DNA of 61,701 nt from Prevotella sp. Lineage in GTDB: Bacteria; Bacteroidota; Bacteroidia; Bacteroidales; Bacteroidaceae. The translations under genes and the position numbers were made by a program. Positions 1-61,701 of the stretch are shown here, piece after piece. Every line of letters begins with the position of its first letter. Position 1 is the first letter of the stretch. Under the pieces are notes generated by a model. The model saw only the letters and a list, made by a program, of their open reading frames with translations, was not told where the DNA came from and searched no databases. The stretch lies in the NCBI GenBank assembly GCA_017650905.1, contig JAGCDZ010000024.1, positions 1 to 61,701 on the forward strand, given 5' to 3'.

Positions 1-2
1 AT

Positions 3-2303
3 CCAGAGGACCTTTATGTGACAGTTTTTGAGGGGTCGCCAGAAGAGAATATCCCTCGCGATGACGAAGCTGCTAAATATTGGGCCAAACATGTGCCTGA
101 GGATCATATTATCAATGGAAATAAGCATGACAACCTTTGGGAGATGGGCGACACAGGTCCCTGTGGTCCCTGCTATGAGATTCACGTTGACTCCCGTACT
201 CCTGAGCAGCGTCAGGCTTCGGGTAAGAGTGGACGTGAGCTGGTGAACCAGGATGATCCTCAGGTGATTGAGATCTGGAATCTTGTGTTCATGCAGTTCA
301 ACCGCAAGGCTGATGGCTCTTTGGAAAAACTCTCCATGAATGTGATAGATACGGGTATGGGTTTCGAACGCCTTGTCCGTATGCTTCAGGGCAAACACTC
401 TAATTATGATACAGACGTGTTTCAGCCTATCATCAAGGCTGAGCAGCAATTGACGGGTCTGAAATATGTAACTTTTGAGGAAGAACAAGAGGCTTCTATT
501 ACGAAACAGCAGGATGATATCAACGTAGCCATGCGTGTCTGCGCTGACCACCTCCGCGCTGTGTCGTTCTCGATTGCTGATGGTCAGTTGCCCTCGAATG
601 CGAAGGCTGGCTATGTCATCCGTCGTATCTTGCGCCGTGCCGTACGCTACGCATATACTTTCCTAGGTCAAAAGGACGGTTTCCTTTATAAGCTTGTGCC
701 TACACTTGTGCATGAGATGGGCGATGCTTTCCCTGAACTGAAGGCCCAGCAACAGCTGATCTCGAAGGTGATGAAGGAAGAGGAAGATGCCTTCCTACGT
801 ACATTGGACAAGGGAATTTCTTTGCTTGACAAGGCTATGGAGCAATTGAAGACAGAGGCTAAGACCGAACTCGATGGTGTTCAGGCTTTCCGTCTTTTCG
901 ATACTTATGGTTTCCCCCTTGACCTTACAGAACTTATCTGTCGTGAGAATGGCTTCACCGTTAATGAGGAGCAGTTCAATGTCGAAATGCAGAAACAAAA
1001 AGAGCGTGCTCGCAATGCTGCTGCCGTTGAGAATTCCGACTGGGTAGAGTTAGCCGCAGGCGAACAGCAGTTCGTAGGTTACGATTATACAGAATATGAG
1101 TGCCACATTCTTCGCTATCGTAAGGTGACGCAGAAGAAAAACGAGTTCTATGAACTCGTGCTCGATTACACCCCGTTCTATGGTGAAATGGGTGGACAAG
1201 TCGGTGACTGTGGCGTCATTTGCAATGAAACAGAGACCATCGATATTATTGATTCGAAGCGTGAGAATAATCAGACGGTACATATCGTGAAGCAGTTACC
1301 GAAAGATCCTACTGTTCAGTTCATGGCCTGTGTGGATACTGATAAACGTGACGCTTCTGCTGCAAACCATACAGCTACTCATTTGCTTGACTATGCCCTG
1401 AAGCAGATGCTTGGCGACCATGTGGAGCAGAAAGGTTCGTTTGTTTCTTCAGATACCCTGCGTTTTGACTTCTCTCATTTCGAGAAGGTCAGTGACGAGC
1501 AGATCCGTGAGGTGGAGCGTATGGTGAACGATATGATTCGTCAGGACATCCACATTGACGAGCATCGTGATGTGCCTTTCGAGGAGGCTAAGAAACTCGG
1601 TGCTATTGCCCTTTTTGGTGAGAAATATGGTGATAAGGTGCGTGTGGTTCGTTTTGGTCCTTCATGTGAGTTCTGTGGTGGTATTCATGCTTCATCGACA
1701 GGTCGTATTGGTTTCTTTAAAATTCTCTCTGAGAGTAGTGTGGCCGCTGGTATCCGTCGTATCGAGGCCAAAACAGGTAAGGAATGTGAGGAATTACTCT
1801 ATCAGACAGAGGATATGTTGCGTGCAGTGAAGGCCTTTTTCAACAACGCTAAGGATCTGCAAGGCGTGATAAAAAAATATGTTGACGAACATGACGCTAT
1901 GAAGAAGGAGATAGAGTCATTCCAAGCTCAGGCTGTGGAACGTGCTGCCAAACAACTCGTTGAGAAAGCTCGTGAGGTGAATGGTGTGAAGGTTGTTACC
2001 GCTGTGCTGCCCATGAATCCGGCTGCAGCCAAAGACTTGGCCTTTAAGATCCGTGCTGCCGTAGAAGGCTCTCTACTCTGTGTTTTAGGTACTAATGATA
2101 ACAATAAACCCCAGCTCTCTATAATGATGAGTGACGATATGGTCAGTGAACATGGCCTGAATGCCGGACAAATGGTACGTGAGGCTGCCAAACTCATTCA
2201 AGGTGGCGGAGGCGGACAGCCCCATTTTGCCCAGGCTGGTGGAAAGAATGCTGATGGACTCTCTGCTGCTGTTGATAAGGTGGTGGAATTGGCAAATCTT
2301 TAA
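3..2303 (+). CDS. alaS: Alanine--tRNA ligase, 5'-truncated by the window edge
   Basis: Charges tRNA-Ala with alanine in the cytoplasm. The reading frame is open from base 3 ([11 protein letters not shown]) and the true start lies outside the window, so the N-terminal part of the catalytic domain is missing; 766 residues remain. Visible are the end of the class II core, the editing domain with its zinc ligands (HTATH near residue 455 and CGGIH near 558) and the C-terminal DHHA1-like part ending in a glycine-rich stretch ([15 protein letters not shown]). The usual CGGTH motif reads CGGIH here, a mild variant. A MerR-type gene follows 27 bp downstream with no terminator between them, so the two are probably co-transcribed. 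Confidence 0.97.
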
Positions 2304-2330
2304 GGGAAGAAACAATCAAAAAATAAGCTT

Positions 2331-2681
2331 ATGGCACTGAATCTGAACAAAAATCTCAAATTGTATTACTCCATCAGCGAAGTAGCGCAAATGTTCGGGC
2401 TGAATGAGAGTACGCTTCGTTATTGGGAACAGGAGTTCCCGTCGTTGAGGCCGAAAGTGAGCGGTCCAGCCAAAGTACGCCAGTATCAAGAAAAGGATAT
2501 TGAGCAGATTCGTGTGATTCACAATCTGGTGAAAGTGCGTGGTTTTAAGTTAGCCGCAGCTAAGAAAATCCTGAATCAGAATCGCAAGGGGGCTGATAAG
2601 AAGGCTGACGTGCTTGAGGCTCTTATCGGTATACGCACTGAATTGCAGGCATTAAAAAAGCAGCTAGACTATCTTCAGTAG
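2331..2681 (+). CDS. MerR-family transcriptional regulator
   Basis: A small DNA-binding regulator of 116 residues. The N-terminal part (residues 8-78) is a winged helix-turn-helix of the MerR type: YSISEVAQMFGLNESTLRYWE is the recognition-helix region, followed by RQYQEKDIEQIRVIHNLVK. The last 30 residues are predicted to form the dimerisation coiled coil (ALIGIRTELQALKKQLDYLQ). There is no cysteine-bearing effector domain, so no metal or redox role can be proposed. It lies directly after alaS and its last codons overlap an intrinsic terminator. The target genes are unknown. Confidence 0.9.
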   Translation: MALNLNKNLKLYYSISEVAQMFGLNESTLRYWEQEFPSLRPKVSGPAKVRQYQEKDIEQIRVIHNLVKVRGFKLAAAKKILNQNRKGADKKADVLEALIGIRTELQALKKQLDYLQ

Positions 2682-2696
2682 TCCAGCTGCTTTTTT
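2654..2696. terminator. Bidirectional intrinsic terminator between the MerR gene and the pectinesterase gene
   Basis: GCAGCTAGACT pairs with AGTCCAGCTGC (11 bp, one A-C mismatch), flanked by an A6 run on the left and a T6 run on the right. It therefore has a U-tract on both strands. It overlaps the end of the plus-strand MerR gene and lies just past the stop of the minus-strand pectinesterase gene. Confidence 0.85.
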
Positions 2697-2697
2697 A

Positions 2698-3684
2698 TTA
2701 GGGCATCGGATTCCAATTGTCTTGATGGACGAAGACCTTAGCAGGCGTTATCTGCTGAGCCTCTTTCTTGGTTAACTGATGGCTCCAGACTACGCGCTGT
2801 TGGGGCTGGGAACCTGCTCCGCGATTGTTATATTCCAGATAACGAGCTGTATTTTCGCGATGTTTCTCCCAATGGTGCCAACCTTCGGGACGGATATGTG
2901 CGCCTAAGTCACAATTCATAAAAAGTGTATAGCCATAATCGCGCCACGGGCGGCCTAGAAACACCTTGTCAACTCCAGCTTTTGCGACGAGCCGACAGTT
3001 ATTAAAGATATAGCCATAAGCCGCATCGGCTGGCGTAGAGGCTGCGGTAATGTAACTATTGACGAGACTCTCGATGGTACAATCCTCAAACCAGACAGTT
3101 GAAGGGCCGAAGATAAAGTCGGTGGTACCGCAGATATAACAGCCTTTAAAGTAAAGTCTCGTATAAGGCATACCTGTATAGATGGTATCTTGATGACCAA
3201 TAAACCGGCAGTTAATGAACACAAGACGATCGCCTTCTGTATGGAGGGCAACAGCCTGTCCGAGACGGGCGGAGTTATTCTCGATGGTTAGATTCTTCAA
3301 AGTGATGTCGTTGGCCTCAATCTTGAGGGTATAGGTACGGAAAGTGCCCATGGCTTGTTCTCTGGGCGAAGTTGTCCCTAAAACGATCTTTACATTAGCG
3401 TGATCATCGTAGGTGATGATTGTTTCGTTCATATCCTCGCCACAGAGCTCAATGTTCTGGAGCCACTGAGGGATGATGAGTTTCTCCTTGTACGTACCTT
3501 TCTTTATATATATAACCTTGTGGTAGTCCATAAAGGCACGGCATACTTCGATGGCCTCGTCTATGGTACGAAACTCTCCAGTGCCGTCGCGGGCCACAAC
3601 GATGGTGTCGGGGTTATCATAACTCTTAGCTGCCTGTGTAGCGACTGACAGGCTCAGGGCGATTAGTAATAGTAGTTTTTTCAT
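2698..3684 (-). CDS. Secreted pectinesterase (CE8 family)
   Basis: Predicted pectin methylesterase that removes methyl esters from homogalacturonan. A cleavable signal peptide (MKKLLLLIALSLSVATQA) directs export. The protein has 328 residues, matching a single PME beta-helix domain. Recognisable motifs in order are GQAVAL near 142, the QDT motif with a catalytic aspartate near 162, DFIFG with the second aspartate near 188, and LGRPW near 243. It follows relA by 7 bp and appears to be the last gene of the parA-parB run, with no other carbohydrate gene nearby. That setting is unusual, since such enzymes normally sit in polysaccharide utilisation loci. Family call firm; substrate inferred from family. 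Confidence 0.93.
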   Translation of the reverse strand: MKKLLLLIALSLSVATQAAKSYDNPDTIVVARDGTGEFRTIDEAIEVCRAFMDYHKVIYIKKGTYKEKLIIPQWLQNIELCGEDMNETIITYDDHANVKIVLGTTSPREQAMGTFRTYTLKIEANDITLKNLTIENNSARLGQAVALHTEGDRLVFINCRFIGHQDTIYTGMPYTRLYFKGCYICGTTDFIFGPSTVWFEDCTIESLVNSYITAASTPADAAYGYIFNNCRLVAKAGVDKVFLGRPWRDYGYTLFMNCDLGAHIRPEGWHHWEKHRENTARYLEYNNRGAGSQPQQRVVWSHQLTKKEAQQITPAKVFVHQDNWNPMP

Positions 3685-3691
3685 ATCCGAG

Positions 3692-5962
3692 TTACATGAT
3701 TTGTGAGATTTCCTTCAGGTCGGGCACGCCTTTGAGGTTGTTGATGATGGCTTTCACGTCATCACGGTCATGCACACGCAGTTCGATGCTGCCATCAAAG
3801 ATGCCTTCCTCGCAGGTAATGTTTACCGTATGGATATTCACGTTCATTTGTGCAGAGATAATTTGCGTTACTTCATTAAGTAGGCCTACGCGGTCGATTC
3901 CTCCTAAACGGATGGTTGCATCGAAATAGAGCGTCTTATGCATGTCCCACTTGATGTCAAGAATACGGTTGCCGAAGCTGGTCTTCAATTTGGCGGCCAC
4001 AGGACAGTTGCGTTTGTGAATCTCTATCTGGTTCTTATTGTCGATATAGCCGAGAGCATCATCACCAGGGATTGGGTGACAGCAGCCTGGGAACTTATAT
4101 TGGCTGATGTTCTCCTCTGAGATGAAAATGGGCTTCTTTCGGTTGAATTTATCTGGCACCACGAACAATTCTTGACGATTCTCTTCTTCTTTTTTCTTTG
4201 TGCCACTACCGATAAAGGGGACATATTTTCTCCAACCGCCTTTTTCTTCTTTCTTGTTCCTACCAGCCAGTTCATCCAGATCTTTTTCGCCTAGCAACAC
4301 TTTTTTCTCACCTAAGGCGATGAAAAAATCATTGCGTTTCCTGATATCGTGGAACTCTGCCAGACGGTCGACCACAGTTGGCGTGTATTCCTGTTGGTTC
4401 TTCTGCAAAAATTCCATTAAGATCTCCTCGCCCTTCTTCTGCACCTCACGGTTATCACGACGTAAGATGGCCTGAATCTTGGCCTTGGCTTTTGCTGTGG
4501 ATACAAAGTTGATCCAAGCAGGACTGACATGCTGCGATTTCGAAGTGAGGATCTCCACTTGATCACCGCTTTGTAGCTTATGTGATAGTGGCACCAACTT
4601 ATGGTTGACTTTGGCGCCAATACAATGACTACCCAAAAAAGTGTGGATGGAGAAGGCAAAGTCTAGGGCAGTACAGCCAGTGGGCATCGTTTTGATCTCT
4701 CCCTTTGGGGTGAAGACGAAAATCTCGCTGGCAAAGAGGTTCAGTTTGATTGTATCAAGGAAGTCCATTGCATCGGGCTGGGGGTCGTCAAGTATCTCTT
4801 TGATGGTACGCAGCCAGTCGTTCAGTTCGGCCTCGTCCTCCGTGTATTCCTCGTCTTCCAATCCGTCTTTGTATTTCCAGTGGGCAGCAAATCCCTGCTC
4901 AGCGACCTCGTCCATGCGGTCGGAGCGTATCTGCACCTCTATCCACTGGCCCGTCTTTGACATTAAGGTGACATGCAGTGCCTGATAACCGTTGGCCTTC
5001 GGATGACTGAGCCAGTCACGCATACGATCAGGATGTGATTTGTAAATTCTGGAGATAGCCACGTAGATATTGAAACATTCATTGACCTCCTCTTCTCTAA
5101 CACGTGGCGTGAAAATAATGCGCAGGGCAAGGATGTCATAGATTTCCTCAAATGTGACATGCTTGTTTTGCATCTTGTTCCAGATGGAGTAAGGAGTTTT
5201 TACACGTTGCTTGAGTTCGTATTGGATGTGCATGCCGTCGAGGGCTGCACGAATCGGCTTGGTAAACTCGTCAAACAACTTTTCACGCTGTTTTTGCGTG
5301 GTCTCCAGTTTCTTAGAGATGTTGGCATACTCATTAGGGTGCTCGAATTTGAAACTCAGGTTCTCGAGTTCCGACTTTACCTTGTTAAGACCCAAACGGT
5401 TGGCGAGTGGGGCATAAATGTAGAGGGTCTCTCCTGCAATCTTATATTGTTTGTTCGCGGGCTGTGACTCCAATGTTCGCATATTATGCAGACGGTCACA
5501 TATTTTAATCAAGATTACACGGATATCATCGCTCATCGTGAGCAATAATTTCTTGAAGTTCTCGGCTTGTGCTGAGGCCTGCTCTCCGAAGATACCACCA
5601 CTGATTTTTGTCAGACCATCGACAATCTGTGCGATTTTCGGACCGAAGATATTATCGATGTCCTCTACGGTGTAGTCGGTATCCTCGACGACATCATGCA
5701 ACAGTGCCGAACAGATACTCGTGGAGCCGAGGCCCACTTCTTTGCAGGCAATGAGTGCAACGGCAATGGGGTGCATGATATAGGGTTCGCCCGATAAGCG
5801 TCGAACCCCTTTATGTGCTTGTCGTGCAAAGTTAAAGGCTTTGGTGACGAGGTCCACTTTCTTGCGATGGCGGGATGACAGGTAGCTGTCGAGCAACTCC
5901 TGAAACGCATCGTTTACCAATTTTTCATCGAGCTCTTCTTGAGGAATCTTGTCTTCGTCCAT
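3692..5962 (-). CDS. Bifunctional (p)ppGpp synthetase/hydrolase, RelA/SpoT family
   Basis: Makes and breaks the stringent-response alarmone (p)ppGpp. The 756 residues contain an HD hydrolase domain (HP near 63 and HDVVEDT near 89-95, intact), a synthetase domain (KTPYSIWNKM, YQALHVTL, EVQIRS, AAHWKYK, about 250-375), a TGS domain (VFTPKGEIKTMPTG, about 410-470), a cysteine-containing segment (FPGCCHPIPGDDALGY) and a C-terminal ACT domain (about 680-756). Because both catalytic domains look intact it is probably a Rel-type bifunctional enzyme. It is separated by 6 bp from the transglycosylase gene upstream and by 7 bp from the pectinesterase downstream. Confidence 0.96.
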   Translation of the reverse strand: MDEDKIPQEELDEKLVNDAFQELLDSYLSSRHRKKVDLVTKAFNFARQAHKGVRRLSGEPYIMHPIAVALIACKEVGLGSTSICSALLHDVVEDTDYTVEDIDNIFGPKIAQIVDGLTKISGGIFGEQASAQAENFKKLLLTMSDDIRVILIKICDRLHNMRTLESQPANKQYKIAGETLYIYAPLANRLGLNKVKSELENLSFKFEHPNEYANISKKLETTQKQREKLFDEFTKPIRAALDGMHIQYELKQRVKTPYSIWNKMQNKHVTFEEIYDILALRIIFTPRVREEEVNECFNIYVAISRIYKSHPDRMRDWLSHPKANGYQALHVTLMSKTGQWIEVQIRSDRMDEVAEQGFAAHWKYKDGLEDEEYTEDEAELNDWLRTIKEILDDPQPDAMDFLDTIKLNLFASEIFVFTPKGEIKTMPTGCTALDFAFSIHTFLGSHCIGAKVNHKLVPLSHKLQSGDQVEILTSKSQHVSPAWINFVSTAKAKAKIQAILRRDNREVQKKGEEILMEFLQKNQQEYTPTVVDRLAEFHDIRKRNDFFIALGEKKVLLGEKDLDELAGRNKKEEKGGWRKYVPFIGSGTKKKEEENRQELFVVPDKFNRKKPIFISEENISQYKFPGCCHPIPGDDALGYIDNKNQIEIHKRNCPVAAKLKTSFGNRILDIKWDMHKTLYFDATIRLGGIDRVGLLNEVTQIISAQMNVNIHTVNITCEEGIFDGSIELRVHDRDDVKAIINNLKGVPDLKEISQIM

Positions 5963-5968
5963 ACTTGT

Positions 5969-7456
5969 TTACCTCCTTCTACGTGATTTCTTGGCTGTGG
6001 TCTTTTTCTTGGCAGGTGCCTTCTTTTTGGGTGTCGCCTTTTTCCTGACAGCAGTTTTCTTCTTAACAGTTGTCTTGCGGGCTGTGGTACGCTTGTTCCT
6101 GGTCACACGGCTGTTGCGCCTTGCACGACTGTTCTTGCGGGTTACCTTCTTGGTGGTCTTGCGGGTATAAGTGGGTACATCATCATTGATAGTCACCTCC
6201 AGGCGTTTGTTGAGTAGTTCATCGGCCCGATAGTTATAGATAGAGTCCTCGTTGTCGATAAAACGCCCTGTATCAGCCAGTGGTAGACGAATAACCGAGG
6301 GCTTAGTGAGGCCAGGCACGACATCACGACGGTATTCGGGATTGAGCGAGCGCAGCATGTCGATGTCGAGCCCCAGCACAGCAGCTACCTGCTCCAGATG
6401 GACATTACGCCTGACAACGATGGTATCTGTCTGCGCGGGCAGACGGGTGGTCATTGGGCAGATATTGTGGTCGCAATAATAGGTCATGATATAGTTAGCT
6501 GCGATAAATGCAGGCACATAGCCACGTGTCTCTGCTGGCAAATAGGGGTAAATATGCCAGTAGTCCTTGTCGGCAGGGGTGAGCACATCACCCTCTTGGG
6601 TCTTGCCTTTGGCGGCACGAGCTCTACGGATGGCCTTGTTGATATTCTCAGGGCCACAGTTGTAGGCTGCAATCACCAGGTTCCAATCACCGAAGATCTT
6701 GTATAGGGCTTTCAAGTACCGGGCAGCAGCATACGATGATTTCACTGGGTCGCGACGCTCATCAACGAGGGAGTTCAGTTCCAGACCATATTGTTTACCA
6801 GTTGCGGGCATAAATTGCCACAACCCCGTAGCTCCAACTCTTGATACTGCCTTTGGGTTTAGCGCAGACTCAATGATAGGAAGATATTTCAACTCCAATG
6901 GCAACTGATAGGCCTCTAAAGCCTCTTCAAAGACTGGCATATAGAAGTTCATGGCGCCTAGCATGTAGCTGACGGAGTAGCGAAGACGGCCTGTATAGCG
7001 GTCGATGAACTTCTGTACTACATCATTGTAGGCCAATTCCATTACGGAGGGTATCCTGCTGAGGCGTTCAATATAAACCTCACGGGGATAGATAGGGTTG
7101 ACATCCTTCATCTCACAGTCGTTGGTACCCGTGAGATAGGTCTTCGACATATAGAGGTTCAGCAGACTATCGAGGTCGTAGGTCATGGCCTCGGGGAATT
7201 CGATGAGTTCTTCGTTACCCTGCTTGTCGGTGACGGTGATTTCGTCTTCTCCGAGTATGTTAGGCACATCGTCCTCTTCCTCGAAGTCGCCGTCGTCCTC
7301 CTCGTCATCATAATCCTCTTCCTCCTCCTCCTCGTCTGCCTCTTCAATCACTACTGGAGTATCCTTAATAGTCTTTTTCACCACTTGTGCCTCGGCCATG
7401 CCTCCTGAACCAATCAGGAACAAGGCGATTATAATCCATATTATTTTTTTCTTCAT
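5969..7456 (-). CDS. Lytic transglycosylase (MltD-like, SLT domain) with acidic head and histone-like basic tail
   Basis: Predicted periplasmic murein lytic transglycosylase of 495 residues. The ATG at 7456 is preferred over an in-frame TTG two codons earlier because it starts directly at the signal peptide (MKKKIIWIIIALFLIGSGG). The mature N-terminus is very acidic (about residues 38-66, dominated by E and D). The SLT domain follows, with the catalytic glutamate in IESALNPKA and the motifs GLWQFMP and AAYNCG. A LysM-like segment (residues about 350-395) precedes a Lys/Arg/Thr-rich tail of roughly 65 residues with KKKAPAKKKTTAKK-type runs. That tail resembles histone H1-like proteins and is unusual for this family. 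Neighbours are DUF5683 upstream and relA downstream. Confidence 0.93.
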   Translation of the reverse strand: MKKKIIWIIIALFLIGSGGMAEAQVVKKTIKDTPVVIEEADEEEEEEDYDDEEDDGDFEEEDDVPNILGEDEITVTDKQGNEELIEFPEAMTYDLDSLLNLYMSKTYLTGTNDCEMKDVNPIYPREVYIERLSRIPSVMELAYNDVVQKFIDRYTGRLRYSVSYMLGAMNFYMPVFEEALEAYQLPLELKYLPIIESALNPKAVSRVGATGLWQFMPATGKQYGLELNSLVDERRDPVKSSYAAARYLKALYKIFGDWNLVIAAYNCGPENINKAIRRARAAKGKTQEGDVLTPADKDYWHIYPYLPAETRGYVPAFIAANYIMTYYCDHNICPMTTRLPAQTDTIVVRRNVHLEQVAAVLGLDIDMLRSLNPEYRRDVVPGLTKPSVIRLPLADTGRFIDNEDSIYNYRADELLNKRLEVTINDDVPTYTRKTTKKVTRKNSRARRNSRVTRNKRTTARKTTVKKKTAVRKKATPKKKAPAKKKTTAKKSRRRR

Positions 7457-7473
7457 ATTCAATTATTGTCACT

Positions 7474-8208
7474 TTAAAAGTTTAAACTACAGTTAAGGCC
7501 TAATGTACCCGCATGGATGGGGTTGTTCGACGAACTGTTATTCATAATAGTGGGTTCCACTTTCAGACTCAGGTCCTTCGAGATGTCAAATACGGAAAGT
7601 TCCGCATCTACATAAGCATCAATCACGGAGAGAGCATAGACACCTACCATTACGAAGAAACTTAGATCGCGCCAACGGCGGTACTTGTCTTTTCTGCTCT
7701 TAAAAATCTGCTTGTATCGATCTTCATTAGCGCTGGTAATCTTTGCACCTAAGTGAAGGTAGCTGTTAAAACTGGCGGTATTCGGGTCGTTGTCCATGAT
7801 GTCGAGATAGGCCTGAGAATAGTCTTTATACATATTATTGTTCCAGTTTATGGCGTATAAGCATCCCATAAAACCACCATAGATTAGTGGCAACTTCCAA
7901 TATTTGCGGTTGTAAATCTGTCCGCCGCCAGGAAAAACAAGTGCTAGCCAGAGGGCCCGTTTGGGGTCAGGTTGCCACTTGCCCCAGTCTTTCTCCATTT
8001 TCCTATGTGGATAGGCATCGGTTATCATGCTAAGTTGTTTTTGCAAACTATCGGCGAAGAGACTATCTGTAGCATGGCTCTCAATCATAGGCTCCGTATC
8101 ACTGCTGATGACAAAGATGCTGTCCTCGGGCACGTCATTGACATTCTGAGCGAAACCGATGACAGCCGTCAACAACAGTAGTGTGACAGCCACGGACCGT
8201 TTTTTCAT
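7474..8208 (-). CDS. DUF5683-family membrane protein
   Basis: A 244-residue protein of unknown function that is often encoded between parB and a lytic transglycosylase in Bacteroidales. I start it at the ATG at 8208 (MKKRSVAVTLLLLTAVIGFAQ, a signal peptide) rather than at an in-frame TTG at 8229 that overlaps the parB stop. After a polar stretch come several hydrophobic segments (WLALVFPGGGQIYNRKYWKLPLIYGGFMGCLYAINW and FFVMVGVYALSVIDAYVDA), with the PGGGQIYNRKYWK segment typical of the family. The C-terminus ends in phenylalanine. A possible link to envelope or chromosome partition is suggested only by gene order. Confidence 0.85.
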   Translation of the reverse strand: MKKRSVAVTLLLLTAVIGFAQNVNDVPEDSIFVISSDTEPMIESHATDSLFADSLQKQLSMITDAYPHRKMEKDWGKWQPDPKRALWLALVFPGGGQIYNRKYWKLPLIYGGFMGCLYAINWNNNMYKDYSQAYLDIMDNDPNTASFNSYLHLGAKITSANEDRYKQIFKSRKDKYRRWRDLSFFVMVGVYALSVIDAYVDAELSVFDISKDLSLKVEPTIMNNSSSNNPIHAGTLGLNCSLNF

Positions 8209-8225
8209 TATCTGTATATTACGAG

Positions 8226-9155
8226 TCAATTTGATATCTTATCAAAAGTGTTCATGATATGCTCCAACTCATCAGAATTATCAAAACCGATAGTAATCTT
8301 TCCTTTACCTTTAGGGGTACAGGACATTTGTATCTTTGCCTGGAACAGATTCGCTAGCTTTTTACGCAGGACATTGAACTCCTCTGGTAGACGGGCCTTC
8401 TGATCGGCAGACTTCTTGGCGGTTTGCAAGTCGGCACCGTCTTTGATGATTTTCACTAATTCCTCCACTTTACGTACGGAATAGTTGTTCTTCTGGATAT
8501 CCTTAAATAGTTTAATCTGTGCCGATGGACTATCAATGGCTAGCAGGGCGCGGGCGTGACCCATGTCAATCTCGTGATTCTTTAGCGCCATTTGTATTTG
8601 TGCAGGCAGCTTCAGCAGACGCATAAAATTGGTAACGGAGGTACGACTTTTACCTACACGCTCCGAGATTCTCTCTTGTGTCATGCCGATAGCGTCGGCC
8701 ATGTGCTGGTAGGCAAGAGCAATTTCAATGGCGTTCAGGTCTTCGCGTTGGATGTTCTCCACCAATGCCATCTCCATCACACCCTCGTCTTCTACCGTGC
8801 GGATATAAGCAGGGATAGTAGTTAACCCGGCGGTCTTTGCTGCTCGCCATCGGCGTTCACCAGCGATGATCTGATATTTACCTTCAGTTGTCTGCCGCAA
8901 AGTGATGGGGGTAATGATGCCAATTTCACGAATGCTGTTAGCCAGTTCTGTCAGTGCATCCTGATCAAATTCCCTACGGGGTTGGTTGGGATTCGATATA
9001 ATCTTCTCGATAGCAATTTCGCAGAGGTTCGAACTTCCTTCTGTCTCGACGTCCTTCGTATTGATCAGGGCGTCTAGACCTCTGCCTTTGCCATTTCCAA
9101 TATTCTCTAAGCCTCTGCCTAGTACATTGCGGTCGTATTTTTTATGTACAGCCAT
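8226..9155 (-). CDS. parB: Chromosome-partitioning protein ParB
   Basis: Binds parS sites near the origin and acts with ParA in chromosome segregation. The 309 residues include the N-terminal LGRGL and GRGLDALI segments, the ParB/Srx-fold CTPase motifs (NPNQPRREFD, then GERRWRAA and VENIQREDLN, about 55-145), a helix-turn-helix region (RISERVGKSRTSVTNFMRLL, about 155-180), and a C-terminal dimerisation domain. It follows parA by 20 bp. No copy of the classical palindromic parS consensus was seen by eye in the window, so the origin need not be adjacent. Confidence 0.97.
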   Translation of the reverse strand: MAVHKKYDRNVLGRGLENIGNGKGRGLDALINTKDVETEGSSNLCEIAIEKIISNPNQPRREFDQDALTELANSIREIGIITPITLRQTTEGKYQIIAGERRWRAAKTAGLTTIPAYIRTVEDEGVMEMALVENIQREDLNAIEIALAYQHMADAIGMTQERISERVGKSRTSVTNFMRLLKLPAQIQMALKNHEIDMGHARALLAIDSPSAQIKLFKDIQKNNYSVRKVEELVKIIKDGADLQTAKKSADQKARLPEEFNVLRKKLANLFQAKIQMSCTPKGKGKITIGFDNSDELEHIMNTFDKISN

Positions 9156-9175
9156 GTTTATGAGTGTCGTTTCTG

Positions 9176-9946
9176 TTATTTATAACTGTTTTTGCTTATA
9201 ATCTCCTTGGCAAGTGCTAAGTGATTCTTGCTGCCAGTGGAGTCTGCATCGTAGAGGATGACGGGCAAACCATGACTTGGGCTCTCCGACAATTTTACAT
9301 TTCTTTGGATTACGGTCTTGAATACCAGTTCTTGGAAGTGGCGCTTCACCTCGTCATAAATCTGGTTAGCCAATCTGAGGCGACTGTCATACATCGTCAA
9401 CAAGAAACCCTCAATTTCCAAAGTTGGATTCAGCTTGTTCTTGATAATTTTGATAGTGTTAAGTAGTTTGCTGATTCCCTCCAATGCAAAGTACTCACAC
9501 TGCACGGGAATGATTACTGAGTTGGCGGCAGATAGGGCATTCACGGTGATGAGGCCCAACGAGGGAGAGCAGTCGATGAGAATATAGTCGTATTCTGCGC
9601 GTATTGGCTCTAGAAGTTGACGGAGAATCTTCTCACGGTTGTCCATATTCAGCATCTCTATCTCTGCGCCCACGAGGTCGATATGACTAGGGATAATGTC
9701 CAAATTGTCGATGTCTGTAGTGTAAATGGCGTCTCTTATGTCGGCCTTGTTGACAATACACTCATATAGGGAGCATTCCACTTCCTTGATATCTACGCCT
9801 AGACCACTGGAGGCATTGGCCTGAGGGTCTGCGTCGACAATAAGTACGCTCTTTTCTAGGGTGGCCAATGAAGCGCCAAGATTCATGGTGGTGGTGGTCT
9901 TTCCGACACCGCCTTTTTGGTTCGCTAATGCTATAATTTTACCCAT
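9176..9946 (-). CDS. parA: Chromosome-partitioning ATPase ParA (Soj type)
   Basis: ATPase of the MinD/ParA superfamily that drives chromosome segregation with ParB. The 256 residues carry the deviant Walker A KGGVGKTT at 10-17, Walker A' (VLIVDADPQANAS) and Walker B-like (YILIDCSPSLG) motifs. It lacks an N-terminal DNA-binding extension, as usual for chromosomal Soj-type proteins. It is the first gene of a minus-strand run that continues through parB, DUF5683, the transglycosylase, relA and the pectinesterase. A TAACTTTG promoter box lies 42 bp upstream. Confidence 0.97.
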   Translation of the reverse strand: MGKIIALANQKGGVGKTTTTMNLGASLATLEKSVLIVDADPQANASSGLGVDIKEVECSLYECIVNKADIRDAIYTTDIDNLDIIPSHIDLVGAEIEMLNMDNREKILRQLLEPIRAEYDYILIDCSPSLGLITVNALSAANSVIIPVQCEYFALEGISKLLNTIKIIKNKLNPTLEIEGFLLTMYDSRLRLANQIYDEVKRHFQELVFKTVIQRNVKLSESPSHGLPVILYDADSTGSKNHLALAKEIISKNSYK

Positions 9947-9988
9947 TATAATTTTGTTTTACATTATTCTTAATTGCAAATTTGGGTA

Positions 9989-9996
9989 CAAAGTTA
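9989..9996 (-). promoter_or_regulatory. -7 box of the parA promoter
   Basis: On the minus strand the sequence reads TAACTTTG, matching TAnnTTTG. No TTTG is seen at the usual -33 distance; the corresponding bases lie in the 7-bp repeat array shared with the divergent surE promoter. Confidence 0.6.
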
Positions 9997-10004
9997 CGAA
10001 ATAA

Positions 10005-10032
10005 GTCATAATTCATAATTCATAATTCATAT
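10005..10032 (+). repeat. 7-bp tandem repeat (TTCATAA) between parA and surE
   Basis: Three in-phase TTCATAA-type units (the last ending TTCATAT) preceded by a partial GTCATAA. The array fills the space between two divergent promoters. Related TTCACTA or TTCATTTT arrays recur upstream of other promoters in this window. Confidence 0.8.
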
Positions 10033-10047
10033 TTTTTTGTAATTTTG
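10026..10047 (+). promoter_or_regulatory. surE promoter, TTCAT-type
   Basis: TAATTTTG at 10040-10047 matches the -7 consensus. No TTTG lies at the -33 distance; instead the last TTCAT of the repeat array ends 9 bp before the box. The leader to the surE ATG is about 15-18 nt. Confidence 0.6.
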
Positions 10048-10068
10048 CACTCAAATCATTGATATTTT

Positions 10069-10836
10069 ATGAATAATAAACGACCACTATTGCTCATTTC
10101 TAATGATGACGGCTATCAGTCAAAGGGTATCAGAAGCCTTGTCGAGATGCTATCGGATGTCGCCGACATTATTGTTTGTGCTCCCGACGATGCCCGTAGT
10201 GGCTATTCCTGTGCTTTTTCAGCCACCATTCCTCTGCGTCTCCAAAAACACGAACAGTATGAGGGCGTTGAAATTTGGTCCTGCAACGGCACGCCTGTCG
10301 ACTGCGTAAAGCTGGCACTCTCCGAGATATGTCCGCGTCGGCCCGATATGGTCATCGGCGGAATTAACCACGGCGACAATGCCTCTGTCAATGCCCATTA
10401 TAGTGGTACGATGGGTGTTACCCTCGAAGGTTGTATGAAATACATTCCATCGGTGGCCTTCTCGCTTTGCGATTACCGTGAAAATGCAGACTTTGCCCCC
10501 CTTCGCCCTTTCATCCGTACCATTACGGCCCAAGTCCTCAGAGAAGGCTTGCCCCGTGGTGTCTGTCTTAATGTTAACTTCCCCCTTGTGCCGATGTTTC
10601 AAGGTGTCAGGGTGTGTCGCATGACTCCCGGTACTTGGTTTAACGAAGTGACGAAATGCCATCACCCCCGTGGCTACGACTACTGGTGGATGGTTGGCCG
10701 TTACCGAAATGACGAGCCTGAGGCCGAGGATACTGACCGTTGGGCCCTTGACAACGGCTATGTTGCCATTACCCCCACTCAAATAGATCTCACTGCCTAT
10801 CAAGCTTTCGAACAACTCAAAGCCTGGCCGTTATGA
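10069..10836 (+). CDS. surE: 5'/3'-nucleotidase SurE
   Basis: Metal-dependent nucleoside monophosphate phosphatase of 255 residues, the usual family length. The N-terminal metal site LLISNDDGYQSKGI (paired aspartates at residues 10-11) is intact, followed by CAPDDARSGYSCAFS and the GINHGDNASVNAHYSGTMG signature around residues 96-114. The stop codon overlaps the start of lpxB (ATGA), so the two are translationally coupled. It heads a three-gene plus-strand unit with lpxB and a DUF5020 gene. Confidence 0.96.
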   Translation: MNNKRPLLLISNDDGYQSKGIRSLVEMLSDVADIIVCAPDDARSGYSCAFSATIPLRLQKHEQYEGVEIWSCNGTPVDCVKLALSEICPRRPDMVIGGINHGDNASVNAHYSGTMGVTLEGCMKYIPSVAFSLCDYRENADFAPLRPFIRTITAQVLREGLPRGVCLNVNFPLVPMFQGVRVCRMTPGTWFNEVTKCHHPRGYDYWWMVGRYRNDEPEAEDTDRWALDNGYVAITPTQIDLTAYQAFEQLKAWPL

Positions 10837-11960
10837 AATATTATCTGATAGTAGGCGAAGCTTCAGGTGACCTCCATGCTTCACACTTGATGCAATCGTT
10901 AAAGAAATTTGACACTGATGCGCAGTTCCGATTCTTTGGCGGTGACCTGATGGCGGCTGTCGGTGGTACCTGTGTACGCCATTACAGAGACCTTGCCTAT
11001 ATGGGTTTTATTCCAGTGCTATTACATTTGCCTACGATACTTTCTAATATGCGGATGTGTAAGAATGATATTCTCTCTTGGCAGCCCGATTGTGTCATTC
11101 TTGTTGATTATCCAGGTTTTAATCTAAAGATAGCTAGGTTTGTAAAATCAAAGACAGAAATACCTGTCTATTATTATATTTCTCCGAAGATTTGGGCATG
11201 GAAAGAGTATCGCATCAAAAATATTAAGCATGATGTTGATGAACTCTTTTCCATCCTACCCTTTGAGGTCGATTTCTTTGAGGGAAAACACCATTATCCT
11301 ATCCACTATGTTGGTAACCCTACAGCCTATGAAGTTCACCAGTTTTTGGCCAAAGAACATTCGGAGAAACTGGAACATTCGGACAATCTGACCATGCCTG
11401 TAATCGCTTTGTTGGCTGGCTCCCGCCAGCAAGAAATCAAAGATAATCTTCCTGCAATGCTTGATGCTGTGAAACCTTATGAGACTGACTATCATATAAT
11501 CCTTGCAGGTGCCCCAGGCATCGAACGTGACTATTATACACCTTTTATTCAAGATCGAAAAGTACAGGTGGTCTATAACCAGACCTACGCTTTGCTCTCT
11601 AAGGCGCATGTCGCCCTCGTCACTAGTGGCACTGCCACCCTCGAGACTTGTCTATTCCGCGTACCGCAGGTAGTTTGCTACAAACTCCCCCTGCCTGTGA
11701 TTGCCGACTACGTACGCCGTCACCTGCTCAAGGTGAAATACATCTCATTAGTCAATCTTATTGTCGACCGCGAGGTTGTCACCGAACTCTTAGGTCGTAC
11801 TTTTACTGTCGATCATATTCGTGGTGAGCTAGATAAGATTTTAAAAGGCCCTTTGCGTGATACTATGCTTAAAGGTTACGATGAGGTCAGTCGCCGCCTC
11901 GGTGACCAAATTGCTCCCGACAATGCTGCAAGTTTAATTATAGAAAGATTAAAAATATGA
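10833..11960 (+). CDS. lpxB: Lipid-A-disaccharide synthase
   Basis: Glycosyltransferase (GT19) that condenses UDP-2,3-diacylglucosamine with lipid X to form the lipid A disaccharide at the inner face of the inner membrane. The 375 residues begin with YYLIVGEASGDLHASHLM, the family's N-terminal signature, and include YYISPKIWAWKEYRIKNIK, the GNP segment (YVGNPTAYE), LLAGSRQQEIKDNLP and the nucleotide-binding VTSGTATLETCLF. It overlaps surE by four bases and the following DUF5020 gene by four bases, indicating one operon. Confidence 0.97.
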   Translation: MKYYLIVGEASGDLHASHLMQSLKKFDTDAQFRFFGGDLMAAVGGTCVRHYRDLAYMGFIPVLLHLPTILSNMRMCKNDILSWQPDCVILVDYPGFNLKIARFVKSKTEIPVYYYISPKIWAWKEYRIKNIKHDVDELFSILPFEVDFFEGKHHYPIHYVGNPTAYEVHQFLAKEHSEKLEHSDNLTMPVIALLAGSRQQEIKDNLPAMLDAVKPYETDYHIILAGAPGIERDYYTPFIQDRKVQVVYNQTYALLSKAHVALVTSGTATLETCLFRVPQVVCYKLPLPVIADYVRRHLLKVKYISLVNLIVDREVVTELLGRTFTVDHIRGELDKILKGPLRDTMLKGYDEVSRRLGDQIAPDNAASLIIERLKI

Positions 11961-12664
11961 AAAAATTCATTATCCTTATCATTCTGGCCTTCTCTGCTTT
12001 TACGGCCAATTCTCAGAACATTCAGCTCCATTATGACTTCGGTCGTAATCTTTACACCGATGAGGAAGCTACTCGTCAAAAAGTCACCGTCACCCTCGAA
12101 CAGTTCAAGGCTGACAACTGGGGCTCTTGGTACTATTTCGTTGACGTCGACCTCAGTCGAAAAGAGACTCTTGGCGCTTATACGGAGATTTCGCGTGAAA
12201 TCAACCTTTTCAAGAAACTTCCTCTCGCCGCCCATGTTGAGTACGATGGTGGTCTAGGCTCCCGAAATGGCAGTTACCAGCAGGCTGCCCTCGCGGGTGT
12301 TGCCTACAATGGTAATACCCCCAACTATACTGCTACTTGGTCGCTCCAGCTGCTCTACAAACGTTTCTTCAAGAGTTATGATTTCAATACTGCTTATAAT
12401 AGTATGCAACTGACGGGTGTATGGGGTGTCCATTTTTTCAATCGCAAAATGTCATTCTCGGGCTTTATTGATTTCTGGCGAGGGCAGAAAGCCGACGGCC
12501 ATGGTCAACTCGTCGTTCTTTCTGAACCCCAGTTATGGTATAACTTTACCGACCACCTTAGCTTAGGTTCTGAGGTGGAAATCAGTAACAACTTCATATA
12601 TAATACGGTCAACGATAAGACCTTCTTCGTTAATCCCACGCTTGCAGTCAAATGGAATTTCTAA
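11957..12664 (+). CDS. DUF5020-family outer-membrane-like protein
   Basis: A 235-residue exported protein starting with a signal peptide (MKKFIILIILAFSAFTANSQ). The mature part alternates aromatic and polar residues in beta-hairpin style (YDFGRNLY, WSLQLLYKRFF, LWYNFTDHLSLGSEVEIS) and ends in tryptophan-asparagine-phenylalanine, a typical outer-membrane barrel C-terminus. This fits the DUF5020 family, which I relate to Tsx-like barrels only by general appearance. It overlaps lpxB by four bases. Its role is unknown. Confidence 0.82.
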   Translation: MKKFIILIILAFSAFTANSQNIQLHYDFGRNLYTDEEATRQKVTVTLEQFKADNWGSWYYFVDVDLSRKETLGAYTEISREINLFKKLPLAAHVEYDGGLGSRNGSYQQAALAGVAYNGNTPNYTATWSLQLLYKRFFKSYDFNTAYNSMQLTGVWGVHFFNRKMSFSGFIDFWRGQKADGHGQLVVLSEPQLWYNFTDHLSLGSEVEISNNFIYNTVNDKTFFVNPTLAVKWNF

Positions 12665-12681
12665 TTAATTCCCTAAAAACA

Positions 12682-12726
12682 CTGAGTTAACTCGATTGAT
12701 GAAATGAGTTAACTCAGCGGTTTTTT
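12682..12726. terminator. Bidirectional terminator after the surE-lpxB-DUF5020 unit
   Basis: CTGAGTTAACTC (12682-12693) pairs perfectly with GAGTTAACTCAG (12706-12717), 12 bp with a 12-nt loop, followed by T6. The stop codon of the minus-strand ATPase gene lies inside the right arm and an A-rich stretch on the left can give a U-tract for that strand. Confidence 0.88.
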
Positions 12727-13505
12727 GTGGCAGGTGACACAGTCTCTTTCTCCAAAACCAGATTGCGCATATTCTTCAATAAGTCACTGGCGAAGATGAA
12801 GTCGATGAGACGGGTGTTGTCGGAGTGCATAATCTGGTTACTGACACCCTGCCATTCCTTGTGGCCTTCATAGATGAAAATGATATTCTCGCCAATACCC
12901 ATTACCGAGTTCATATCGTGGGTATTAATGATAGTTGTCATATTGAATTCCTTCGTAATGCTATGCAATAAGTCGTCGATTACAAGCGAGGTCTTTGGGT
13001 CGAGGCCAGAGTTCGGCTCGTCACAGAACAGATATTTGGGGTTTAGAGCGATGGCACGGGCGATGGCTACGCGCTTCTGCATACCACCTGACAATTCGCC
13101 TGGGAATTTCTCCTCGGCACCCACCAGGTTTACACGCTCCAGACAGTCCATAGCTCGCTTTTTGCGCTCTCGTAGGTTCATCGATGAAAACATATCCAAC
13201 GGGAACATCACGTTCTCCAACACCGTCAGCGAGTCAAATAGGGCTGCACTTTGGAAAATCATGCCCATCTCACGCCGCATATAAACCTTTTCCTTTTTCG
13301 ACATCGCCACGAAATCGCGACCGTCATAAAGAACTTGTCCACTTGTGGGGTCTAGGAGTCCCACAAGGTTTTTCATTAGCACTGTCTTTCCCGATCCGCT
13401 CTGACCGATAATCAGGTTCGTCTTGCCATCTTCGAACATTGTACTGACATCCGAAAGCACTTCTTTGTCTTCAAACGACTTATATAGATTCTTAACCTCT
13501 ATCAT
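12714..13505 (-). CDS. Lipid-transport ABC ATPase, MlaF-like
   Basis: ATP-binding subunit of a phospholipid-transport ABC system of the Mla/MCE type. The 263 residues contain Walker A GQSGSGKT near 36-43, the ABC signature LSGGMQKRVAIARA near 138-151, Walker B YLFCDEPNSGLDP near 158-170 and the H-loop TIINTHD. The PNSGLDP wording is typical of MlaF. Its start overlaps the stop of the permease gene by four bases (ATGA), so the pair is translationally coupled. No MCE-domain gene is present in the window; it may lie elsewhere. Confidence 0.93.
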   Translation of the reverse strand: MIEVKNLYKSFEDKEVLSDVSTMFEDGKTNLIIGQSGSGKTVLMKNLVGLLDPTSGQVLYDGRDFVAMSKKEKVYMRREMGMIFQSAALFDSLTVLENVMFPLDMFSSMNLRERKKRAMDCLERVNLVGAEEKFPGELSGGMQKRVAIARAIALNPKYLFCDEPNSGLDPKTSLVIDDLLHSITKEFNMTTIINTHDMNSVMGIGENIIFIYEGHKEWQGVSNQIMHSDNTRLIDFIFASDLLKNMRNLVLEKETVSPATKNR

Positions 13506-14248
13506 GACAGCAACTGGGTTAGGAATACATCACTGAACAGGATAAGTACGCTCGACGACACTACTGCATCGGTTGACGACTTACCCACGTTTACACTACC
13601 ACCCTCTACTGTATAGCCGCAAAATGCCGGTACACTCGAAATGATAAAGGCAAAAAACTCACTTTTGATGATTGACATCCACACAAACCACGACTTAAAC
13701 GAGTGTTGCAGACCCAGTGTCAGGTCGTCGGGAGGTAGCACATGACCCACGTAGGCAGTGGCATAGGCGCCTAATATACCTGTGGCTGATGAGAATATAA
13801 CTAGGAAAGGCATGATGGTGAGCATGCCCATTATCTTCGGTAGTATTAGGTAGCTGGCTGAATTTACACCCATGATTTCTAAGGCGTCGATTTGCTGGGT
13901 CACGCGCATCGTACCTAACTCCGAGGCGATGTTTGAACCTACCTTGCCGGCCAGGATCAGACACATGATGGAGCTCGAAAATTCCAACAGCAGAATCTCA
14001 CGTGTCGTATAGCCACTCACCCAACGGGGCATCCACGGGCTCTGGATGTTCAATTTCATCTGAATGCAGATTACAGCGCCGATAAAGAATGAGATAAGCA
14101 ACACAATGCCAATGGAGTTCACGCCCAATTGCGCCATCTCTTTTACATATGATTTAAAAAACATACGCATACGTTCCGGGACGGAAAAGGTCCGCCCCAT
14201 CAGTTGCAGGTAGCGCCCGAATATGGTCAGATATCTGATGATCATCAT
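13502..14248 (-). CDS. Lipid-transport ABC permease, MlaE family
   Basis: Inner-membrane permease of the MlaE (DUF140) family, 248 residues, partner of the ATPase that follows. Typical features are the hydrophobic segment around residues 45-65 (IGIVLLISFFIGAVICIQM), the conserved SELGTMRVTQQIDALEIMG loop at about 128-146 that contacts the ATPase, and the GYTVEGGSVNVGKSSTDAVV segment near the end. The start uses the first of two adjacent ATG codons. A TACCTTTG promoter box lies 26 bp upstream. Confidence 0.93.
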   Translation of the reverse strand: MMIIRYLTIFGRYLQLMGRTFSVPERMRMFFKSYVKEMAQLGVNSIGIVLLISFFIGAVICIQMKLNIQSPWMPRWVSGYTTREILLLEFSSSIMCLILAGKVGSNIASELGTMRVTQQIDALEIMGVNSASYLILPKIMGMLTIMPFLVIFSSATGILGAYATAYVGHVLPPDDLTLGLQHSFKSWFVWMSIIKSEFFAFIISSVPAFCGYTVEGGSVNVGKSSTDAVVSSSVLILFSDVFLTQLLS

Positions 14249-14273
14249 CTCACTCTACTGTCTTTATCGTCGA

Positions 14274-14304
14274 CAAAGGTAGACATAATTTCCCAAACTG
14301 CCAA
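14274..14304 (-). promoter_or_regulatory. mlaEF promoter
   Basis: Minus-strand TACCTTTG at 14281-14274 with TTG at 14304-14302, a 20-bp spacing. It faces away from lptB. Confidence 0.6.
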
Positions 14305-14376
14305 GGATAATCGTTAATAATACCAAACAACGGCACATTTTTTGTTGGCAACCCGCCAATTCTAAGAAAAATATAG

Positions 14377-14384
14377 TATTTTTG
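14377..14384 (+). promoter_or_regulatory. lptB promoter -7 box, nearly leaderless
   Basis: TATTTTTG matches TAnnTTTG and ends 9 bp before the ATG at 14394, so transcription should begin within about 5 nt of the start codon. No clear -33 TTTG. Confidence 0.55.
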
Positions 14385-14393
14385 CGGGCGATT

Positions 14394-15185
14394 ATGGAGA
14401 CAGAAGGATTAGTATTACGCACGGAAGGTCTTGTGAAACGGTATGGTAAGCGTACTGTGGTGAACGATGTGAGTTTCAATGTGAAGCAGGGCGAGATTGT
14501 GGGTCTGCTGGGGCCCAATGGCGCTGGTAAGACCACCTCGTTTTATATGACTACAGGTCTGATTGTGCCTAATGGGGGACATATTTACCTAGGTGATGAG
14601 GATGTGACGAAATACCCTGTGTTCAGGCGTGCGAGGGCTGGTATCGGTTATCTGGCCCAGGAGGCGAGCGTGTTCCGTAAGATGAGTGTCGAGGACAATA
14701 TCCTTTCGGTATTGGAGATGACGGGCAAACCCCGCGACTACCAGTTGCAGAAATTGGAGGAATTGATCAAGGAGTTCCGTTTGGGTAAGGTGCGCAAGAA
14801 CAAAGGTGATCAACTCTCAGGCGGTGAGCGTAGAAGAACGGAGATTGCCCGTTGTTTGGCCATCGAACCGAAGTTTATTATGCTTGACGAGCCTTTTGCG
14901 GGTGTCGACCCCATCGCTGTAGAGGATATTCAACAGATTGTGTGGAAACTGAAATATAGAAATATAGGTATTCTGATAACCGACCATAATGTGGATGAGA
15001 CGCTTACCATCACCGACCGTGCGTATTTGTTGTTCGAGGGTCGTATCCTTTTCCAAGGTTCGCCTGAAGAATTGGCAGAGAACAAAATTGTGAGGGAGAA
15101 GTATCTGACAAACTCATTCGTGCTGAGAAAGAAGGACTTCCAGTTGATGGAAGAGGAGCGAAAAGCAAAAGAGGAAGAAGAGTGA
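14394..15185 (+). CDS. lptB: LPS export ABC ATPase LptB
   Basis: Cytoplasmic ATPase that powers extraction of lipopolysaccharide from the inner membrane with LptFG. The ATG at 14394 is chosen because an in-frame TTG at 14382 lies inside the promoter -7 box. The 263 residues contain Walker [11 protein letters not shown], the Q-loop [10 protein letters not shown], the signature [16 protein letters not shown], Walker [14 protein letters not shown] and ITDHNV. The spacing and wording ([14 protein letters not shown]) are diagnostic for LptB. A charged C-terminal extension ends in EEEE. Other Lpt genes are not adjacent, but an OstA-like gene is 11 kb downstream. Confidence 0.95.
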
Positions 15186-15278
15186 AATAAAAGAGTAATT
15201 ATAGGGGAGTTAAAGGGACGAATGTGATGAGGTAAGAAGGCTTGAAACGTTAAAAAATAACAAGAGAGTGTCATTTTA

Positions 15279-15321
15279 TTCACTATTCACTCTTTACTTT
15301 TCCCTTTTTTTTGTACTTTTG
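15279..15321 (+). promoter_or_regulatory. Trigger factor promoter region with two TTCACTA repeats
   Basis: TACTTTTG at 15314-15321 is the -7 box. Two 7-bp units (TTCACTATTCACTC) occupy 15279-15292, farther from the box than in the other repeat-bearing promoters. No -33 TTTG is visible. Confidence 0.5.
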
Positions 15322-15365
15322 CACCCCAAAATTTGCACGTATTATATAATAAGGTATAAAGAAAG

Positions 15366-16724
15366 ATGAAAATTACATTTGATTGCCCTGATAAGATCAA
15401 TGGTGTACTGACCATGACCATTGAGCCCGCTGACTATCAGGAAAAGGTTGAGAAGACACTGAAAGATTATCGCAAGAAAGCCCAGGTTCCTGGTTTCCGT
15501 CCTGGACAGGTTCCTATGGGACTGGTAAAACGCCAATATGGTACTGCCATTAAGGTTGACGAGGTGAATCGCCTGATGGGTGAGAAACTCTATGAATATG
15601 TGCGTGAGAATAAAATTCAGATGCTTGGAGAGCCTCTGCCCAGCGATAAGCAGCAACCGCAGGATTTCGAGAAGGAGGGAGATATGACCTTCGTGTTCGA
15701 CATTGCCGTTGCCCCTGAATTTACGGTGGCCTTGAGCGGAAAGGATAAGATTGCCTATTATACTATCACCGTTGATGACAAACTCATTGACCAGCAGGTT
15801 CAGATGTATGCCTCACAGGGTGGTGAGTTTGTGAAGGCTGAGGTATTCAGTGGTAATGACACCATTACCGGTGACTTGCGCCAGCTCGATGAGAAAGGTA
15901 GTACTCTCGAGGGCGGTATCACTACTGAGAGCGGTATGATTATGCCTGCCTATATCAAGGAAGACAAGCAGAAAAAGCTCTTTGACGGCTGTAAGCCAGG
16001 TGATATAATCACTTTCAATCCCAAGAAGGCGTATCCCGATAATGATGCTGAAGTGGCTGCCCTGTTGAAGGTGAAGAAGGAAGATATTGCTGACATGAAC
16101 AGTGATTTTTCGTTTCAGGTTACAGAGATTCGTCACTTTGAGCCTGCTGAGGTGAACCAGGCTTTGTTCGACCGTGTTTTCGGCGAGGGTACAGTGAAGG
16201 ATGAGAAAGCCTTCCGTGAGAAAATCGCCGAACAGTTGAAGGCTCAGTTTGTTGGTAGTAGCGACTATAAGTTTATGCTGGATGTGCGCGCCCATTTGGA
16301 GAAGAAAGTGGGCAAGCTCGAGTTCCCTGAAACTCTGTTGAAGCGTGTGATGCTTCAGAACAACAAGGACAAGGGTGCTGACTATGTAGAACAGAACTTT
16401 GAGGGCAGCATCAAGGAATTGGCCTGGCATCTGATCAAGGAACAGATTGTAACCGCTCAGGAGATCAAGGTCGAAGATGAGGATGTGAAGCGTGTAGCCC
16501 GTGAGGCCATTCGTGCACAGTTTGCCCAGTATGGCATGGCCAATGTGCCTGACGATGTGGTCGAGAATTATGCTGAAGAACAGTTGAAAAAGCGCGAGAA
16601 CATTGACAACTTTGTGGACCGTGCCGTGGATTTGAAACTGACTGAAAAACTCAAGACTGTGGTCAAACTGGATGAAAAATCGGTCACTTTAGACGAGTTT
16701 AACAAGATGATGGAAGGAAAATAA
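15366..16724 (+). CDS. tig: Trigger factor
   Basis: Ribosome-associated chaperone that receives nascent chains at the exit tunnel. The 452 residues begin with a ribosome-binding domain carrying the loop GFRPGQVP (about 43-50; GFRKGKVP in E. coli). The middle PPIase-like domain (about 150-250) is divergent, as expected for Bacteroidetes. The long helical C-terminal domain spans about 260-430. The leader contains AATAAGGTATA seven bases before the ATG, a motif also seen in two other leaders in this window. Confidence 0.95.
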   Translation: MKITFDCPDKINGVLTMTIEPADYQEKVEKTLKDYRKKAQVPGFRPGQVPMGLVKRQYGTAIKVDEVNRLMGEKLYEYVRENKIQMLGEPLPSDKQQPQDFEKEGDMTFVFDIAVAPEFTVALSGKDKIAYYTITVDDKLIDQQVQMYASQGGEFVKAEVFSGNDTITGDLRQLDEKGSTLEGGITTESGMIMPAYIKEDKQKKLFDGCKPGDIITFNPKKAYPDNDAEVAALLKVKKEDIADMNSDFSFQVTEIRHFEPAEVNQALFDRVFGEGTVKDEKAFREKIAEQLKAQFVGSSDYKFMLDVRAHLEKKVGKLEFPETLLKRVMLQNNKDKGADYVEQNFEGSIKELAWHLIKEQIVTAQEIKVEDEDVKRVAREAIRAQFAQYGMANVPDDVVENYAEEQLKKRENIDNFVDRAVDLKLTEKLKTVVKLDEKSVTLDEFNKMMEGK

Positions 16725-16752
16725 GTATTTTTACGAAAAAATAACTCCTTTT

Positions 16753-16786
16753 TTTGAAGGGTTATCGACTTTTTTTCTTATCTTTG
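16753..16786 (+). promoter_or_regulatory. clpP promoter
   Basis: TATCTTTG at 16779-16786 with TTTG at 16753-16756 (22-bp spacing). The leader contains GTGAATA/GTGAAAA repeats in the opposite orientation to those found at other promoters. Confidence 0.55.
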
Positions 16787-16872
16787 TGTCCCAATCACGA
16801 GATAAAAAGGTCGAGAACCCTTTTTTAGTGAATAATGATGAGTGAAAAATGAATAGTGAAAAAGTGAAGCTT

Positions 16873-17541
16873 ATGAAGAATGATTTTAGAAAATATGCCG
16901 TAGGGCATTTAGGAATGGATGGCTTGACATTTGACGAGGTGATGCAGGCACAGGCTCAGTATCTGAATCCGTATATTCTCGAGGAACGTCAATTGAACGT
17001 GACGCAAATGGACGTCTTCTCACGTTTGATGATGGACCGCATTATCTTTTTGGGAACCCAGATTGACGACTATACCGCCAATACACTGCAGGCTCAGCTG
17101 TTGTATCTTGACTCTGTGGACTCAGGCAAAGATATCAGTATTTATATCAATTCGCCCGGTGGTAGTGTGACAGCTGGTCTCGGTATTTACGATACCATGC
17201 AGTTTATCTCCAGCGACGTGGCCACCATCTGTACAGGTATGGCAGCCTCGATGGGCGCCGTATTGCTTGTTGCTGGTACTGAAGGTAAGCGCTCTGCATT
17301 ACCACATAGTCGTGTGATGATTCATCAGCCCCTTGGCGGTGTGCAGGGACAGGCCTCGGATATCGAGATTGAAGCCAAGGAGATTTTGAAGTTCAAAAAA
17401 GAACTCTACACCATCATCTCAGAGCATTCACATACTCCTTATGAGAAGGTGTATGCCGACTCCGACCGTAATTACTGGATGACGGCTGAAGAGGCTAAGG
17501 CTTACGGTATGATTGATAATGTTCTCACAAGGAAAAAATAA
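16873..17541 (+). CDS. clpP: ATP-dependent Clp protease proteolytic subunit
   Basis: Serine protease subunit of ClpXP. I place the start at the ATG at 16873 ([14 protein letters not shown]), which aligns with typical Bacteroidales ClpP N-termini; an in-frame ATG at 16849 would add eight residues encoded by repeat sequence. The 222 residues include the catalytic serine in GMAASMGA, the catalytic histidine in MIHQPLGG and the aspartate in DSDRNYWM. The stop is 2 bp from the clpX start, so the two subunits are made together. Confidence 0.95.
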
Positions 17542-17543
17542 TA

Positions 17544-18773
17544 ATGGCAAAGAAAGCATGTAGTTTCTGTGGAAGGACGGAGAATGAGTGCCGATTGCTC
17601 ATCACAGGTGTTAACGGTTTTATTTGCGAGAACTGTACCGAGCAAGCCTACCGTATCGTTCAGGAGAATCTCACCGACGCCTCTCAGACCCGCGACAACG
17701 GACGCTTCAAGATGAAAGCAGTGCCAAAACCCGTAGATATCAAGAAATATCTGGACCAGTATGTTATCGGTCAAGACATGGCGAAACGTTTCCTCTCGGT
17801 GGCCGTCTACAACCATTATAAGCGGTTGCAGCAACCGGAGGACAAGGACGGTGTAGAGATTGAGAAGAGCAATATCATTATGGTGGGTTCTACTGGTACG
17901 GGCAAGACCTTGATGGCGCGTACTATCGCCAAGATGCTTGATGTGCCATTTTCCATCGTTGATGCTACCGTATTTACTGAGGCTGGCTATGTGGGTGAAG
18001 ATGTGGAGAGTATTCTCACACGATTGTTACAAGTGGCCGACTATGATGTGGCGGCAGCCCAGCGGGGTATTGTTTTCATCGATGAGATTGATAAGATTGC
18101 CCGTAAGAGTGATAACCCTTCCATCACGCGCGACGTGAGTGGCGAGGGAGTGCAGCAAGGTCTGCTCAAACTGTTGGAGGGCACCAATGTGAACGTGCCA
18201 CCTAAGGGTGGGCGCAAGCATCCTGATCAGGACTACATTTCTGTTGATACCCGCAATATCCTCTTTATCTGTGGTGGTGCTTTCGATGGCATTGAGCGGA
18301 AGATTGCCCAAAGAATGAACACCCATGTTGTGGGTTATAATTCTGTGCAGAATGTTGCAAAAATTGACAAAGAGAACCTGATGCAGTATGTCGTGCCTCA
18401 GGATTTGAAGGCGTTCGGACTGATACCCGAGATTATTGGTCGTCTGCCCGTGTTGACCTACCTGAATCCGCTCGACCGCGAAGCCTTGTCTAAGATCCTC
18501 ACTGAGCCAAAGAACTCTATCGTTAAACAATATGAGAAGTTGTTTGAGATGGATGGTATTAAACTTACGTTTGCCCCAGAAGCGCTAGAGGTAATTGTCG
18601 ACAAGGCTGTAGAGTATAAACTCGGTGCACGTGGTCTGCGCTCTATCGTGGAGAGTGTAATGATGGATACAATGTTCGAGTTTCCGTCGAAGAGAGTAAA
18701 GAAATTTGAAGTAACGGCTAAGTATGTGCTGCAACAACTTGAAAAGTCGCATTTGCAGCGGTTGGCCTCTTAA
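17544..18773 (+). CDS. clpX: ATP-dependent Clp protease ATP-binding subunit
   Basis: AAA+ unfoldase that feeds substrates into ClpP. The 409 residues contain an N-terminal zinc-binding domain ([11 protein letters not shown], then CENC, residues 6-33), Walker A GSTGTGKT (about 114-121), Walker [11 protein letters not shown], the pore loop GYVGED and sensor 2 (GARGLRS). The loop that contacts ClpP reads VVGYNS where E. coli has an IGF motif; this is the usual Bacteroidetes form as far as I recall. It is encoded immediately after clpP. Confidence 0.97.
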
Positions 18774-18823
18774 ATAACAGACATCTACAAGCCTATTACA
18801 TTAACGAAAGAAGGAAAAATGAT

Positions 18824-21007
18824 ATGACGAAAAAAGCCAATCTGCATGTAGCACTAAAGAAGTATTTCGGCTTTGACAAGTTCAAAGGTGACCAGGAGAA
18901 AATTATCCAGAATCTTCTGGATGGAAAGGATACTTTTGTGCTGATGCCTACAGGCGGTGGCAAGTCGCTATGCTATCAGTTACCCTCGCTATTGATGGAT
19001 GGCGTTGCCATTGTAATATCGCCATTGATCGCCCTGATGAAAAATCAGGTTGATTTTATCTCACAGTTGAGTGAGCATGAAGGCACAGCCCATTATTTGA
19101 ATTCGTCACTGAACAAGGCTGCTATAGATCAGGTGAAGTCGGATATTCAGGCAGGCATCACCAAACTGCTATATGTAGCGCCTGAGTCGTTGACAAAGGA
19201 AGAGAATGTGGAGTTCCTTAAGTCGGTAAAGATTTCATTTTATGCTGTTGATGAGGCCCATTGTATCTCAGAGTGGGGCCATGATTTCCGTCCGGAATAC
19301 CGTCGCATCCGTCCAATTGTAAATGAGATTGGTTTGGCACCAATCATTGCACTGACGGCTACGGCTACAGACAAGGTTCGTTCGGATATCAAGAAGAATT
19401 TAGGCATCATAGATGCGAAAGAATTTAAGAGTTCGTTTAACCGCCCGAATCTCTATTATGAAGTGCGATCGAAAACGAAGGATGTCGACAAGGATATTAT
19501 TCGTTTTATCAAGCAGCATCCAGGCAAGAGTGGTATCATTTATTGTCTCTCGCGCAAGAAGGTGGAAGAACTGGCAGCAATTCTTAGGGCCAACGATATC
19601 AAAGCGGCGGCCTATCATGCTGGACTCGACTCTCCTACACGTACTCAGACACAGGATGATTTCCTAATGGAGAATATTGATGTGATTGTGGCAACTATTG
19701 CTTTTGGCATGGGTATCGACAAACCTGATGTGCGTTTCGTCATCCACTATGATATACCTAAGTCGCTCGAAGGCTATTATCAGGAGACTGGTCGTGCTGG
19801 TCGCGATGGCGGAGAGGGTATATGTCTGGCTTTCTATTCGAGTAAAGACCTCGACAAACTTGAGAAATTCATGGAAGGCAAACCAGTTGCCGAGCAGGAT
19901 ATCGGGCGACAATTGCTCGTTGAAACGGCGGCATACGCTGAGACAAGTGTTTGTCGAAGGAAGATGCTGTTACACTATTTTGGTGAAACCTATGATCGTG
20001 AGAACTGCGGTAACTGCGACAATTGTCTGCATCCGAAAACGAAGATTGAGGCTATGAACCAATTGGTAACAGTACTGCAGGTGATTCAGCGCATAAAGGA
20101 GAATTTCCGCTCAGATTATGTTATAGACTTCATCATTGGCAAGGAAACCGAGGAAATAATTGCTCACAAACATCATGAACTTGATGAATTCGGTATTGGC
20201 GAGGATGAGGACCCGAAGATTTGGAACCCCGTAATCCGTCAGGCGCTGCTTATGGGCTACTTGAAGAAAGAAGTGGAGAATTACGGTCTATTGAAAATTA
20301 CATCTGCCGGCAAGAAGTTCCTCAAGACTCCACAGTCCTTTATGATTGTGAAGGATGCTGAGTTTAGCGATGAGATTGATAGTGGCAGTGAGCACGAAGG
20401 TGCGGCTGGTGCTCTTGACCCCACGTTGGCCGCGATGTTGCGTGATCTGCGTAAGAAGGTGTCGAAACGGATGGAGCGTCCGCCATATGTGATTTTCCAA
20501 GATGTGAGTATCGATCAAATGGCTACCGACTATCCTGTGACGCTCGAGGAACTAAAGAATATTCAGGGTGTTGGTGAGGGAAAAGTAAAGCAACCCTATG
20601 CGAAAGAGTTCGTGGAGCTCATCAAAAAATACTGCGATGAGAATGAGATTGAGCGTCAGGCAGATTTGCGTGTGCGTACCGTGGCCAAAAAATCGATGTT
20701 GAAGGTGAAGATTATTCAGAGCATCGACCGTCAGATTGCTCTCGATGACATTGCTAATGCCCAAGGCATTGACTTTGATGAATTGTTATCAGAGATAGAG
20801 GCTATTGTTTATAGTGGTACTAAACTGAATATCGATTATTTCCTTGATGAGGTGATGGACGAGGATCACATCGATGATATCTATGACTATTTCGCAGAGT
20901 CGGATACTGATCGTCTGAGTGTGGCTCAGGATGAGTTGGGTGGCGACTATTCGGAGGACGAAATACGCCTTGTTCGTATCAAGTTCCTATCGGAAATGGC
21001 TAACTAA
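18824..21007 (+). CDS. recQ: ATP-dependent DNA helicase RecQ
   Basis: 3'-5' superfamily 2 DNA helicase in recombination and repair. The 727 residues contain motif I (MPTGGGKSLCYQLP), motif II (DEAH in VDEAHCISEWGHDFRP), motif V (IAFGMGIDKPDVRFV), motif VI (QETGRAGRDG), the RQC zinc site (CRRKMLLHYFGE followed by CGNCDNC near residue 390) and an HRDC-like domain around 540-610. The C-terminal part is longer than in E. coli RecQ and ends with an acidic stretch. It follows clpX by 50 bp. Inverted TTCACTA-type repeats follow the gene. Confidence 0.96.
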   Translation: MTKKANLHVALKKYFGFDKFKGDQEKIIQNLLDGKDTFVLMPTGGGKSLCYQLPSLLMDGVAIVISPLIALMKNQVDFISQLSEHEGTAHYLNSSLNKAAIDQVKSDIQAGITKLLYVAPESLTKEENVEFLKSVKISFYAVDEAHCISEWGHDFRPEYRRIRPIVNEIGLAPIIALTATATDKVRSDIKKNLGIIDAKEFKSSFNRPNLYYEVRSKTKDVDKDIIRFIKQHPGKSGIIYCLSRKKVEELAAILRANDIKAAAYHAGLDSPTRTQTQDDFLMENIDVIVATIAFGMGIDKPDVRFVIHYDIPKSLEGYYQETGRAGRDGGEGICLAFYSSKDLDKLEKFMEGKPVAEQDIGRQLLVETAAYAETSVCRRKMLLHYFGETYDRENCGNCDNCLHPKTKIEAMNQLVTVLQVIQRIKENFRSDYVIDFIIGKETEEIIAHKHHELDEFGIGEDEDPKIWNPVIRQALLMGYLKKEVENYGLLKITSAGKKFLKTPQSFMIVKDAEFSDEIDSGSEHEGAAGALDPTLAAMLRDLRKKVSKRMERPPYVIFQDVSIDQMATDYPVTLEELKNIQGVGEGKVKQPYAKEFVELIKKYCDENEIERQADLRVRTVAKKSMLKVKIIQSIDRQIALDDIANAQGIDFDELLSEIEAIVYSGTKLNIDYFLDEVMDEDHIDDIYDYFAESDTDRLSVAQDELGGDYSEDEIRLVRIKFLSEMAN

Positions 21008-21014
21008 GAATAGC

Positions 21015-22631
<1,617 letters not shown>

Positions 22632-22644
22632 TAATCCCTATGAT

Positions 22645-24090
22645 ATGAGAAAAGTTGTTCTCTTTTTGGCGCTCATATCGAGCATAATGGCTTTCGGACA
22701 GGCTTCTGACCCCGTGATTATGACCATTAATGGTGTTCCTGTGCCCCGTTCTGAGTTTGAATACTCCTATAACAAGAATAACGGTGCCGATGTGATTGAC
22801 AAAAAGTCGGTGGATGAATATGTGGACCTGTTCATCAACTATAAACTGAAAGTGGCTGCGGCCCTTGATGCCCATTATGACACGTTGTCGTCGTTTAAGC
22901 AGGAGTATACCATGTATCGTGACCAGCAGGTGCGACCGACCATGGCGACCGATGCCGATGTGCTTATGGAGGCTAAAAAGGTCTATGACCGAGCAAAGGA
23001 ACAGATTGGACCGCGTGGTCTGATATTGCCAGCCCATATCCTGATAAGAGTCTCGACGAAAGCCACCCAGGCAGAGCAGGACAAAGCCAAGTTGCGTATT
23101 GACTCTGTGTACAATGCCCTCCGCGGTGGTGCAGACTTTGCCGAATTGGCAAAGAAGGTGTCTGACGATAAACAAACGGCCGTAAATGGTGGACAATTGC
23201 CCTATTGGATTGGTCCAAATCAATCCATCAAGGAGTTTGAAGATGCTGCTTATGCTTTACAGAAGGATGAGATGAGTCAGCCCGTTTTGTCACCTGTTGG
23301 CTGGCATGTGATTTTAATGAAGGATCGTAAACAACTGGAGCCCTTTGACTCGTTAAAGGCCCAAATTGTGAAGAATATCGAACAGCAAGGTGTCCGTGAT
23401 CATATCGCCAAACAGCGTATCATGAGTGAGGTGGATGCCTCTTCTGGTGCACTTACATCTGAGAAGGTAATGGACCTTCGCGCCGACTCATTGGCGGCTG
23501 TTGATCCTGAGATGAAATATCTAATGAAAGAATACCACGACGGCCTGTTGCTTTATGAAATCAGCAAACAGGTGGTCTGGGATAAGGGAAGTTCGGATGA
23601 GGCCGGATTGCAGGCTTATTTTAAGGACCATCAGAAGGACTATGCCTGGTCGGAGCCCCATTACAAAGGTATTGCTTATCATGTGAAGGATAAGGCCGAC
23701 ATCAAGGCTGTGAAGAAGTGTGTGAAGAAACTGCCCTTTGACCAGTGGGCCGATAAGTTGCGCTCAACGTTTAATCCCGACTCTGTGGTGCGTATCCGCG
23801 TGGAGATTGGTATCTTTAAGCCAGGCGATAATGCCCTCGTTGATACGGAAGTTTTTAAGACTACACCTAAGAAAGGAGCAAATGAAAAACAGACTGCTGT
23901 GTTGAAGGATTATCCTTTTTCTGCCGTATATGGTAAGAAATTGAAGCGTCCGGAGGACTATACCGATGTACGAGGACAGGTGGTATCTGACTATCAGGAC
24001 ATGTTGGAGAAGGCTTGGGTTTATGACCTTCGGAAAAAGTATGCCTTCTCCGTGAATAAGGAAGTATTGAAAACTGTAAATAAGCATTAA
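22645..24090 (+). CDS. Periplasmic peptidyl-prolyl isomerase, parvulin (PpiC/SurA-like)
   Basis: Predicted exported folding catalyst of 481 residues. The ATG at 22645 is chosen because it begins the signal peptide (MRKVVLFLALISSIMAFGQA); an earlier in-frame ATG at 22624 overlaps guaB. An N-terminal chaperone-like segment (VIMTINGVPVPRSEFEYSYNK, as in SurA) is followed by one parvulin domain at about 125-230 (AHILIRV, FAELAKKVSDD, GGQLPYW, PVLSPVGWHVILM). The C-terminal half is helical without a clear second domain. Its TAA overlaps the ATG of the next gene (TAATG), so translation is probably coupled. Confidence 0.92.
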   Translation: MRKVVLFLALISSIMAFGQASDPVIMTINGVPVPRSEFEYSYNKNNGADVIDKKSVDEYVDLFINYKLKVAAALDAHYDTLSSFKQEYTMYRDQQVRPTMATDADVLMEAKKVYDRAKEQIGPRGLILPAHILIRVSTKATQAEQDKAKLRIDSVYNALRGGADFAELAKKVSDDKQTAVNGGQLPYWIGPNQSIKEFEDAAYALQKDEMSQPVLSPVGWHVILMKDRKQLEPFDSLKAQIVKNIEQQGVRDHIAKQRIMSEVDASSGALTSEKVMDLRADSLAAVDPEMKYLMKEYHDGLLLYEISKQVVWDKGSSDEAGLQAYFKDHQKDYAWSEPHYKGIAYHVKDKADIKAVKKCVKKLPFDQWADKLRSTFNPDSVVRIRVEIGIFKPGDNALVDTEVFKTTPKKGANEKQTAVLKDYPFSAVYGKKLKRPEDYTDVRGQVVSDYQDMLEKAWVYDLRKKYAFSVNKEVLKTVNKH

Positions 24091-25520
24091 TGAAGACGAC
24101 ACGAAATCTTATATTCACATTCTTCCTAGCCATGCCCTTTATGGGTATTGCATCCGTCCCTTTTGGTCCGAAAGCAGTGTCAGGTCAGATACCTGCAGAC
24201 TCCGCATTGTCAGTACCTCAGCATGCAGTGATTGATGAAGTGATTTGGGTGGTTGGCGATGAGGCAGTGTTGAAGTCTGACGTAGAGGCTATGCGTATGC
24301 AGGCTGCAATGGAAGGTGTAAAGTGGAGTGGGGATCCTGATTGTACGATTCCCGAGCAAATCGCTGTTAACAAGCTCTTCCTCCATCAGGCTGATATCGA
24401 TAGTATAGAGGTGACCGAGGCTGATGTGGCTCAGGATGTTGAGCAGCAGATTAGTTATTGGCTGGAGATGGTTGATGGTTCTCGTGAGCGCTTGGAGGAA
24501 TACAAACATCAGTCGATTGCCCAGATGCGTCAAGAGATGCGTCAGGAGTTTCGCGATAGACAAAAGATACAGAAGATGAAGCGTAAGTTGGTGGAGGATA
24601 TCTCAGTGACACCGGCTGACGTGCGCCGTTATTTCAATAATATGCCTCAGGACAGTCTACCCTATGTACCTACAGAGGTGGAAGTGCAGATTGTGACGAT
24701 GACTCCACGTATCGACCCCGAGGAGATCAACCGTGTGAAGGATGAGTTACGTGACTATACGGAGCGTGTGACAAAGGGGGAAACTTCTTTTCAGGCCCTT
24801 GCCCGACTCTATTCCGAAGACCCGGGTTCTGCTCGTCAGGGTGGTGAACTGGGACTGATAGGACGTGCTACCCTCGATCCTGCTTTTGCGGCAGTGGCTT
24901 TCAACTTGACTGATCCGAAGAAAATTTCAAAGATTGTAGAGTCAGAGTTCGGCTACCATATTATCCAGCTTGTGGAGAAGCGTGGTGACAAGGTCAATGT
25001 ACGTCATATCTTGAAGAAACCTGTGGTTTCCGACGAGGCTATTGAGAAGGCCATCGGCCGTTTGGACTCCATTGCTGTCGATATTCGTGAAGGACAGTTC
25101 TCATTTGAAGAGGCTGCAAGTCTGCTGTCGGACGATAAGGATACCCGTAATAACAAAGGCCTAATGTCGAACACCAATATGCAGACAGGCCGTATCTCTT
25201 CAAAATTCCAGATGCAGGATTTGCCTCAGGAAGTGGCCAAAGTGGTTGATACCATGCAAGTAGGACAGATATCACGTGCTTTTCAGATGATCAACCAGCG
25301 TGGTAAGACCGTTTGTGCCATCGTCAAGCTGAAGAACCGCGTGGATGGTCATAAAGCCTCTATCACTGAGGATTTCCAGGTGATGAAGGATGTGGTACTC
25401 GCCAAACGCAATGAAGAGCGAATCCATCAGTGGGTTGTCGATAAGATTAAGTCGGTCTATACCCGTCTGAACGATAACTACCGCGATTGTAAGTTTGAGT
25501 ATGAGGGTTGGTTTAAGTAG
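24090..25520 (+). CDS. SurA-like periplasmic chaperone/peptidyl-prolyl isomerase
   Basis: Outer-membrane protein folding factor of 476 residues with an N-terminal export signal (MKTTRNLIFTFFLAMPFMG). The SurA N-terminal domain is seen at about 45-180 (IDEVIWVVGDEAVLKSDVE, EQIAVNKLFLHQADID), followed by a first parvulin domain (about 200-300, with LYSEDPGSARQGGELG and EFGYHIIQLVEKRGD) and a second, weaker one (VRHILKKP, about 305-420). It is coupled to the preceding parvulin by a one-base stop/start overlap and overlaps the OstA-like gene at its 3' end. The pair probably acts with the neighbouring OstA-like protein in outer-membrane assembly. Confidence 0.93.
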   Translation: MKTTRNLIFTFFLAMPFMGIASVPFGPKAVSGQIPADSALSVPQHAVIDEVIWVVGDEAVLKSDVEAMRMQAAMEGVKWSGDPDCTIPEQIAVNKLFLHQADIDSIEVTEADVAQDVEQQISYWLEMVDGSRERLEEYKHQSIAQMRQEMRQEFRDRQKIQKMKRKLVEDISVTPADVRRYFNNMPQDSLPYVPTEVEVQIVTMTPRIDPEEINRVKDELRDYTERVTKGETSFQALARLYSEDPGSARQGGELGLIGRATLDPAFAAVAFNLTDPKKISKIVESEFGYHIIQLVEKRGDKVNVRHILKKPVVSDEAIEKAIGRLDSIAVDIREGQFSFEEAASLLSDDKDTRNNKGLMSNTNMQTGRISSKFQMQDLPQEVAKVVDTMQVGQISRAFQMINQRGKTVCAIVKLKNRVDGHKASITEDFQVMKDVVLAKRNEERIHQWVVDKIKSVYTRLNDNYRDCKFEYEGWFK

Positions 25521-27099
25521 GATCCTTTGGGTCATAGGTGTGTTTTGTGTGTTGGCATACTTTGCCAGTCCATCACTTTATGCCCAAAAACAGCAGCGCA
25601 AGAAACGGCCGAGGACTACCCGTAAGACTCAGGATAAGCGTGTCTACCTTGTGCATGCTGATGTGCTCCACTTTGACCAATACAAGAATCCCGATGCTAC
25701 GATTCTCAATGGGAAAGTACACTTCACCCATGTTGGTGCCCGTCTTTATTGTGATAGCGCCTATTTCTATGAGGCCAGTAATTCATTTGAAGCCTTTGGT
25801 CATGTAAAGATGTATCAGGGTGATACTCTCTCACTGACGTCCGACTATGCCTATTACGATGGTAATGAGCAAATGGCAAGAGCCCGTTATAATGTGGTGC
25901 TCAAGAACCGCAAGACCACACTCTATACCGACTCCCTCGATTTTGACCGCCTGTACGACAATGCTTATTTCTTTGAGGGCGGTAAGATGGTGGACGGACA
26001 GACCACGCTGACATCCGATTGGGGAGAATATAATACGAAAAGCAAAATGTCGGTGTTCAATTTCGATGTAAAGATGAAGAGCCCGAAGTTCTATCTCACC
26101 ACCGATACCCTTTATTATGACAACGCTCGTTCCATTGCCCATATCGTAGGTCCTTCAAATATCACATCAGGCAACAGTCAGATTTATTCCGAACAAGGAT
26201 ATTATGATACGAAGAAGGACCAAGCTACACTCATGAACCGTTCCGTGCTCCGCAATCAGGGCAAATCTATGGTGGGAGACAGTGTTTATTACGACAGTAA
26301 GATAGGTTTTAGCCAGGCTTTCCGAAATGTCATCTATGTGGACTCTATTAACAAGAATAAGATGACAGGCAATTATGGTGAATATTGGGAGAATACAGGT
26401 TATGCGTTGTGTACGGACTCTGCTGTGGCCATCGACTATTCGCAGGGAGACTCTCTCTTTATGCATGCTGATACCTTGAAGGTTATCACCTATAATATTG
26501 AGACCGACTCTGTCTATCGCAAAATCTATGCTTATCATCATGTTCGGGCTTATCGTACCGATGTGCAGGCTATCTGTGACTCACTGGTTTATAACTCCCT
26601 TGACTCCTGCATGACAATGTATTTCGATCCTGTTGTTTGGAACTACAACCAACAGCTTTTAGGCGACCAGATTGATGTTTTTATGAAAGATTCGCTCATC
26701 AATCGTGCCCATGTTATCGGCAATGCCTTTTCCATCCAGCAGTTGAAGAGTGATACCACTCTCTATAATCAGGTGTCGTCAAAGGAGATGTTTGCCTACT
26801 TCATCGATGGTAAAATCCATGAGACGCAGGCTAAGGACAATGTGTTGATTGGTTATTATTTTGAAGAGGGCGACTCAGTGGCGATCATCTATAATTATCA
26901 AGAGACCACAGAAATGCGGATGTTCCTGAAGGACCGGAAACTGGAGCGTGTTTGGACTCCGAAGACTTCAGGTACGATGTACCCGCCCAACCAGATTCCT
27001 GCTGAAAAGAAACGTTTGGCAGGTTTTGCCTGGTATGATGATATCCGTCCCCTCAACCGTTATGATATATTCATTTGGCGTCCCAAGAAAAAGATATGA
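25501..27099 (+). CDS. OstA-like (LptA/LptD N-terminal fold) exported protein
   Basis: A 532-residue exported protein carrying OstA-type beta-jellyroll repeats, a fold used for LPS transport across the periplasm (LptA, N-terminus of LptD). The start at ATG 25501 overlaps the surA-like gene by 20 bases and yields a hydrophobic signal ([22 protein letters not shown]) after a short basic start. Repeated phrases such as [27 protein letters not shown] and GDSVYYDS mark successive strands and recur through the protein. It lacks the large LptD barrel. Its last bases overlap the mutL start (ATGA). Confidence 0.9.
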
Positions 27100-28937
27100 G
27101 CGACATTATCCATCTTCTTCCTGATAGCGTAGCCAACCAGATTGCGGCAGGTGAGGTGATTCAGCGTCCTGCCTCTGTCATCAAGGAGTTGGTTGAGAAT
27201 GCCGTTGATGCCGGCGCTCATACTATCAATGTGATTGTGATTGATGCAGGACGCACCTCTATCCAAGTGATTGATGATGGGTGTGGTATGTCGTCGACAG
27301 ATGCCCGTCTGGCCTTTGAGAGGCATGCAACGTCGAAAATTAAACAAGCCGAAGACCTTTTTGCTCTCCATACAATGGGTTTCAGAGGTGAGGCGTTGGC
27401 ATCCATCGCTGCCGTGGCGCAAGTGGAGTTACAGACACGTATGGCAAATGATGAGATTGGTACATTTCTCTCCATCGCTGGCTCGAAGGTCATTGACCAA
27501 CAGCCTGTGGCTTGTCCTGTGGGTTGTAACTTCTGTGTGAAGAACCTCTTTTATAATGTACCTGCTCGAAGGAAGTTCCTCAAGTCGAATGCCACCGAAC
27601 TGAACAATATCCTTATGGCCTATGAGCGCATCGCGTTGGTATATCCTGATATCCATTTTACTTTCCATCATAATGGGGCAGAATTGCTGAATCTGAAGCC
27701 TGGTAGTCTGCGCCAGCGTATCACCGACGTGTTTGGTAAACAGTATGGACAGGATCTGTTGCCTGTGGAGGCTGATACGGTAATGTGTCGTGTGACGGGA
27801 TTTGTATCTAAGCCTGAGGCAGCTCGGAAGAAAGGTGGCAATGACTATTTTTTTGTCAACGGTCGTTATATGAAACATCCGTATTTCCACAAGGCCGTGT
27901 TGACAGCTTATGAGCGTTTGATTCCGGAGGGTATGCAGCCGCCTTATTTCCTTTATTTTGAGATTAACCCTTCTGATATTGATGTGAATATCCATCCTAC
28001 GAAGACGGAGATCAAGTTCGAGAACGAACAGGCCATTTGGCAACTCTTAGTGGCTGTTGTTCGTGATGCTATAGGGAAATTCTGTGAAATTCCTTCTATC
28101 GACTTTGATACGGTCGACAAGCCTGATATTCCGATTTTTGACCCTTCACGTGACAACGTTCAGGCACCGAAAGTTAATTACAACCCTTCATACAATCCAT
28201 TTGATCATGCGTCTGTTTCCTCGCGTCGTGCACCTTCGTCGTGGGAGTCGCTCTATGAGGGGCTTGTGCCGGAAATGTCCGCTAAACCAGATAGTTCGGT
28301 GAAAACATCCGAAACGTCACTTTTTGGCGTTTTGTCTGACAAGTCGCCAGCACATTATCAATATAAGGGCCAGTATATCATGACTGCCGTCAAGTCAGGT
28401 CTGATGGTTATCGATCAGCATCGTGCAGATATTCGTATTCTTTTTGAACGCTATGTGTCGACTGGTTCTGCTGAAGGTGGGGTTTCTTCACAGCGTCTGT
28501 TGTTCCCGGAAACCATGCAGTTGTCACCCTCAGATACAGTCATCATGGAGCAAATTCTTCCGGAGTTATCCAGTCTTGGCTTCGATCTTAGTTCTTTGGG
28601 AGGCGGCACTTTTGCTGTGAATGGTATTCCTGCCGGGTTGGAGGGAATGGAGCCGATAACACTTATCCAGCAGATTATTACCGATGTGGCAGAACATGAT
28701 GCCATGGGTGGGGCAGCATCGCAGGCTATTGATATGTCTGTGTTGCAATCGTTGCATCTGTCGTTGGCACGTGCAGCTGCCATCCCATACGGACAGGTCT
28801 TATCGAATGAAGAAATGGAGAATATTGTGAACAGTCTCTTTTCGTGCTCCAATGTGAACTACACGCCTGATGGGAAACCTATATTAGTGATTCTTCCGCA
28901 GGCGGATATTGAAGGATTATTTGATTTAAAACGTTAA
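27096..28937 (+). CDS. mutL: DNA mismatch repair protein MutL
   Basis: Coordinates mismatch repair downstream of MutS. The ATG at 27096 overlaps the preceding stop, and the protein begins [20 protein letters not shown] as expected; length 613. The GHKL ATPase motifs are intact: [17 protein letters not shown] and [12 protein letters not shown]. After a linker (about 340-420) the C-terminal dimerisation domain contains [16 protein letters not shown] near residue 440, where nuclease-active MutL proteins have DQHAxxExxxxE; here the alanine is arginine and the first glutamate position is isoleucine. Endonuclease activity is therefore uncertain. Confidence 0.96.
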
Positions 28938-28960
28938 AAGATGTCAATTTCTGACAACTT

Positions 28961-28986
28961 TTCACTATTCATTATTCGCAATTCAT
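28961..28986 (+). repeat. 7-bp tandem repeat upstream of tRNA-Val
   Basis: Units TTCACTA, TTCATTA, TTCGCAA and TTCAT lie in strict 7-bp phase. Confidence 0.75.
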
Positions 28987-29004
28987 TTTTTCTTTGTACT
29001 TTTG
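28982..29004 (+). promoter_or_regulatory. tRNA-Val promoter, TTCAT-type
   Basis: TACTTTTG at 28997-29004; the last TTCAT (28982-28986) ends 10 bp upstream and no -33 TTTG is present. Confidence 0.6.
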
Positions 29005-29022
29005 CACCCGCAAAACAAAACA

Positions 29023-29097
29023 GGGCGTTTAGCTCAGCTGGTTTAGAGCATCTGCCTTACAAGCAGAGGGTCGGCGGTTCGAATCCGTCAACGCCCA
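29023..29097 (+). tRNA. tRNA-Val (anticodon TAC)
   Basis: A 75-nt cloverleaf. The acceptor stem GGGCGTT pairs perfectly with AACGCCC, the D-arm contains AGCTCAGCTGGTTTAGAGC, the anticodon loop reads CTTACAA with anticodon TAC, and the T-loop contains GGTTCGAATCC. The bases after the discriminator A are CAA, so the CCA end must be added enzymatically. Confidence 0.97.
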
Positions 29098-29098
29098 C

Positions 29099-29136
29099 AA
29101 AGAGAGAGTTTCAATAGAAGCTCTCTTTATTTTTAT
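29099..29136 (+). terminator. Terminator after tRNA-Val
   Basis: AAAGAGAG (29099-29106) pairs with CTCTCTTT (29121-29128), followed by ATTTTTAT. Confidence 0.7.
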
Positions 29137-29311
29137 GCATCGTTTTTGTTATGGTCTACCTCACACATAATGATACTTTTTTAATGGCTTATGAACCGAG
29201 AACTAACCTTGATTTAGCCATGATCTAATCTTGCGGTACTCTATCAGTACTTTCGTTTCAGTCTTTAACTCCTTTTAACCTCTAAATCCTTTCTATATCC
29301 AAAAAAATGCG
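29137..29311. other. Intergenic spacer without visible gene
   Basis: About 175 bp between the tRNA-Val terminator and the paaK promoter. I see no reading frame with support, no stable inverted repeat and no repeat array. Confidence 0.6.
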
Positions 29312-29319
29312 TACCTTTG
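29312..29319 (+). promoter_or_regulatory. paaK-like promoter -7 box
   Basis: TACCTTTG, 43 bp before the ATG at 29363. No TTTG is seen at the -33 distance. Confidence 0.6.
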
Positions 29320-29362
29320 CGGCATAAACCCAACAAACCCATAAAACCAAAGACAAAGACTT

Positions 29363-30661
29363 ATGATTTGGAATCAAAGCATTGAATGCATGGATCGCGA
29401 ACAACTTCGCGAGATTCAGAGCCGTCGGCTCGTAAAAATGGCAGAATACGTCTACCACAACACCCCTTTCTATCGTAAAAAATTCCAGGAAATGGGATTG
29501 GAACCTGGTGATATCAAGAGCATCGACGATATCGTGAAGCTCCCGTTTACCAACAAGCTCGACCTGCGCGACAATTATCCATTCGGTTTGGCTGCAGTGC
29601 CTATGTCGCAGATTGTCCGTATCCACGCTTCTTCGGGTACTACGGGAAAACCCGTGGTGGTTCTTCATACCCGTAAGGATTTGGCCATGTGGACAGAGTC
29701 AATTTCCCGTGCCTTTACAGCCTATGGTTGTTCGAAGGATGATATCTTCCAGGTGTCTTACGGCTATGGCCTGTTTACTGGTGGCCTGGGTGCCCACGAC
29801 GGTGCCACGAATATTGGTGCTTCGGTCATTCCGATGTCGTCGGGTAACACCCAGAAGCAGATGACGCTGATGCACGATTTTGGTGCTACGGTTCTCTGCT
29901 GTACACCTTCGTATGCCATGTTCCTTGGCGAGGCTATGAAAGAGTGTGAGTGGCCGCGTGAGGAATTCAAATTGAAAATCGGTGCCTTTGGTGCTGAGCC
30001 TTGGACAGAGAAGATGCGTGTGAAGCTTGAAGAGTCGCTGGGCATTAAGGCCTATGACATCTACGGTCTGAGTGAGATTGCCGGTCCTGGTGTCGGTTAT
30101 GAGTGCGAGTGTCAGCATGGTACCCACCTGAGTGAAGACTACTTTTATCCGGAGATTCTTGACCCGAATACGGGTGAACCGTTGCCGGAGGGAACCTTTG
30201 GTGAATTGACCTTCACGCACCTGACGAAGGAGGGTATGCCGTTGCTCCGCTACCGTACCCACGACCTGACCGCCTTACACTATGATAAATGTACGTGCGG
30301 GCGCACGCTCGTGCGTATGGACCGTATCTTAGGTCGTTGCGACGATATGCTTATTATCCGTGGTGTTAATGTATTCCCGTCACAGATCGAAGATGTCATC
30401 CTGAAGTTGCCCGAGTACGAGCCTCACTTCCTGCTTATTGTCGACCGTGTTAACAATACCGACACCTCCGAATTGAAGGTTGAGGTGAAGGAGGATTATT
30501 TTACCGACGATATGGCTACGATGGTGGGTCTGCAGAAGAAACTCGAAGCTGAGTTGCGCAGTGTAATCGGTCTTGGCTTCAAAGTGAAGCTTGTCGAGCC
30601 AAAGGGCATCGAGCGTTCCGAAGGCAAGGCCAAGCGTGTCATCGACAAGCGTCAGCTATAA
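29363..30661 (+). CDS. Phenylacetate--CoA ligase
   Basis: Adenylate-forming enzyme (PaaK family) activating phenylacetate or a related aryl acid to its CoA thioester. The 432 residues match the family. Motifs include the P-loop SSGTTGKPVV near 92-101, YGLFTGGLGAH, YGLSEIAGPGV near 232, and the C-terminal hinge GRCDDMLIIRGVNVFPSQIE. In gut Bacteroidales such enzymes often accompany indolepyruvate:ferredoxin oxidoreductase in aromatic amino acid metabolism; here only an ACT-domain protein follows, 30 bp downstream. Substrate is inferred from family. Confidence 0.92.
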   Translation: MIWNQSIECMDREQLREIQSRRLVKMAEYVYHNTPFYRKKFQEMGLEPGDIKSIDDIVKLPFTNKLDLRDNYPFGLAAVPMSQIVRIHASSGTTGKPVVVLHTRKDLAMWTESISRAFTAYGCSKDDIFQVSYGYGLFTGGLGAHDGATNIGASVIPMSSGNTQKQMTLMHDFGATVLCCTPSYAMFLGEAMKECEWPREEFKLKIGAFGAEPWTEKMRVKLEESLGIKAYDIYGLSEIAGPGVGYECECQHGTHLSEDYFYPEILDPNTGEPLPEGTFGELTFTHLTKEGMPLLRYRTHDLTALHYDKCTCGRTLVRMDRILGRCDDMLIIRGVNVFPSQIEDVILKLPEYEPHFLLIVDRVNNTDTSELKVEVKEDYFTDDMATMVGLQKKLEAELRSVIGLGFKVKLVEPKGIERSEGKAKRVIDKRQL

Positions 30662-30691
30662 ACGAATCATCAATCACTAAAAATATAAGAA

Positions 30692-31117
30692 ATGAAAGCA
30701 AAACAACTATCCGTGTTCCTTGAGAACAAATCCGGCCGTCTGACCGAAGTGACAGAAGCCCTCGGTGCTGCTGGTATTAACCTTTCAGCCATGTCGATAG
30801 CCGATAACTCCGACTTCGGCATTCTCCGTTGTATCGTGTCTGAGCCCGATAAAGCCTATCAGGTTTTGAAAGAGCAGCACTTTGCTGTGAAGATTACCGA
30901 TGTTATCGGTTTTGTATGTCCCAATGTTAGCGGTTCATTGGCTGTCGTGCTTAAGCACCTCTCATCGAAGGGTATCTTCATCGAGTACATGTACTCTTTT
31001 GCTAATGGCAATGTGGCACATGTCATCATCCGTCCTTCAGACCTGGAGGCCTGCGAGGCTGCCCTTGCTGAGATTAAGGTCGATTTGCTGGCTGCCAACG
31101 ACCTCTATCAGTTATAA
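30692..31117 (+). CDS. ACT-domain amino-acid-binding protein
   Basis: A 141-residue protein with two ACT domains in tandem: one at about 3-65 (QLSVFLENKSGRLTEVTEALGAAGINLSAMSI) and one at about 70-138 (VVLKHLSSKGIFIEYMYSF). ACT domains bind amino acids and regulate enzymes or transport. Its position after the phenylacetate-CoA ligase gene suggests it senses an aromatic or branched-chain amino acid, but no ligand can be read from the sequence. It is probably co-transcribed with the ligase. Confidence 0.88.
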   Translation: MKAKQLSVFLENKSGRLTEVTEALGAAGINLSAMSIADNSDFGILRCIVSEPDKAYQVLKEQHFAVKITDVIGFVCPNVSGSLAVVLKHLSSKGIFIEYMYSFANGNVAHVIIRPSDLEACEAALAEIKVDLLAANDLYQL

Positions 31118-31124
31118 ATTGTCG

Positions 31125-31162
31125 GAATCTGCAATTTTTTCGGGAGAAAATTTTGCAGATTC
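31125..31162. repeat. 10-bp inverted repeat overlapping the purB promoter
   Basis: GAATCTGCAA (31125-31134) is the exact complement of TTGCAGATTC (31153-31162). The left arm is followed by T6, so it could weakly terminate the ACT gene, but the right arm covers the TTTG -33 box of purB, which also suits an operator. Confidence 0.7.
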
Positions 31163-31182
31163 TGAATTTCTACGTACCTTTG
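31152..31182 (+). promoter_or_regulatory. purB promoter
   Basis: TTTG at 31152-31155 and TACCTTTG at 31175-31182 with 19-bp spacing. The -33 box lies within an inverted repeat. The leader is about 75 nt. Confidence 0.75.
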
Positions 31183-31262
31183 CACCCGAATTTTCGGCAC
31201 ACTTGAATATTTGAGAGAAAGAATAGAAAGATAATTATCGATCGTTAGGACTAAATTAAAAA

Positions 31263-32627
31263 ATGGATTTATCATTGCTGACAGCCATCTCGCCTATTGA
31301 TGGCCGCTATCGGAGCAAGACGGAGCCACTGGCAGAATTCTTTTCTGAATATGCGCTTATCCGATACCGCATTCGCGTAGAGATAGAATATTTCATTACG
31401 CTTTGCGAACTCCCTTTGCCCCAATTGGCAGATTTCGACCATAGCCTGTTTGAGCCTTTACGTGACATCTACAGAGAGTTTACACCTGCCGATGCCCAGC
31501 GGGTGAAGGAGATTGAGACTATTACCAATCATGATGTCAAGGCGGTGGAATATTATATCAAGGAGCGCATTGATGCTCTTTCTGGAATTTCTGGAGAAGC
31601 CGGTATTTCCGGCTTTAAGGAATTTATTCATTTCGGGCTGACATCGCAGGATATCAATAACACGTCTGTGCCTTTGTCAATCAAGGAAGCGCTGGCGCAA
31701 GTCTATATCCCTCTGCTTGAGGAGCTCATCGAACAATTGCACGATTATGCTGAAGCCTGGAAGAATGTACCCATGCTTGCAAAGACCCACGGGCAGCCGG
31801 CCTCGCCGACGCGTCTGGGTAAGGAGGTCATGGTGTATGTCTATCGTTTGGAAGAGCAACTCCGTTCTTTGAAGGATACACCTATCACTGCAAAGTTCGG
31901 TGGTGCTACGGGAAATTTCAACGCCCATCATGTGGCATACCCCCAATACGACTGGTGTGATTTCGGCAACCGTTTCGTCTCTGAGAAACTGGGATTGGAG
32001 CGTGAGCAGTTTACGACACAGATTTCCAACTATGACTGGCTTGGTGCCCTCTTTGATGCTATGCGTCGTATCAATACGATTGTCATCGACCTCGATCGTG
32101 ATTTCTGGATGTATATCTCCATGGAATATTTCAAGCAGAAAATCAAGAAGGGTGAGGTGGGTTCTAGTGCCATGCCCCACAAGGTGAATCCCATCGATTA
32201 TGAGAATTCCGAGGGTAACCTTGGCATTGCTAATGCCATCCTGCAGTTCCTGGCAGCGAAGCTGCCGGTAAGTCGTTTACAGCGTGATCTCACAGACTCG
32301 ACGGTATTGCGTAATGTGGGTGTGCCCATGGGTCATGCTCTTATTGCTTTCCAGAGCACATTGAAAGGACTCCGCAAACTGATTCTCAACGAGGAGAAGC
32401 TGCAGCAGGATCTTGACCATACTTGGGCCGTAGTGGCTGAGGGTATTCAGACCATCCTTCGCCGAGAGGCTTATCCCAATCCCTATGAGACTCTGAAGGC
32501 ACTGACCCGTACTAACGAAGGTATCACTGCAGAGACCATTGCAAGTTTCATCGATACGCTGGATGTTAGTGATGTGGTGAAAGACGAACTTCGTGCTATC
32601 ACACCCTCAACCTACACAGGCATTTAA
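31263..32627 (+). CDS. purB: Adenylosuccinate lyase
   Basis: Fumarase-superfamily enzyme acting twice in purine synthesis (SAICAR to AICAR, and adenylosuccinate to AMP). The 454 residues are of the longer gammaproteobacterial-like type. It carries the superfamily signature GSSAMPHKVNPIDYENSEGN at about 297-316 and the catalytic histidine regions near TNHDVKAVEYYIK and KTHGQPASPT. It has its own promoter. Together with guaB it gives this window one enzyme of each branch from IMP. Confidence 0.97.
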   Translation: MDLSLLTAISPIDGRYRSKTEPLAEFFSEYALIRYRIRVEIEYFITLCELPLPQLADFDHSLFEPLRDIYREFTPADAQRVKEIETITNHDVKAVEYYIKERIDALSGISGEAGISGFKEFIHFGLTSQDINNTSVPLSIKEALAQVYIPLLEELIEQLHDYAEAWKNVPMLAKTHGQPASPTRLGKEVMVYVYRLEEQLRSLKDTPITAKFGGATGNFNAHHVAYPQYDWCDFGNRFVSEKLGLEREQFTTQISNYDWLGALFDAMRRINTIVIDLDRDFWMYISMEYFKQKIKKGEVGSSAMPHKVNPIDYENSEGNLGIANAILQFLAAKLPVSRLQRDLTDSTVLRNVGVPMGHALIAFQSTLKGLRKLILNEEKLQQDLDHTWAVVAEGIQTILRREAYPNPYETLKALTRTNEGITAETIASFIDTLDVSDVVKDELRAITPSTYTGI

Positions 32628-32666
32628 CTATCAACCTCCAGCAATCTGGAATAACATATATATATA

Positions 32667-32677
32667 AATAAGGTATA
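32667..32677 (+). promoter_or_regulatory. AATAAGGTATA leader motif before the pseudouridine synthase gene
   Basis: An exact 11-base match to the motif in the trigger factor leader (15348-15358) and in the leader starting near 35605 (35639-35649). No TAnnTTTG box was found between purB and this gene. Confidence 0.4.
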
Positions 32678-32696
32678 ACACAAAAAACGAGTAAAA

Positions 32697-34076
32697 ATGG
32701 ATATTGAGAACATGAATCAAGAGAACATGCCTCAGGAAGAGCAGAAGAAAGAGGGTTTTCAGAGAGAACAACGTGAGTTCCGTCCGGGCCGTTCACCGCG
32801 CCCCCGTATACATACAGGTCAGCATCCTGTTTCAGACCGTCCTGCTTTTAAGCGCAGCAATGATGAGGGCGGCTTCCGTCCCGAGGGTTTTGGCGCAGGA
32901 CTGCAGTCGAGTGCTCCTCGTACTGGCGGTTATCAACCCCGTCAACCTCGTGAGGGCGGCTACCAGCCCCGTGGTGGTTATCAGCCTCGTGGCGGTTACC
33001 AGCCTCGTCCTCAAGGTGAGGGTGGTTATCAACCCCGTGGTGGTTATCAGCCTCGTGGCGGTTACCAGCCTCGTCCTCAAGGTGATGGTGGCTATCAGCC
33101 CCGTGGTGGTTATCAGCCTCGTGGCGGTTACCAGCCTCGTCCTCAGGGTGAGGGCGGCTATCAGCCCCGTGGTGGTTATCAGCAGCGTAGTGGCTATAAT
33201 CCCAATGGAGGCTATAATAATAAGTTTAATAAGGGTGGTAAGCCATATGGTGCTGCTCCCTATAAGAAACAGCGTCAGCATACAGCCGACTACGATCCGA
33301 ATGCCAAATACAGCATGAAGAAGCGTATCGAGTATAAGGAGATTAACTTCGATCCCAACGAGCCGCTGCGTCTGAACAAGTTTCTGGCCAATGCAGGTGT
33401 CTGCAGCCGTCGTGAGGCTGATGAGTTCATTCAGGCTGGTGTTGTCACCGTCAATGGTGAGGTGGTTACCGAGCTTGGTACCAAGGTCCTTCGTACAGAT
33501 GAGGTTCGTTTCCATGACCAGCCGGTTAATATCGAGAAGAAGGTGTATGTCCTGCTCAATAAGCCTAAGGACTATGTAACGACTTCTGACGATCCTCAGC
33601 AGCGAAAGACGGTGATGGACCTTGTGAAGAATGCTTGTCCAGAGCGCATCTATCCCGTTGGTCGTCTTGACCGTAACACCACAGGTGTGCTCTTGCTGAC
33701 CAATGATGGCGACTTGGCTTCTAAGCTGACCCATCCTAAATATCTCAAGAAGAAGATCTATCATGTTTTCCTCGACAAGGCCTGCTCGGCTCACGACTTG
33801 GAGCAGATCGCTACAGGTATCCAGCTGGAGGATGGTGAAATCAAGGCCGATGATGTGCAGTACGCTCATCCTACAGACAAAAAGCAGGTGGGTATCGAAA
33901 TCCATTCGGGCAAGAACCGTATCGTTCGCCGTATTTTCGAGAGCCTCGGCTATAAGGTGCTGAAACTGGATCGCGTCCAGTTTGCCGGTCTGACCAAGAA
34001 GAATCTGAAGCGTGGTGACTGGCGTTACCTCACTGAGGAGGAAGTTGACCGTCTGCGTATGGGCGCTTACGAGTAA
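32697..34076 (+). CDS. rRNA pseudouridine synthase (RluB/RsuA family) with a repeat-rich N-terminal tail
   Basis: Converts a uridine in rRNA, probably 23S, to pseudouridine. The catalytic half starts with an S4 RNA-binding domain ([22 protein letters not shown], about 222-270), followed by the synthase domain with the catalytic aspartate in [19 protein letters not shown] near residue 324. The first 215 residues are a low-complexity, Gly/Tyr/Gln/Pro/Arg-rich tail; residues 87-152 are three 22-residue repeats built from GGYQPR, with a partial fourth. Such RG-rich tails bind RNA in other proteins, but no function is shown here. It is followed 37 bp later by asnS without a terminator. Confidence 0.93.
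32955..33188 (+). repeat. 66-bp coding tandem repeat
   Basis: Three near-identical 66-bp units plus a 36-bp partial unit, each encoding three GGYQPR motifs and PQGE or PQGD. Copies differ mainly at synonymous positions. In-frame repeat changes would alter tail length without frameshift. Confidence 0.92.
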
Positions 34077-34113
34077 TCCTGGAATATCCGGAAAAACTAG
34101 AATAACCGTAATT

Positions 34114-35550
34114 ATGAATAGAACAAAGATAATTGATGTGCTGCAAAGCACGGAATACGGCAAGGAGGTCTGCGTGAAGGGCTGGGTGCGTACGCACCGC
34201 AGCTCGAAGGCCGTAGACTTTATTGCCCTCAATGATGGCTCTACCATCAAGAATGTTCAGGTGGTCGTCGACCCCACAAAGTTCGACGAGCAATTATTAA
34301 AAGATATAACTACCGGTTCCTGTATCTGTGCTGAGGGAACTCTCGTCGAGAGTCAGGGGGCTGGACAGTCTAGTGAAATTCAGGCTACCAAGTTAGTGGT
34401 CTATGGCCCTTGTGGCAATGACTATCCCATGCAGAAGAAAGGTCAGAGCTTTGAGGCTATGCGTAAGAACGCCCACATGCGTCTCCGCACTAATACCTTT
34501 GGTGCAGTGATGCGCATCCGTCATAACATGGCAATGGCTATTCATACCTATTTCCATGAGCATGGTTTCTTCTATTTCCATACACCCCTGATTACCGCGA
34601 GTGACTGTGAGGGCGCTGGTAATATGTTCCAGGTGACTACGAAGAACCTCTATGACCTGAAGAAGGACGAGCAGGGTAAGATCATCTACGACGATGATTT
34701 CTTCGGTGAGCAGACCTCACTGACCGTGAGCGGACAGTTGGAAGGTGAGCTTGGTGCGACAGCCTTAGGTGCTATCTATACCTTTGGTCCCACTTTCCGA
34801 GCAGAGAATAGTAACACACCCCGTCACTTGGCCGAGTTCTGGATGGTGGAGCCTGAAGTAGCCTTCCTTGACCAGGAGGAACTGATGGACCTTGAGGAGG
34901 ACTTTATAAAATACTGTGTGCGCTGGGCACTCGATAATTGCAAGGACGACCTTGCCTTCCTGAATCAGATGATCGACAAGACGCTCCTCGCCCGTTTGGA
35001 GGGTGTGCTCAAAGAGACCTTCGTTCGTCTGCCTTATACTGAGGGTATCAACATTCTGCAGGAAGCTATCAAGAATGGCAAGAAATTTGAGTTCCCCTGC
35101 AACTGGGGCGACGACTTGGCTTCGGAGCATGAACGCTACCTCGTAGAGGAACATTTTAAGAAGCCGGTTATCATGACCGACTATCCCCGTGCCTTCAAAT
35201 CATTCTATATGAAACAGAATGAAACACAGGGTGAGGGTTCGGTCGGTTACAAGGGAGCCGTGGCTCCTGGACCTACGATGCAGGGTACCGATGTGCTCTT
35301 CCCACAGATTGGTGAGATTATCGGTGGTTCGGTACGTGAGGAAAGTTATGATAAGCTGATGGCAGAGATTGAACGTCGAGGCATGGACCAGACCCATCTG
35401 TGGTGGTATATCGATACCCGTCGCTGGGGTTCCTGCCCTCATGCTGGTTTCGGTTTGGGCTTCGAAAGGCTCATCTTGTTTGTTACCGGCATGCAGAATA
35501 TTCGCGACGTTATTCCGTTCCCGAGAACACCAAAGTCTGCAGAATTTTGA
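34114..35550 (+). CDS. asnS: Asparagine--tRNA ligase
   Basis: Class IIb aminoacyl-tRNA synthetase of 478 residues. The ATG at 34114 ([19 protein letters not shown]) is used; an in-frame upstream extension runs into the preceding gene and is not conserved-looking. An N-terminal OB-fold ([23 protein letters not shown]) is followed by the catalytic domain with motif 2 ([21 protein letters not shown]) and motif 3 ([13 protein letters not shown]). It lies 37 bp after the pseudouridine synthase gene and probably shares its transcript. Confidence 0.97.
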
Positions 35551-35569
35551 TAAAAAATCGAAAAAAAAC

Positions 35570-35599
35570 TTGTTTTTTTAAAAAATAGCAGTAACTTTG
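35570..35599 (+). promoter_or_regulatory. Upstream promoter (P1) before the giant lipoprotein
   Basis: TTG at 35570-35572 and TAACTTTG at 35592-35599 with 19-bp spacing. Transcription should start near 35605. Confidence 0.65.
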
Positions 35600-35604
35600 C
35601 ATGC

Positions 35605-35790
35605 GAAATGAATGAATCAACCAATATAAATAAATATAAATAAGGTATAGGAGGACCTGTAATCGCTACGAAGCAGAAACAATGACATTAAGAATGTGTG
35701 CAAACCCCGATAAATAAAGAGGATTTCGCACAAAAATTGCTATTTTTTGTAAGAAAATCGCTTAAAAACGCAATTTTTTAGCTTTTTTTT
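35605..35790 (+). ncRNA. Possible small transcript between P1 and a terminator
   Basis: A region of about 185 nt bounded by promoter P1 and by an intrinsic terminator whose AAAAATTGC (35732-35740) pairs with GCAATTTTT (35770-35778), followed by a T8 run at 35783-35790. It contains AATAAGGTATA followed by GGAGG and an 11-codon frame (ATG at 35682, MTLRMCANPDK, TAA at 35715). A GTGC/GCAC-closed hairpin is possible around 35698-35731. It could be an independent small RNA, a short-peptide mRNA, or an attenuated leader of the giant lipoprotein gene. I do not recognise its family. Confidence 0.35.
35732..35790 (+). terminator. Intrinsic terminator upstream of the giant lipoprotein
   Basis: A 9-bp perfect stem (AAAAATTGC with GCAATTTTT) with a 29-nt loop, followed closely by T8. 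Confidence 0.55.
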
Positions 35791-35809
35791 AAAAAAATAT
35801 TCGATTTTG

Positions 35810-35841
35810 TTTGCAAGTTTTCGGAATTATATCTATATTTG
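35810..35841 (+). promoter_or_regulatory. Main promoter (P2) of the giant lipoprotein gene
   Basis: TTTG at 35810-35813 and TATATTTG at 35834-35841, spaced by 20 bp. The predicted leader is about 130 nt. It begins with a start-stop element ATGTAA (35850-35855) and includes AAATCC (35854-35859), which can pair with GGATTT (35910-35915). Confidence 0.7.
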
Positions 35842-35977
35842 CACCAAAAATGTAAATCCGTATAGGAGATACAATGCCCTGACGTAGGCTTTTAGGAGCT
35901 TTTTGGGGTGGATTTGAGAGAAAGAAAAGAAGTATAACATTTAAACTTTATTTTTTATTAATTTAATTTTTAATCGT

Positions 35978-38900
35978 ATGAAAAGAAAGATTTTCAGTAA
36001 ACTGCTTATGGGAGCATTCTTCATTGCTTCTGTAAGTGCGTTCGTATCTTGTAAGGACTACGATGACGACATCAATGCCAACAAGGCAGACATCAAGGCC
36101 GTACAAGAGCAATTAGCTACTCTGACGAGCAATCTGAATTCTGTGCAGTCTCAGTTGCAGAGCCAGAAGACTGAATTGGAGAAAGAGCTGGCTACAGCAA
36201 AGTCTCAGCTTGAGACTCAGATTGCTAATGCCAAGGCTGAGCTGAATGCAGCTATCGAAAAGAAGGCTGATCAGTCTACAGTTGATGCTCTGGCTCTGAG
36301 AGTTTCTACTCTGGAGACTAACTTGGCTGCCCTGAAGGCTGCTTACGAGGCTAAGATTGCAACCATCGAGTCTGCACTGGCTTCTCTGCAGGCACTCATC
36401 GACAAGAAAGCCGACATTACCTATGTTGACAATGCTATCGCTATTCTGAACAGCGCTATCGAGGGTAAGGTTGCTAAAGACGACTTCGCTGCTTTCAAGA
36501 ATGAGGTTGCTAAATTGCAGAATGATCTTAATAATTTGGCAACTCTGGCCAACAGCAAGGCTGATCAGAAGGATATCGATCATGCCGTTGAGAATATCAA
36601 CGCTAAGCTCGCTGCCCTTGAGGAGACTATGAAGACTGTTGTTCCACAGTCTGAGATCTCAGGTCTCAAGGAGACCATTACAGCTCTTCAGAATTCGGTT
36701 AATTCTCTGACCCAGGCTGTTTCTGCCAAGGCTGAGCAGAGTGCTGTTGATCAGTTGAACCTCTTCTATAAGGAGTTGAAGGAGCAGGTTAATGCACTCG
36801 TTACTCCCGCACAGCTTGAGAGCGCTATCGCTACTCTGAAGGCTGAGGTTGAGGCAAAGGGCGCTGAGCAGACAGCTGAACTTCAGGCTGCTATCGCTAA
36901 GGTTCAGGAGGCTGTTGATGCCAACAAGACTGCTGCTGCTGATGATCTGAAAGCTGCTGTTGAGACAATCAATGCTGCTCTTGGTACAAAGGCTAATGTC
37001 TCTGACCTTGAGGCCGCTGTTCAGGATCTGAACAAGGCTAAGGATGATATCGTTGACATCCTGCAGAAGTATGCTGCTGTAACTGGTGACATCGCTGGCA
37101 TTAACACTACTATCGCAAACATCCAGTCAGAGCTGGCTTCTAAGGCTGGTGCTGCTGACGTAGCGCAATTGGGTGGTGATTTCGCTGCATTCAAGGGCGT
37201 TGTAGATGGTAAGTTTACTGCTGATGGTATTGCTATCGAGGCTCTGAATGTACAGACCGCTGCTATCAATAAATTCCTCGGTGAATTACAGGAGGGCGCT
37301 ACTCTGGCAAAGACATTGGAAGAACTGAAGGCTGCCATGAGTGCTGATGCTGCTGCTAAGGTTGCTGCTGAGGAAACTGCACGCGTTAATGCAATTACTG
37401 GTGTTAAGACTGAGATCTCTGATCTGCAGAAGCAGCTCTATGGTGATGCTGAAGCTGGTACTACTGGTGACATCGATAAGCTGAAGAGCGATTTCAATAA
37501 GATTGACGAGAAGATTCAGACCTCTATCGATGAGAACCTCGCTAACCTGATGGTATTTGTTCAGCACATGCTGACAAGCGTTACCTTGATTCCACAGCTC
37601 TATCTTAATGGTATTGAGGCTATCCAGTTCGTATCTGTAGAGTATACTCCACAGGTAAAGGATTATACTATCGTACCTGACAAGTATGGTGATGCTACAC
37701 AATATTCTGGCTATTGGACTTCAAATGGTACAACTCCTGTTTGGGCAGCATTGAATGACCACCAGTTGGTAAACAAGGCCTTTGCTCCTGCAGTTCGTGT
37801 TGACAATGGTGAGACTGAGGCTTACTATCGTCTGAGCCCTGCTGTTGTTAAGGAAGACGAGATCGATACCGAAAAGATCAAGTTCGTTTGCACGACAGCT
37901 GAAACTACTACCCGTGCTGCTGTACTTACTGATGATAATCCAGTTAAGCCTACATTCGCTTCGCTTGATAAGGGTGTGCTGACCGTTAAGCTGAACAAAA
38001 CCATAACTGAAAGCCTTCGCTATGATGGTGAGACTGGTGGTAAGAATGACGTAATTGCTTCTTTGATGGTTCCCCGCAAGGCTAATGCAGAAAAGCAGAT
38101 TGAAGAGCAGGAGATTTATTCTGAGTTCAACCTGATTGACGAGATTACTATTTCTCCGCGCATTGCTGCCCTGAATAAGGTTGAGTATAATAAGACTTAT
38201 GTCTTCAATGGTAATACAGCTGCTACCAGACATAATCCGAACATCGCTATGCAGTATCACTTCATTGACTCTGCAAAGATCTGGAGATCACAGGTTGACC
38301 AGAATGTTTGGGTGAAGGAAGAAGTACAGTATGATGAGGAATTCGATCTGCTGCAGCTTGTAACTGGTTGTTATGATAATAATGGACATAAGGAAATCAC
38401 TAAGGAGCAATTGGCTAAGTATGGTCTTGAGTTCCGTTTCTACAAGCCTACAAAGTCTTATGGAGATCCTTTGTCTATCAACTATAACTTTACTGATCAG
38501 CAGGTATTTGCTAAGATTGAGGGTAGCAAGATCTCTGCTACACTTCCTAGTGGTACTTCTGCACTTGGTAACCGTGCCGTTATCGGTAAGGAGCCTATCG
38601 TTCGCGTTGAGTTGATCGATGTTAACCATAACAACAACCTCGTTGATATGGCTTACTTCAAGATTAAGTTCGTTGACAATACGCCTAAGAAGCCGGCTAT
38701 CCAGGTGACTGAGGAAACCGAGCAGACATTAGAGTGCTATGGTAACGAGATGAGAATTAAGTGGGATCAGTTTATTGAGGATGTCTATGCACAGATGGAA
38801 GGTACCTATGGTACAGGTCTGAGTTGGCAGGAGTTCCGCGCTGTATATCCTGCTGCTGATGTTGAGCGCGATGGCCAGAAGTTTAATGTTACTTATGGTG

Positions 38901-40618
38901 GAAACAGTTCAGTTGTATACATTTCCTCTAACCGTGATTGGACTGCTCAGCCTAACCGTGATAAGGATAGACTTGGTAGTGTAACTATCTACTGGTTGTC
39001 AGGTAATGACAATACGGAGTCTCCTGCTGCCGATGCTAATGAACTATACTGGACTTTGGATGCAACTGATGTTTATAAGATTCTCCCTGCTCGTGAGAAG
39101 ACTTATACCACCAAGGTTATCTTCGTATCTAGTCGTCCGACTGACTATGGTAACATTGAGTTGACCCTGAAGAACAAGATTAAGTTGCCTGATGCTCCTG
39201 AGTTGATGTATTATCAGAACTACTGGTATGATAAGTACAATGCACATTATGTACTGCCTGTTCAGTATAACACGAAGGCTTACTATGATCAGCTGATTGG
39301 TGCTACTGCAAACAACAGTCAGTATAATCCAGCTAACATTCGTCCTGCAAATGCATACACTGACGAGGAGGGTAATGCCGGTGCATACTGTGTATACAAC
39401 AACAACCTGTTCAATGCATTCACATTCAACCAGACTGAATATCTCGATGCAGCGAAGACGATTAAGAATAAGTATTACAATACACCTATTCCAACAATTG
39501 ACAACTACAATTGTGCTGATTGGGACTTCCAGTTCCGTCTTGTTCAGAATGTAAGTGGTGTTGCTGCACGTCCTCAGTATTGGACTCCTACTGCTACAGA
39601 GCCTCTGCTGACTCAGGGTGTTGCTGGTACATATACTCAGGCTAATCAGTATAAGCCAACCGGTGGTACAACCAACCTGGATGGTGCTGCATTTGGTGCA
39701 TACAACTTGTTGACACAGCGCGGTTCTGATGCAACTAACTATCGTGATGCTATCTGGATGAACTGGTATAATGACGACAAGGCTACTACAGGTGCTGAGC
39801 CCGGAACAGTTATTTCTGGTGATGGTTCATGGGCTTGGAACGTGAACGATGCTGCTTCTCGTCCATATCTGTTCGCAGACCACTTCAACCTCCGCAACCA
39901 GTCGCTGATTAACGAAATCGAGTCTAACGGTATCGGTAAGGCACCGACATTCACCGACAATAAGAAGGTGACCATGGGTATGTTCCTCGCTTGGAATGCT
40001 TACAACGTTGAGTGCATTAAGTCTTATGACATCTGTCTGGTTGCTCCTCTGGATATCAATGCTGCCCTTGATGGCTTCTTCGAGGAAGGTCTTGTATCTG
40101 GTTCGTTCGTGAACTGCGCTGGTGCATTCACAATGGTTGACTTCCGTGGTTATGAGGTGAAGGATCAGGCTCCGAGATATAACGTCTTCATCAATGGCCA
40201 GCGTGAGACTGAATACGAGTTTACGAAGTATCGTGATAGGCTGTATGACTACTACGAGTGCCAGGAGCCTGTATTCGATCTGACTAAGATTAAGTACGGT
40301 ATGAAGTATGAGAACGGCAACGTGGTTGTTGATAACTCTGTAACCATCAAGAATGTTACATCTAAGGGTCTGACCTCTGCACAGATTGAGCAGTACACCA
40401 ATGGTAACGTGGTTCTCTCTGTTGAGCAGTTCAATCCTGATGGCGTTGCTGATACTCAGTGGCTGCGCTTCAAGAACAATGGTGGTTCTAACGTTGAGGA
40501 TGTTGTTAAGGTATTCATCCCGGCTACAATGAGATATGGCTTCGGTACTGTTACCAAGTATGTACAGCTCAAGCTCTATCCTCGTGGTGAAGTTCCCGGA
40601 TCAGTTCGCAACCGCTAA
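35978..40618 (+). CDS. Giant surface lipoprotein with a long coiled-coil stalk
   Basis: I do not recognise a named family with confidence. The 1546 residues start with a lipoprotein signal (FVSC, acylated Cys25), followed at once by KDYDDD, which resembles the acidic surface-export signal of Bacteroidetes lipoproteins. Residues about 30-525 are predicted coiled coil, rich in Ala, Leu, Glu and Lys, with a recurring phrase KADxxxV or variants near 37, 97, 145, 195, 251, 338 and 389. Residues about 530-1546 are beta-rich with many aromatics. Similar N-termini occur in Bacteroidetes proteins annotated as PL29-lyase-like (DUF4988); I cannot see a catalytic domain. A strong-looking promoter and uniform codon use suggest high expression. 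Confidence 0.85.
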   Translation: MKRKIFSKLLMGAFFIASVSAFVSCKDYDDDINANKADIKAVQEQLATLTSNLNSVQSQLQSQKTELEKELATAKSQLETQIANAKAELNAAIEKKADQSTVDALALRVSTLETNLAALKAAYEAKIATIESALASLQALIDKKADITYVDNAIAILNSAIEGKVAKDDFAAFKNEVAKLQNDLNNLATLANSKADQKDIDHAVENINAKLAALEETMKTVVPQSEISGLKETITALQNSVNSLTQAVSAKAEQSAVDQLNLFYKELKEQVNALVTPAQLESAIATLKAEVEAKGAEQTAELQAAIAKVQEAVDANKTAAADDLKAAVETINAALGTKANVSDLEAAVQDLNKAKDDIVDILQKYAAVTGDIAGINTTIANIQSELASKAGAADVAQLGGDFAAFKGVVDGKFTADGIAIEALNVQTAAINKFLGELQEGATLAKTLEELKAAMSADAAAKVAAEETARVNAITGVKTEISDLQKQLYGDAEAGTTGDIDKLKSDFNKIDEKIQTSIDENLANLMVFVQHMLTSVTLIPQLYLNGIEAIQFVSVEYTPQVKDYTIVPDKYGDATQYSGYWTSNGTTPVWAALNDHQLVNKAFAPAVRVDNGETEAYYRLSPAVVKEDEIDTEKIKFVCTTAETTTRAAVLTDDNPVKPTFASLDKGVLTVKLNKTITESLRYDGETGGKNDVIASLMVPRKANAEKQIEEQEIYSEFNLIDEITISPRIAALNKVEYNKTYVFNGNTAATRHNPNIAMQYHFIDSAKIWRSQVDQNVWVKEEVQYDEEFDLLQLVTGCYDNNGHKEITKEQLAKYGLEFRFYKPTKSYGDPLSINYNFTDQQVFAKIEGSKISATLPSGTSALGNRAVIGKEPIVRVELIDVNHNNNLVDMAYFKIKFVDNTPKKPAIQVTEETEQTLECYGNEMRIKWDQFIEDVYAQMEGTYGTGLSWQEFRAVYPAADVERDGQKFNVTYGGNSSVVYISSNRDWTAQPNRDKDRLGSVTIYWLSGNDNTESPAADANELYWTLDATDVYKILPAREKTYTTKVIFVSSRPTDYGNIELTLKNKIKLPDAPELMYYQNYWYDKYNAHYVLPVQYNTKAYYDQLIGATANNSQYNPANIRPANAYTDEEGNAGAYCVYNNNLFNAFTFNQTEYLDAAKTIKNKYYNTPIPTIDNYNCADWDFQFRLVQNVSGVAARPQYWTPTATEPLLTQGVAGTYTQANQYKPTGGTTNLDGAAFGAYNLLTQRGSDATNYRDAIWMNWYNDDKATTGAEPGTVISGDGSWAWNVNDAASRPYLFADHFNLRNQSLINEIESNGIGKAPTFTDNKKVTMGMFLAWNAYNVECIKSYDICLVAPLDINAALDGFFEEGLVSGSFVNCAGAFTMVDFRGYEVKDQAPRYNVFINGQRETEYEFTKYRDRLYDYYECQEPVFDLTKIKYGMKYENGNVVVDNSVTIKNVTSKGLTSAQIEQYTNGNVVLSVEQFNPDGVADTQWLRFKNNGGSNVEDVVKVFIPATMRYGFGTVTKYVQLKLYPRGEVPGSVRNR

Positions 40619-40673
40619 TTGAACGTGACATTTATTGAATACAATAGAGTTATTCAGTAGATTAACATAACTA

Positions 40674-40707
40674 AAGAGTGCTCTAAACGGTTAGAGCACT
40701 CTTTTTT
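40674..40707 (+). terminator. Strong terminator after the giant lipoprotein
   Basis: AAGAGTGCTCTAA (40674-40686) pairs perfectly with TTAGAGCACTCTT (40691-40703), with an ACGG loop and a T6 run. The next gene starts 25 bp later with no visible promoter between. Confidence 0.92.
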
Positions 40708-40731
40708 CAAAAAATAGGAATATTAAAGAAA

Positions 40732-41271
40732 ATGAAGAAATTTTTTTATCTGTGTATAATCGTTGCTGTCGGATTCTCATTGGTATCTTGTGGTAACAAG
40801 AATCCAAAGAATGAAGAAGCCGTAGAGCAAGACCCCTATTACAGCTCCTCAATGGAACGCTCAGCTGCCGATACTGCTGCTATTGTACAGTTGGCTACCC
40901 AATATCTCGATCTTCTGAAGGAGAATAAGATTACCGAGGCTGTAGATATGCTTCATGAGGTTGATTCTGTTGAACTGAAGCCATTAAGTAATGAGCGCAA
41001 GAATACGGTGATCAATGGTCTTAAGAAATATCCTGTTCTCAGTTATACAATTGAGGAGATAAAGATGTTTACAGATGACAATACTGAACTTCGTTATGTC
41101 TATGAGTTCATGCCAAAACCAGAAGGAGCTGATAATCTGCCCAATACGATGAAGGGTCTGATTGGTTTCTTCCGCCTTGGTGAAACATGGTATATGACTG
41201 TTCCTGAGGATAAGGTCGATCCAACGATCAACGACATGAAGAATGCGGAATATTCATCAGATAATAATTAA
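40732..41271 (+). CDS. Small lipoprotein (NTF2/DUF4878-like appearance)
   Basis: A 179-residue lipoprotein with signal MKKFFYLCIIVAVGFSLVSC (acylated Cys20). The residues after the cysteine (GNKNPKN) lack an acidic export signal, so it probably faces the periplasm. The body (about 45-165) alternates helix (AAIVQLATQYLDLLKENKITEAVDML) and strands ending in GETWYMTVPEDK, similar to NTF2-like folds; this is inference from pattern only. It lies between the giant lipoprotein and ompA, 11 bp before the latter. It has no promoter that I can see, so it may depend on read-through. Confidence 0.82.
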   Translation: MKKFFYLCIIVAVGFSLVSCGNKNPKNEEAVEQDPYYSSSMERSAADTAAIVQLATQYLDLLKENKITEAVDMLHEVDSVELKPLSNERKNTVINGLKKYPVLSYTIEEIKMFTDDNTELRYVYEFMPKPEGADNLPNTMKGLIGFFRLGETWYMTVPEDKVDPTINDMKNAEYSSDNN

Positions 41272-41282
41272 GCAAGAAACAA

Positions 41283-42413
41283 ATGAAGAAGATTAAGACT
41301 TTACTCGTAGGCGCGCTGCTGATGCTCTGCGCTTCTACATCTGCTCAGGCTACTTACGAGGCAGCTGATGGAACGATATACGAGTTCCAGAAGCATTTCT
41401 TTGTAAACTTGGGCATTGGTGGTCAGTACACCTTGGGTGAGGCCAAGTTTGATAAATTGCTCTCTCCCAACGCTCAGGTTGCATTGGGCTATCAGTTCAG
41501 TCCTGTGTTTGCTGCCCGTTTGCAGGGTAATGCCTGGCAGTCGAAGGGTGGATGGAACGGCTACGGCAATCCTCCTATCACAAAAGACTACAGCTTCTAC
41601 TATGTAGCTCCCGGCATTGACCTGATGTTTAACCTCAGCAACCTGTTCTGCGGTTGGAACCCCAATCGTGTATTCAACCTGACAGCTTTCTTAGGCGGTG
41701 GTGCCAACATTGCATGGGGTAATGGCCAGGCTAAGGGTATTGCTCAGGAGCTTGGTTCTTCTAAGTCAAACTATTTGTTGGAGTATGTTTGGGATGGTAC
41801 AGAAATCCGCCCCTTCGGACGTGCTGGTCTTGAGGCTGCATTCAAGATTTCTGACGCTGTTGCATTCACCATTGAGGGAAATGCCAACCTGCTTAGCGAC
41901 AAGTACAATTCAAAGAAGGCCGACAACCCAGACTGGTACTTCAATGCACTGGTTGGTCTGCGTATCAACCTTGGCAAGACTTATAATAAGATTCTGCCTC
42001 CGCCTCCCGCACCAGCACCCGCTCCGCAGCCCGTTGTTGAGCCGGAGCCTGTTCCTGCACCTGCACCTGCTCCCGTAGTGGAGACGATTGAGCCTATTCG
42101 TCGTGATGTGTTCTTTGTCATCAACAAGACAGAGATCACCCTCACTGAGGCTCAGAAGGTGAAGGATATTGCTGAATACATGAAGAAGTATCCTAAGTCG
42201 AAGGTGGTTGTGACTGGTTATGCTGATGCTGGTACTGGTAACGATAAGATCAACGATCGTCTGGCCGCTGGCCGTGCCGATGCTGTTGTGAAGTCGCTCA
42301 TTAACGACTACGGTATCTCTTCAGATCGTATTTCTTATGACTCTAAGGGTTCACGTGTGCAGCCGTTCGCTGAGAACGACCTCAACCGTGTATCTATTTG
42401 TATCGCAGAATAA
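41283..42413 (+). CDS. OmpA-family outer-membrane protein
   Basis: A 376-residue outer-membrane protein that should anchor the outer membrane to peptidoglycan. It has a signal peptide ([23 protein letters not shown]), an N-terminal beta-barrel (about 25-240), a proline-rich linker ([18 protein letters not shown], about 242-275) and a C-terminal OmpA-like domain (about 278-376). The peptidoglycan-binding loop is recognisable as [10 protein letters not shown] with [12 protein letters not shown], retaining the aspartate and arginine that contact diaminopimelate in the family. It probably cooperates with the surface lipoprotein encoded upstream, but that is inferred from position alone. Confidence 0.93.
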
Positions 42414-42432
42414 GCATTACTTATTAATCAAT

Positions 42433-42465
42433 AAAAGCCTCTGGAGAAAAATCCAGAGGCTTTTT
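42433..42465 (+). terminator. Strong terminator after the OmpA gene
   Basis: AAAAGCCTCTGGA (42433-42445) pairs perfectly with TCCAGAGGCTTTT (42452-42464), 13 bp with a 6-nt loop, followed by T5. The LolD-like ATG lies seven bases downstream. Confidence 0.92.
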
Positions 42466-42471
42466 AGCAAT

Positions 42472-43200
42472 ATGATTACAATAGAGAATATCCATAAGAG
42501 TTTTGGCACCTTGGAAGTCTTGAAGGGTATCGATCTCCATATTGATAAGGGCGAGGTGGTGAGTATCGTCGGCCCTTCGGGTGCCGGTAAGACGACACTG
42601 TTGCAGATTATCGGTACGCTGGACAAACCGGATGCGGGTCGTGTAATTGTGGATGGTATTGATACCAGCCAATTATCGGCCAGGAAATTGAGTGATTTCC
42701 GCAACCAGCACCTTGGCTTTGTTTTTCAGTTCCACCAGTTGCTGCCGGAGTTTACGGCATTAGAGAATATCATGATTCCTGCTTATATTGCCGGTGTCTC
42801 ACAGAAGGAGGCCAAGAAGCGTGCAAAGGATTTGTTGACGTTTATGGGACTGGGTGAGCGTGCCTCGCACAAACCCAATGAACTCTCCGGTGGTGAGAAG
42901 CAGCGTGTGGCCGTTGCCCGTGCGCTGATCAATAACCCTGCCGTTATCTTAGCTGACGAACCTTCAGGATCATTGGATTCCAAGAACAAACAAGAGCTCC
43001 ATCAACTCTTCTTTGATCTGCGTGACAAGTTCGGGCAGACGTTTGTCATCGTGACGCATGATGAAAGTCTTGCTTCCATCACCGATCGAACAATTCATCT
43101 AAAGGATGGTGTTGTTGTCGGGGAATCCAGTAAGGAGAAAGAATCAGACAACAAGGTGGATATCGTCGTCACTGATGGTGATGATCTGTCGCTTGTATAA
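42472..43200 (+). CDS. LolD/MacB-type ABC transporter ATPase
   Basis: ATPase of the LolD/FtsE/MacB group, 242 residues. The ATG at 42472 gives the expected [12 protein letters not shown] start; the longer frame reads into ompA. It has Walker [12 protein letters not shown]-loop [18 protein letters not shown], signature [15 protein letters not shown] and Walker [13 protein letters not shown]. LolD releases lipoproteins from the inner membrane, so a role in exporting the neighbouring lipoproteins is attractive but unproven, and no LolCE-type permease is adjacent. The start codon follows a strong terminator by six bases, and the 3' end overlaps a convergent gene by 57 bp. Confidence 0.9.
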
Positions 43201-43770
43201 ATCGCCGACGGCCTGTTTGAAGATCTTCTTCGAGACTCCGAAACGGGCGGCGATTTCTTCAGCTGGCGATTTGTCGCCAAGGTCACAATGACCTTCGTGT
43301 TCGTAAAGGTAGCGTAACAGTTCTTCCGAGAAATCCAGGGCCAGTTCATGGCCCGTTTTCTTTTGATAGCGTTCCACCTTTGCTGTCGCCATCAGCCGAT
43401 GGGTCTTCTCATCTTCCATCACGTAAACATAGTATTTCTTGCCACGCTCCATGCGCTGTTTCTGTTCACGGAAGGGGCAGAACAGGTCTTTCATCAGTCC
43501 CCATTTCAAGAAAGCGCCATATTCATTAGTCCACGCACACTCCATCCACGCGAATTCTCCGACTTTGGCAATGGGATGCTCTGTGGTGGCAATGGTACGC
43601 TCGTCCTGATCCAGATAGATAAACACCTCTATCTCATCGCCGATGTGCATGTCTTTTGTCACATATCGGTTAGGCAAAAGGATATTGCCTTCATCACCCC
43701 CGTCCAGATATAGTCCGTAGTCTGTACGTTTTCTGATTCTTAGTGTATGATACTCTCCTAATTTCAGCAT
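43144..43770 (-). CDS. S1-type RNA-binding protein with a winged-helix C-terminus (CvfB-like)
   Basis: A 208-residue protein related to CvfB/YitL. It has OB/S1-type segments ([24 protein letters not shown], and [21 protein letters not shown]) followed by a winged helix ([27 protein letters not shown], about 165-195). It is shorter than the usual family length of about 280, lacking one S1 repeat. The ATG at 43770 lies 2 bp after the antiporter stop, so the two are probably co-transcribed; an in-frame TTG at 43776 is less likely. The 3' end overlaps lolD on the other strand. Confidence 0.88.
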
Positions 43771-43772
43771 AA

Positions 43773-45941
43773 TCAACTTCTTTTCTTATGAATCCACTGC
43801 GAGATGGTTGTGTAAAGTGACGTCTCCTCATGGTGCTGGGCCTCGGTGAAGCTCATACGGTCATCCTTCGGATCACCATACTGATCCGGGAAGATAATCA
43901 TGAGGTTCTTACCAGAGAAGTATTTCTGTAGTTCGTCAGGTAGACGTTCCAAGGCATTTTTGTAGGAGATGGTGCCTTTACGGGCGGTGATAACAACGAA
44001 CATGTGATCTTCCTGAATGTTCGCTGCTAGTTGTGGCAGTTCGTTCCAATGGCCCATCGGCGTATATTCGGCACGTACGTTGGGGTGACGGTTGTTGATG
44101 TATTCGCCAATCAGTTCGAGGGATTCCTCGCGGCCGTGGAACTGGATGCGACAATCAAGTTGTCCAGCAAAACGGCTCAGGCGTTCCAGCCAGCGATGGA
44201 AACCAGGCTCAAACTCTGCCCTTGATGGCACAGCCACTTGAATGCGTCGCAGGGTATTGAGGGGCTGCACAAAGCGGATGAGGATAATCTGACGGTTCAG
44301 GCCATTGTAGAGACTCTGGATGAAATCGCCCCAGAACTTGGGGGTGCGTTCTGTATGGACGTGCATGCCCATGATAATCTCAGAACTGCTGAACTCCCGG
44401 AAGGCGTGTTTGATGCCGTTGGCGATGTTTGATGCCAGGCGTACCTGTGTCTGCATCTGTACCTCAGCTGCAGAGGCCTGCTGTTGCAGCTGTTCCAACA
44501 AACGGAGTCCCATTTCACGATGTCTGACGGACTTTTCATCGTCATAGACGACATTCAGAGCCACGAGTCCTCTGTTCAACCGTTGGTTACGCATCAGTAG
44601 GGCCAAGGACAGTAGTTGTGGGGCAATCTCCTTGTATTTGACACAAAGCAGGATTTTCTCGTCATCTTCGGGGGTATTGGCATTTACCATAGCACCTGGA
44701 TAGGAAATGGTATCGCGACTCTGGGTGAGCACAATCTGCTGGGAGGCATGCTCTGTCATCAAGGTGGAGATGATACAAGTGACGAGAATCATCATGACAA
44801 CACCGTTCAACATGTCGCTGTTGACAAGATAGACACCTGGCGATACCTCCAGACGCATGCCAACCATCACCATGGCGATAGCACCGGCTGCGTGAGCAGA
44901 AGTCATGCCGAACATCATATTACCGTCACGCTGGGGCAATCGGAAAATCAGGCTGGAAAGGTAGGCTGCCACGGCTTTGCCGAAGGTGCCGAAGAAAGCG
45001 ATAAGACAGACAACCCATAAGACCTGAAGCGAGGTGAAGACCGTGCGTACATTGATTAGCATGCCGACACCTATCAGAAAATATGGAATGAAGACCGCAT
45101 TACCGATAAACTCGATGCGGTTCATCAAAGGGGAGACCTTTGGGATGTATCTGTTCAGGATCAGGCCTGAGAGAAAGGCGCCGAAAATGCCTTCCAAACC
45201 GATGGCTACCGAAAGTGCCGCAGAGAGGAACATCACAGCCAGTACGAAGATATACTGCATGACCGCATCGGAATAGTGGCGGAGGAAATAGCGTGCCAGA
45301 CGGGGAATGAGCCAGACGGAACCTGCGATGAAAACCGTGAGCTTTAAGAGAAAAGTGACAAGAGAGACGAAGAGGGAGGAATGGGTGTTGTCGGTGAGGC
45401 TGGCGGTAAAGAGGGTAGAGAGGGCTGCAATCATCACCAAGGCCAGGAAAAGCGAGATCATCGAGGAACCGACGGACAACTGGACGGAGGGATGCCGTTG
45501 CAGACCATATCTGCTGACGATGGGATATGCGATGAGGGTATTGGAAGCCATGATACAGCCTAAGAGGAAAGAGGCTGGATGGCTGTAGCCCAGCATCGTC
45601 CGTGACATGACGTAGGTGAGGATCAGTGGCACAAAACAGGTGAGCAGACCGAAGATCAGGAATTGGCGGGAGTTGCGCTTGACACTCTCCATGTCCATCT
45701 CAAGTCCTGCCAAGAACATGATATAGTAAAGACCGACACTTCCGAAAATCTCGAAAGAGATGTCGCGCTCCAGAATATTCAGACCATATTTGCCAATGAC
45801 GACACCTGCCAGCACCATACCAATGATATGCGGGATGCGCAGCTTGCTCATAATGATAGGGGCAAAGAGAATAATCATCAGCACGACGAAGAAAATCATC
45901 GTGGGGTCGGTTATTGGGAAATATGCAGCCACTATAGCCAT
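43773..45941 (-). CDS. Cation:proton antiporter (CPA2/KefB-like) with a cytoplasmic sensory half
   Basis: Inner-membrane monovalent cation:H+ antiporter of 722 residues. The ATG at 45941 is chosen because it begins MAIVAAYFPITDPTMIFFVV directly after the promoter; the longer frame extends upstream through the promoter. The first 400 residues form about 12 hydrophobic segments, including GLYYIMFLAGLEMD and GAFLSGLILNRYIP typical of CPA2 transporters. The C-terminal 320 residues are soluble and resemble two universal-stress-protein-like domains. The -7 box ends eight bases before the ATG, so the mRNA is almost leaderless. Confidence 0.92.
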   Translation of the reverse strand: MAIVAAYFPITDPTMIFFVVLMIILFAPIIMSKLRIPHIIGMVLAGVVIGKYGLNILERDISFEIFGSVGLYYIMFLAGLEMDMESVKRNSRQFLIFGLLTCFVPLILTYVMSRTMLGYSHPASFLLGCIMASNTLIAYPIVSRYGLQRHPSVQLSVGSSMISLFLALVMIAALSTLFTASLTDNTHSSLFVSLVTFLLKLTVFIAGSVWLIPRLARYFLRHYSDAVMQYIFVLAVMFLSAALSVAIGLEGIFGAFLSGLILNRYIPKVSPLMNRIEFIGNAVFIPYFLIGVGMLINVRTVFTSLQVLWVVCLIAFFGTFGKAVAAYLSSLIFRLPQRDGNMMFGMTSAHAAGAIAMVMVGMRLEVSPGVYLVNSDMLNGVVMMILVTCIISTLMTEHASQQIVLTQSRDTISYPGAMVNANTPEDDEKILLCVKYKEIAPQLLSLALLMRNQRLNRGLVALNVVYDDEKSVRHREMGLRLLEQLQQQASAAEVQMQTQVRLASNIANGIKHAFREFSSSEIIMGMHVHTERTPKFWGDFIQSLYNGLNRQIILIRFVQPLNTLRRIQVAVPSRAEFEPGFHRWLERLSRFAGQLDCRIQFHGREESLELIGEYINNRHPNVRAEYTPMGHWNELPQLAANIQEDHMFVVITARKGTISYKNALERLPDELQKYFSGKNLMIIFPDQYGDPKDDRMSFTEAQHHEETSLYTTISQWIHKKRS

Positions 45942-45949
45942 TTCGTGTG

Positions 45950-45981
45950 CAAAGATACGAATTTTTTCTTTTGTTTCCAAA
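45950..45981 (-). promoter_or_regulatory. Antiporter promoter, nearly leaderless
   Basis: Minus-strand TTTG (45981-45978) and TATCTTTG (45957-45950), 20-bp spacing; eight bases separate the box from the ATG. Confidence 0.7.
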
Positions 45982-45989
45982 AAAAGTAG

Positions 45990-45997
45990 TACCTTTG
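45990..45997 (+). promoter_or_regulatory. Possible upstream asd promoter (P1)
   Basis: TACCTTTG at 45990-45997; the nearest TTTG is at a short 16-bp spacing. It would make a leader of about 105 nt for asd. Confidence 0.4.
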
Positions 45998-46040
45998 AAT
46001 CAAATTCGAGGGTACCCACGTTCGAAAAAACATAAAATTA

Positions 46041-46072
46041 TTTGGTTTTTTGCTCACTTAATCGTACCTTTG
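46041..46072 (+). promoter_or_regulatory. asd promoter (P2)
   Basis: TTTG at 46041-46044 and TACCTTTG at 46065-46072 with 20-bp spacing. The leader is about 30 nt. Confidence 0.75.
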
Positions 46073-46107
46073 CAGCCAAATTGTAACCATAATAATAATT
46101 AAACAAG

Positions 46108-47121
46108 ATGAAAGTAGCAATTGTTGGCGCGAGTGGCGCTGTGGGACAGGAGTTCCTGCGCATTCTCGCAGAGAGAAATTTCCCGATGGATGAACTGGTA
46201 TTGTTTGGCTCAGAGCGCAGTGCAGGCAGGAAGTACACGTTTAAGGGTAAGGAAATCGAAGTGAAGCTGTTGCAGCACAACGATGACTTCAAGGATGTGG
46301 ATATCGCCTTTACTTCTGCCGGTGCTGGTACATCGAAGGAATTTGCCGAGACAATTACGAAATACGGTGCTGTGATGATTGATAATTCTTCAGCTTTCCG
46401 TATGGATGACGATGTGCCCTTGGTCGTGCCTGAGTGCAATGCTGAAGATGCACTGAATCGTCCTCGTGGCATTATTGCCAATCCGAACTGTACCACGATT
46501 ATGATGGTGGTAGTGCTTCAGCCGTTGGAGAATATCTCGCATATCAAGCGCATCCACGTAGCTTCTTATCAGAGTGCCTCTGGTGCAGGTGCTGCTGCGA
46601 TGGCCGAACTGCAGCAGCAGTATAAGGAGATGGTAGAAGAGGGTGAGGTGAAGACTGTGAAGAAGTTCGCCCACCAACTGGCATATAATGTCATTCCTCA
46701 GATTGACGTGTTCCAGCCCAATGGCTATACCAAGGAGGAGATGAAGATGTACAACGAGACGCGTAAGATCATGCATACCGATGCCAAATGCTCAGCCATG
46801 TGTGTCCGTGTCAGCTCTTTACGTTCTCACTCTGAGTCTGTTTGGATTGAGACTGAGCGCCCCATCAGCGTTGAGGAGGCCCAAAAGGCGATTGCCGCTG
46901 CCCCTGGTTGTACGTTGAAGGATGATCCCACGACATTGACCTATCCAATGCCGCTGGAGACAGCCGGTAAGGACGATGTTTATGTTGGCCGTATCCGCAA
47001 GGATATCAGTGATGAGAACGGCCTGACCTTCTGGCTCAGTGGTGACCAGATCCGTAAGGGTGCGGCCCTGAATGCTGTGCAGATTGCAGAGTATCTGGTG
47101 AAGGTGGGCAATGTCAAGTAG
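46108..47121 (+). CDS. asd: Aspartate-semialdehyde dehydrogenase
   Basis: Reduces aspartyl phosphate to aspartate semialdehyde for lysine/diaminopimelate, threonine and methionine synthesis. The 337 residues start with the nucleotide-binding motif [15 protein letters not shown]. The catalytic cysteine lies in [10 protein letters not shown] near residue 131, and the substrate-binding region includes [12 protein letters not shown] and the histidine-containing [10 protein letters not shown]. No lysine riboswitch features were visible in the short leader. A lipoprotein gene overlaps its 3' end by 11 bases. Confidence 0.97.
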
Positions 47122-47581
47122 GCTCTTCTTGTTGCTGTTTCTGCCGTTGTTCATTTGCTGCGGTTCTGGCGATGACGACGGTAGCCGGCTGGCAGAACAG
47201 ATTGTCGGCACATGGTATCGCGGCTGGGAAGATGGAGATGTCGAGATTATAGGCGATGTGGATGTCACGCCTGAGGATTTTCTTTATCATTATTTCACGT
47301 TTTCCGGCGACGGTACCTATAACGGTATGGTAAGAGACGGTTCGTTTTGTGCTTACGATATATACGGCAATACGATTTACGCTGGTACCTACAAGTGCGA
47401 CAACGACAACCTTCGCTTGGAGTATCCGCAAGGTAGTCAGATACAGAAGATTCAAGCACGGGTTTTGTCTTTTGATGACATGACCATCAAGTTAGAGTAT
47501 AAAAATACGGATTTGGATGTCCCTGTGACCGTCCGGCTTAAACTCAGCATAACGCCGACGACACCACCGGATCCTTTCTGA
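47111..47581 (+). CDS. Small lipoprotein with lipocalin-like C-terminal part
   Basis: A 156-residue lipoprotein ([13 protein letters not shown], acylated at one of the paired cysteines) followed by GSGDDDG, an acidic stretch resembling the surface-export signal. The body has [33 protein letters not shown] and MTIKLEYK, a strand pattern common to lipocalin-like Bacteroidetes lipoproteins. No specific family can be named. The ATG overlaps the end of asd by 11 bases, and the stop lies 6 bp from the convergent DUF4249 gene. Confidence 0.8.
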
Positions 47582-47587
47582 TTCTTT

Positions 47588-48388
47588 TTATTCCTCTTCT
47601 TCTACATTAGCTGCGCGATAGATGAAGGGTTGAGCCACTAACCAATGCGCAGAGAAATAGCCCAGGCATCCGCCCGAGAAATTAGGAATCGGGTTGGTGC
47701 CTGTGTTTTCCATCATCTGCATCGAGAAAAGATAGTCATAGGCCCGTTGGTCGATGGTGTAGAGTTCTATCCGCAGGTCATCGCCGTCACGGAGTACATC
47801 ACTACCGCCCTCGCCCTCACGGAAGAAAGTAAAGAGCTGCTGTCGTTCCTGATTCGGATCATTGCGGTCATCCAGCACCGCCCAGCGGTAGCCCAAGTCG
47901 TTGCGGTAGATGTGCATGAAGTACCAGTTATCTTCGTTGGGCAGATCCTGGAACTTCAGTTCACCTATCTGGAACCATTCCGTGGCAATCTTCTTACGTA
48001 TTATTCTGAAAGAGTTGATAGTGGGCTTGTTCTGCATGGTTGAGGTTGAGGTGAAATGTTCGCCATCAATATCAACCGTGATGGTATAAGTCACGCCAGG
48101 TACTCCCCTGCTACTGGAATAGTAGCGTCCATTGGACAGGTATTTGAGTTGATTGTTGCTGCCATCATCGCCTGTAATGACGACTACGGCATTATTGATG
48201 TCGCTTTTGCTGCTGTTATCGTCCATGTTTTGTGTCCGACTGATGCGAGCTTCCATATTCGTATTGCTGACTGAGGCCTCGACCACGTAGAGTGACGGCA
48301 CTTGATGGTAATCGATATCGATGTCTTTCTCGCAAGAAGACAGAAGGACGATATTTAGACAGAAGAACAAAAGAACATAAAATTTCAT
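47588..48388 (-). CDS. DUF4249-family lipoprotein
   Basis: A 266-residue lipoprotein (signal MKFYVLLFFCLNIVLLSSC, Cys19) with an acidic stretch EKDIDIDY right after the cysteine, consistent with surface export. The first half resembles a beta-sandwich (LYVVEASVSNTNMEARISRT, and VTYTITVDIDGEHF), as in DUF4249. Such proteins are routinely encoded next to TonB-dependent receptors of the type found 6 bp upstream here, and the two probably form a surface uptake complex. The ligand is unknown. Confidence 0.87.
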   Translation of the reverse strand: MKFYVLLFFCLNIVLLSSCEKDIDIDYHQVPSLYVVEASVSNTNMEARISRTQNMDDNSSKSDINNAVVVITGDDGSNNQLKYLSNGRYYSSSRGVPGVTYTITVDIDGEHFTSTSTMQNKPTINSFRIIRKKIATEWFQIGELKFQDLPNEDNWYFMHIYRNDLGYRWAVLDDRNDPNQERQQLFTFFREGEGGSDVLRDGDDLRIELYTIDQRAYDYLFSMQMMENTGTNPIPNFSGGCLGYFSAHWLVAQPFIYRAANVEEEE

Positions 48389-48394
48389 TGGCGG

Positions 48395-50449
48395 TCAGAA
48401 GTTGATGTTAAATGAAACCGACGGCACGATACCGAATAGCGAATACTGCACAGCACGTGTGCCGGCTCCCTGTTCGCCGTCCTCGAAGTTGATGAGGAAC
48501 GGGTTGTAGCGATTATAGAGATTGTAGATGCCGAAGACCCACTCATGGGTGGTGCGATGATATTTCTTGCTCCAGACAGCACTGACATCAAGACGGTGAT
48601 AGTCGGGGGCGCGATAACCGTTGCGCTCGGCATAATAGTAGATCCAATTATCGATCAACTGGTATTTGCCACTTGGGGCAGTAAAAGCCTGACCACTGTT
48701 GAATACCCAGGCGGCACTGAGGTTCCACCGACGGGTGAGACGATACATCGCCACCAGGTTGATGTCGTGACGCCGGTCGTTGTTGGCATCATACCAACGG
48801 CCTCCATTAATGCCGTCGATACGGGCCTTAGACCAGGACAGGGTATAGCCCAGCCATCCGGTGAAACGACCGCTATTCTTTCTGGCGAGGAATTCCACAC
48901 CGTAGGCCTTTCCATCACCAGGCAGGATCAGACGCTCAATCTCGATCTCACTGCGGAAGGTCTTGCCGTCGCGGTAATCCAGAACATTGTCAATCTTGCG
49001 GTAATAGCCCTCAATGGAGAAATCGTAGGTCTCGTCGGGTGTGACATAAAAGAGACCTGCACTGATCTGGTCTGCAATTTCAGGTTTGACGATATTACTG
49101 CTGATAGTGTAGCGGTCGAAGGGTGTCGACGTACTTTGGTTACGTAAGGCGTGGATGTTCTGTGACATCCGGGCATAGGCTGCTTTGACGTTGAGGGTGG
49201 GGGTAAGGGAGAAGTTGAGACTGACACGGGGTTCCCATACAATGTGGGTCTTGACAATCTTATTCTCCTTATAATTATAGTACCAGTCTATCTCGCCTTG
49301 TGGGCTGATGTCGTAGTAGAGCGAACCACCCAATGGTGAGAAAGTGCTGAGGCGCAGACCTGCAGTGGCTGTCAGCCGTTTGAAAGGTTTGAGGGTGGCA
49401 TTGAGCCAGACTGCATTCTCCCAGGCACGGCGTTGTTCCTTCTCGTAGGTACTGAGCACCTGCCATTCTGCTGATTTTACATTAAGCAAGGATGACTGGA
49501 GACCTGCCTTCAACTCGTGTTGTCCGAAGGAGAGATTGAAGTCCTGCCTGAAACTGGCTTGACGGATATGTCCCTTGTACCAGAGGTTGAGTCCCATGAA
49601 GTCAACACCATCGTTGTTTTCGTAACTGCTATAGAGCAGGGTTGTTTGGGCGTTGGAGCCACCATGGAAGTGATGGAGCCACTTTAGGCTTCCTGTCAGG
49701 TTGCGCCAACGGATATCAATCATTTCTTGCAAGGCCGTACGGTCATAGCCCGTGAAGAAACTGAGGAAAAGTTGGTCACGTGGCGTGATGGTCCAGTCTA
49801 TCTTCGTATTGATATCGTAGAAATAGAGTGTATTGTCCTTGAAGTCATCGCTGAGTTTAAGGAAGGCATCAAGGTAGGTGCGACGAGCGGTGACGAGGAA
49901 AGACAATTTGTCCTTTACGATCGGTCCCTCAATGGTACCTTTGGCGGACAATAGTCCGATGGTTGCGCCACCATGCCACTGCTGTTTGTCGCCCGTCCGT
50001 CCGTTGATGTCGAGAACAGCTGACGAGGCACCGCCGTATTGAGCAGGTAACAGGCCCTTATAAAGGGTGGCGCCAGCTAAAGCGTCGTTATTGAAGGCAG
50101 AGAAGAGACCTGCGAGATGACCTACATTATAGACAGGGCTATTGTCGAAGAGTACCAGGTTCTGGGCAGATGTTCCCCCTCGGACCTGGAAACTGCTCGA
50201 GGCATCGCTTTCCGCTTTGATACCCGGCAGCAACTGGATGCTTCGCATGATGTCGGTCTCGCCGAATAGTTGTGGAGCTGTCGTCAGTTCCTTCAGCTGG
50301 AGCTGCTCGGCACCGGCCTGTACACTCTGCAGGCGTTGACGGGCAGAATTCGACGTGACGATGACTTCGTCGATTCGTTCCGTGCGGATTGTATCGGCGT
50401 CGTCAGGGGCCATCAGAAGGGCAAAAAGTAGGATGCTTCCTGTAAACAT
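48395..50449 (-). CDS. TonB-dependent outer-membrane receptor
   Basis: A 684-residue receptor with a plug (about 45-170: VTSNSARQRLQ, FGETDIMRSIQLLPGI, FQVRGGTSAQNLVLFDNSPVYN) and a 22-strand barrel ending in SVSFNINF. The ATG at 50449 is preferred: it lies five bases after the promoter -7 box and begins a hydrophobic signal (MFTGSILLFALLMAPD). Many DUF4249 partners carry an N-terminal carboxypeptidase-regulatory-like domain; it is absent here. The barrel end RYNPFLINFEDGEQ and the adjacent DUF4249 gene support the call. The substrate is unknown. Confidence 0.92.
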   Translation of the reverse strand: MFTGSILLFALLMAPDDADTIRTERIDEVIVTSNSARQRLQSVQAGAEQLQLKELTTAPQLFGETDIMRSIQLLPGIKAESDASSSFQVRGGTSAQNLVLFDNSPVYNVGHLAGLFSAFNNDALAGATLYKGLLPAQYGGASSAVLDINGRTGDKQQWHGGATIGLLSAKGTIEGPIVKDKLSFLVTARRTYLDAFLKLSDDFKDNTLYFYDINTKIDWTITPRDQLFLSFFTGYDRTALQEMIDIRWRNLTGSLKWLHHFHGGSNAQTTLLYSSYENNDGVDFMGLNLWYKGHIRQASFRQDFNLSFGQHELKAGLQSSLLNVKSAEWQVLSTYEKEQRRAWENAVWLNATLKPFKRLTATAGLRLSTFSPLGGSLYYDISPQGEIDWYYNYKENKIVKTHIVWEPRVSLNFSLTPTLNVKAAYARMSQNIHALRNQSTSTPFDRYTISSNIVKPEIADQISAGLFYVTPDETYDFSIEGYYRKIDNVLDYRDGKTFRSEIEIERLILPGDGKAYGVEFLARKNSGRFTGWLGYTLSWSKARIDGINGGRWYDANNDRRHDINLVAMYRLTRRWNLSAAWVFNSGQAFTAPSGKYQLIDNWIYYYAERNGYRAPDYHRLDVSAVWSKKYHRTTHEWVFGIYNLYNRYNPFLINFEDGEQGAGTRAVQYSLFGIVPSVSFNINF

Positions 50450-50454
50450 GGGTG

Positions 50455-50486
50455 CAAAGGTACGAATAAGTGAGCGAAAAACCAAA
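50455..50486 (-). promoter_or_regulatory. TonB receptor promoter, leaderless
   Basis: Minus-strand TTTG (50486-50483) and TACCTTTG (50462-50455), 20-bp spacing. Five bases separate the box from the ATG, so the predicted transcription start coincides with the start codon. Confidence 0.75.
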
Positions 50487-50543
50487 AATATTTGGGTTTT
50501 TCCGAGCATGAGTATCTTCGGTATAGCCAAAGGTGCGGTTTTT

Positions 50544-50575
50544 TTTGGAAACTTCAAAAAAATTCCGTATCTTTG
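50544..50575 (+). promoter_or_regulatory. Promoter of the lipoprotein gene at 50604
   Basis: TTTG at 50544-50547 and TATCTTTG at 50568-50575, 20-bp spacing. Confidence 0.7.
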
Positions 50576-50603
50576 CCCCGTGAATTATTAAATCGTAACA
50601 AAT

Positions 50604-51071
50604 ATGAAGAAGATTTTCTTAGCAGTTGTGGCTTTCGTGATGCTCTGTGCTTGTAGTAGTGAGCCTCAGTATCTGAATTATCGTGGCTTGTCCATGGGCA
50701 TGCCGTTCAAGGCTTTTTTTGATTCTTTGACGAACCGTGGCTTTGCCATCGACTCTGCCCGTTCTGACTCTGATCTGACAAATGTGGTGATGAGGAATCC
50801 GGGTGAATTGTATCATCTGGTACTGGCTCAGCAGCACGATACGTTGAAGATGCTTCAGGAGACCTATGAACTGTCGACCAATGACAGTACGCGTAATCTT
50901 TGGCAGCAGATTCGTGATGGCTTGGAGAAAGAGTTGGACGCTTGGCCCAATTGTCCTGTCTTAGGTGATGACCACAAGGTTGCGAAGTTCGAAACCGACG
51001 GTGGTTTTATCACTGTGACCTTGAAGAATACGTATACCCCGACACTTAATGTGTTGTATCAGACTAAGTAG
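50604..51071 (+). CDS. Small lipoprotein of unknown function
   Basis: A 155-residue lipoprotein with signal MKKIFLAVVAFVMLCAC (Cys17 or Cys15) followed by SSEPQYLNYRG, without an acidic export signal, so it probably stays on the periplasmic side. The sequence YRGLSMGMPFKAFFDSLTNRGF resembles a short repeat found in small Bacteroidetes lipoproteins, but I cannot name a family. It is a single-gene unit with its own promoter and faces cdsA across a long inverted repeat. Confidence 0.82.
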   Translation: MKKIFLAVVAFVMLCACSSEPQYLNYRGLSMGMPFKAFFDSLTNRGFAIDSARSDSDLTNVVMRNPGELYHLVLAQQHDTLKMLQETYELSTNDSTRNLWQQIRDGLEKELDAWPNCPVLGDDHKVAKFETDGGFITVTLKNTYTPTLNVLYQTK

Positions 51072-51078
51072 TTAATAG

Positions 51079-51117
51079 TAAATTCAGTGAATTTGATGAG
51101 CAAATTCACTGAATTTA
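51079..51117. repeat. 17-bp perfect inverted repeat between convergent genes
   Basis: TAAATTCAGTGAATTTG (51079-51095) is the exact complement of CAAATTCACTGAATTTA (51101-51117), with a 5-nt loop. A third partial copy, CACTGAATTTAG, follows at 51128-51139. It lies where both genes should terminate, but it lacks a T-tract. Confidence 0.85.
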
Positions 51118-51136
51118 CATACCAAACACACTGAAT

Positions 51137-51985
51137 TTAGATTAATGTCAGTGTGTAGAGGTAAACGACGGCAGCGGGAATTGCCAATAATGAGGAGTCA
51201 AAACGGTCGAGCATCCCACCGTGGCCCGGGAGGATTGTTCCGCTGTCCTTAATGCCTAAGGTGCGTTTGAGGAGTGATTCTATCAGATCTCCCCAGGTAC
51301 CGAAGATGACAACAGTCAATCCTAGTCCTGCCCACTCGAAAGCGTTGAGGCTCAGTTCATTGACTTGATAGCGTTCTGTCAGGTACCATATCAGTACAGC
51401 AATAGCTATTACGAGGATGCCGCCGCCTATACTGCCTTCCCAACTCTTTCCTGGCGAAATGCGAGGGAAGAGTTTGTGCTTTCCAAATAGGGAACCACAG
51501 AGGTAGGCGCCTGTATCATTTATCCAAAGGAATACGAATACGCTCAGCGGAATGAGGTAGGTATACTGAATGTCAAAGCCTACGGAACGGAACGCCAGCA
51601 CATTGAGCAATGAGAAAGGCAGGGCAATGTAGAGTTGGCTCATCATCGTATAGGCCCAATTGCCGATGGGGTCGGGGTGTTTCAGATAGAGTTCGGCAAT
51701 CAGCAGATAGATGATACTGACGAGGTAGGGAATAAAGACGGTGGCTGGGGTGAGTCCGCTGTTATAACCCGCCATAGCAAAGAAGAAATAGACGCCTGCC
51801 ACGGTGCAAATCATCCGATTGACGGTGATGTTCTGGTAGTCATCCACCAGCCCAGTGAACTCCCAGACAGTAAGTCCTGTCACCAAAGCGAAAAGTAAAA
51901 TCATTGCCTCCGGCCTTAAGAAGCACGTCACAATAGCTGCTACAAACAGCACGCCAGTTATCGTTCTGATGATAAAATTCTTCAT
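51137..51985 (-). CDS. cdsA: Phosphatidate cytidylyltransferase
   Basis: Integral-membrane enzyme making CDP-diacylglycerol, the precursor of membrane phospholipids. The 282 residues contain about eight hydrophobic segments and the family signature near the C-terminus: SLLKRTLGIKDSGTILPGHGG followed by LDRFDS. The segment FPRISPGKSWEGSIGGG is also characteristic. The gene lies 33 bp after ftsH, a usual arrangement in Bacteroidales, and forms one run with rsfS and ftsH. Confidence 0.96.
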   Translation of the reverse strand: MKNFIIRTITGVLFVAAIVTCFLRPEAMILLFALVTGLTVWEFTGLVDDYQNITVNRMICTVAGVYFFFAMAGYNSGLTPATVFIPYLVSIIYLLIAELYLKHPDPIGNWAYTMMSQLYIALPFSLLNVLAFRSVGFDIQYTYLIPLSVFVFLWINDTGAYLCGSLFGKHKLFPRISPGKSWEGSIGGGILVIAIAVLIWYLTERYQVNELSLNAFEWAGLGLTVVIFGTWGDLIESLLKRTLGIKDSGTILPGHGGMLDRFDSSLLAIPAAVVYLYTLTLI

Positions 51986-52018
51986 GATGGGTCTCTTTGG
52001 TTTTTCTGAAAACTCTAA

Positions 52019-54067
52019 TTACTCTGATGATTCTGAAGGTTCTGATGGGGCTTCTTTTTCGTCATTTGCCGCCTTTGCCTCCAGTTCCTTCGCCCTTTCT
52101 TCTGCCATGCGCTCGGCATCGGCTTTCATCTGGGCTTCAAGCAGTTCTTCTGCACGGCTCGTCCAAGGACGCTTGCCAAAGATTCTCTCGACATCCTCAG
52201 CGAAGATAACCTCTCGATCGACGAGTAACTGAGCCAGTTGAGCATGACCGTCCTTATGTTCGGTTAAGATGCGCTTAGCACGCTCGTACTGTTCATTGAT
52301 CATACGCAGCACCTCATCGTCCATGATCTTAGCCGTAGTCTCAGAGTAGGGTCTCTGGAACTGGTATTCCTGATTACTGTAATAGCAGATATTAGGCAGT
52401 TTTTCACTCATACCGGCATAGGCAATCATACCATAGGCCTGTTTGGTAGTACGCTCCAGATCGTTCATGGCACCCGTGGAAATCGTACCGATAAACAGTT
52501 CCTCTGCAGCCCGGCCTCCCAGGAGAGCACACATCTCGTCGAGCATGGCATCCTTGGTCTGGAGCACACGTTCCTCAGGCAGATACCAGGCGGCACCAAG
52601 AGCCTGACCACGAGGTACGATAGACACCTTGACCAATGGGTTGGCAAATTCCGTGAACCAGGAGATAGTGGCGTGACCGGCCTCATGGATGGCGATGCTG
52701 CGTTTCTCCTTCTCGGTCATCACCTTGGTCTTCTTCTCCAAACCGCCGATGATGCGGTCTACTGCATCGAGGAAGTCCTGCTTGCCTACTTTCACACTAT
52801 TATGACGGGCGGCAATCAGGGCTGCTTCATTACAGACATTGGCAATGTCGGCACCCGAGAAACCTGGCGTCTGACGGGCCAGGAAGTCGATATCCACGGT
52901 CTCGTCAATCTTCAGCGGTTTCAGATGCACCATGAAGACTTCTTTACGCTCATTCAGGTCGGGCAGGTCTACGTGAATCTGACGATCGAAACGGCCTGCA
53001 CGGAGCAGGGCAGAGTCGAGCATATCGGCACGGTTGGTGGCAGCCAGAATGATGACACCACTGTTGGTGCCGAAGCCGTCCATCTCCGTGAGCAGGGCAT
53101 TCAACGTGTTCTCACGCTCATCGTTGCCGCCCATCGCCGGGTTCCGGCTACGGGCACGGCCCACGGCATCAATCTCATCGATGAAGATGATGCAAGGCGA
53201 CTTTGCCTTGGCCTGCTGGAAGAGGTCGCGGACACGGCTGGCGCCCACACCGACGAACATCTCCACGAAGTCGGAACCTGACATCGAGAAGAACGGTACA
53301 CCAGCCTCACCGGCTACCGCCTTGGCGAGCAGGGTCTTACCTGTTCCCGGAGGTCCTACGAGCAGGGCTCCCTTGGGAATCTTTCCGCCCAGATCGGTAT
53401 ATTTCTGGGGGTTCTTCAGGAACTCTACGATCTCCTGTATCTCCTGTTTGGCACCAGCCTGACCTGCGACGTCTTTGAAGGTAATGCCTAATTCGCCACC
53501 CTTCTCATACATCTTGGCCTTTGACTTGCCGACACTGAAAACGCTATTACCGCCGACACCGCCTCCCATCCTTCGCATGAGGAACATCATCAGACCGATG
53601 ATGAAAACAAAGGGCAGCACATTATACAATAGCATGTTGAACATCTCGTTCTCGCGACGATTCTCATAACTGTACTGACCTGTGAAGGTCTTGGCGGTCT
53701 TAGCTTCTTCGATGAAACTCTCAACTTGATCTACGGAACCGAACTCCACCTCAATATAAGGCTCGTTACCTGTCTGTTGGGTACCCTGATGGAAGACGTC
53801 GCGGATATGTTCCGGCTTGACGTACATACGCAGGGTGCCCTGACCCTTGTTGACAATGATCTTCGAGGCATAGCCGCGATTCACCATTGCCTTAAACTCT
53901 GAGTAGGTGGCTTGTTTGGCTACACTACTGTTAGAGGGACCTCCGCTGGAAAGATATAGCAAGGCCAAGGCCACTATGGCAATGGCATAAATCCAGTTCA
54001 TATTAAACCGCGGCATGTTCATCTTCGGATCGCCGCCGTTATTGTTGGGCATCTTTTTATTGTCCAT
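52019..54067 (-). CDS. ftsH: ATP-dependent zinc metalloprotease FtsH
   Basis: Membrane-bound AAA+ protease that removes damaged membrane proteins and regulators. The 682 residues contain two membrane segments (about 24-42 and 147-165) around a periplasmic domain, Walker A GPPGTGKT near 239, Walker [14 protein letters not shown], the second region of homology ([18 protein letters not shown]) and the zinc site HEAGH near 463. The C-terminus is acidic and serine-rich, which is typical. The stop codon lies 33 bp before cdsA, and rsfS lies 9 bp upstream. Confidence 0.97.
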
Positions 54068-54076
54068 GATAATCTG

Positions 54077-54436
54077 TTAATCGAGGTTCGGAATATAAGT
54101 CAGTTTGGCATCGTCCCATAAATGTTCGAGGTCGTAATATTCTCGCACATCAGGCAGGAAGATATGGACCAGCACATCAGTATAGTCCATAGCTACCCAT
54201 TGAGCGTTTTCCAATCCTACGACATGAGTGGGCTTTTCCTTGAGTCGTTCACGGGCGAAATCGCTCACTGACTCGGCAATGGCTTCTACCTGAGTAGGAG
54301 AGCTACCCTGACAAATAATGAAATATTTGCAGATGGTGCCTTCAATTTTAGTCAAGTCGGCTACGACGATATCGGAGCCTTTTTTTTCTTGAATTCCTTC
54401 TGTAATGGTTTTAACGAGCTGTTTTGTTTGTTCCAT
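54077..54436 (-). CDS. rsfS: Ribosome silencing factor RsfS
   Basis: Binds ribosomal protein L14 and blocks subunit joining during starvation. The 119 residues match the family, with DIVVADLTKIEGTICKYFIICQG and the conserved VGLENAQWVAMDYTDVLVHIFLPDVREYYDLEHLW. The gene is the first of the rsfS-ftsH-cdsA run. A TATCTTTG box lies 26 bp upstream of the ATG. Confidence 0.95.
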   Translation of the reverse strand: MEQTKQLVKTITEGIQEKKGSDIVVADLTKIEGTICKYFIICQGSSPTQVEAIAESVSDFARERLKEKPTHVVGLENAQWVAMDYTDVLVHIFLPDVREYYDLEHLWDDAKLTYIPNLD

Positions 54437-54461
54437 TAATTATATAATATGTATTTAGATG

Positions 54462-54492
54462 CAAAGATAGTGCAAATTGGGCGAAATGCAAA
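54462..54492 (-). promoter_or_regulatory. rsfS-ftsH-cdsA promoter
   Basis: Minus-strand TTTG (54492-54489) and TATCTTTG (54469-54462), 19-bp spacing. Confidence 0.7.
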
Positions 54493-54524
54493 ATAAATTA
54501 GAATAATTTTTGATTTTGGGCAAA

Positions 54525-54556
54525 AGAAAGAGGCTTCCTCCGTGGAAACCTCTTTC
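54525..54556 (-). terminator. Terminator after tRNA-Gln
   Basis: On the minus strand AGAAAGAGG pairs with CCTCTTTCT, with an inner TTTCCAC...GGAAG stem-loop, followed by a T-rich stretch. Its loop wording resembles the DUF349 terminator at 54733-54765. Confidence 0.75.
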
Positions 54557-54569
54557 TATTGTCTTTCAG

Positions 54570-54640
54570 TTGGGGTACTCGGACTCGAACCAAGAATGAC
54601 AGGACCAGAATCTGTAGTGTTACCATTACACCATACCCCA
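54570..54640 (-). tRNA. tRNA-Gln (anticodon CTG)
   Basis: A 71-nt cloverleaf on the minus strand. The acceptor TGGGGTA pairs with TACCCCA, the anticodon loop reads TTCTGGT with anticodon CTG, and the T-loop contains GGTTCGAGTCC. CCA is not encoded. The innermost pair of the anticodon stem appears to be an A-C mismatch. Confidence 0.93.
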
Positions 54641-54670
54641 ATGAGTCCTTGCAATTTTCATTTGCGGGTG

Positions 54671-54701
54671 CAAAGGTACTACTTTTTCTGGAATTACCAA
54701 A
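54671..54701 (-). promoter_or_regulatory. tRNA-Gln promoter
   Basis: Minus-strand TTTG (54701-54698) and TACCTTTG (54678-54671), 19-bp spacing. Confidence 0.75.
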
Positions 54702-54732
54702 ACTTTTCGGAGAAAAATTTAAAATAGACATC

Positions 54733-54765
54733 AAAAAAAGAGATTCCCATGTGGAAATCTCTTTT
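54733..54765 (-). terminator. Terminator after the DUF349 gene
   Basis: AAAAGAGATT pairs with AATCTCTTTT around a TCCAC-type loop; the minus-strand transcript ends in a T7 run (plus-strand A7 at 54733-54739). Confidence 0.85.
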
Positions 54766-54773
54766 CTCTATTC

Positions 54774-56690
54774 TTATTCTTCTTTATTCTCAGCATCGAT
54801 AGCCTTGATCTTCTCACGGACGAGATTCATATCATCCTTCAGCTTCTGAACCTTGCGGTTCATCTCGTCGATGAGGCTGTTACCCTTCTTCGAGGAAGCA
54901 TTGAGGAAACCGAGGTTGTTTTCATAGGTCTGTACCTCCTGCTTGATAGCCTCATACTGGCGGAACAGACGGGCACGCTCATTATCGAGGGCATTCTCTC
55001 CACGCTCAGCCACTTGTTTCAGACTCTGTTTGAAATTGTTCAGACGACGCTTGGCGACACTGATGTTCAGTTCCTTATAGAGTTTATCGAGCACAGCATG
55101 GTATTCTTCGTAAAGCTTATCCTTCTCCTTGAAGGGCACATGACCAATGGCCTGATATTCCTCGACGAGTTTCTGGACTGTCTCCTGGATATTGTCTCCT
55201 GCCTCCTCGGCCACAGCCTTGAGCTTTTCAACAATCTCGCGCTTCTTTTCAAGGTTCTCTCGCTCTTCACCACGTTGTCCGGCTCCAGCGGCATTACGGG
55301 CATCGAAGAACTTGTTGCAGGCACCGAGGAATTCCTCCCAAAGTTGGTCACCGAGTTTCTTGGGTACCATGCCGATGGTCTTCCACTCCTTCTGGAGGGC
55401 AATGAGTTTGTCGCCGGTAGCTTTCCAATCTGTAGAGTCCTGAAGAGCCTTGGCTTTCTCAATCAGTGCACGTTTCTTTTCTGCATTATCTTTGAAAGTT
55501 TCCTTCAAGGTCTTGAAATAGGTCGCCTTCCTGCCGAAGAAGTCGTCGCAGGCAGCGCGGAAACGCTCGAAGATCTTCACGTTCATCTTCTGGGGAGCGA
55601 AACCGATGGTCTTCCACTCCGACTGTATGTCGATGATCTCCTTGGTATGCTTCTCCCAGTCACCGCTGCCCTTGTTTTCCTGAGCGGCGATGGCCTCTAC
55701 CTTCTCGCAGAGTTCAGTCTTGCGGGCCAGATTCTCCTCTTCCCTGGCTCTAACGCCCTCAAAGTGTTGCTGATGACGTTTGTTGATAACGGTTGAGGCC
55801 GCTTTGAAACGGTTCCAGATTTCCTCACGCTGCTCTTTAGCCACAGGACCGATTTCACGATATTCGGCATGCAACTTCTGGAGCTGATGGAAGGCACTGA
55901 TGATATCGGGCTCGTCGGCTAATTTCTCTGCAGCTTCACAGAGCTTGGTCTTCAACCCGTAATTCTTCTTGAAATCATATTCGCGGGCTTCGCTATTCAG
56001 TTTGAGCAGATCGTAGAACTGTTCAACATAGAGCTGATAGTTGCGCCACAACTCATTGGCCTTCTCGGCTGGGACATTCTTGATCTCACGCCATTCGGCC
56101 TGAAGGGCCTTGAACTCCTGATAGGCTTTGTTGGCTTCCTCCGGAGAGGTAATCATACTCTTGATTTTCTCGATAATTGCGAGTTTCTTCTCCAGGTTTA
56201 CCTGCTTTTCAGCTTCCTGTTCCTTGAAGAGTTTGGCACGTTTCTCCTTGATGATGCCCATTTCAGCCTTAAACACTTCTTCATCCTCATCGGGTGTGAT
56301 CTGATAAGCATCCGGATCACCGCCACCATCGATATAGGCCTTCAGACTGGCTTCGCGCTCTGCAATGTGCAGCTTGTAGAAAGAGGTCTTCAGGTAATCG
56401 ATCTCATCCTTTTGGGGAGCCTCGTCACCATGGGCAATCTCCTTGATGCGGTCGAGCACCTCCTTCTTGGTCTCATAGACCTTACGGGGCTGCTCTTCTT
56501 CTGCAGCGGGAGCCTCTTCTTCTGCAGCAGGAGTCACTTCTTCGGTAGCAGGAGCCACTTCTTCAATGACAGGTGCCTCCTCTTCTGCAACGGGAGCCAC
56601 TTCTTGGGTTTCTACTTCAGGAACAGCAGTTTCCTGGATAACTTCTTCTTTTACCTCTTGCTTGAGGATGTTGTCTTGAGAGTCCATCAT
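54774..56690 (-). CDS. DUF349-repeat protein
   Basis: A 638-residue cytoplasmic protein with an acidic N-terminal region (about 10-70) made of EEAPV/APATEE-type repeats, then a helical body in which a DUF349 unit recurs about five times; each unit includes phrases such as EWREIKNVPAEKANELWRNY, EYREIGPVAKEQREEIWNRF, EWKTIGFAPQKMNVKIFERF, EWKTIGMVPKKLGDQLWEEF and EYQAIGHVPFKEKDKLYEEY. The function of DUF349 is not established. It has its own promoter and terminator, and lies downstream of corA on the same strand. Confidence 0.92.
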   Translation of the reverse strand: MMDSQDNILKQEVKEEVIQETAVPEVETQEVAPVAEEEAPVIEEVAPATEEVTPAAEEEAPAAEEEQPRKVYETKKEVLDRIKEIAHGDEAPQKDEIDYLKTSFYKLHIAEREASLKAYIDGGGDPDAYQITPDEDEEVFKAEMGIIKEKRAKLFKEQEAEKQVNLEKKLAIIEKIKSMITSPEEANKAYQEFKALQAEWREIKNVPAEKANELWRNYQLYVEQFYDLLKLNSEAREYDFKKNYGLKTKLCEAAEKLADEPDIISAFHQLQKLHAEYREIGPVAKEQREEIWNRFKAASTVINKRHQQHFEGVRAREEENLARKTELCEKVEAIAAQENKGSGDWEKHTKEIIDIQSEWKTIGFAPQKMNVKIFERFRAACDDFFGRKATYFKTLKETFKDNAEKKRALIEKAKALQDSTDWKATGDKLIALQKEWKTIGMVPKKLGDQLWEEFLGACNKFFDARNAAGAGQRGEERENLEKKREIVEKLKAVAEEAGDNIQETVQKLVEEYQAIGHVPFKEKDKLYEEYHAVLDKLYKELNISVAKRRLNNFKQSLKQVAERGENALDNERARLFRQYEAIKQEVQTYENNLGFLNASSKKGNSLIDEMNRKVQKLKDDMNLVREKIKAIDAENKEE

Positions 56691-56738
56691 TTAACTTTTT
56701 TAGTTACTGACTTGATTTGTTCAAACGCTATTTGGCGT

Positions 56739-56761
56739 CAAAGGTACTAAAAAATTGTGAA
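56739..56761 (-). promoter_or_regulatory. DUF349 gene promoter, TTCAC-type
   Basis: Minus-strand TACCTTTG (56746-56739) with TTCAC (56761-56757) ending 10 bp upstream and no TTTG at the -33 distance. Confidence 0.6.
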
Positions 56762-56772
56762 TTGTAAGTACC

Positions 56773-56822
56773 GAATAGTGAATAGTTGTTACTTGTTTTG
56801 TTTTTTTAACTATTCACTATTC
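56773..56822. repeat. 15-bp inverted repeat made of TTCACTA-type units
   Basis: GAATAGTGAATAGTT (56773-56787) is the exact complement of AACTATTCACTATTC (56808-56822), with a T-rich 20-nt loop. It lies between the corA stop and the DUF349 promoter. Confidence 0.8.
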
Positions 56823-56831
56823 ACTTTTAAT

Positions 56832-57758
56832 TTAAACGAGTCTCTTATGACGGAAGACCCACCAGCAAATGCCTGATACGCAGATGGAGAGGATGATGGC
56901 GATGATGAATCCCCAGGGTTTGGACTCCATACCATTGATGAGGTTCATGCCAAACATCGAAGTAATCAGCGTCGGAATCATCATAATGATGGTGACGGAT
57001 GTCAGGGTACGCATCACGGTATTCATATTATTGTTGATGATACTCTGGTAGGTATCCATCGTCGATTCCAAGATGTTGGAGTAGATGAGCGTGGTTTCAC
57101 GGGCCTGCGTCATCTCGATGTTGACGTCCTCAATCAGGTCTGCATCCAATTCGTCAATCTGCAGTTTGAACTTCAGTTTCGACAACAGCGTCTCGTTGCC
57201 TCGAATGGAAGTCTGGAAGTAGGTGAGCGAGTCCTGAAGACGGCTAAGGCCAATCAGGCTCTCATTGTTCACTTCTTTATCGAGGTTGCGCTTGGCCTTG
57301 TCGACGAGCATCGATATCTGCTTCAGACGTTTCAGGTACCAGACGGCACTACTGAGGAACAAACGGAAGATCATGTCAACATGGTCGGTGAAACCCTCGC
57401 CTCGTTTCTGTTGGAACGAGACAAAGTCGATCATCATGTTCGTCTCATAGAAACAGACGGTGATGGTGACGTCGCGTTTATGGATGATACCTAAGGGCAC
57501 TGTGGTATATGGTGTCCTCGACCGTATCTCCTTCACGTAGGGGATACGGAGGATAATGAGCATCCATCCGTCGTCGTACTCATAACGGGCACGCTCGTCG
57601 GTATCGCTGATGTCCGACATAAAATAGTCGGGGATATTGAACTTCTCTTCGAGTTCGCGCTGGTCTTCTTCAGTGGGGCATGTCACCTGAATCCAGCAAT
57701 TGGGCTGCCACTCTGTGAGTTGGGCCAGTCCGCCTTGGGTGTTCCAGAAAGTCTTCAT
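56832..57758 (-). CDS. corA: CorA-type magnesium/divalent cation transporter
   Basis: Pentameric inner-membrane channel for Mg2+ or another divalent cation. The 308 residues consist of a cytoplasmic alpha/beta domain (about 1-150), a long helical stalk (about 155-245) and two C-terminal membrane segments (about 247-270 and 282-303). The signature GMN is present in TSMFGMNLING, at the end of the first membrane segment, and the C-terminus is basic (RHKRLV). The gene has a leader of about 135 nt with an acidic upstream ORF and a possible pseudoknot next to the start codon, which suggests post-transcriptional control, perhaps by Mg2+. Confidence 0.94.
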   Translation of the reverse strand: MKTFWNTQGGLAQLTEWQPNCWIQVTCPTEEDQRELEEKFNIPDYFMSDISDTDERARYEYDDGWMLIILRIPYVKEIRSRTPYTTVPLGIIHKRDVTITVCFYETNMMIDFVSFQQKRGEGFTDHVDMIFRLFLSSAVWYLKRLKQISMLVDKAKRNLDKEVNNESLIGLSRLQDSLTYFQTSIRGNETLLSKLKFKLQIDELDADLIEDVNIEMTQARETTLIYSNILESTMDTYQSIINNNMNTVMRTLTSVTIIMMIPTLITSMFGMNLINGMESKPWGFIIAIILSICVSGICWWVFRHKRLV

Positions 57759-57760
57759 TG

Positions 57761-57820
57761 TGCTAATCCTTTTTTCGTTTGAAATGGTTTTAGCGGCAAA
57801 GGGATTAGCAGCCTTGCCAC
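57761..57820 (-). promoter_or_regulatory. Possible H-type pseudoknot in the corA leader
   Basis: Reading the minus strand, GTGGCAA (57820-57814) can pair with TTGCCGC (57799-57793), 7 bp with one G-T pair. Inside that loop TGCTAATCC (57810-57802) is the exact complement of GGATTAGCA (57769-57761), 9 bp. The two helices interlock with connecting segments of 3, 2 and 23 nt, dimensions that suit an H-type pseudoknot. The second helix ends two unpaired bases before the corA ATG, so folding would hinder initiation. No T-tract follows, so a translational switch is more likely than a terminator. Confidence 0.5.
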
Positions 57821-57833
57821 TCGTCCCCCGCCT

Positions 57834-57869
57834 TTACGAATAGTAATTTTCCGCCGGGTAATCGTCCAT
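57834..57869 (-). CDS. Upstream ORF in the corA leader, 11 residues (MDDYPAENYYS)
   Basis: ATG at 57869, TAA at 57836-57834, in the corA leader. Three of the first seven residues are acidic and one is proline. Nascent peptides of that composition destabilise ribosomes at low Mg2+ in E. coli, where the MgtL leader peptide uses this to control a magnesium transporter. Translation of this frame is not demonstrated; the ATG has no Shine-Dalgarno site, as is usual in this genome. Confidence 0.4.
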   Translation of the reverse strand: MDDYPAENYYS

Positions 57870-57899
57870 AATTTTGTTAATGTTTAAATTTATCGCCTG

Positions 57900-57930
57900 C
57901 AAAGGTAAGAAAAAAAATCCGCAGTTACAA
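57900..57930 (-). promoter_or_regulatory. corA promoter
   Basis: Minus-strand TTG (57930-57928) and TACCTTTG (57907-57900), 20-bp spacing. The -33 box lies in the loop of the pepD terminator. Confidence 0.7.
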
Positions 57931-57949
57931 GCAAACTGCGGATTTTTTT
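57911..57949. terminator. pepD terminator overlapping the corA promoter
   Basis: AAAAAAATCCGCAGTT (57911-57926) is the exact complement of AACTGCGGATTTTTTT (57934-57949), giving a 9-bp core plus A/T arms and a 7-nt loop. The minus-strand transcript of pepD ends in the T7 run. Confidence 0.92.
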
Positions 57950-57954
57950 CAAAT

Positions 57955-59412
57955 TTATTTCTCAGGAATGTCCTCGAGAGCTTTCTTAAGCAACTGCCAG
58001 AAGGGTTCGACAGTAGCGATGAGGGCGCGCTCCATGGTGGTGTGAGGCGACTTCATCGTGGGACCAAACGATACAACATCGAGGTGAGGATACTTGCCCA
58101 GAATAATCGAGCACTCCAGACCTGCGTGGTCAACCTGGATGATACCATCGGCATTGAAAAGTTCCTTATATTCCTTCAACAACAGGTGCAGGATCTCTGA
58201 CTCAGGGTTGGGATCCCAGCCGCCATACGAACCAGCTGTCTCTACTTTCATACCTGCCATATTGAAGCAGCTTTCGAGGGTCTTCACGATATAGTCCTTC
58301 ATGTCCTCACGACTACTGCGGGCGAGGATCTTCAGCATAGACTTACCTTCACCGATGTTGATGATAGCGAGGTTGCTGGAGGTCTCTACTACACTGGGGT
58401 AGGAGGGGATCATACGTACCACACCGTCGTGACAGCCGTAAATGGCATTGATGAGGTTGTCCTGGATTTCCTCGGGAACTTCCATCTTTGGTGTCTCGAC
58501 ATCCTCGCAGATTACTTCGATACCACTTTCGATACCTTTGTACTCGTCGGTGAAGTCCTCAAGCCAGTCTGCAGCGAGTTCCTTCAGGGCTGCTACGTTC
58601 TCCTTCGGTAAGGTCAGCACGGCCTCTGCTTTGAAAGGAATGGCGTTACGCATGTTGCCACCCTGCCAAGAAGCCAGACGAGCCTCGCACTCCTCGATAG
58701 CCTCACGTACCAGACGAACGAGCAGTTTGTTGGCATTGCCACGACCTTCGTGGATCTCCAGACCAGAGTGTCCGCCACGTAGACCTTTGACGGTCACCTT
58801 GACAGCAGCATCTTCGGGATCGGTCTCCACCTCTTTGTAATCGAGCGTTGCGGTGATATTGATACCTCCAGCAGAGCCGATGACGAACTTGCCCCAATGC
58901 TCAGAGTCGAGATTCAGAAGGATATCTCCATTTAATTCTCCTGCAGGCAGACCATTGGCACCAAACATACCCGTTTCTTCATCAGCTGTAATCAGGGCTT
59001 CAATAGGACCATGCTTCAGCGTCTTGTCCTCCATGATGGCCATGATGGAAGCCACGCCTAAGCCGTTGTCAGCGCCAAGGGTAGTTCCCTTGGCCTTTAC
59101 CCATTCGCCGTCGATCCAGGGTTGGATGGGGTCGGTTTCGAAGTTGTGGGTACTCTCGGGTGTCTTCTGTGGCACCATATCCATGTGGGCCTGAAGGATG
59201 ACGCCCTTCTTGTTTTCCATGCCTGCAGAGGCTGGCTTGCGCATGACAATGTTGTCTGCAGGATCCTTGAATGCTTCCACACCAGCCTGCTTGGCAAAGT
59301 CGAGCAGGAAATTCTGTACTTTCTCGAGATGTCCACTTGGACGTGGAACTTGTGTCAGTGCATAAAAATTCTTCCAGATGCACACTGGGTTCAGATTTTT
59401 GATTTCACTCAT
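57955..59412 (-). CDS. pepD: Aminoacyl-histidine dipeptidase (PepD, M20 family)
   Basis: Metal-dependent dipeptidase of 485 residues. The ATG at 59412 (MSEIKNLNPVCIWKNF) is used because the longer frame covers the end of the flippase gene. Motifs of the M20C family are present: LQAHMDMVPQK with a zinc histidine near 80, GADNGLGVA with the bridging aspartate, and ADEETGMFGA with the catalytic glutamate pair. The lid domain includes GGHSGLEIHEGRGNANKLL. The start is 2 bp after the stop of the flippase-like gene, so the two are co-transcribed. Confidence 0.95.
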   Translation of the reverse strand: MSEIKNLNPVCIWKNFYALTQVPRPSGHLEKVQNFLLDFAKQAGVEAFKDPADNIVMRKPASAGMENKKGVILQAHMDMVPQKTPESTHNFETDPIQPWIDGEWVKAKGTTLGADNGLGVASIMAIMEDKTLKHGPIEALITADEETGMFGANGLPAGELNGDILLNLDSEHWGKFVIGSAGGINITATLDYKEVETDPEDAAVKVTVKGLRGGHSGLEIHEGRGNANKLLVRLVREAIEECEARLASWQGGNMRNAIPFKAEAVLTLPKENVAALKELAADWLEDFTDEYKGIESGIEVICEDVETPKMEVPEEIQDNLINAIYGCHDGVVRMIPSYPSVVETSSNLAIINIGEGKSMLKILARSSREDMKDYIVKTLESCFNMAGMKVETAGSYGGWDPNPESEILHLLLKEYKELFNADGIIQVDHAGLECSIILGKYPHLDVVSFGPTMKSPHTTMERALIATVEPFWQLLKKALEDIPEK

Positions 59413-59414
59413 AG

Positions 59415-60461
59415 TTATGTTGTTTGAGGGTTTAAACGTTTCGTAAATAAGAGGGCTGCCCAAGCATAGATACCGAGGACAATCACCAGGAGCGTCTGTA
59501 CGGAATGTACGATGAGTACGAACCAAAGCGCCTGTTCATCGGCCACGCCATAGAGAATCAGCATGGTCTTGATGGCGAAATGCCAGGGACCTGCACCATT
59601 GGGCGTGGGTACGATGACCGCGAAGTTGGCCACCACAAACGATACCAGAGCACAACCGATACCTAAATGTTCTGTGAAGTCGAAGCAGAAGAATGTCAGG
59701 TAGTAGTGCAGGAAGTACATCACCCAGATGCCGATGGAGAAAAACAGGTAGAGTGGCAGGTTTTTGACCCCCTTCAGGGAGAGTACGCCCTCCCAGATGC
59801 CACTCAATGTCATCTTTACCTTATTATATATAGAGAATTTCCTCAATAATAGATGCAGCAGAATCAGGACAGCGATACCACAGATAGCGGTTACAAGCCA
59901 GCCCGTCAGCGAGAAACCTTCGAGGATGCGGTCGAATGACGTGCCTGTTTTCTTGAAGAATGTGCCAAAGACGCTCATTTCTATCAACAGGATAATACCT
60001 GAATAGAACATCACAATCAGTGTATCGACGGCCCGTTCTGTCACTACCGTGCCCAGTGCTTTGCTGAACGACACCCCGTCGTATCGTTTCAAAATGGCAC
60101 AACGGGTGAACTCGCCGATGCGCGGAATTACCAGACTGGCAGCATAAGAGATGAATACGGCATGTATGCAGGTAGCATTGCGGGCTCGGATTTTCTTGCC
60201 GGAAGACGGTTGCTTGACTGTGTTTGGCGACAGGTCGTCGATGGGATCTAGTGTCTGTTTCCATCGCCAGCCACGGAACATCTGTGCCAGAATGCCGAAG
60301 GGAAACGACAACAACATCCAGGTCCAGTTCATCTCTTCCGTCAGAACACGACTGATGGTCGAGAGATCTTCTCCACGGTACATCCACCACAGAATCGCTC
60401 CGCCAAGCAGGAAAGGCAGGACGATTTTGGCAATGTTTCCGAGTATGCTTTTCTGTTCCAT
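59415..60461 (-). CDS. Flippase-like / lysylphosphatidylglycerol-synthase-type membrane protein
   Basis: A 348-residue integral-membrane protein with about eight hydrophobic segments, related to the UPF0104/AglD-like family annotated as LPG synthase transmembrane region. Landmarks are RGWRWKQTLDP after the second segment, SLVIPRIGEFTRCAILKRYDGVSFSKALGTVVTERAVD and VVPTPNGAGPWHFAIKTML. It lacks the C-terminal catalytic domain of MprF. The ATG at 60461 lies five bases after the promoter box, so the transcript should be leaderless; the longer frame would read through that promoter. Confidence 0.88.
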   Translation of the reverse strand: MEQKSILGNIAKIVLPFLLGGAILWWMYRGEDLSTISRVLTEEMNWTWMLLSFPFGILAQMFRGWRWKQTLDPIDDLSPNTVKQPSSGKKIRARNATCIHAVFISYAASLVIPRIGEFTRCAILKRYDGVSFSKALGTVVTERAVDTLIVMFYSGIILLIEMSVFGTFFKKTGTSFDRILEGFSLTGWLVTAICGIAVLILLHLLLRKFSIYNKVKMTLSGIWEGVLSLKGVKNLPLYLFFSIGIWVMYFLHYYLTFFCFDFTEHLGIGCALVSFVVANFAVIVPTPNGAGPWHFAIKTMLILYGVADEQALWFVLIVHSVQTLLVIVLGIYAWAALLFTKRLNPQTT

Positions 60462-60466
60462 TGGTG

Positions 60467-60489
60467 CAAAGGTACAAATTATAAATGAA
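60467..60489 (-). promoter_or_regulatory. Promoter of the flippase-pepD unit, TTCAT-type and leaderless
   Basis: Minus-strand TACCTTTG (60474-60467) with TTCAT (60489-60485) ending 10 bp upstream. Five bases separate the box from the ATG. Confidence 0.65.
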
Positions 60490-60516
60490 AAAATGAAAAA
60501 ATGAAAGAATGAAATT
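60485..60516 (-). repeat. 8-bp tandem repeat (TTTTTCAT on the minus strand)
   Basis: Four 8-bp units, ATGAAAAA twice, ATGAAAGA and ATGAAATT on the plus strand, next to the flippase promoter. Confidence 0.8.
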
Positions 60517-60561
60517 GACCTATAGCGTTCTTTTTCATTAATAATTGCAATTTGGATGCTT

Positions 60562-60593
60562 TTCATTTCTTCATTTCTTCATTTTTTCATTTT
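60562..60593 (+). repeat. 8-bp tandem repeat (TTCATTTC/TTCATTTT)
   Basis: Four units in 8-bp phase, two TTCATTTC and two TTCATTTT, next to the ksgA promoter and inverted relative to the array at 60485-60516. Confidence 0.85.
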
Positions 60594-60608
60594 TATTATT
60601 TATCTTTG
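60586..60608 (+). promoter_or_regulatory. ksgA promoter, TTCAT-type and nearly leaderless
   Basis: TATCTTTG at 60601-60608 with TTCAT (60586-60590) ending 10 bp upstream. Seven bases separate the box from the ATG at 60616. Confidence 0.65.
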
Positions 60609-60615
60609 CAGCCAA

Positions 60616-61410
60616 ATGAAACAAGTAAGACCGAAAAAGAATCTTGGACAGCATTTTCTGACCGATCTGAGCATCGCCAAGCGAATCGCTGACACAGTGG
60701 ATGAGCCATTTGCTGAGTTGCCTGTACTCGAGGTGGGACCTGGCATGGGCGTGATGACTCAGTATCTGGTGGAGAAACCCCGTCCGTTGAAAGTCGTGGA
60801 GATCGACCGCGAGTCGGTGGCTTATCTCCGCGAGAACTTTCCTCGTCTTAATAATAATATAATAGGTGGCGACTTCCTCCGCATGGATCTGCATGAGGTG
60901 TTCGAAGGTCAGCAATTCATTTTGACGGGCAATTATCCCTACGATATCTCCTCACAGATATTCTTCAAGATGCTCGATAACAAGGACCTCATTCCTTGTT
61001 GCACTGGTATGATCCAGCATGAGGTGGCTGTCCGCATGGCATCGCAACCGGGTAATAAGCAGTATGGCATTCTCTCCGTTCTGATTCAGGCCTGGTATAA
61101 TGTGGAATATCTCTTTACGGTTGAACCTTCCGTTTTCAATCCACCTCCTAAAGTGCAGAGTGCTGTTATCCGAATGACTCGCAATGCTGTTACCGACTTG
61201 GGTTGCGACGAACAACTTTTCCGTCGTGTTGTCAAGGCCACCTTTAACCAGCGCCGAAAAATGCTCCGTGTCTCCTTACGACAGATTTTCGATGCAGCCC
61301 ATCCTGCTCCCGAAGGTTTTTTCGAGGATTCGATGATGACACGCCGGCCAGAACAATTGTCGATTCCGGAGTTTGTGGAATTGACAAACAAGGTTGCAGC
61401 TGTCTTTTAG
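60616..61410 (+). CDS. ksgA: 16S rRNA (adenine(1518)-N(6)/adenine(1519)-N(6))-dimethyltransferase
   Basis: Dimethylates two adjacent adenines near the 3' end of 16S rRNA, a late step in 30S assembly. The ATG at 60616 (MKQVRPKKNLGQHFL) is the start, because the longer frame runs through the promoter. The 264 residues carry the SAM-binding motif VLEVGPGMGVMT, the acidic VVEIDRE and the catalytic motif NYPYDISSQ (the usual second asparagine is aspartate), then the C-terminal helical domain with FNPPPKVQSAVIRM. The mRNA should have a leader of only a few bases. Confidence 0.96.
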   Translation: MKQVRPKKNLGQHFLTDLSIAKRIADTVDEPFAELPVLEVGPGMGVMTQYLVEKPRPLKVVEIDRESVAYLRENFPRLNNNIIGGDFLRMDLHEVFEGQQFILTGNYPYDISSQIFFKMLDNKDLIPCCTGMIQHEVAVRMASQPGNKQYGILSVLIQAWYNVEYLFTVEPSVFNPPPKVQSAVIRMTRNAVTDLGCDEQLFRRVVKATFNQRRKMLRVSLRQIFDAAHPAPEGFFEDSMMTRRPEQLSIPEFVELTNKVAAVF

Positions 61411-61701
61411 GCCGTTTTCGCACACAAATAGTGTGTGTTCGCGCACAACAAGTTGATTTACATCAAAAGAAATGCGGTTTTTATGCAAAAAGAGGTGGTA
61501 ATCCATTGCGGATTGCAAAAATCGCCGTACCTTTGCATCGTCAAAAGAAAAAAGATAATATTCAATAGAATAATTAGTTAAGGTAATAAAAGATTCGTTT
61601 CATTGTTAGTTAGAGTTAGTTAGTAGTTAATAGTTAGTAATTAGTTTTGGTTTTAAGTTGATTTAATAGGTATTACAGTGGTAATAAAGATTTGTTAGAA
61701 A
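61411..61701. other. Intergenic region and leader of a gene beyond the window
   Basis: About 290 bp after ksgA. It includes a weak CACACA/TGTGTG hairpin near 61421-61438, a promoter (TTG at 61506-61508 and TACCTTTG at 61528-61535, 19-bp spacing) and at least 160 nt of AT-rich leader with TTAG-rich direct repeats (61605-61655) and GTTAAGGTAATA at 61576-61587. No reading frame of note begins before the window ends. Confidence 0.6.
61506..61535 (+). promoter_or_regulatory. Promoter of the gene beyond the window
   Basis: TTG (61506-61508) and TACCTTTG (61528-61535), 19-bp spacing, facing the right edge. Confidence 0.65.

Follow-up and report, generated by a model that had tools for sequence, protein, structure and literature searches.

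A short acidic reading frame and two mutually exclusive RNA helices in corA leaders of Bacteroidia suggest a Mg2+-responsive translational attenuator

The stretch of DNA analysed here (the window; 61,701 nt) comes from a rumen Prevotella and carries, on its minus strand, a corA leader flanked by a peptidase-like gene on one side and by corA on the other. The corA product matches its Pfam family with 165.4 bits (cut-off 27) and contains the GMN motif as FGMN; as it scores below the cut-off of the NCBIfam equivalog TIGR00383 (88.5 vs 200.75 bits), its substrate is presumed. No relatives of this CorA were found on the viral contigs searched. A promoter had been proposed at the head of the leader by the first-pass annotation, and its box, TACCTTTG, is indeed there; the assignment is a match of sequence only, to TAnnTTTG, which we take to be the Bacteroidota −7 box consensus, and boxes resembling it, read by eye, precede many homologous leaders. 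An inverted repeat resembling a terminator, predicted on either strand, stops right at this box, and comparable repeats are seen by eye upstream of loci L003, L010 and L019. Elsewhere in the window, a minus-strand tRNA gene (54570-54640) scores above its Rfam cut-off (53.4 vs 29 bits).

Within the leader lies the 11-codon upstream open reading frame (uORF) MDDYPAENYYS noted by the same annotation, whose stop is only 75 nt from the corA AUG and is followed by three pairing segments, the second of which can partner either the first or the third (Table 1). At the core of the second pairing, TGCTAATCC (57810-57802) is, as had been reported, the exact complement of GGATTAGCA (57769-57761) over 9 bp; the strands GTGGCAA and TTGCCGC of a local stem around arm 2 and the connecting segments of 3, 2 and 23 nt of the resulting pseudoknot are also present as described. 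The hexamer GGACGA had been remarked upon because it occurs twice, which it does (57867-57862 and 57826-57821). Its first copy makes up codons 2-3 of the uORF and is kept in relatives; among the first 30 loci, many have another sequence in place of the second, so that the pair is without meaning and the duplication was rejected as a signal.

Table 1. Features of the corA locus in the window, and mgtE loci carrying the same element.
Feature	Position	Strand	Description
corA	56832..57758	minus	308 aa; CorA-like Mg2+ transporter; ATG at 57758; GMN motif; PF01544, E 2.3e-48
Arm 3, GAAAAAAGGATTAGCA	57761..57776	minus	ends 2 nt before corA AUG; with arm 2, predicted dG −14.2, 13 bp
Local stem, Prevotella type	57793..57820	minus	57820-57814 / 57799-57793; with arm 2:arm 3, a predicted H-type pseudoknot
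Arm 2, GCTGCTAATCCCTTTGCC	57795..57812	minus	partner is arm 1 or arm 3
Arm 1, GGCGGGGGACGAGTGGC	57816..57832	minus	adjoins uORF stop; with arm 2, predicted dG −21.4, 15 bp
uORF	57834..57869	minus	11 codons plus TAA; MDDYPAENYYS
Promoter box TACCTTTG	57900..57907	minus	matches Bacteroidota −7 box TAnnTTTG; sequence match only
Terminator-like inverted repeat	57910..57950	minus (found on plus too)	17 pairs, T-run; between peptidase-like gene and corA leader
mgtE loci with the element (order)			L356, L366, L386, L392, L396, L397, L409, L429

Homologous corA leaders were gathered from the genus, family, order and phylum, together with 80 named Prevotella-type loci (the best 80 of 548, some identical to genus loci). 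CorA was found in 130/150, 90/121, 88/119 and 139/198 genomes of the sets searched, and the loci examined, chiefly best-scoring and complete ones, numbered 128 for the genus, 59 for the family, 29 for the order and 29 for the phylum. A uORF starting with MD[DEG] and located 40-260 nt upstream of corA is found at 125/128 genus, 54/59 family and 21/29 order loci, at 77/80 named loci and at 7/29 loci of the phylum sample, compared to 16/1605 mononucleotide-shuffled upstream regions and 4/325 reverse strands; conservation so far above these controls argues that the feature of the corA leader is not due to chance. The seven loci of the phylum sample (L239-L244 and L247; for example, MDDYYSEMLN) belong to one genus of the same class and a different order. 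At L004, L293 and L301 the available upstream sequence is too short, and at L325 none of the element was found. Two corA genes of the same genus (L179 and L180) are without both the uORF and the helices, the former starting 42 nt after the end of another reading frame.

Examination of the short ORF's coding sequence among relatives, a check suggested together with the original observation, indicates that it is kept as an acidic reading frame across genus, family and order loci. Among 267 unique leaders, the uORF has 11 codons in 165 and 8-27 codons in the others; 228 of the 239 unique genus, family and named uORF leaders begin with MDDY, the remaining 11 reading MIDD, MDDD, MDDS or MDDP. As the uORF search demanded ATG(ATA)GA[CT]G and the codon table demanded MDDY, counts at codons 2-4 of the 228 MDDY leaders are conditional, with the amino acids set by these requirements: codon 3 is GAT in 172 and GAC in 56, and codon 4 is TAT in 124 and TAC in 104. 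An acidic residue, D or E, occupies position 7 in 186 of these leaders, position 5 varies between P, H, Y and L, and the conserved start has at most one proline, replaced by H or Y in many relatives. Insertions of whole codons preserve the frame in MIDDY (L016), MDDDY (L176/L177) and MDDSY (L185/L193); outside the family, members of the order can have E in place of D3 (MDEGP, MDEVP) and use differing proline codons. There is also a constraint at the nucleotide level for which the peptide model does not account, in that codon 6 (57854-57852 in the window) is NCG in 227 of the 228 MDDY leaders, although its amino acid may be A, P, S or T, and GAC serves as codon 2 in 227 (GAA and GAG being excluded by the search).

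The layout of the RNA was analysed in the 265 unique leaders whose uORF is followed by 40 nt or more. In 244 of these (92%, compared to 50% with the middle shuffled), at least 4 nt of arm 2 are common to both helices and, because of this overlap, helices 1:2 and 2:3 would be mutually exclusive; in 245, a gap of 0-5 nt separates the start-codon helix from the AUG. When sought without restriction between the uORF ATG and arm 2, the upstream partner of arm 2 starts close to the uORF stop (−12 to +10 nt) in 211 leaders, further upstream, inside the uORF, in 51 and beyond +10 in 3, lying at or beyond uORF nucleotide 28 in 228; a search for arm 1 restricted to −9 to +17 nt of the stop succeeds in 265/265, a result that is partly true by construction. 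With an assumed footprint of ~10 nt past the stop, a terminating ribosome would overlap arm 1 in most leaders, and a ribosome at codon 5 would not. Some spacers between arms 2 and 3 contain short repeats such as CAATTGTCAATTATCAATTGTCAATT (L003, L013, L018, L028 and others); an inverted repeat located downstream of corA in the window, at ~56768-56825, looks like repeats found in some of these spacers.

The sequences of the arms change completely between lineages, with complementarity kept: arm 2/arm 3 read GCUAAUCC/GGAUUAGC in the window, GUCUGAAUCUUU/AAAGAUUCAGAC in L189 and GGUUGUUUUCCUC/GAGGAAAACAGCC in L176. This co-evolution was assessed by an alignment-free test that compares the duplex energy of a leader's own arms with that obtained after exchanging partners across species. 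When 37 genera contributed one leader each, arm 1:arm 2 gave −15.6 own vs −9.5 swapped (z −12.6, 0/5000 permutations) and arm 2:arm 3 gave −11.9 vs −7.7 (z −10.9, 0/5000 permutations), with six control pairings ranging from z −2.4 to 1.0; the strongest of these, arm 1 with the corA coding start, was slightly better than swapped (40/5000). A set of 98 k-mer representatives yielded −16.8 vs −11.8 for arm 1:arm 2 and −13.9 vs −8.8 for arm 2:arm 3 (both 0/2000 permutations), with four control pairings null, and a 40-leader test that included four leaders from one genus agrees with the strict 37-genus one. Moreover, the best helix at the AUG has an energy of −14.1 kcal/mol in leaders with the uORF (n=284), and of −5.7 (family/genus, n=7), −6.5 (order, n=6) and −9.3 kcal/mol (phylum, n=21) in those without it. 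A further pairing, between codons 5-6 of the uORF and arm 1 (CACGC/GCGUG, CCGGC/GCCGG), would make an erm-like four-segment switch and appeared good by eye; it was rejected upon failing the swap test, with z 0.1 in the 37 genera and 809/2000 permutations as good among the 98 representatives, codons 4-9 giving z 0.1 with arm 1 and z 0.0 with arm 2 in the 37-genus test. Altogether, we consider the anatomy, conservation and co-evolution of this leader element to be practically certain.

Compensatory change among homologous leaders had been proposed by the first-pass annotation as the touchstone for both of its helices, and is strong for the one at the start codon and weak for the local stem. The search for the latter covered the 91 leaders whose arms are exactly GCUAAUCC...GGAUUAGC, of which 86 have a GGCAAG/CUUGCC-like stem around arm 2; its co-variation amounts to −14.1 own vs −13.0 kcal/mol swapped (86 leaders, 0/2000 permutations). 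In the window and in these 86 of 91 leaders, a stem whose loop pairs downstream of its 3' strand could form, as in an H-type pseudoknot, which we interpret as the form that the OFF state takes in Prevotella-type leaders. Across the 86 leaders, 22-141 nt separate the cores of arms 2 and 3 (32 in the window, including the 23-nt third loop), a spacing unlike that of a compact ligand pocket. Judged from the sequences, the widely conserved core would instead consist of the two mutually exclusive helices beside the uORF stop, and would not be a metal-binding pseudoknot; of the original proposal of a Mg2+ or other divalent-ion switch, the acidic uORF and the RNA structure at the start codon both stand, with Mg2+ as the probable signal.

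The folding energy of the leader in the window is unremarkable by itself (z −1.6; 13/200 shuffles fold equally well). Folding with a masked ribosome, an equilibrium calculation by a program without pseudoknots and hence given little weight either way, gave a pairing of the AUG region of 0.607 when the leader was free, 0.583 with a ribosome at codon 5 and 0.652 with one at the stop; in the last case 67 of the 199 leaders gained more than 0.1 and 10 showed a decrease, an effect of the expected sign, small, and absent in the leader of the window (0.484 vs 0.479).

The element is also found in front of a second Mg2+ importer gene. Among 295 order genomes, the pattern MD[DE]GPYH has 7 matches, all of which lie 94-104 nt upstream of corA (5) or mgtE (2); Pfam confirms two of the corA loci (L389 and L390) and both mgtE loci, two others (L391 and L393) coincide with L077 and L079, which had been recovered through CorA similarity, and L394 was assigned by sequence resemblance. 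In 121 family genomes, an H/Y-type MDDY pattern, which cannot match the CCG type of the window, has 36 matches, 35 of them just upstream of corA by position and one inside a gene that appears NlpC/P60-like by eye (L227); an MDDYH pattern has 14 matches in 198 order genomes, 10 upstream of corA and 4 where no corA was found. A scan of 88 mgtE loci, not all of which include the gene start, detected the element at seven, so that it is usually absent from mgtE; together with L392 from the pattern search, this makes eight. The mgtE uORFs are acidic and proline-containing (MEEDPYR, MKDDPYS, MDDGPYH, MDDVP, MDEGPY) and are followed in all eight leaders by two predicted overlapping helices that have 6-12 nt in common and end 0-8 nt before the AUG; seven of the downstream genes are MgtE by Pfam, and L429 lies upstream of an MgtE match. 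By eye, the arms of mgtE leaders (CUGUAAGG/CCUUACAG/UGUAAGGAG) bear a likeness to the arms in certain corA leaders (L076, L079), as though a cassette had passed from one gene to the other. CorA and MgtE are different Pfam families, and the presence of the element before two unrelated families of Mg2+ importers is the main reason for naming Mg2+ as the signal.

These features suggest the following mechanism. The leader mRNA would present a short uORF with an acidic start (MDDYPAE...), whose stop lies beside arm 1. Being made before arm 2, a free arm 1 would capture it, leaving arm 3 open and allowing CorA to be made; a ribosome that completes the uORF would cover arm 1, so that arm 2 pairs with arm 3 at the AUG and no CorA is produced. 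At low intracellular Mg2+, ribosomes would become unstable on the acidic peptide start and drop off before arm 1, turning corA on. Four points are our inference: translation of the uORF, loss of ribosomes at its acidic codons, Mg2+ being the signal, and which state is ON and which OFF. Counting against the mechanism are the single proline, at most, of the conserved start, arm 2 partners that begin inside the uORF (51/265) or beyond +10 (3/265), the small effect of a masked ribosome, the constraint at codon 6, the control pairing of arm 1 with the corA coding start, and the usual absence of the element from mgtE. That the element is a translational attenuator governed by the uORF appears very likely; that it is specifically a leader-peptide attenuator of corA, switched ON at low Mg2+ through loss of ribosomes at the acidic start, is our favoured and reasonably probable reading.

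The same anatomy could also serve ribosomes that arrest on MDDY(P/H) rather than drop off, or could respond to a translational stress other than Mg2+, with an ABC-F factor, EF-P, charged tRNA or an antibiotic as the trigger and a ribosome arrested at the start freeing arm 1 to turn corA on. Arrest and drop-off would leave the RNA in one and the same state, as in 228/265 leaders the partner of arm 2 does not start before uORF nucleotide 28; EttA is described as acting on early acidic motifs in the part of PMC11282234 available, and a pause specific to that codon might explain the strict NCG at codon 6. Position 5 is variable (P, H, Y, L), however, unlike in a precise arrest motif, and the sharing of the element by two unrelated Mg2+ transporter families points to Mg2+, making this explanation rather unlikely. 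The polarity might instead be the opposite, with translation of the uORF opening the RNA or allowing reinitiation at corA, so that the uORF activates. Although the 75 nt between the two genes of the window would suit such coupling and loss of the mgtQ start codon in Salmonella lowered mgtB translation (PMC8092293, in the portion available), arm 1 mostly begins at the stop (211/265), so completed translation should favour closing of helix 2:3, and the core distances of 22-141 nt in the 86 Prevotella-type leaders are unlike coupled reinitiation; we regard an activating uORF as improbable.

Direct sensing of Mg2+ by a metal-binding RNA, a pseudoknot riboswitch to which the uORF would be incidental and for which the pseudoknot idea of the first-pass annotation leaves room, is very improbable: although an H-type pseudoknot is possible at the start codon in the window and in 86/91 leaders with the same arms, the start of the uORF is kept across families in which the arm sequences are completely changed, and there is no Rfam match at gathering in 20 loci. 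Finally, the conserved start of the uORF could be an untranslated signal acting at the RNA level, such as an initiation enhancer or a protein site, as the near-invariance of codon 2 (GAC) and codon 6 (NCG) in 227 of 228 MDDY leaders might suggest; yet in-frame codon insertions, the replacement of D by E at codon 3, synonymous changes in codons 3 and 4 and the occurrence of stops within 8-27 codons render this hardly conceivable.

Among known regulatory leaders, ermC-type attenuators combine a leader peptide with alternative hairpins by which the start of the main gene is masked or exposed, as it would be in the Bacteroidia element, and differ in their antibiotic-induced arrest and four-segment RNA. 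The M-box riboswitch also occurs in leaders of Mg2+ transporter genes; unlike it, the Bacteroidia element has a uORF, and the initial opinion that this is not an M-box agrees with Rfam, which gives no M-box match at gathering in 20 loci or among 16 matches at E≤5 in 54000-61701 of the window. No Rfam family reaches gathering in the loci of these 20 leaders, and the matches that fall on the leader of the window or on the preceding repeat are below the cut-offs (Thr_leader, E 0.11 and 0.32; STnc40, E 0.49). In the mgtL-mgtA system, the transporter is a P-type ATPase, differing from CorA.

The nearest system in working is Salmonella mgtQ, an 8-codon uORF between mgtC and mgtB that has Asp2 and Glu5 and controls MgtB at the level of translation by way of alternative stem-loops (PMC8092293; this and the following comparisons refer to the available portions of the sources). 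Like mgtQ, the Bacteroidia element has a very short uORF with early Asp/Glu codons before the gene of a Mg2+ transporter, followed by mutually exclusive stem-loops, one of which, as predicted from co-evolution, would hide the start region (PMC8092293). The acidic codons of mgtQ raise expression of the transporter (PMC8092293), and their counterparts in Bacteroidia would do so by analogy. Unlike the Bacteroidia element, mgtQ has four stem regions, with region 1 within the uORF, and a Shine-Dalgarno site, and lies inside an operon (PMC8092293); the Bacteroidia element has three arms and a position in the 5' leader, with arm 1 usually starting from the uORF stop. Although arm 1 reaches into the uORF in 51/265 leaders, pairing of the uORF start with the arms is without co-evolution, and no first pairing segment within the uORF was found by the 37-genus swap test.

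The corL-corA system of E. coli and Salmonella likewise has a uORF in the corA leader and two alternative RNA structures, and corA expression is inverse to uORF translation, via Rho (PMC11552253). Unlike the Bacteroidia element, with its MDD uORF and start-codon helix, corL has a UUG start in E. coli, fewer acidic/proline residues and Rho-dependent termination (PMC11552253). Early acidic motifs, including that of mgtL, cause stalling or drop-off, and the EPDP of E. coli mgtL destabilises ribosomes at low Mg2+; mgtL-mgtA resembles the Bacteroidia element in its acidic start and differs from it in having Rho transcription termination as output (PMC11282234). Acidic uORFs on Mg2+ transporter genes of enterobacteria act in the way proposed here for corA, which speaks for the model (PMC8092293, PMC11552253, PMC11282234). 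A B. thetaiotaomicron transcriptome study mentions short ORFs in long leaders and, in the portion available, does not name a Bacteroidia corA uORF (PMC7366714). No description of such a uORF was found in the open-access literature searched, and the text of that literature did not contain MDDYHA, MDDYPA, MDDYYA, MDDSNPR or MDDYYSE. The Bacteroidia element shares mgtQ-like logic; given its different sequence, RNA layout and lineage, it is a member of none of the mgtQ, corL and mgtL systems, and of none of the others compared, and is apparently undescribed.

Members of the Bacteroidota are abundant in the gut and rumen and rarely use Shine-Dalgarno sites. No account of how they sense Mg2+ was found in the searchable literature, and a conserved peptide-plus-RNA switch on corA and mgtE is a testable candidate for this function, the model predicting which codons and base pairs matter. 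On balance, we lean towards the view that Bacteroidia possess an ancient and widespread nascent-peptide Mg2+ sensor of their own on corA and mgtE, of an origin independent of mgtL, corL and mgtQ. The recurrence of a uORF with an RNA switch in Bacteroidia, and on an unrelated importer, suggests the translating ribosome as a magnesium gauge; if the model is true, bacteria would have come more than once to gauge Mg2+ by the instability of ribosomes on acidic starts, and ribosome-based sensing would be carried from enterobacteria into a second phylum.

A further observation concerns the neighbourhood of mgtE, which at L361, L362, L363, L369 and L372 comes after a reading frame with an RPEQLSV-like C-terminus that appears RsmA-like by eye; in the window, an RsmA-like gene is found at 60556-61410, separated from corA by two genes.
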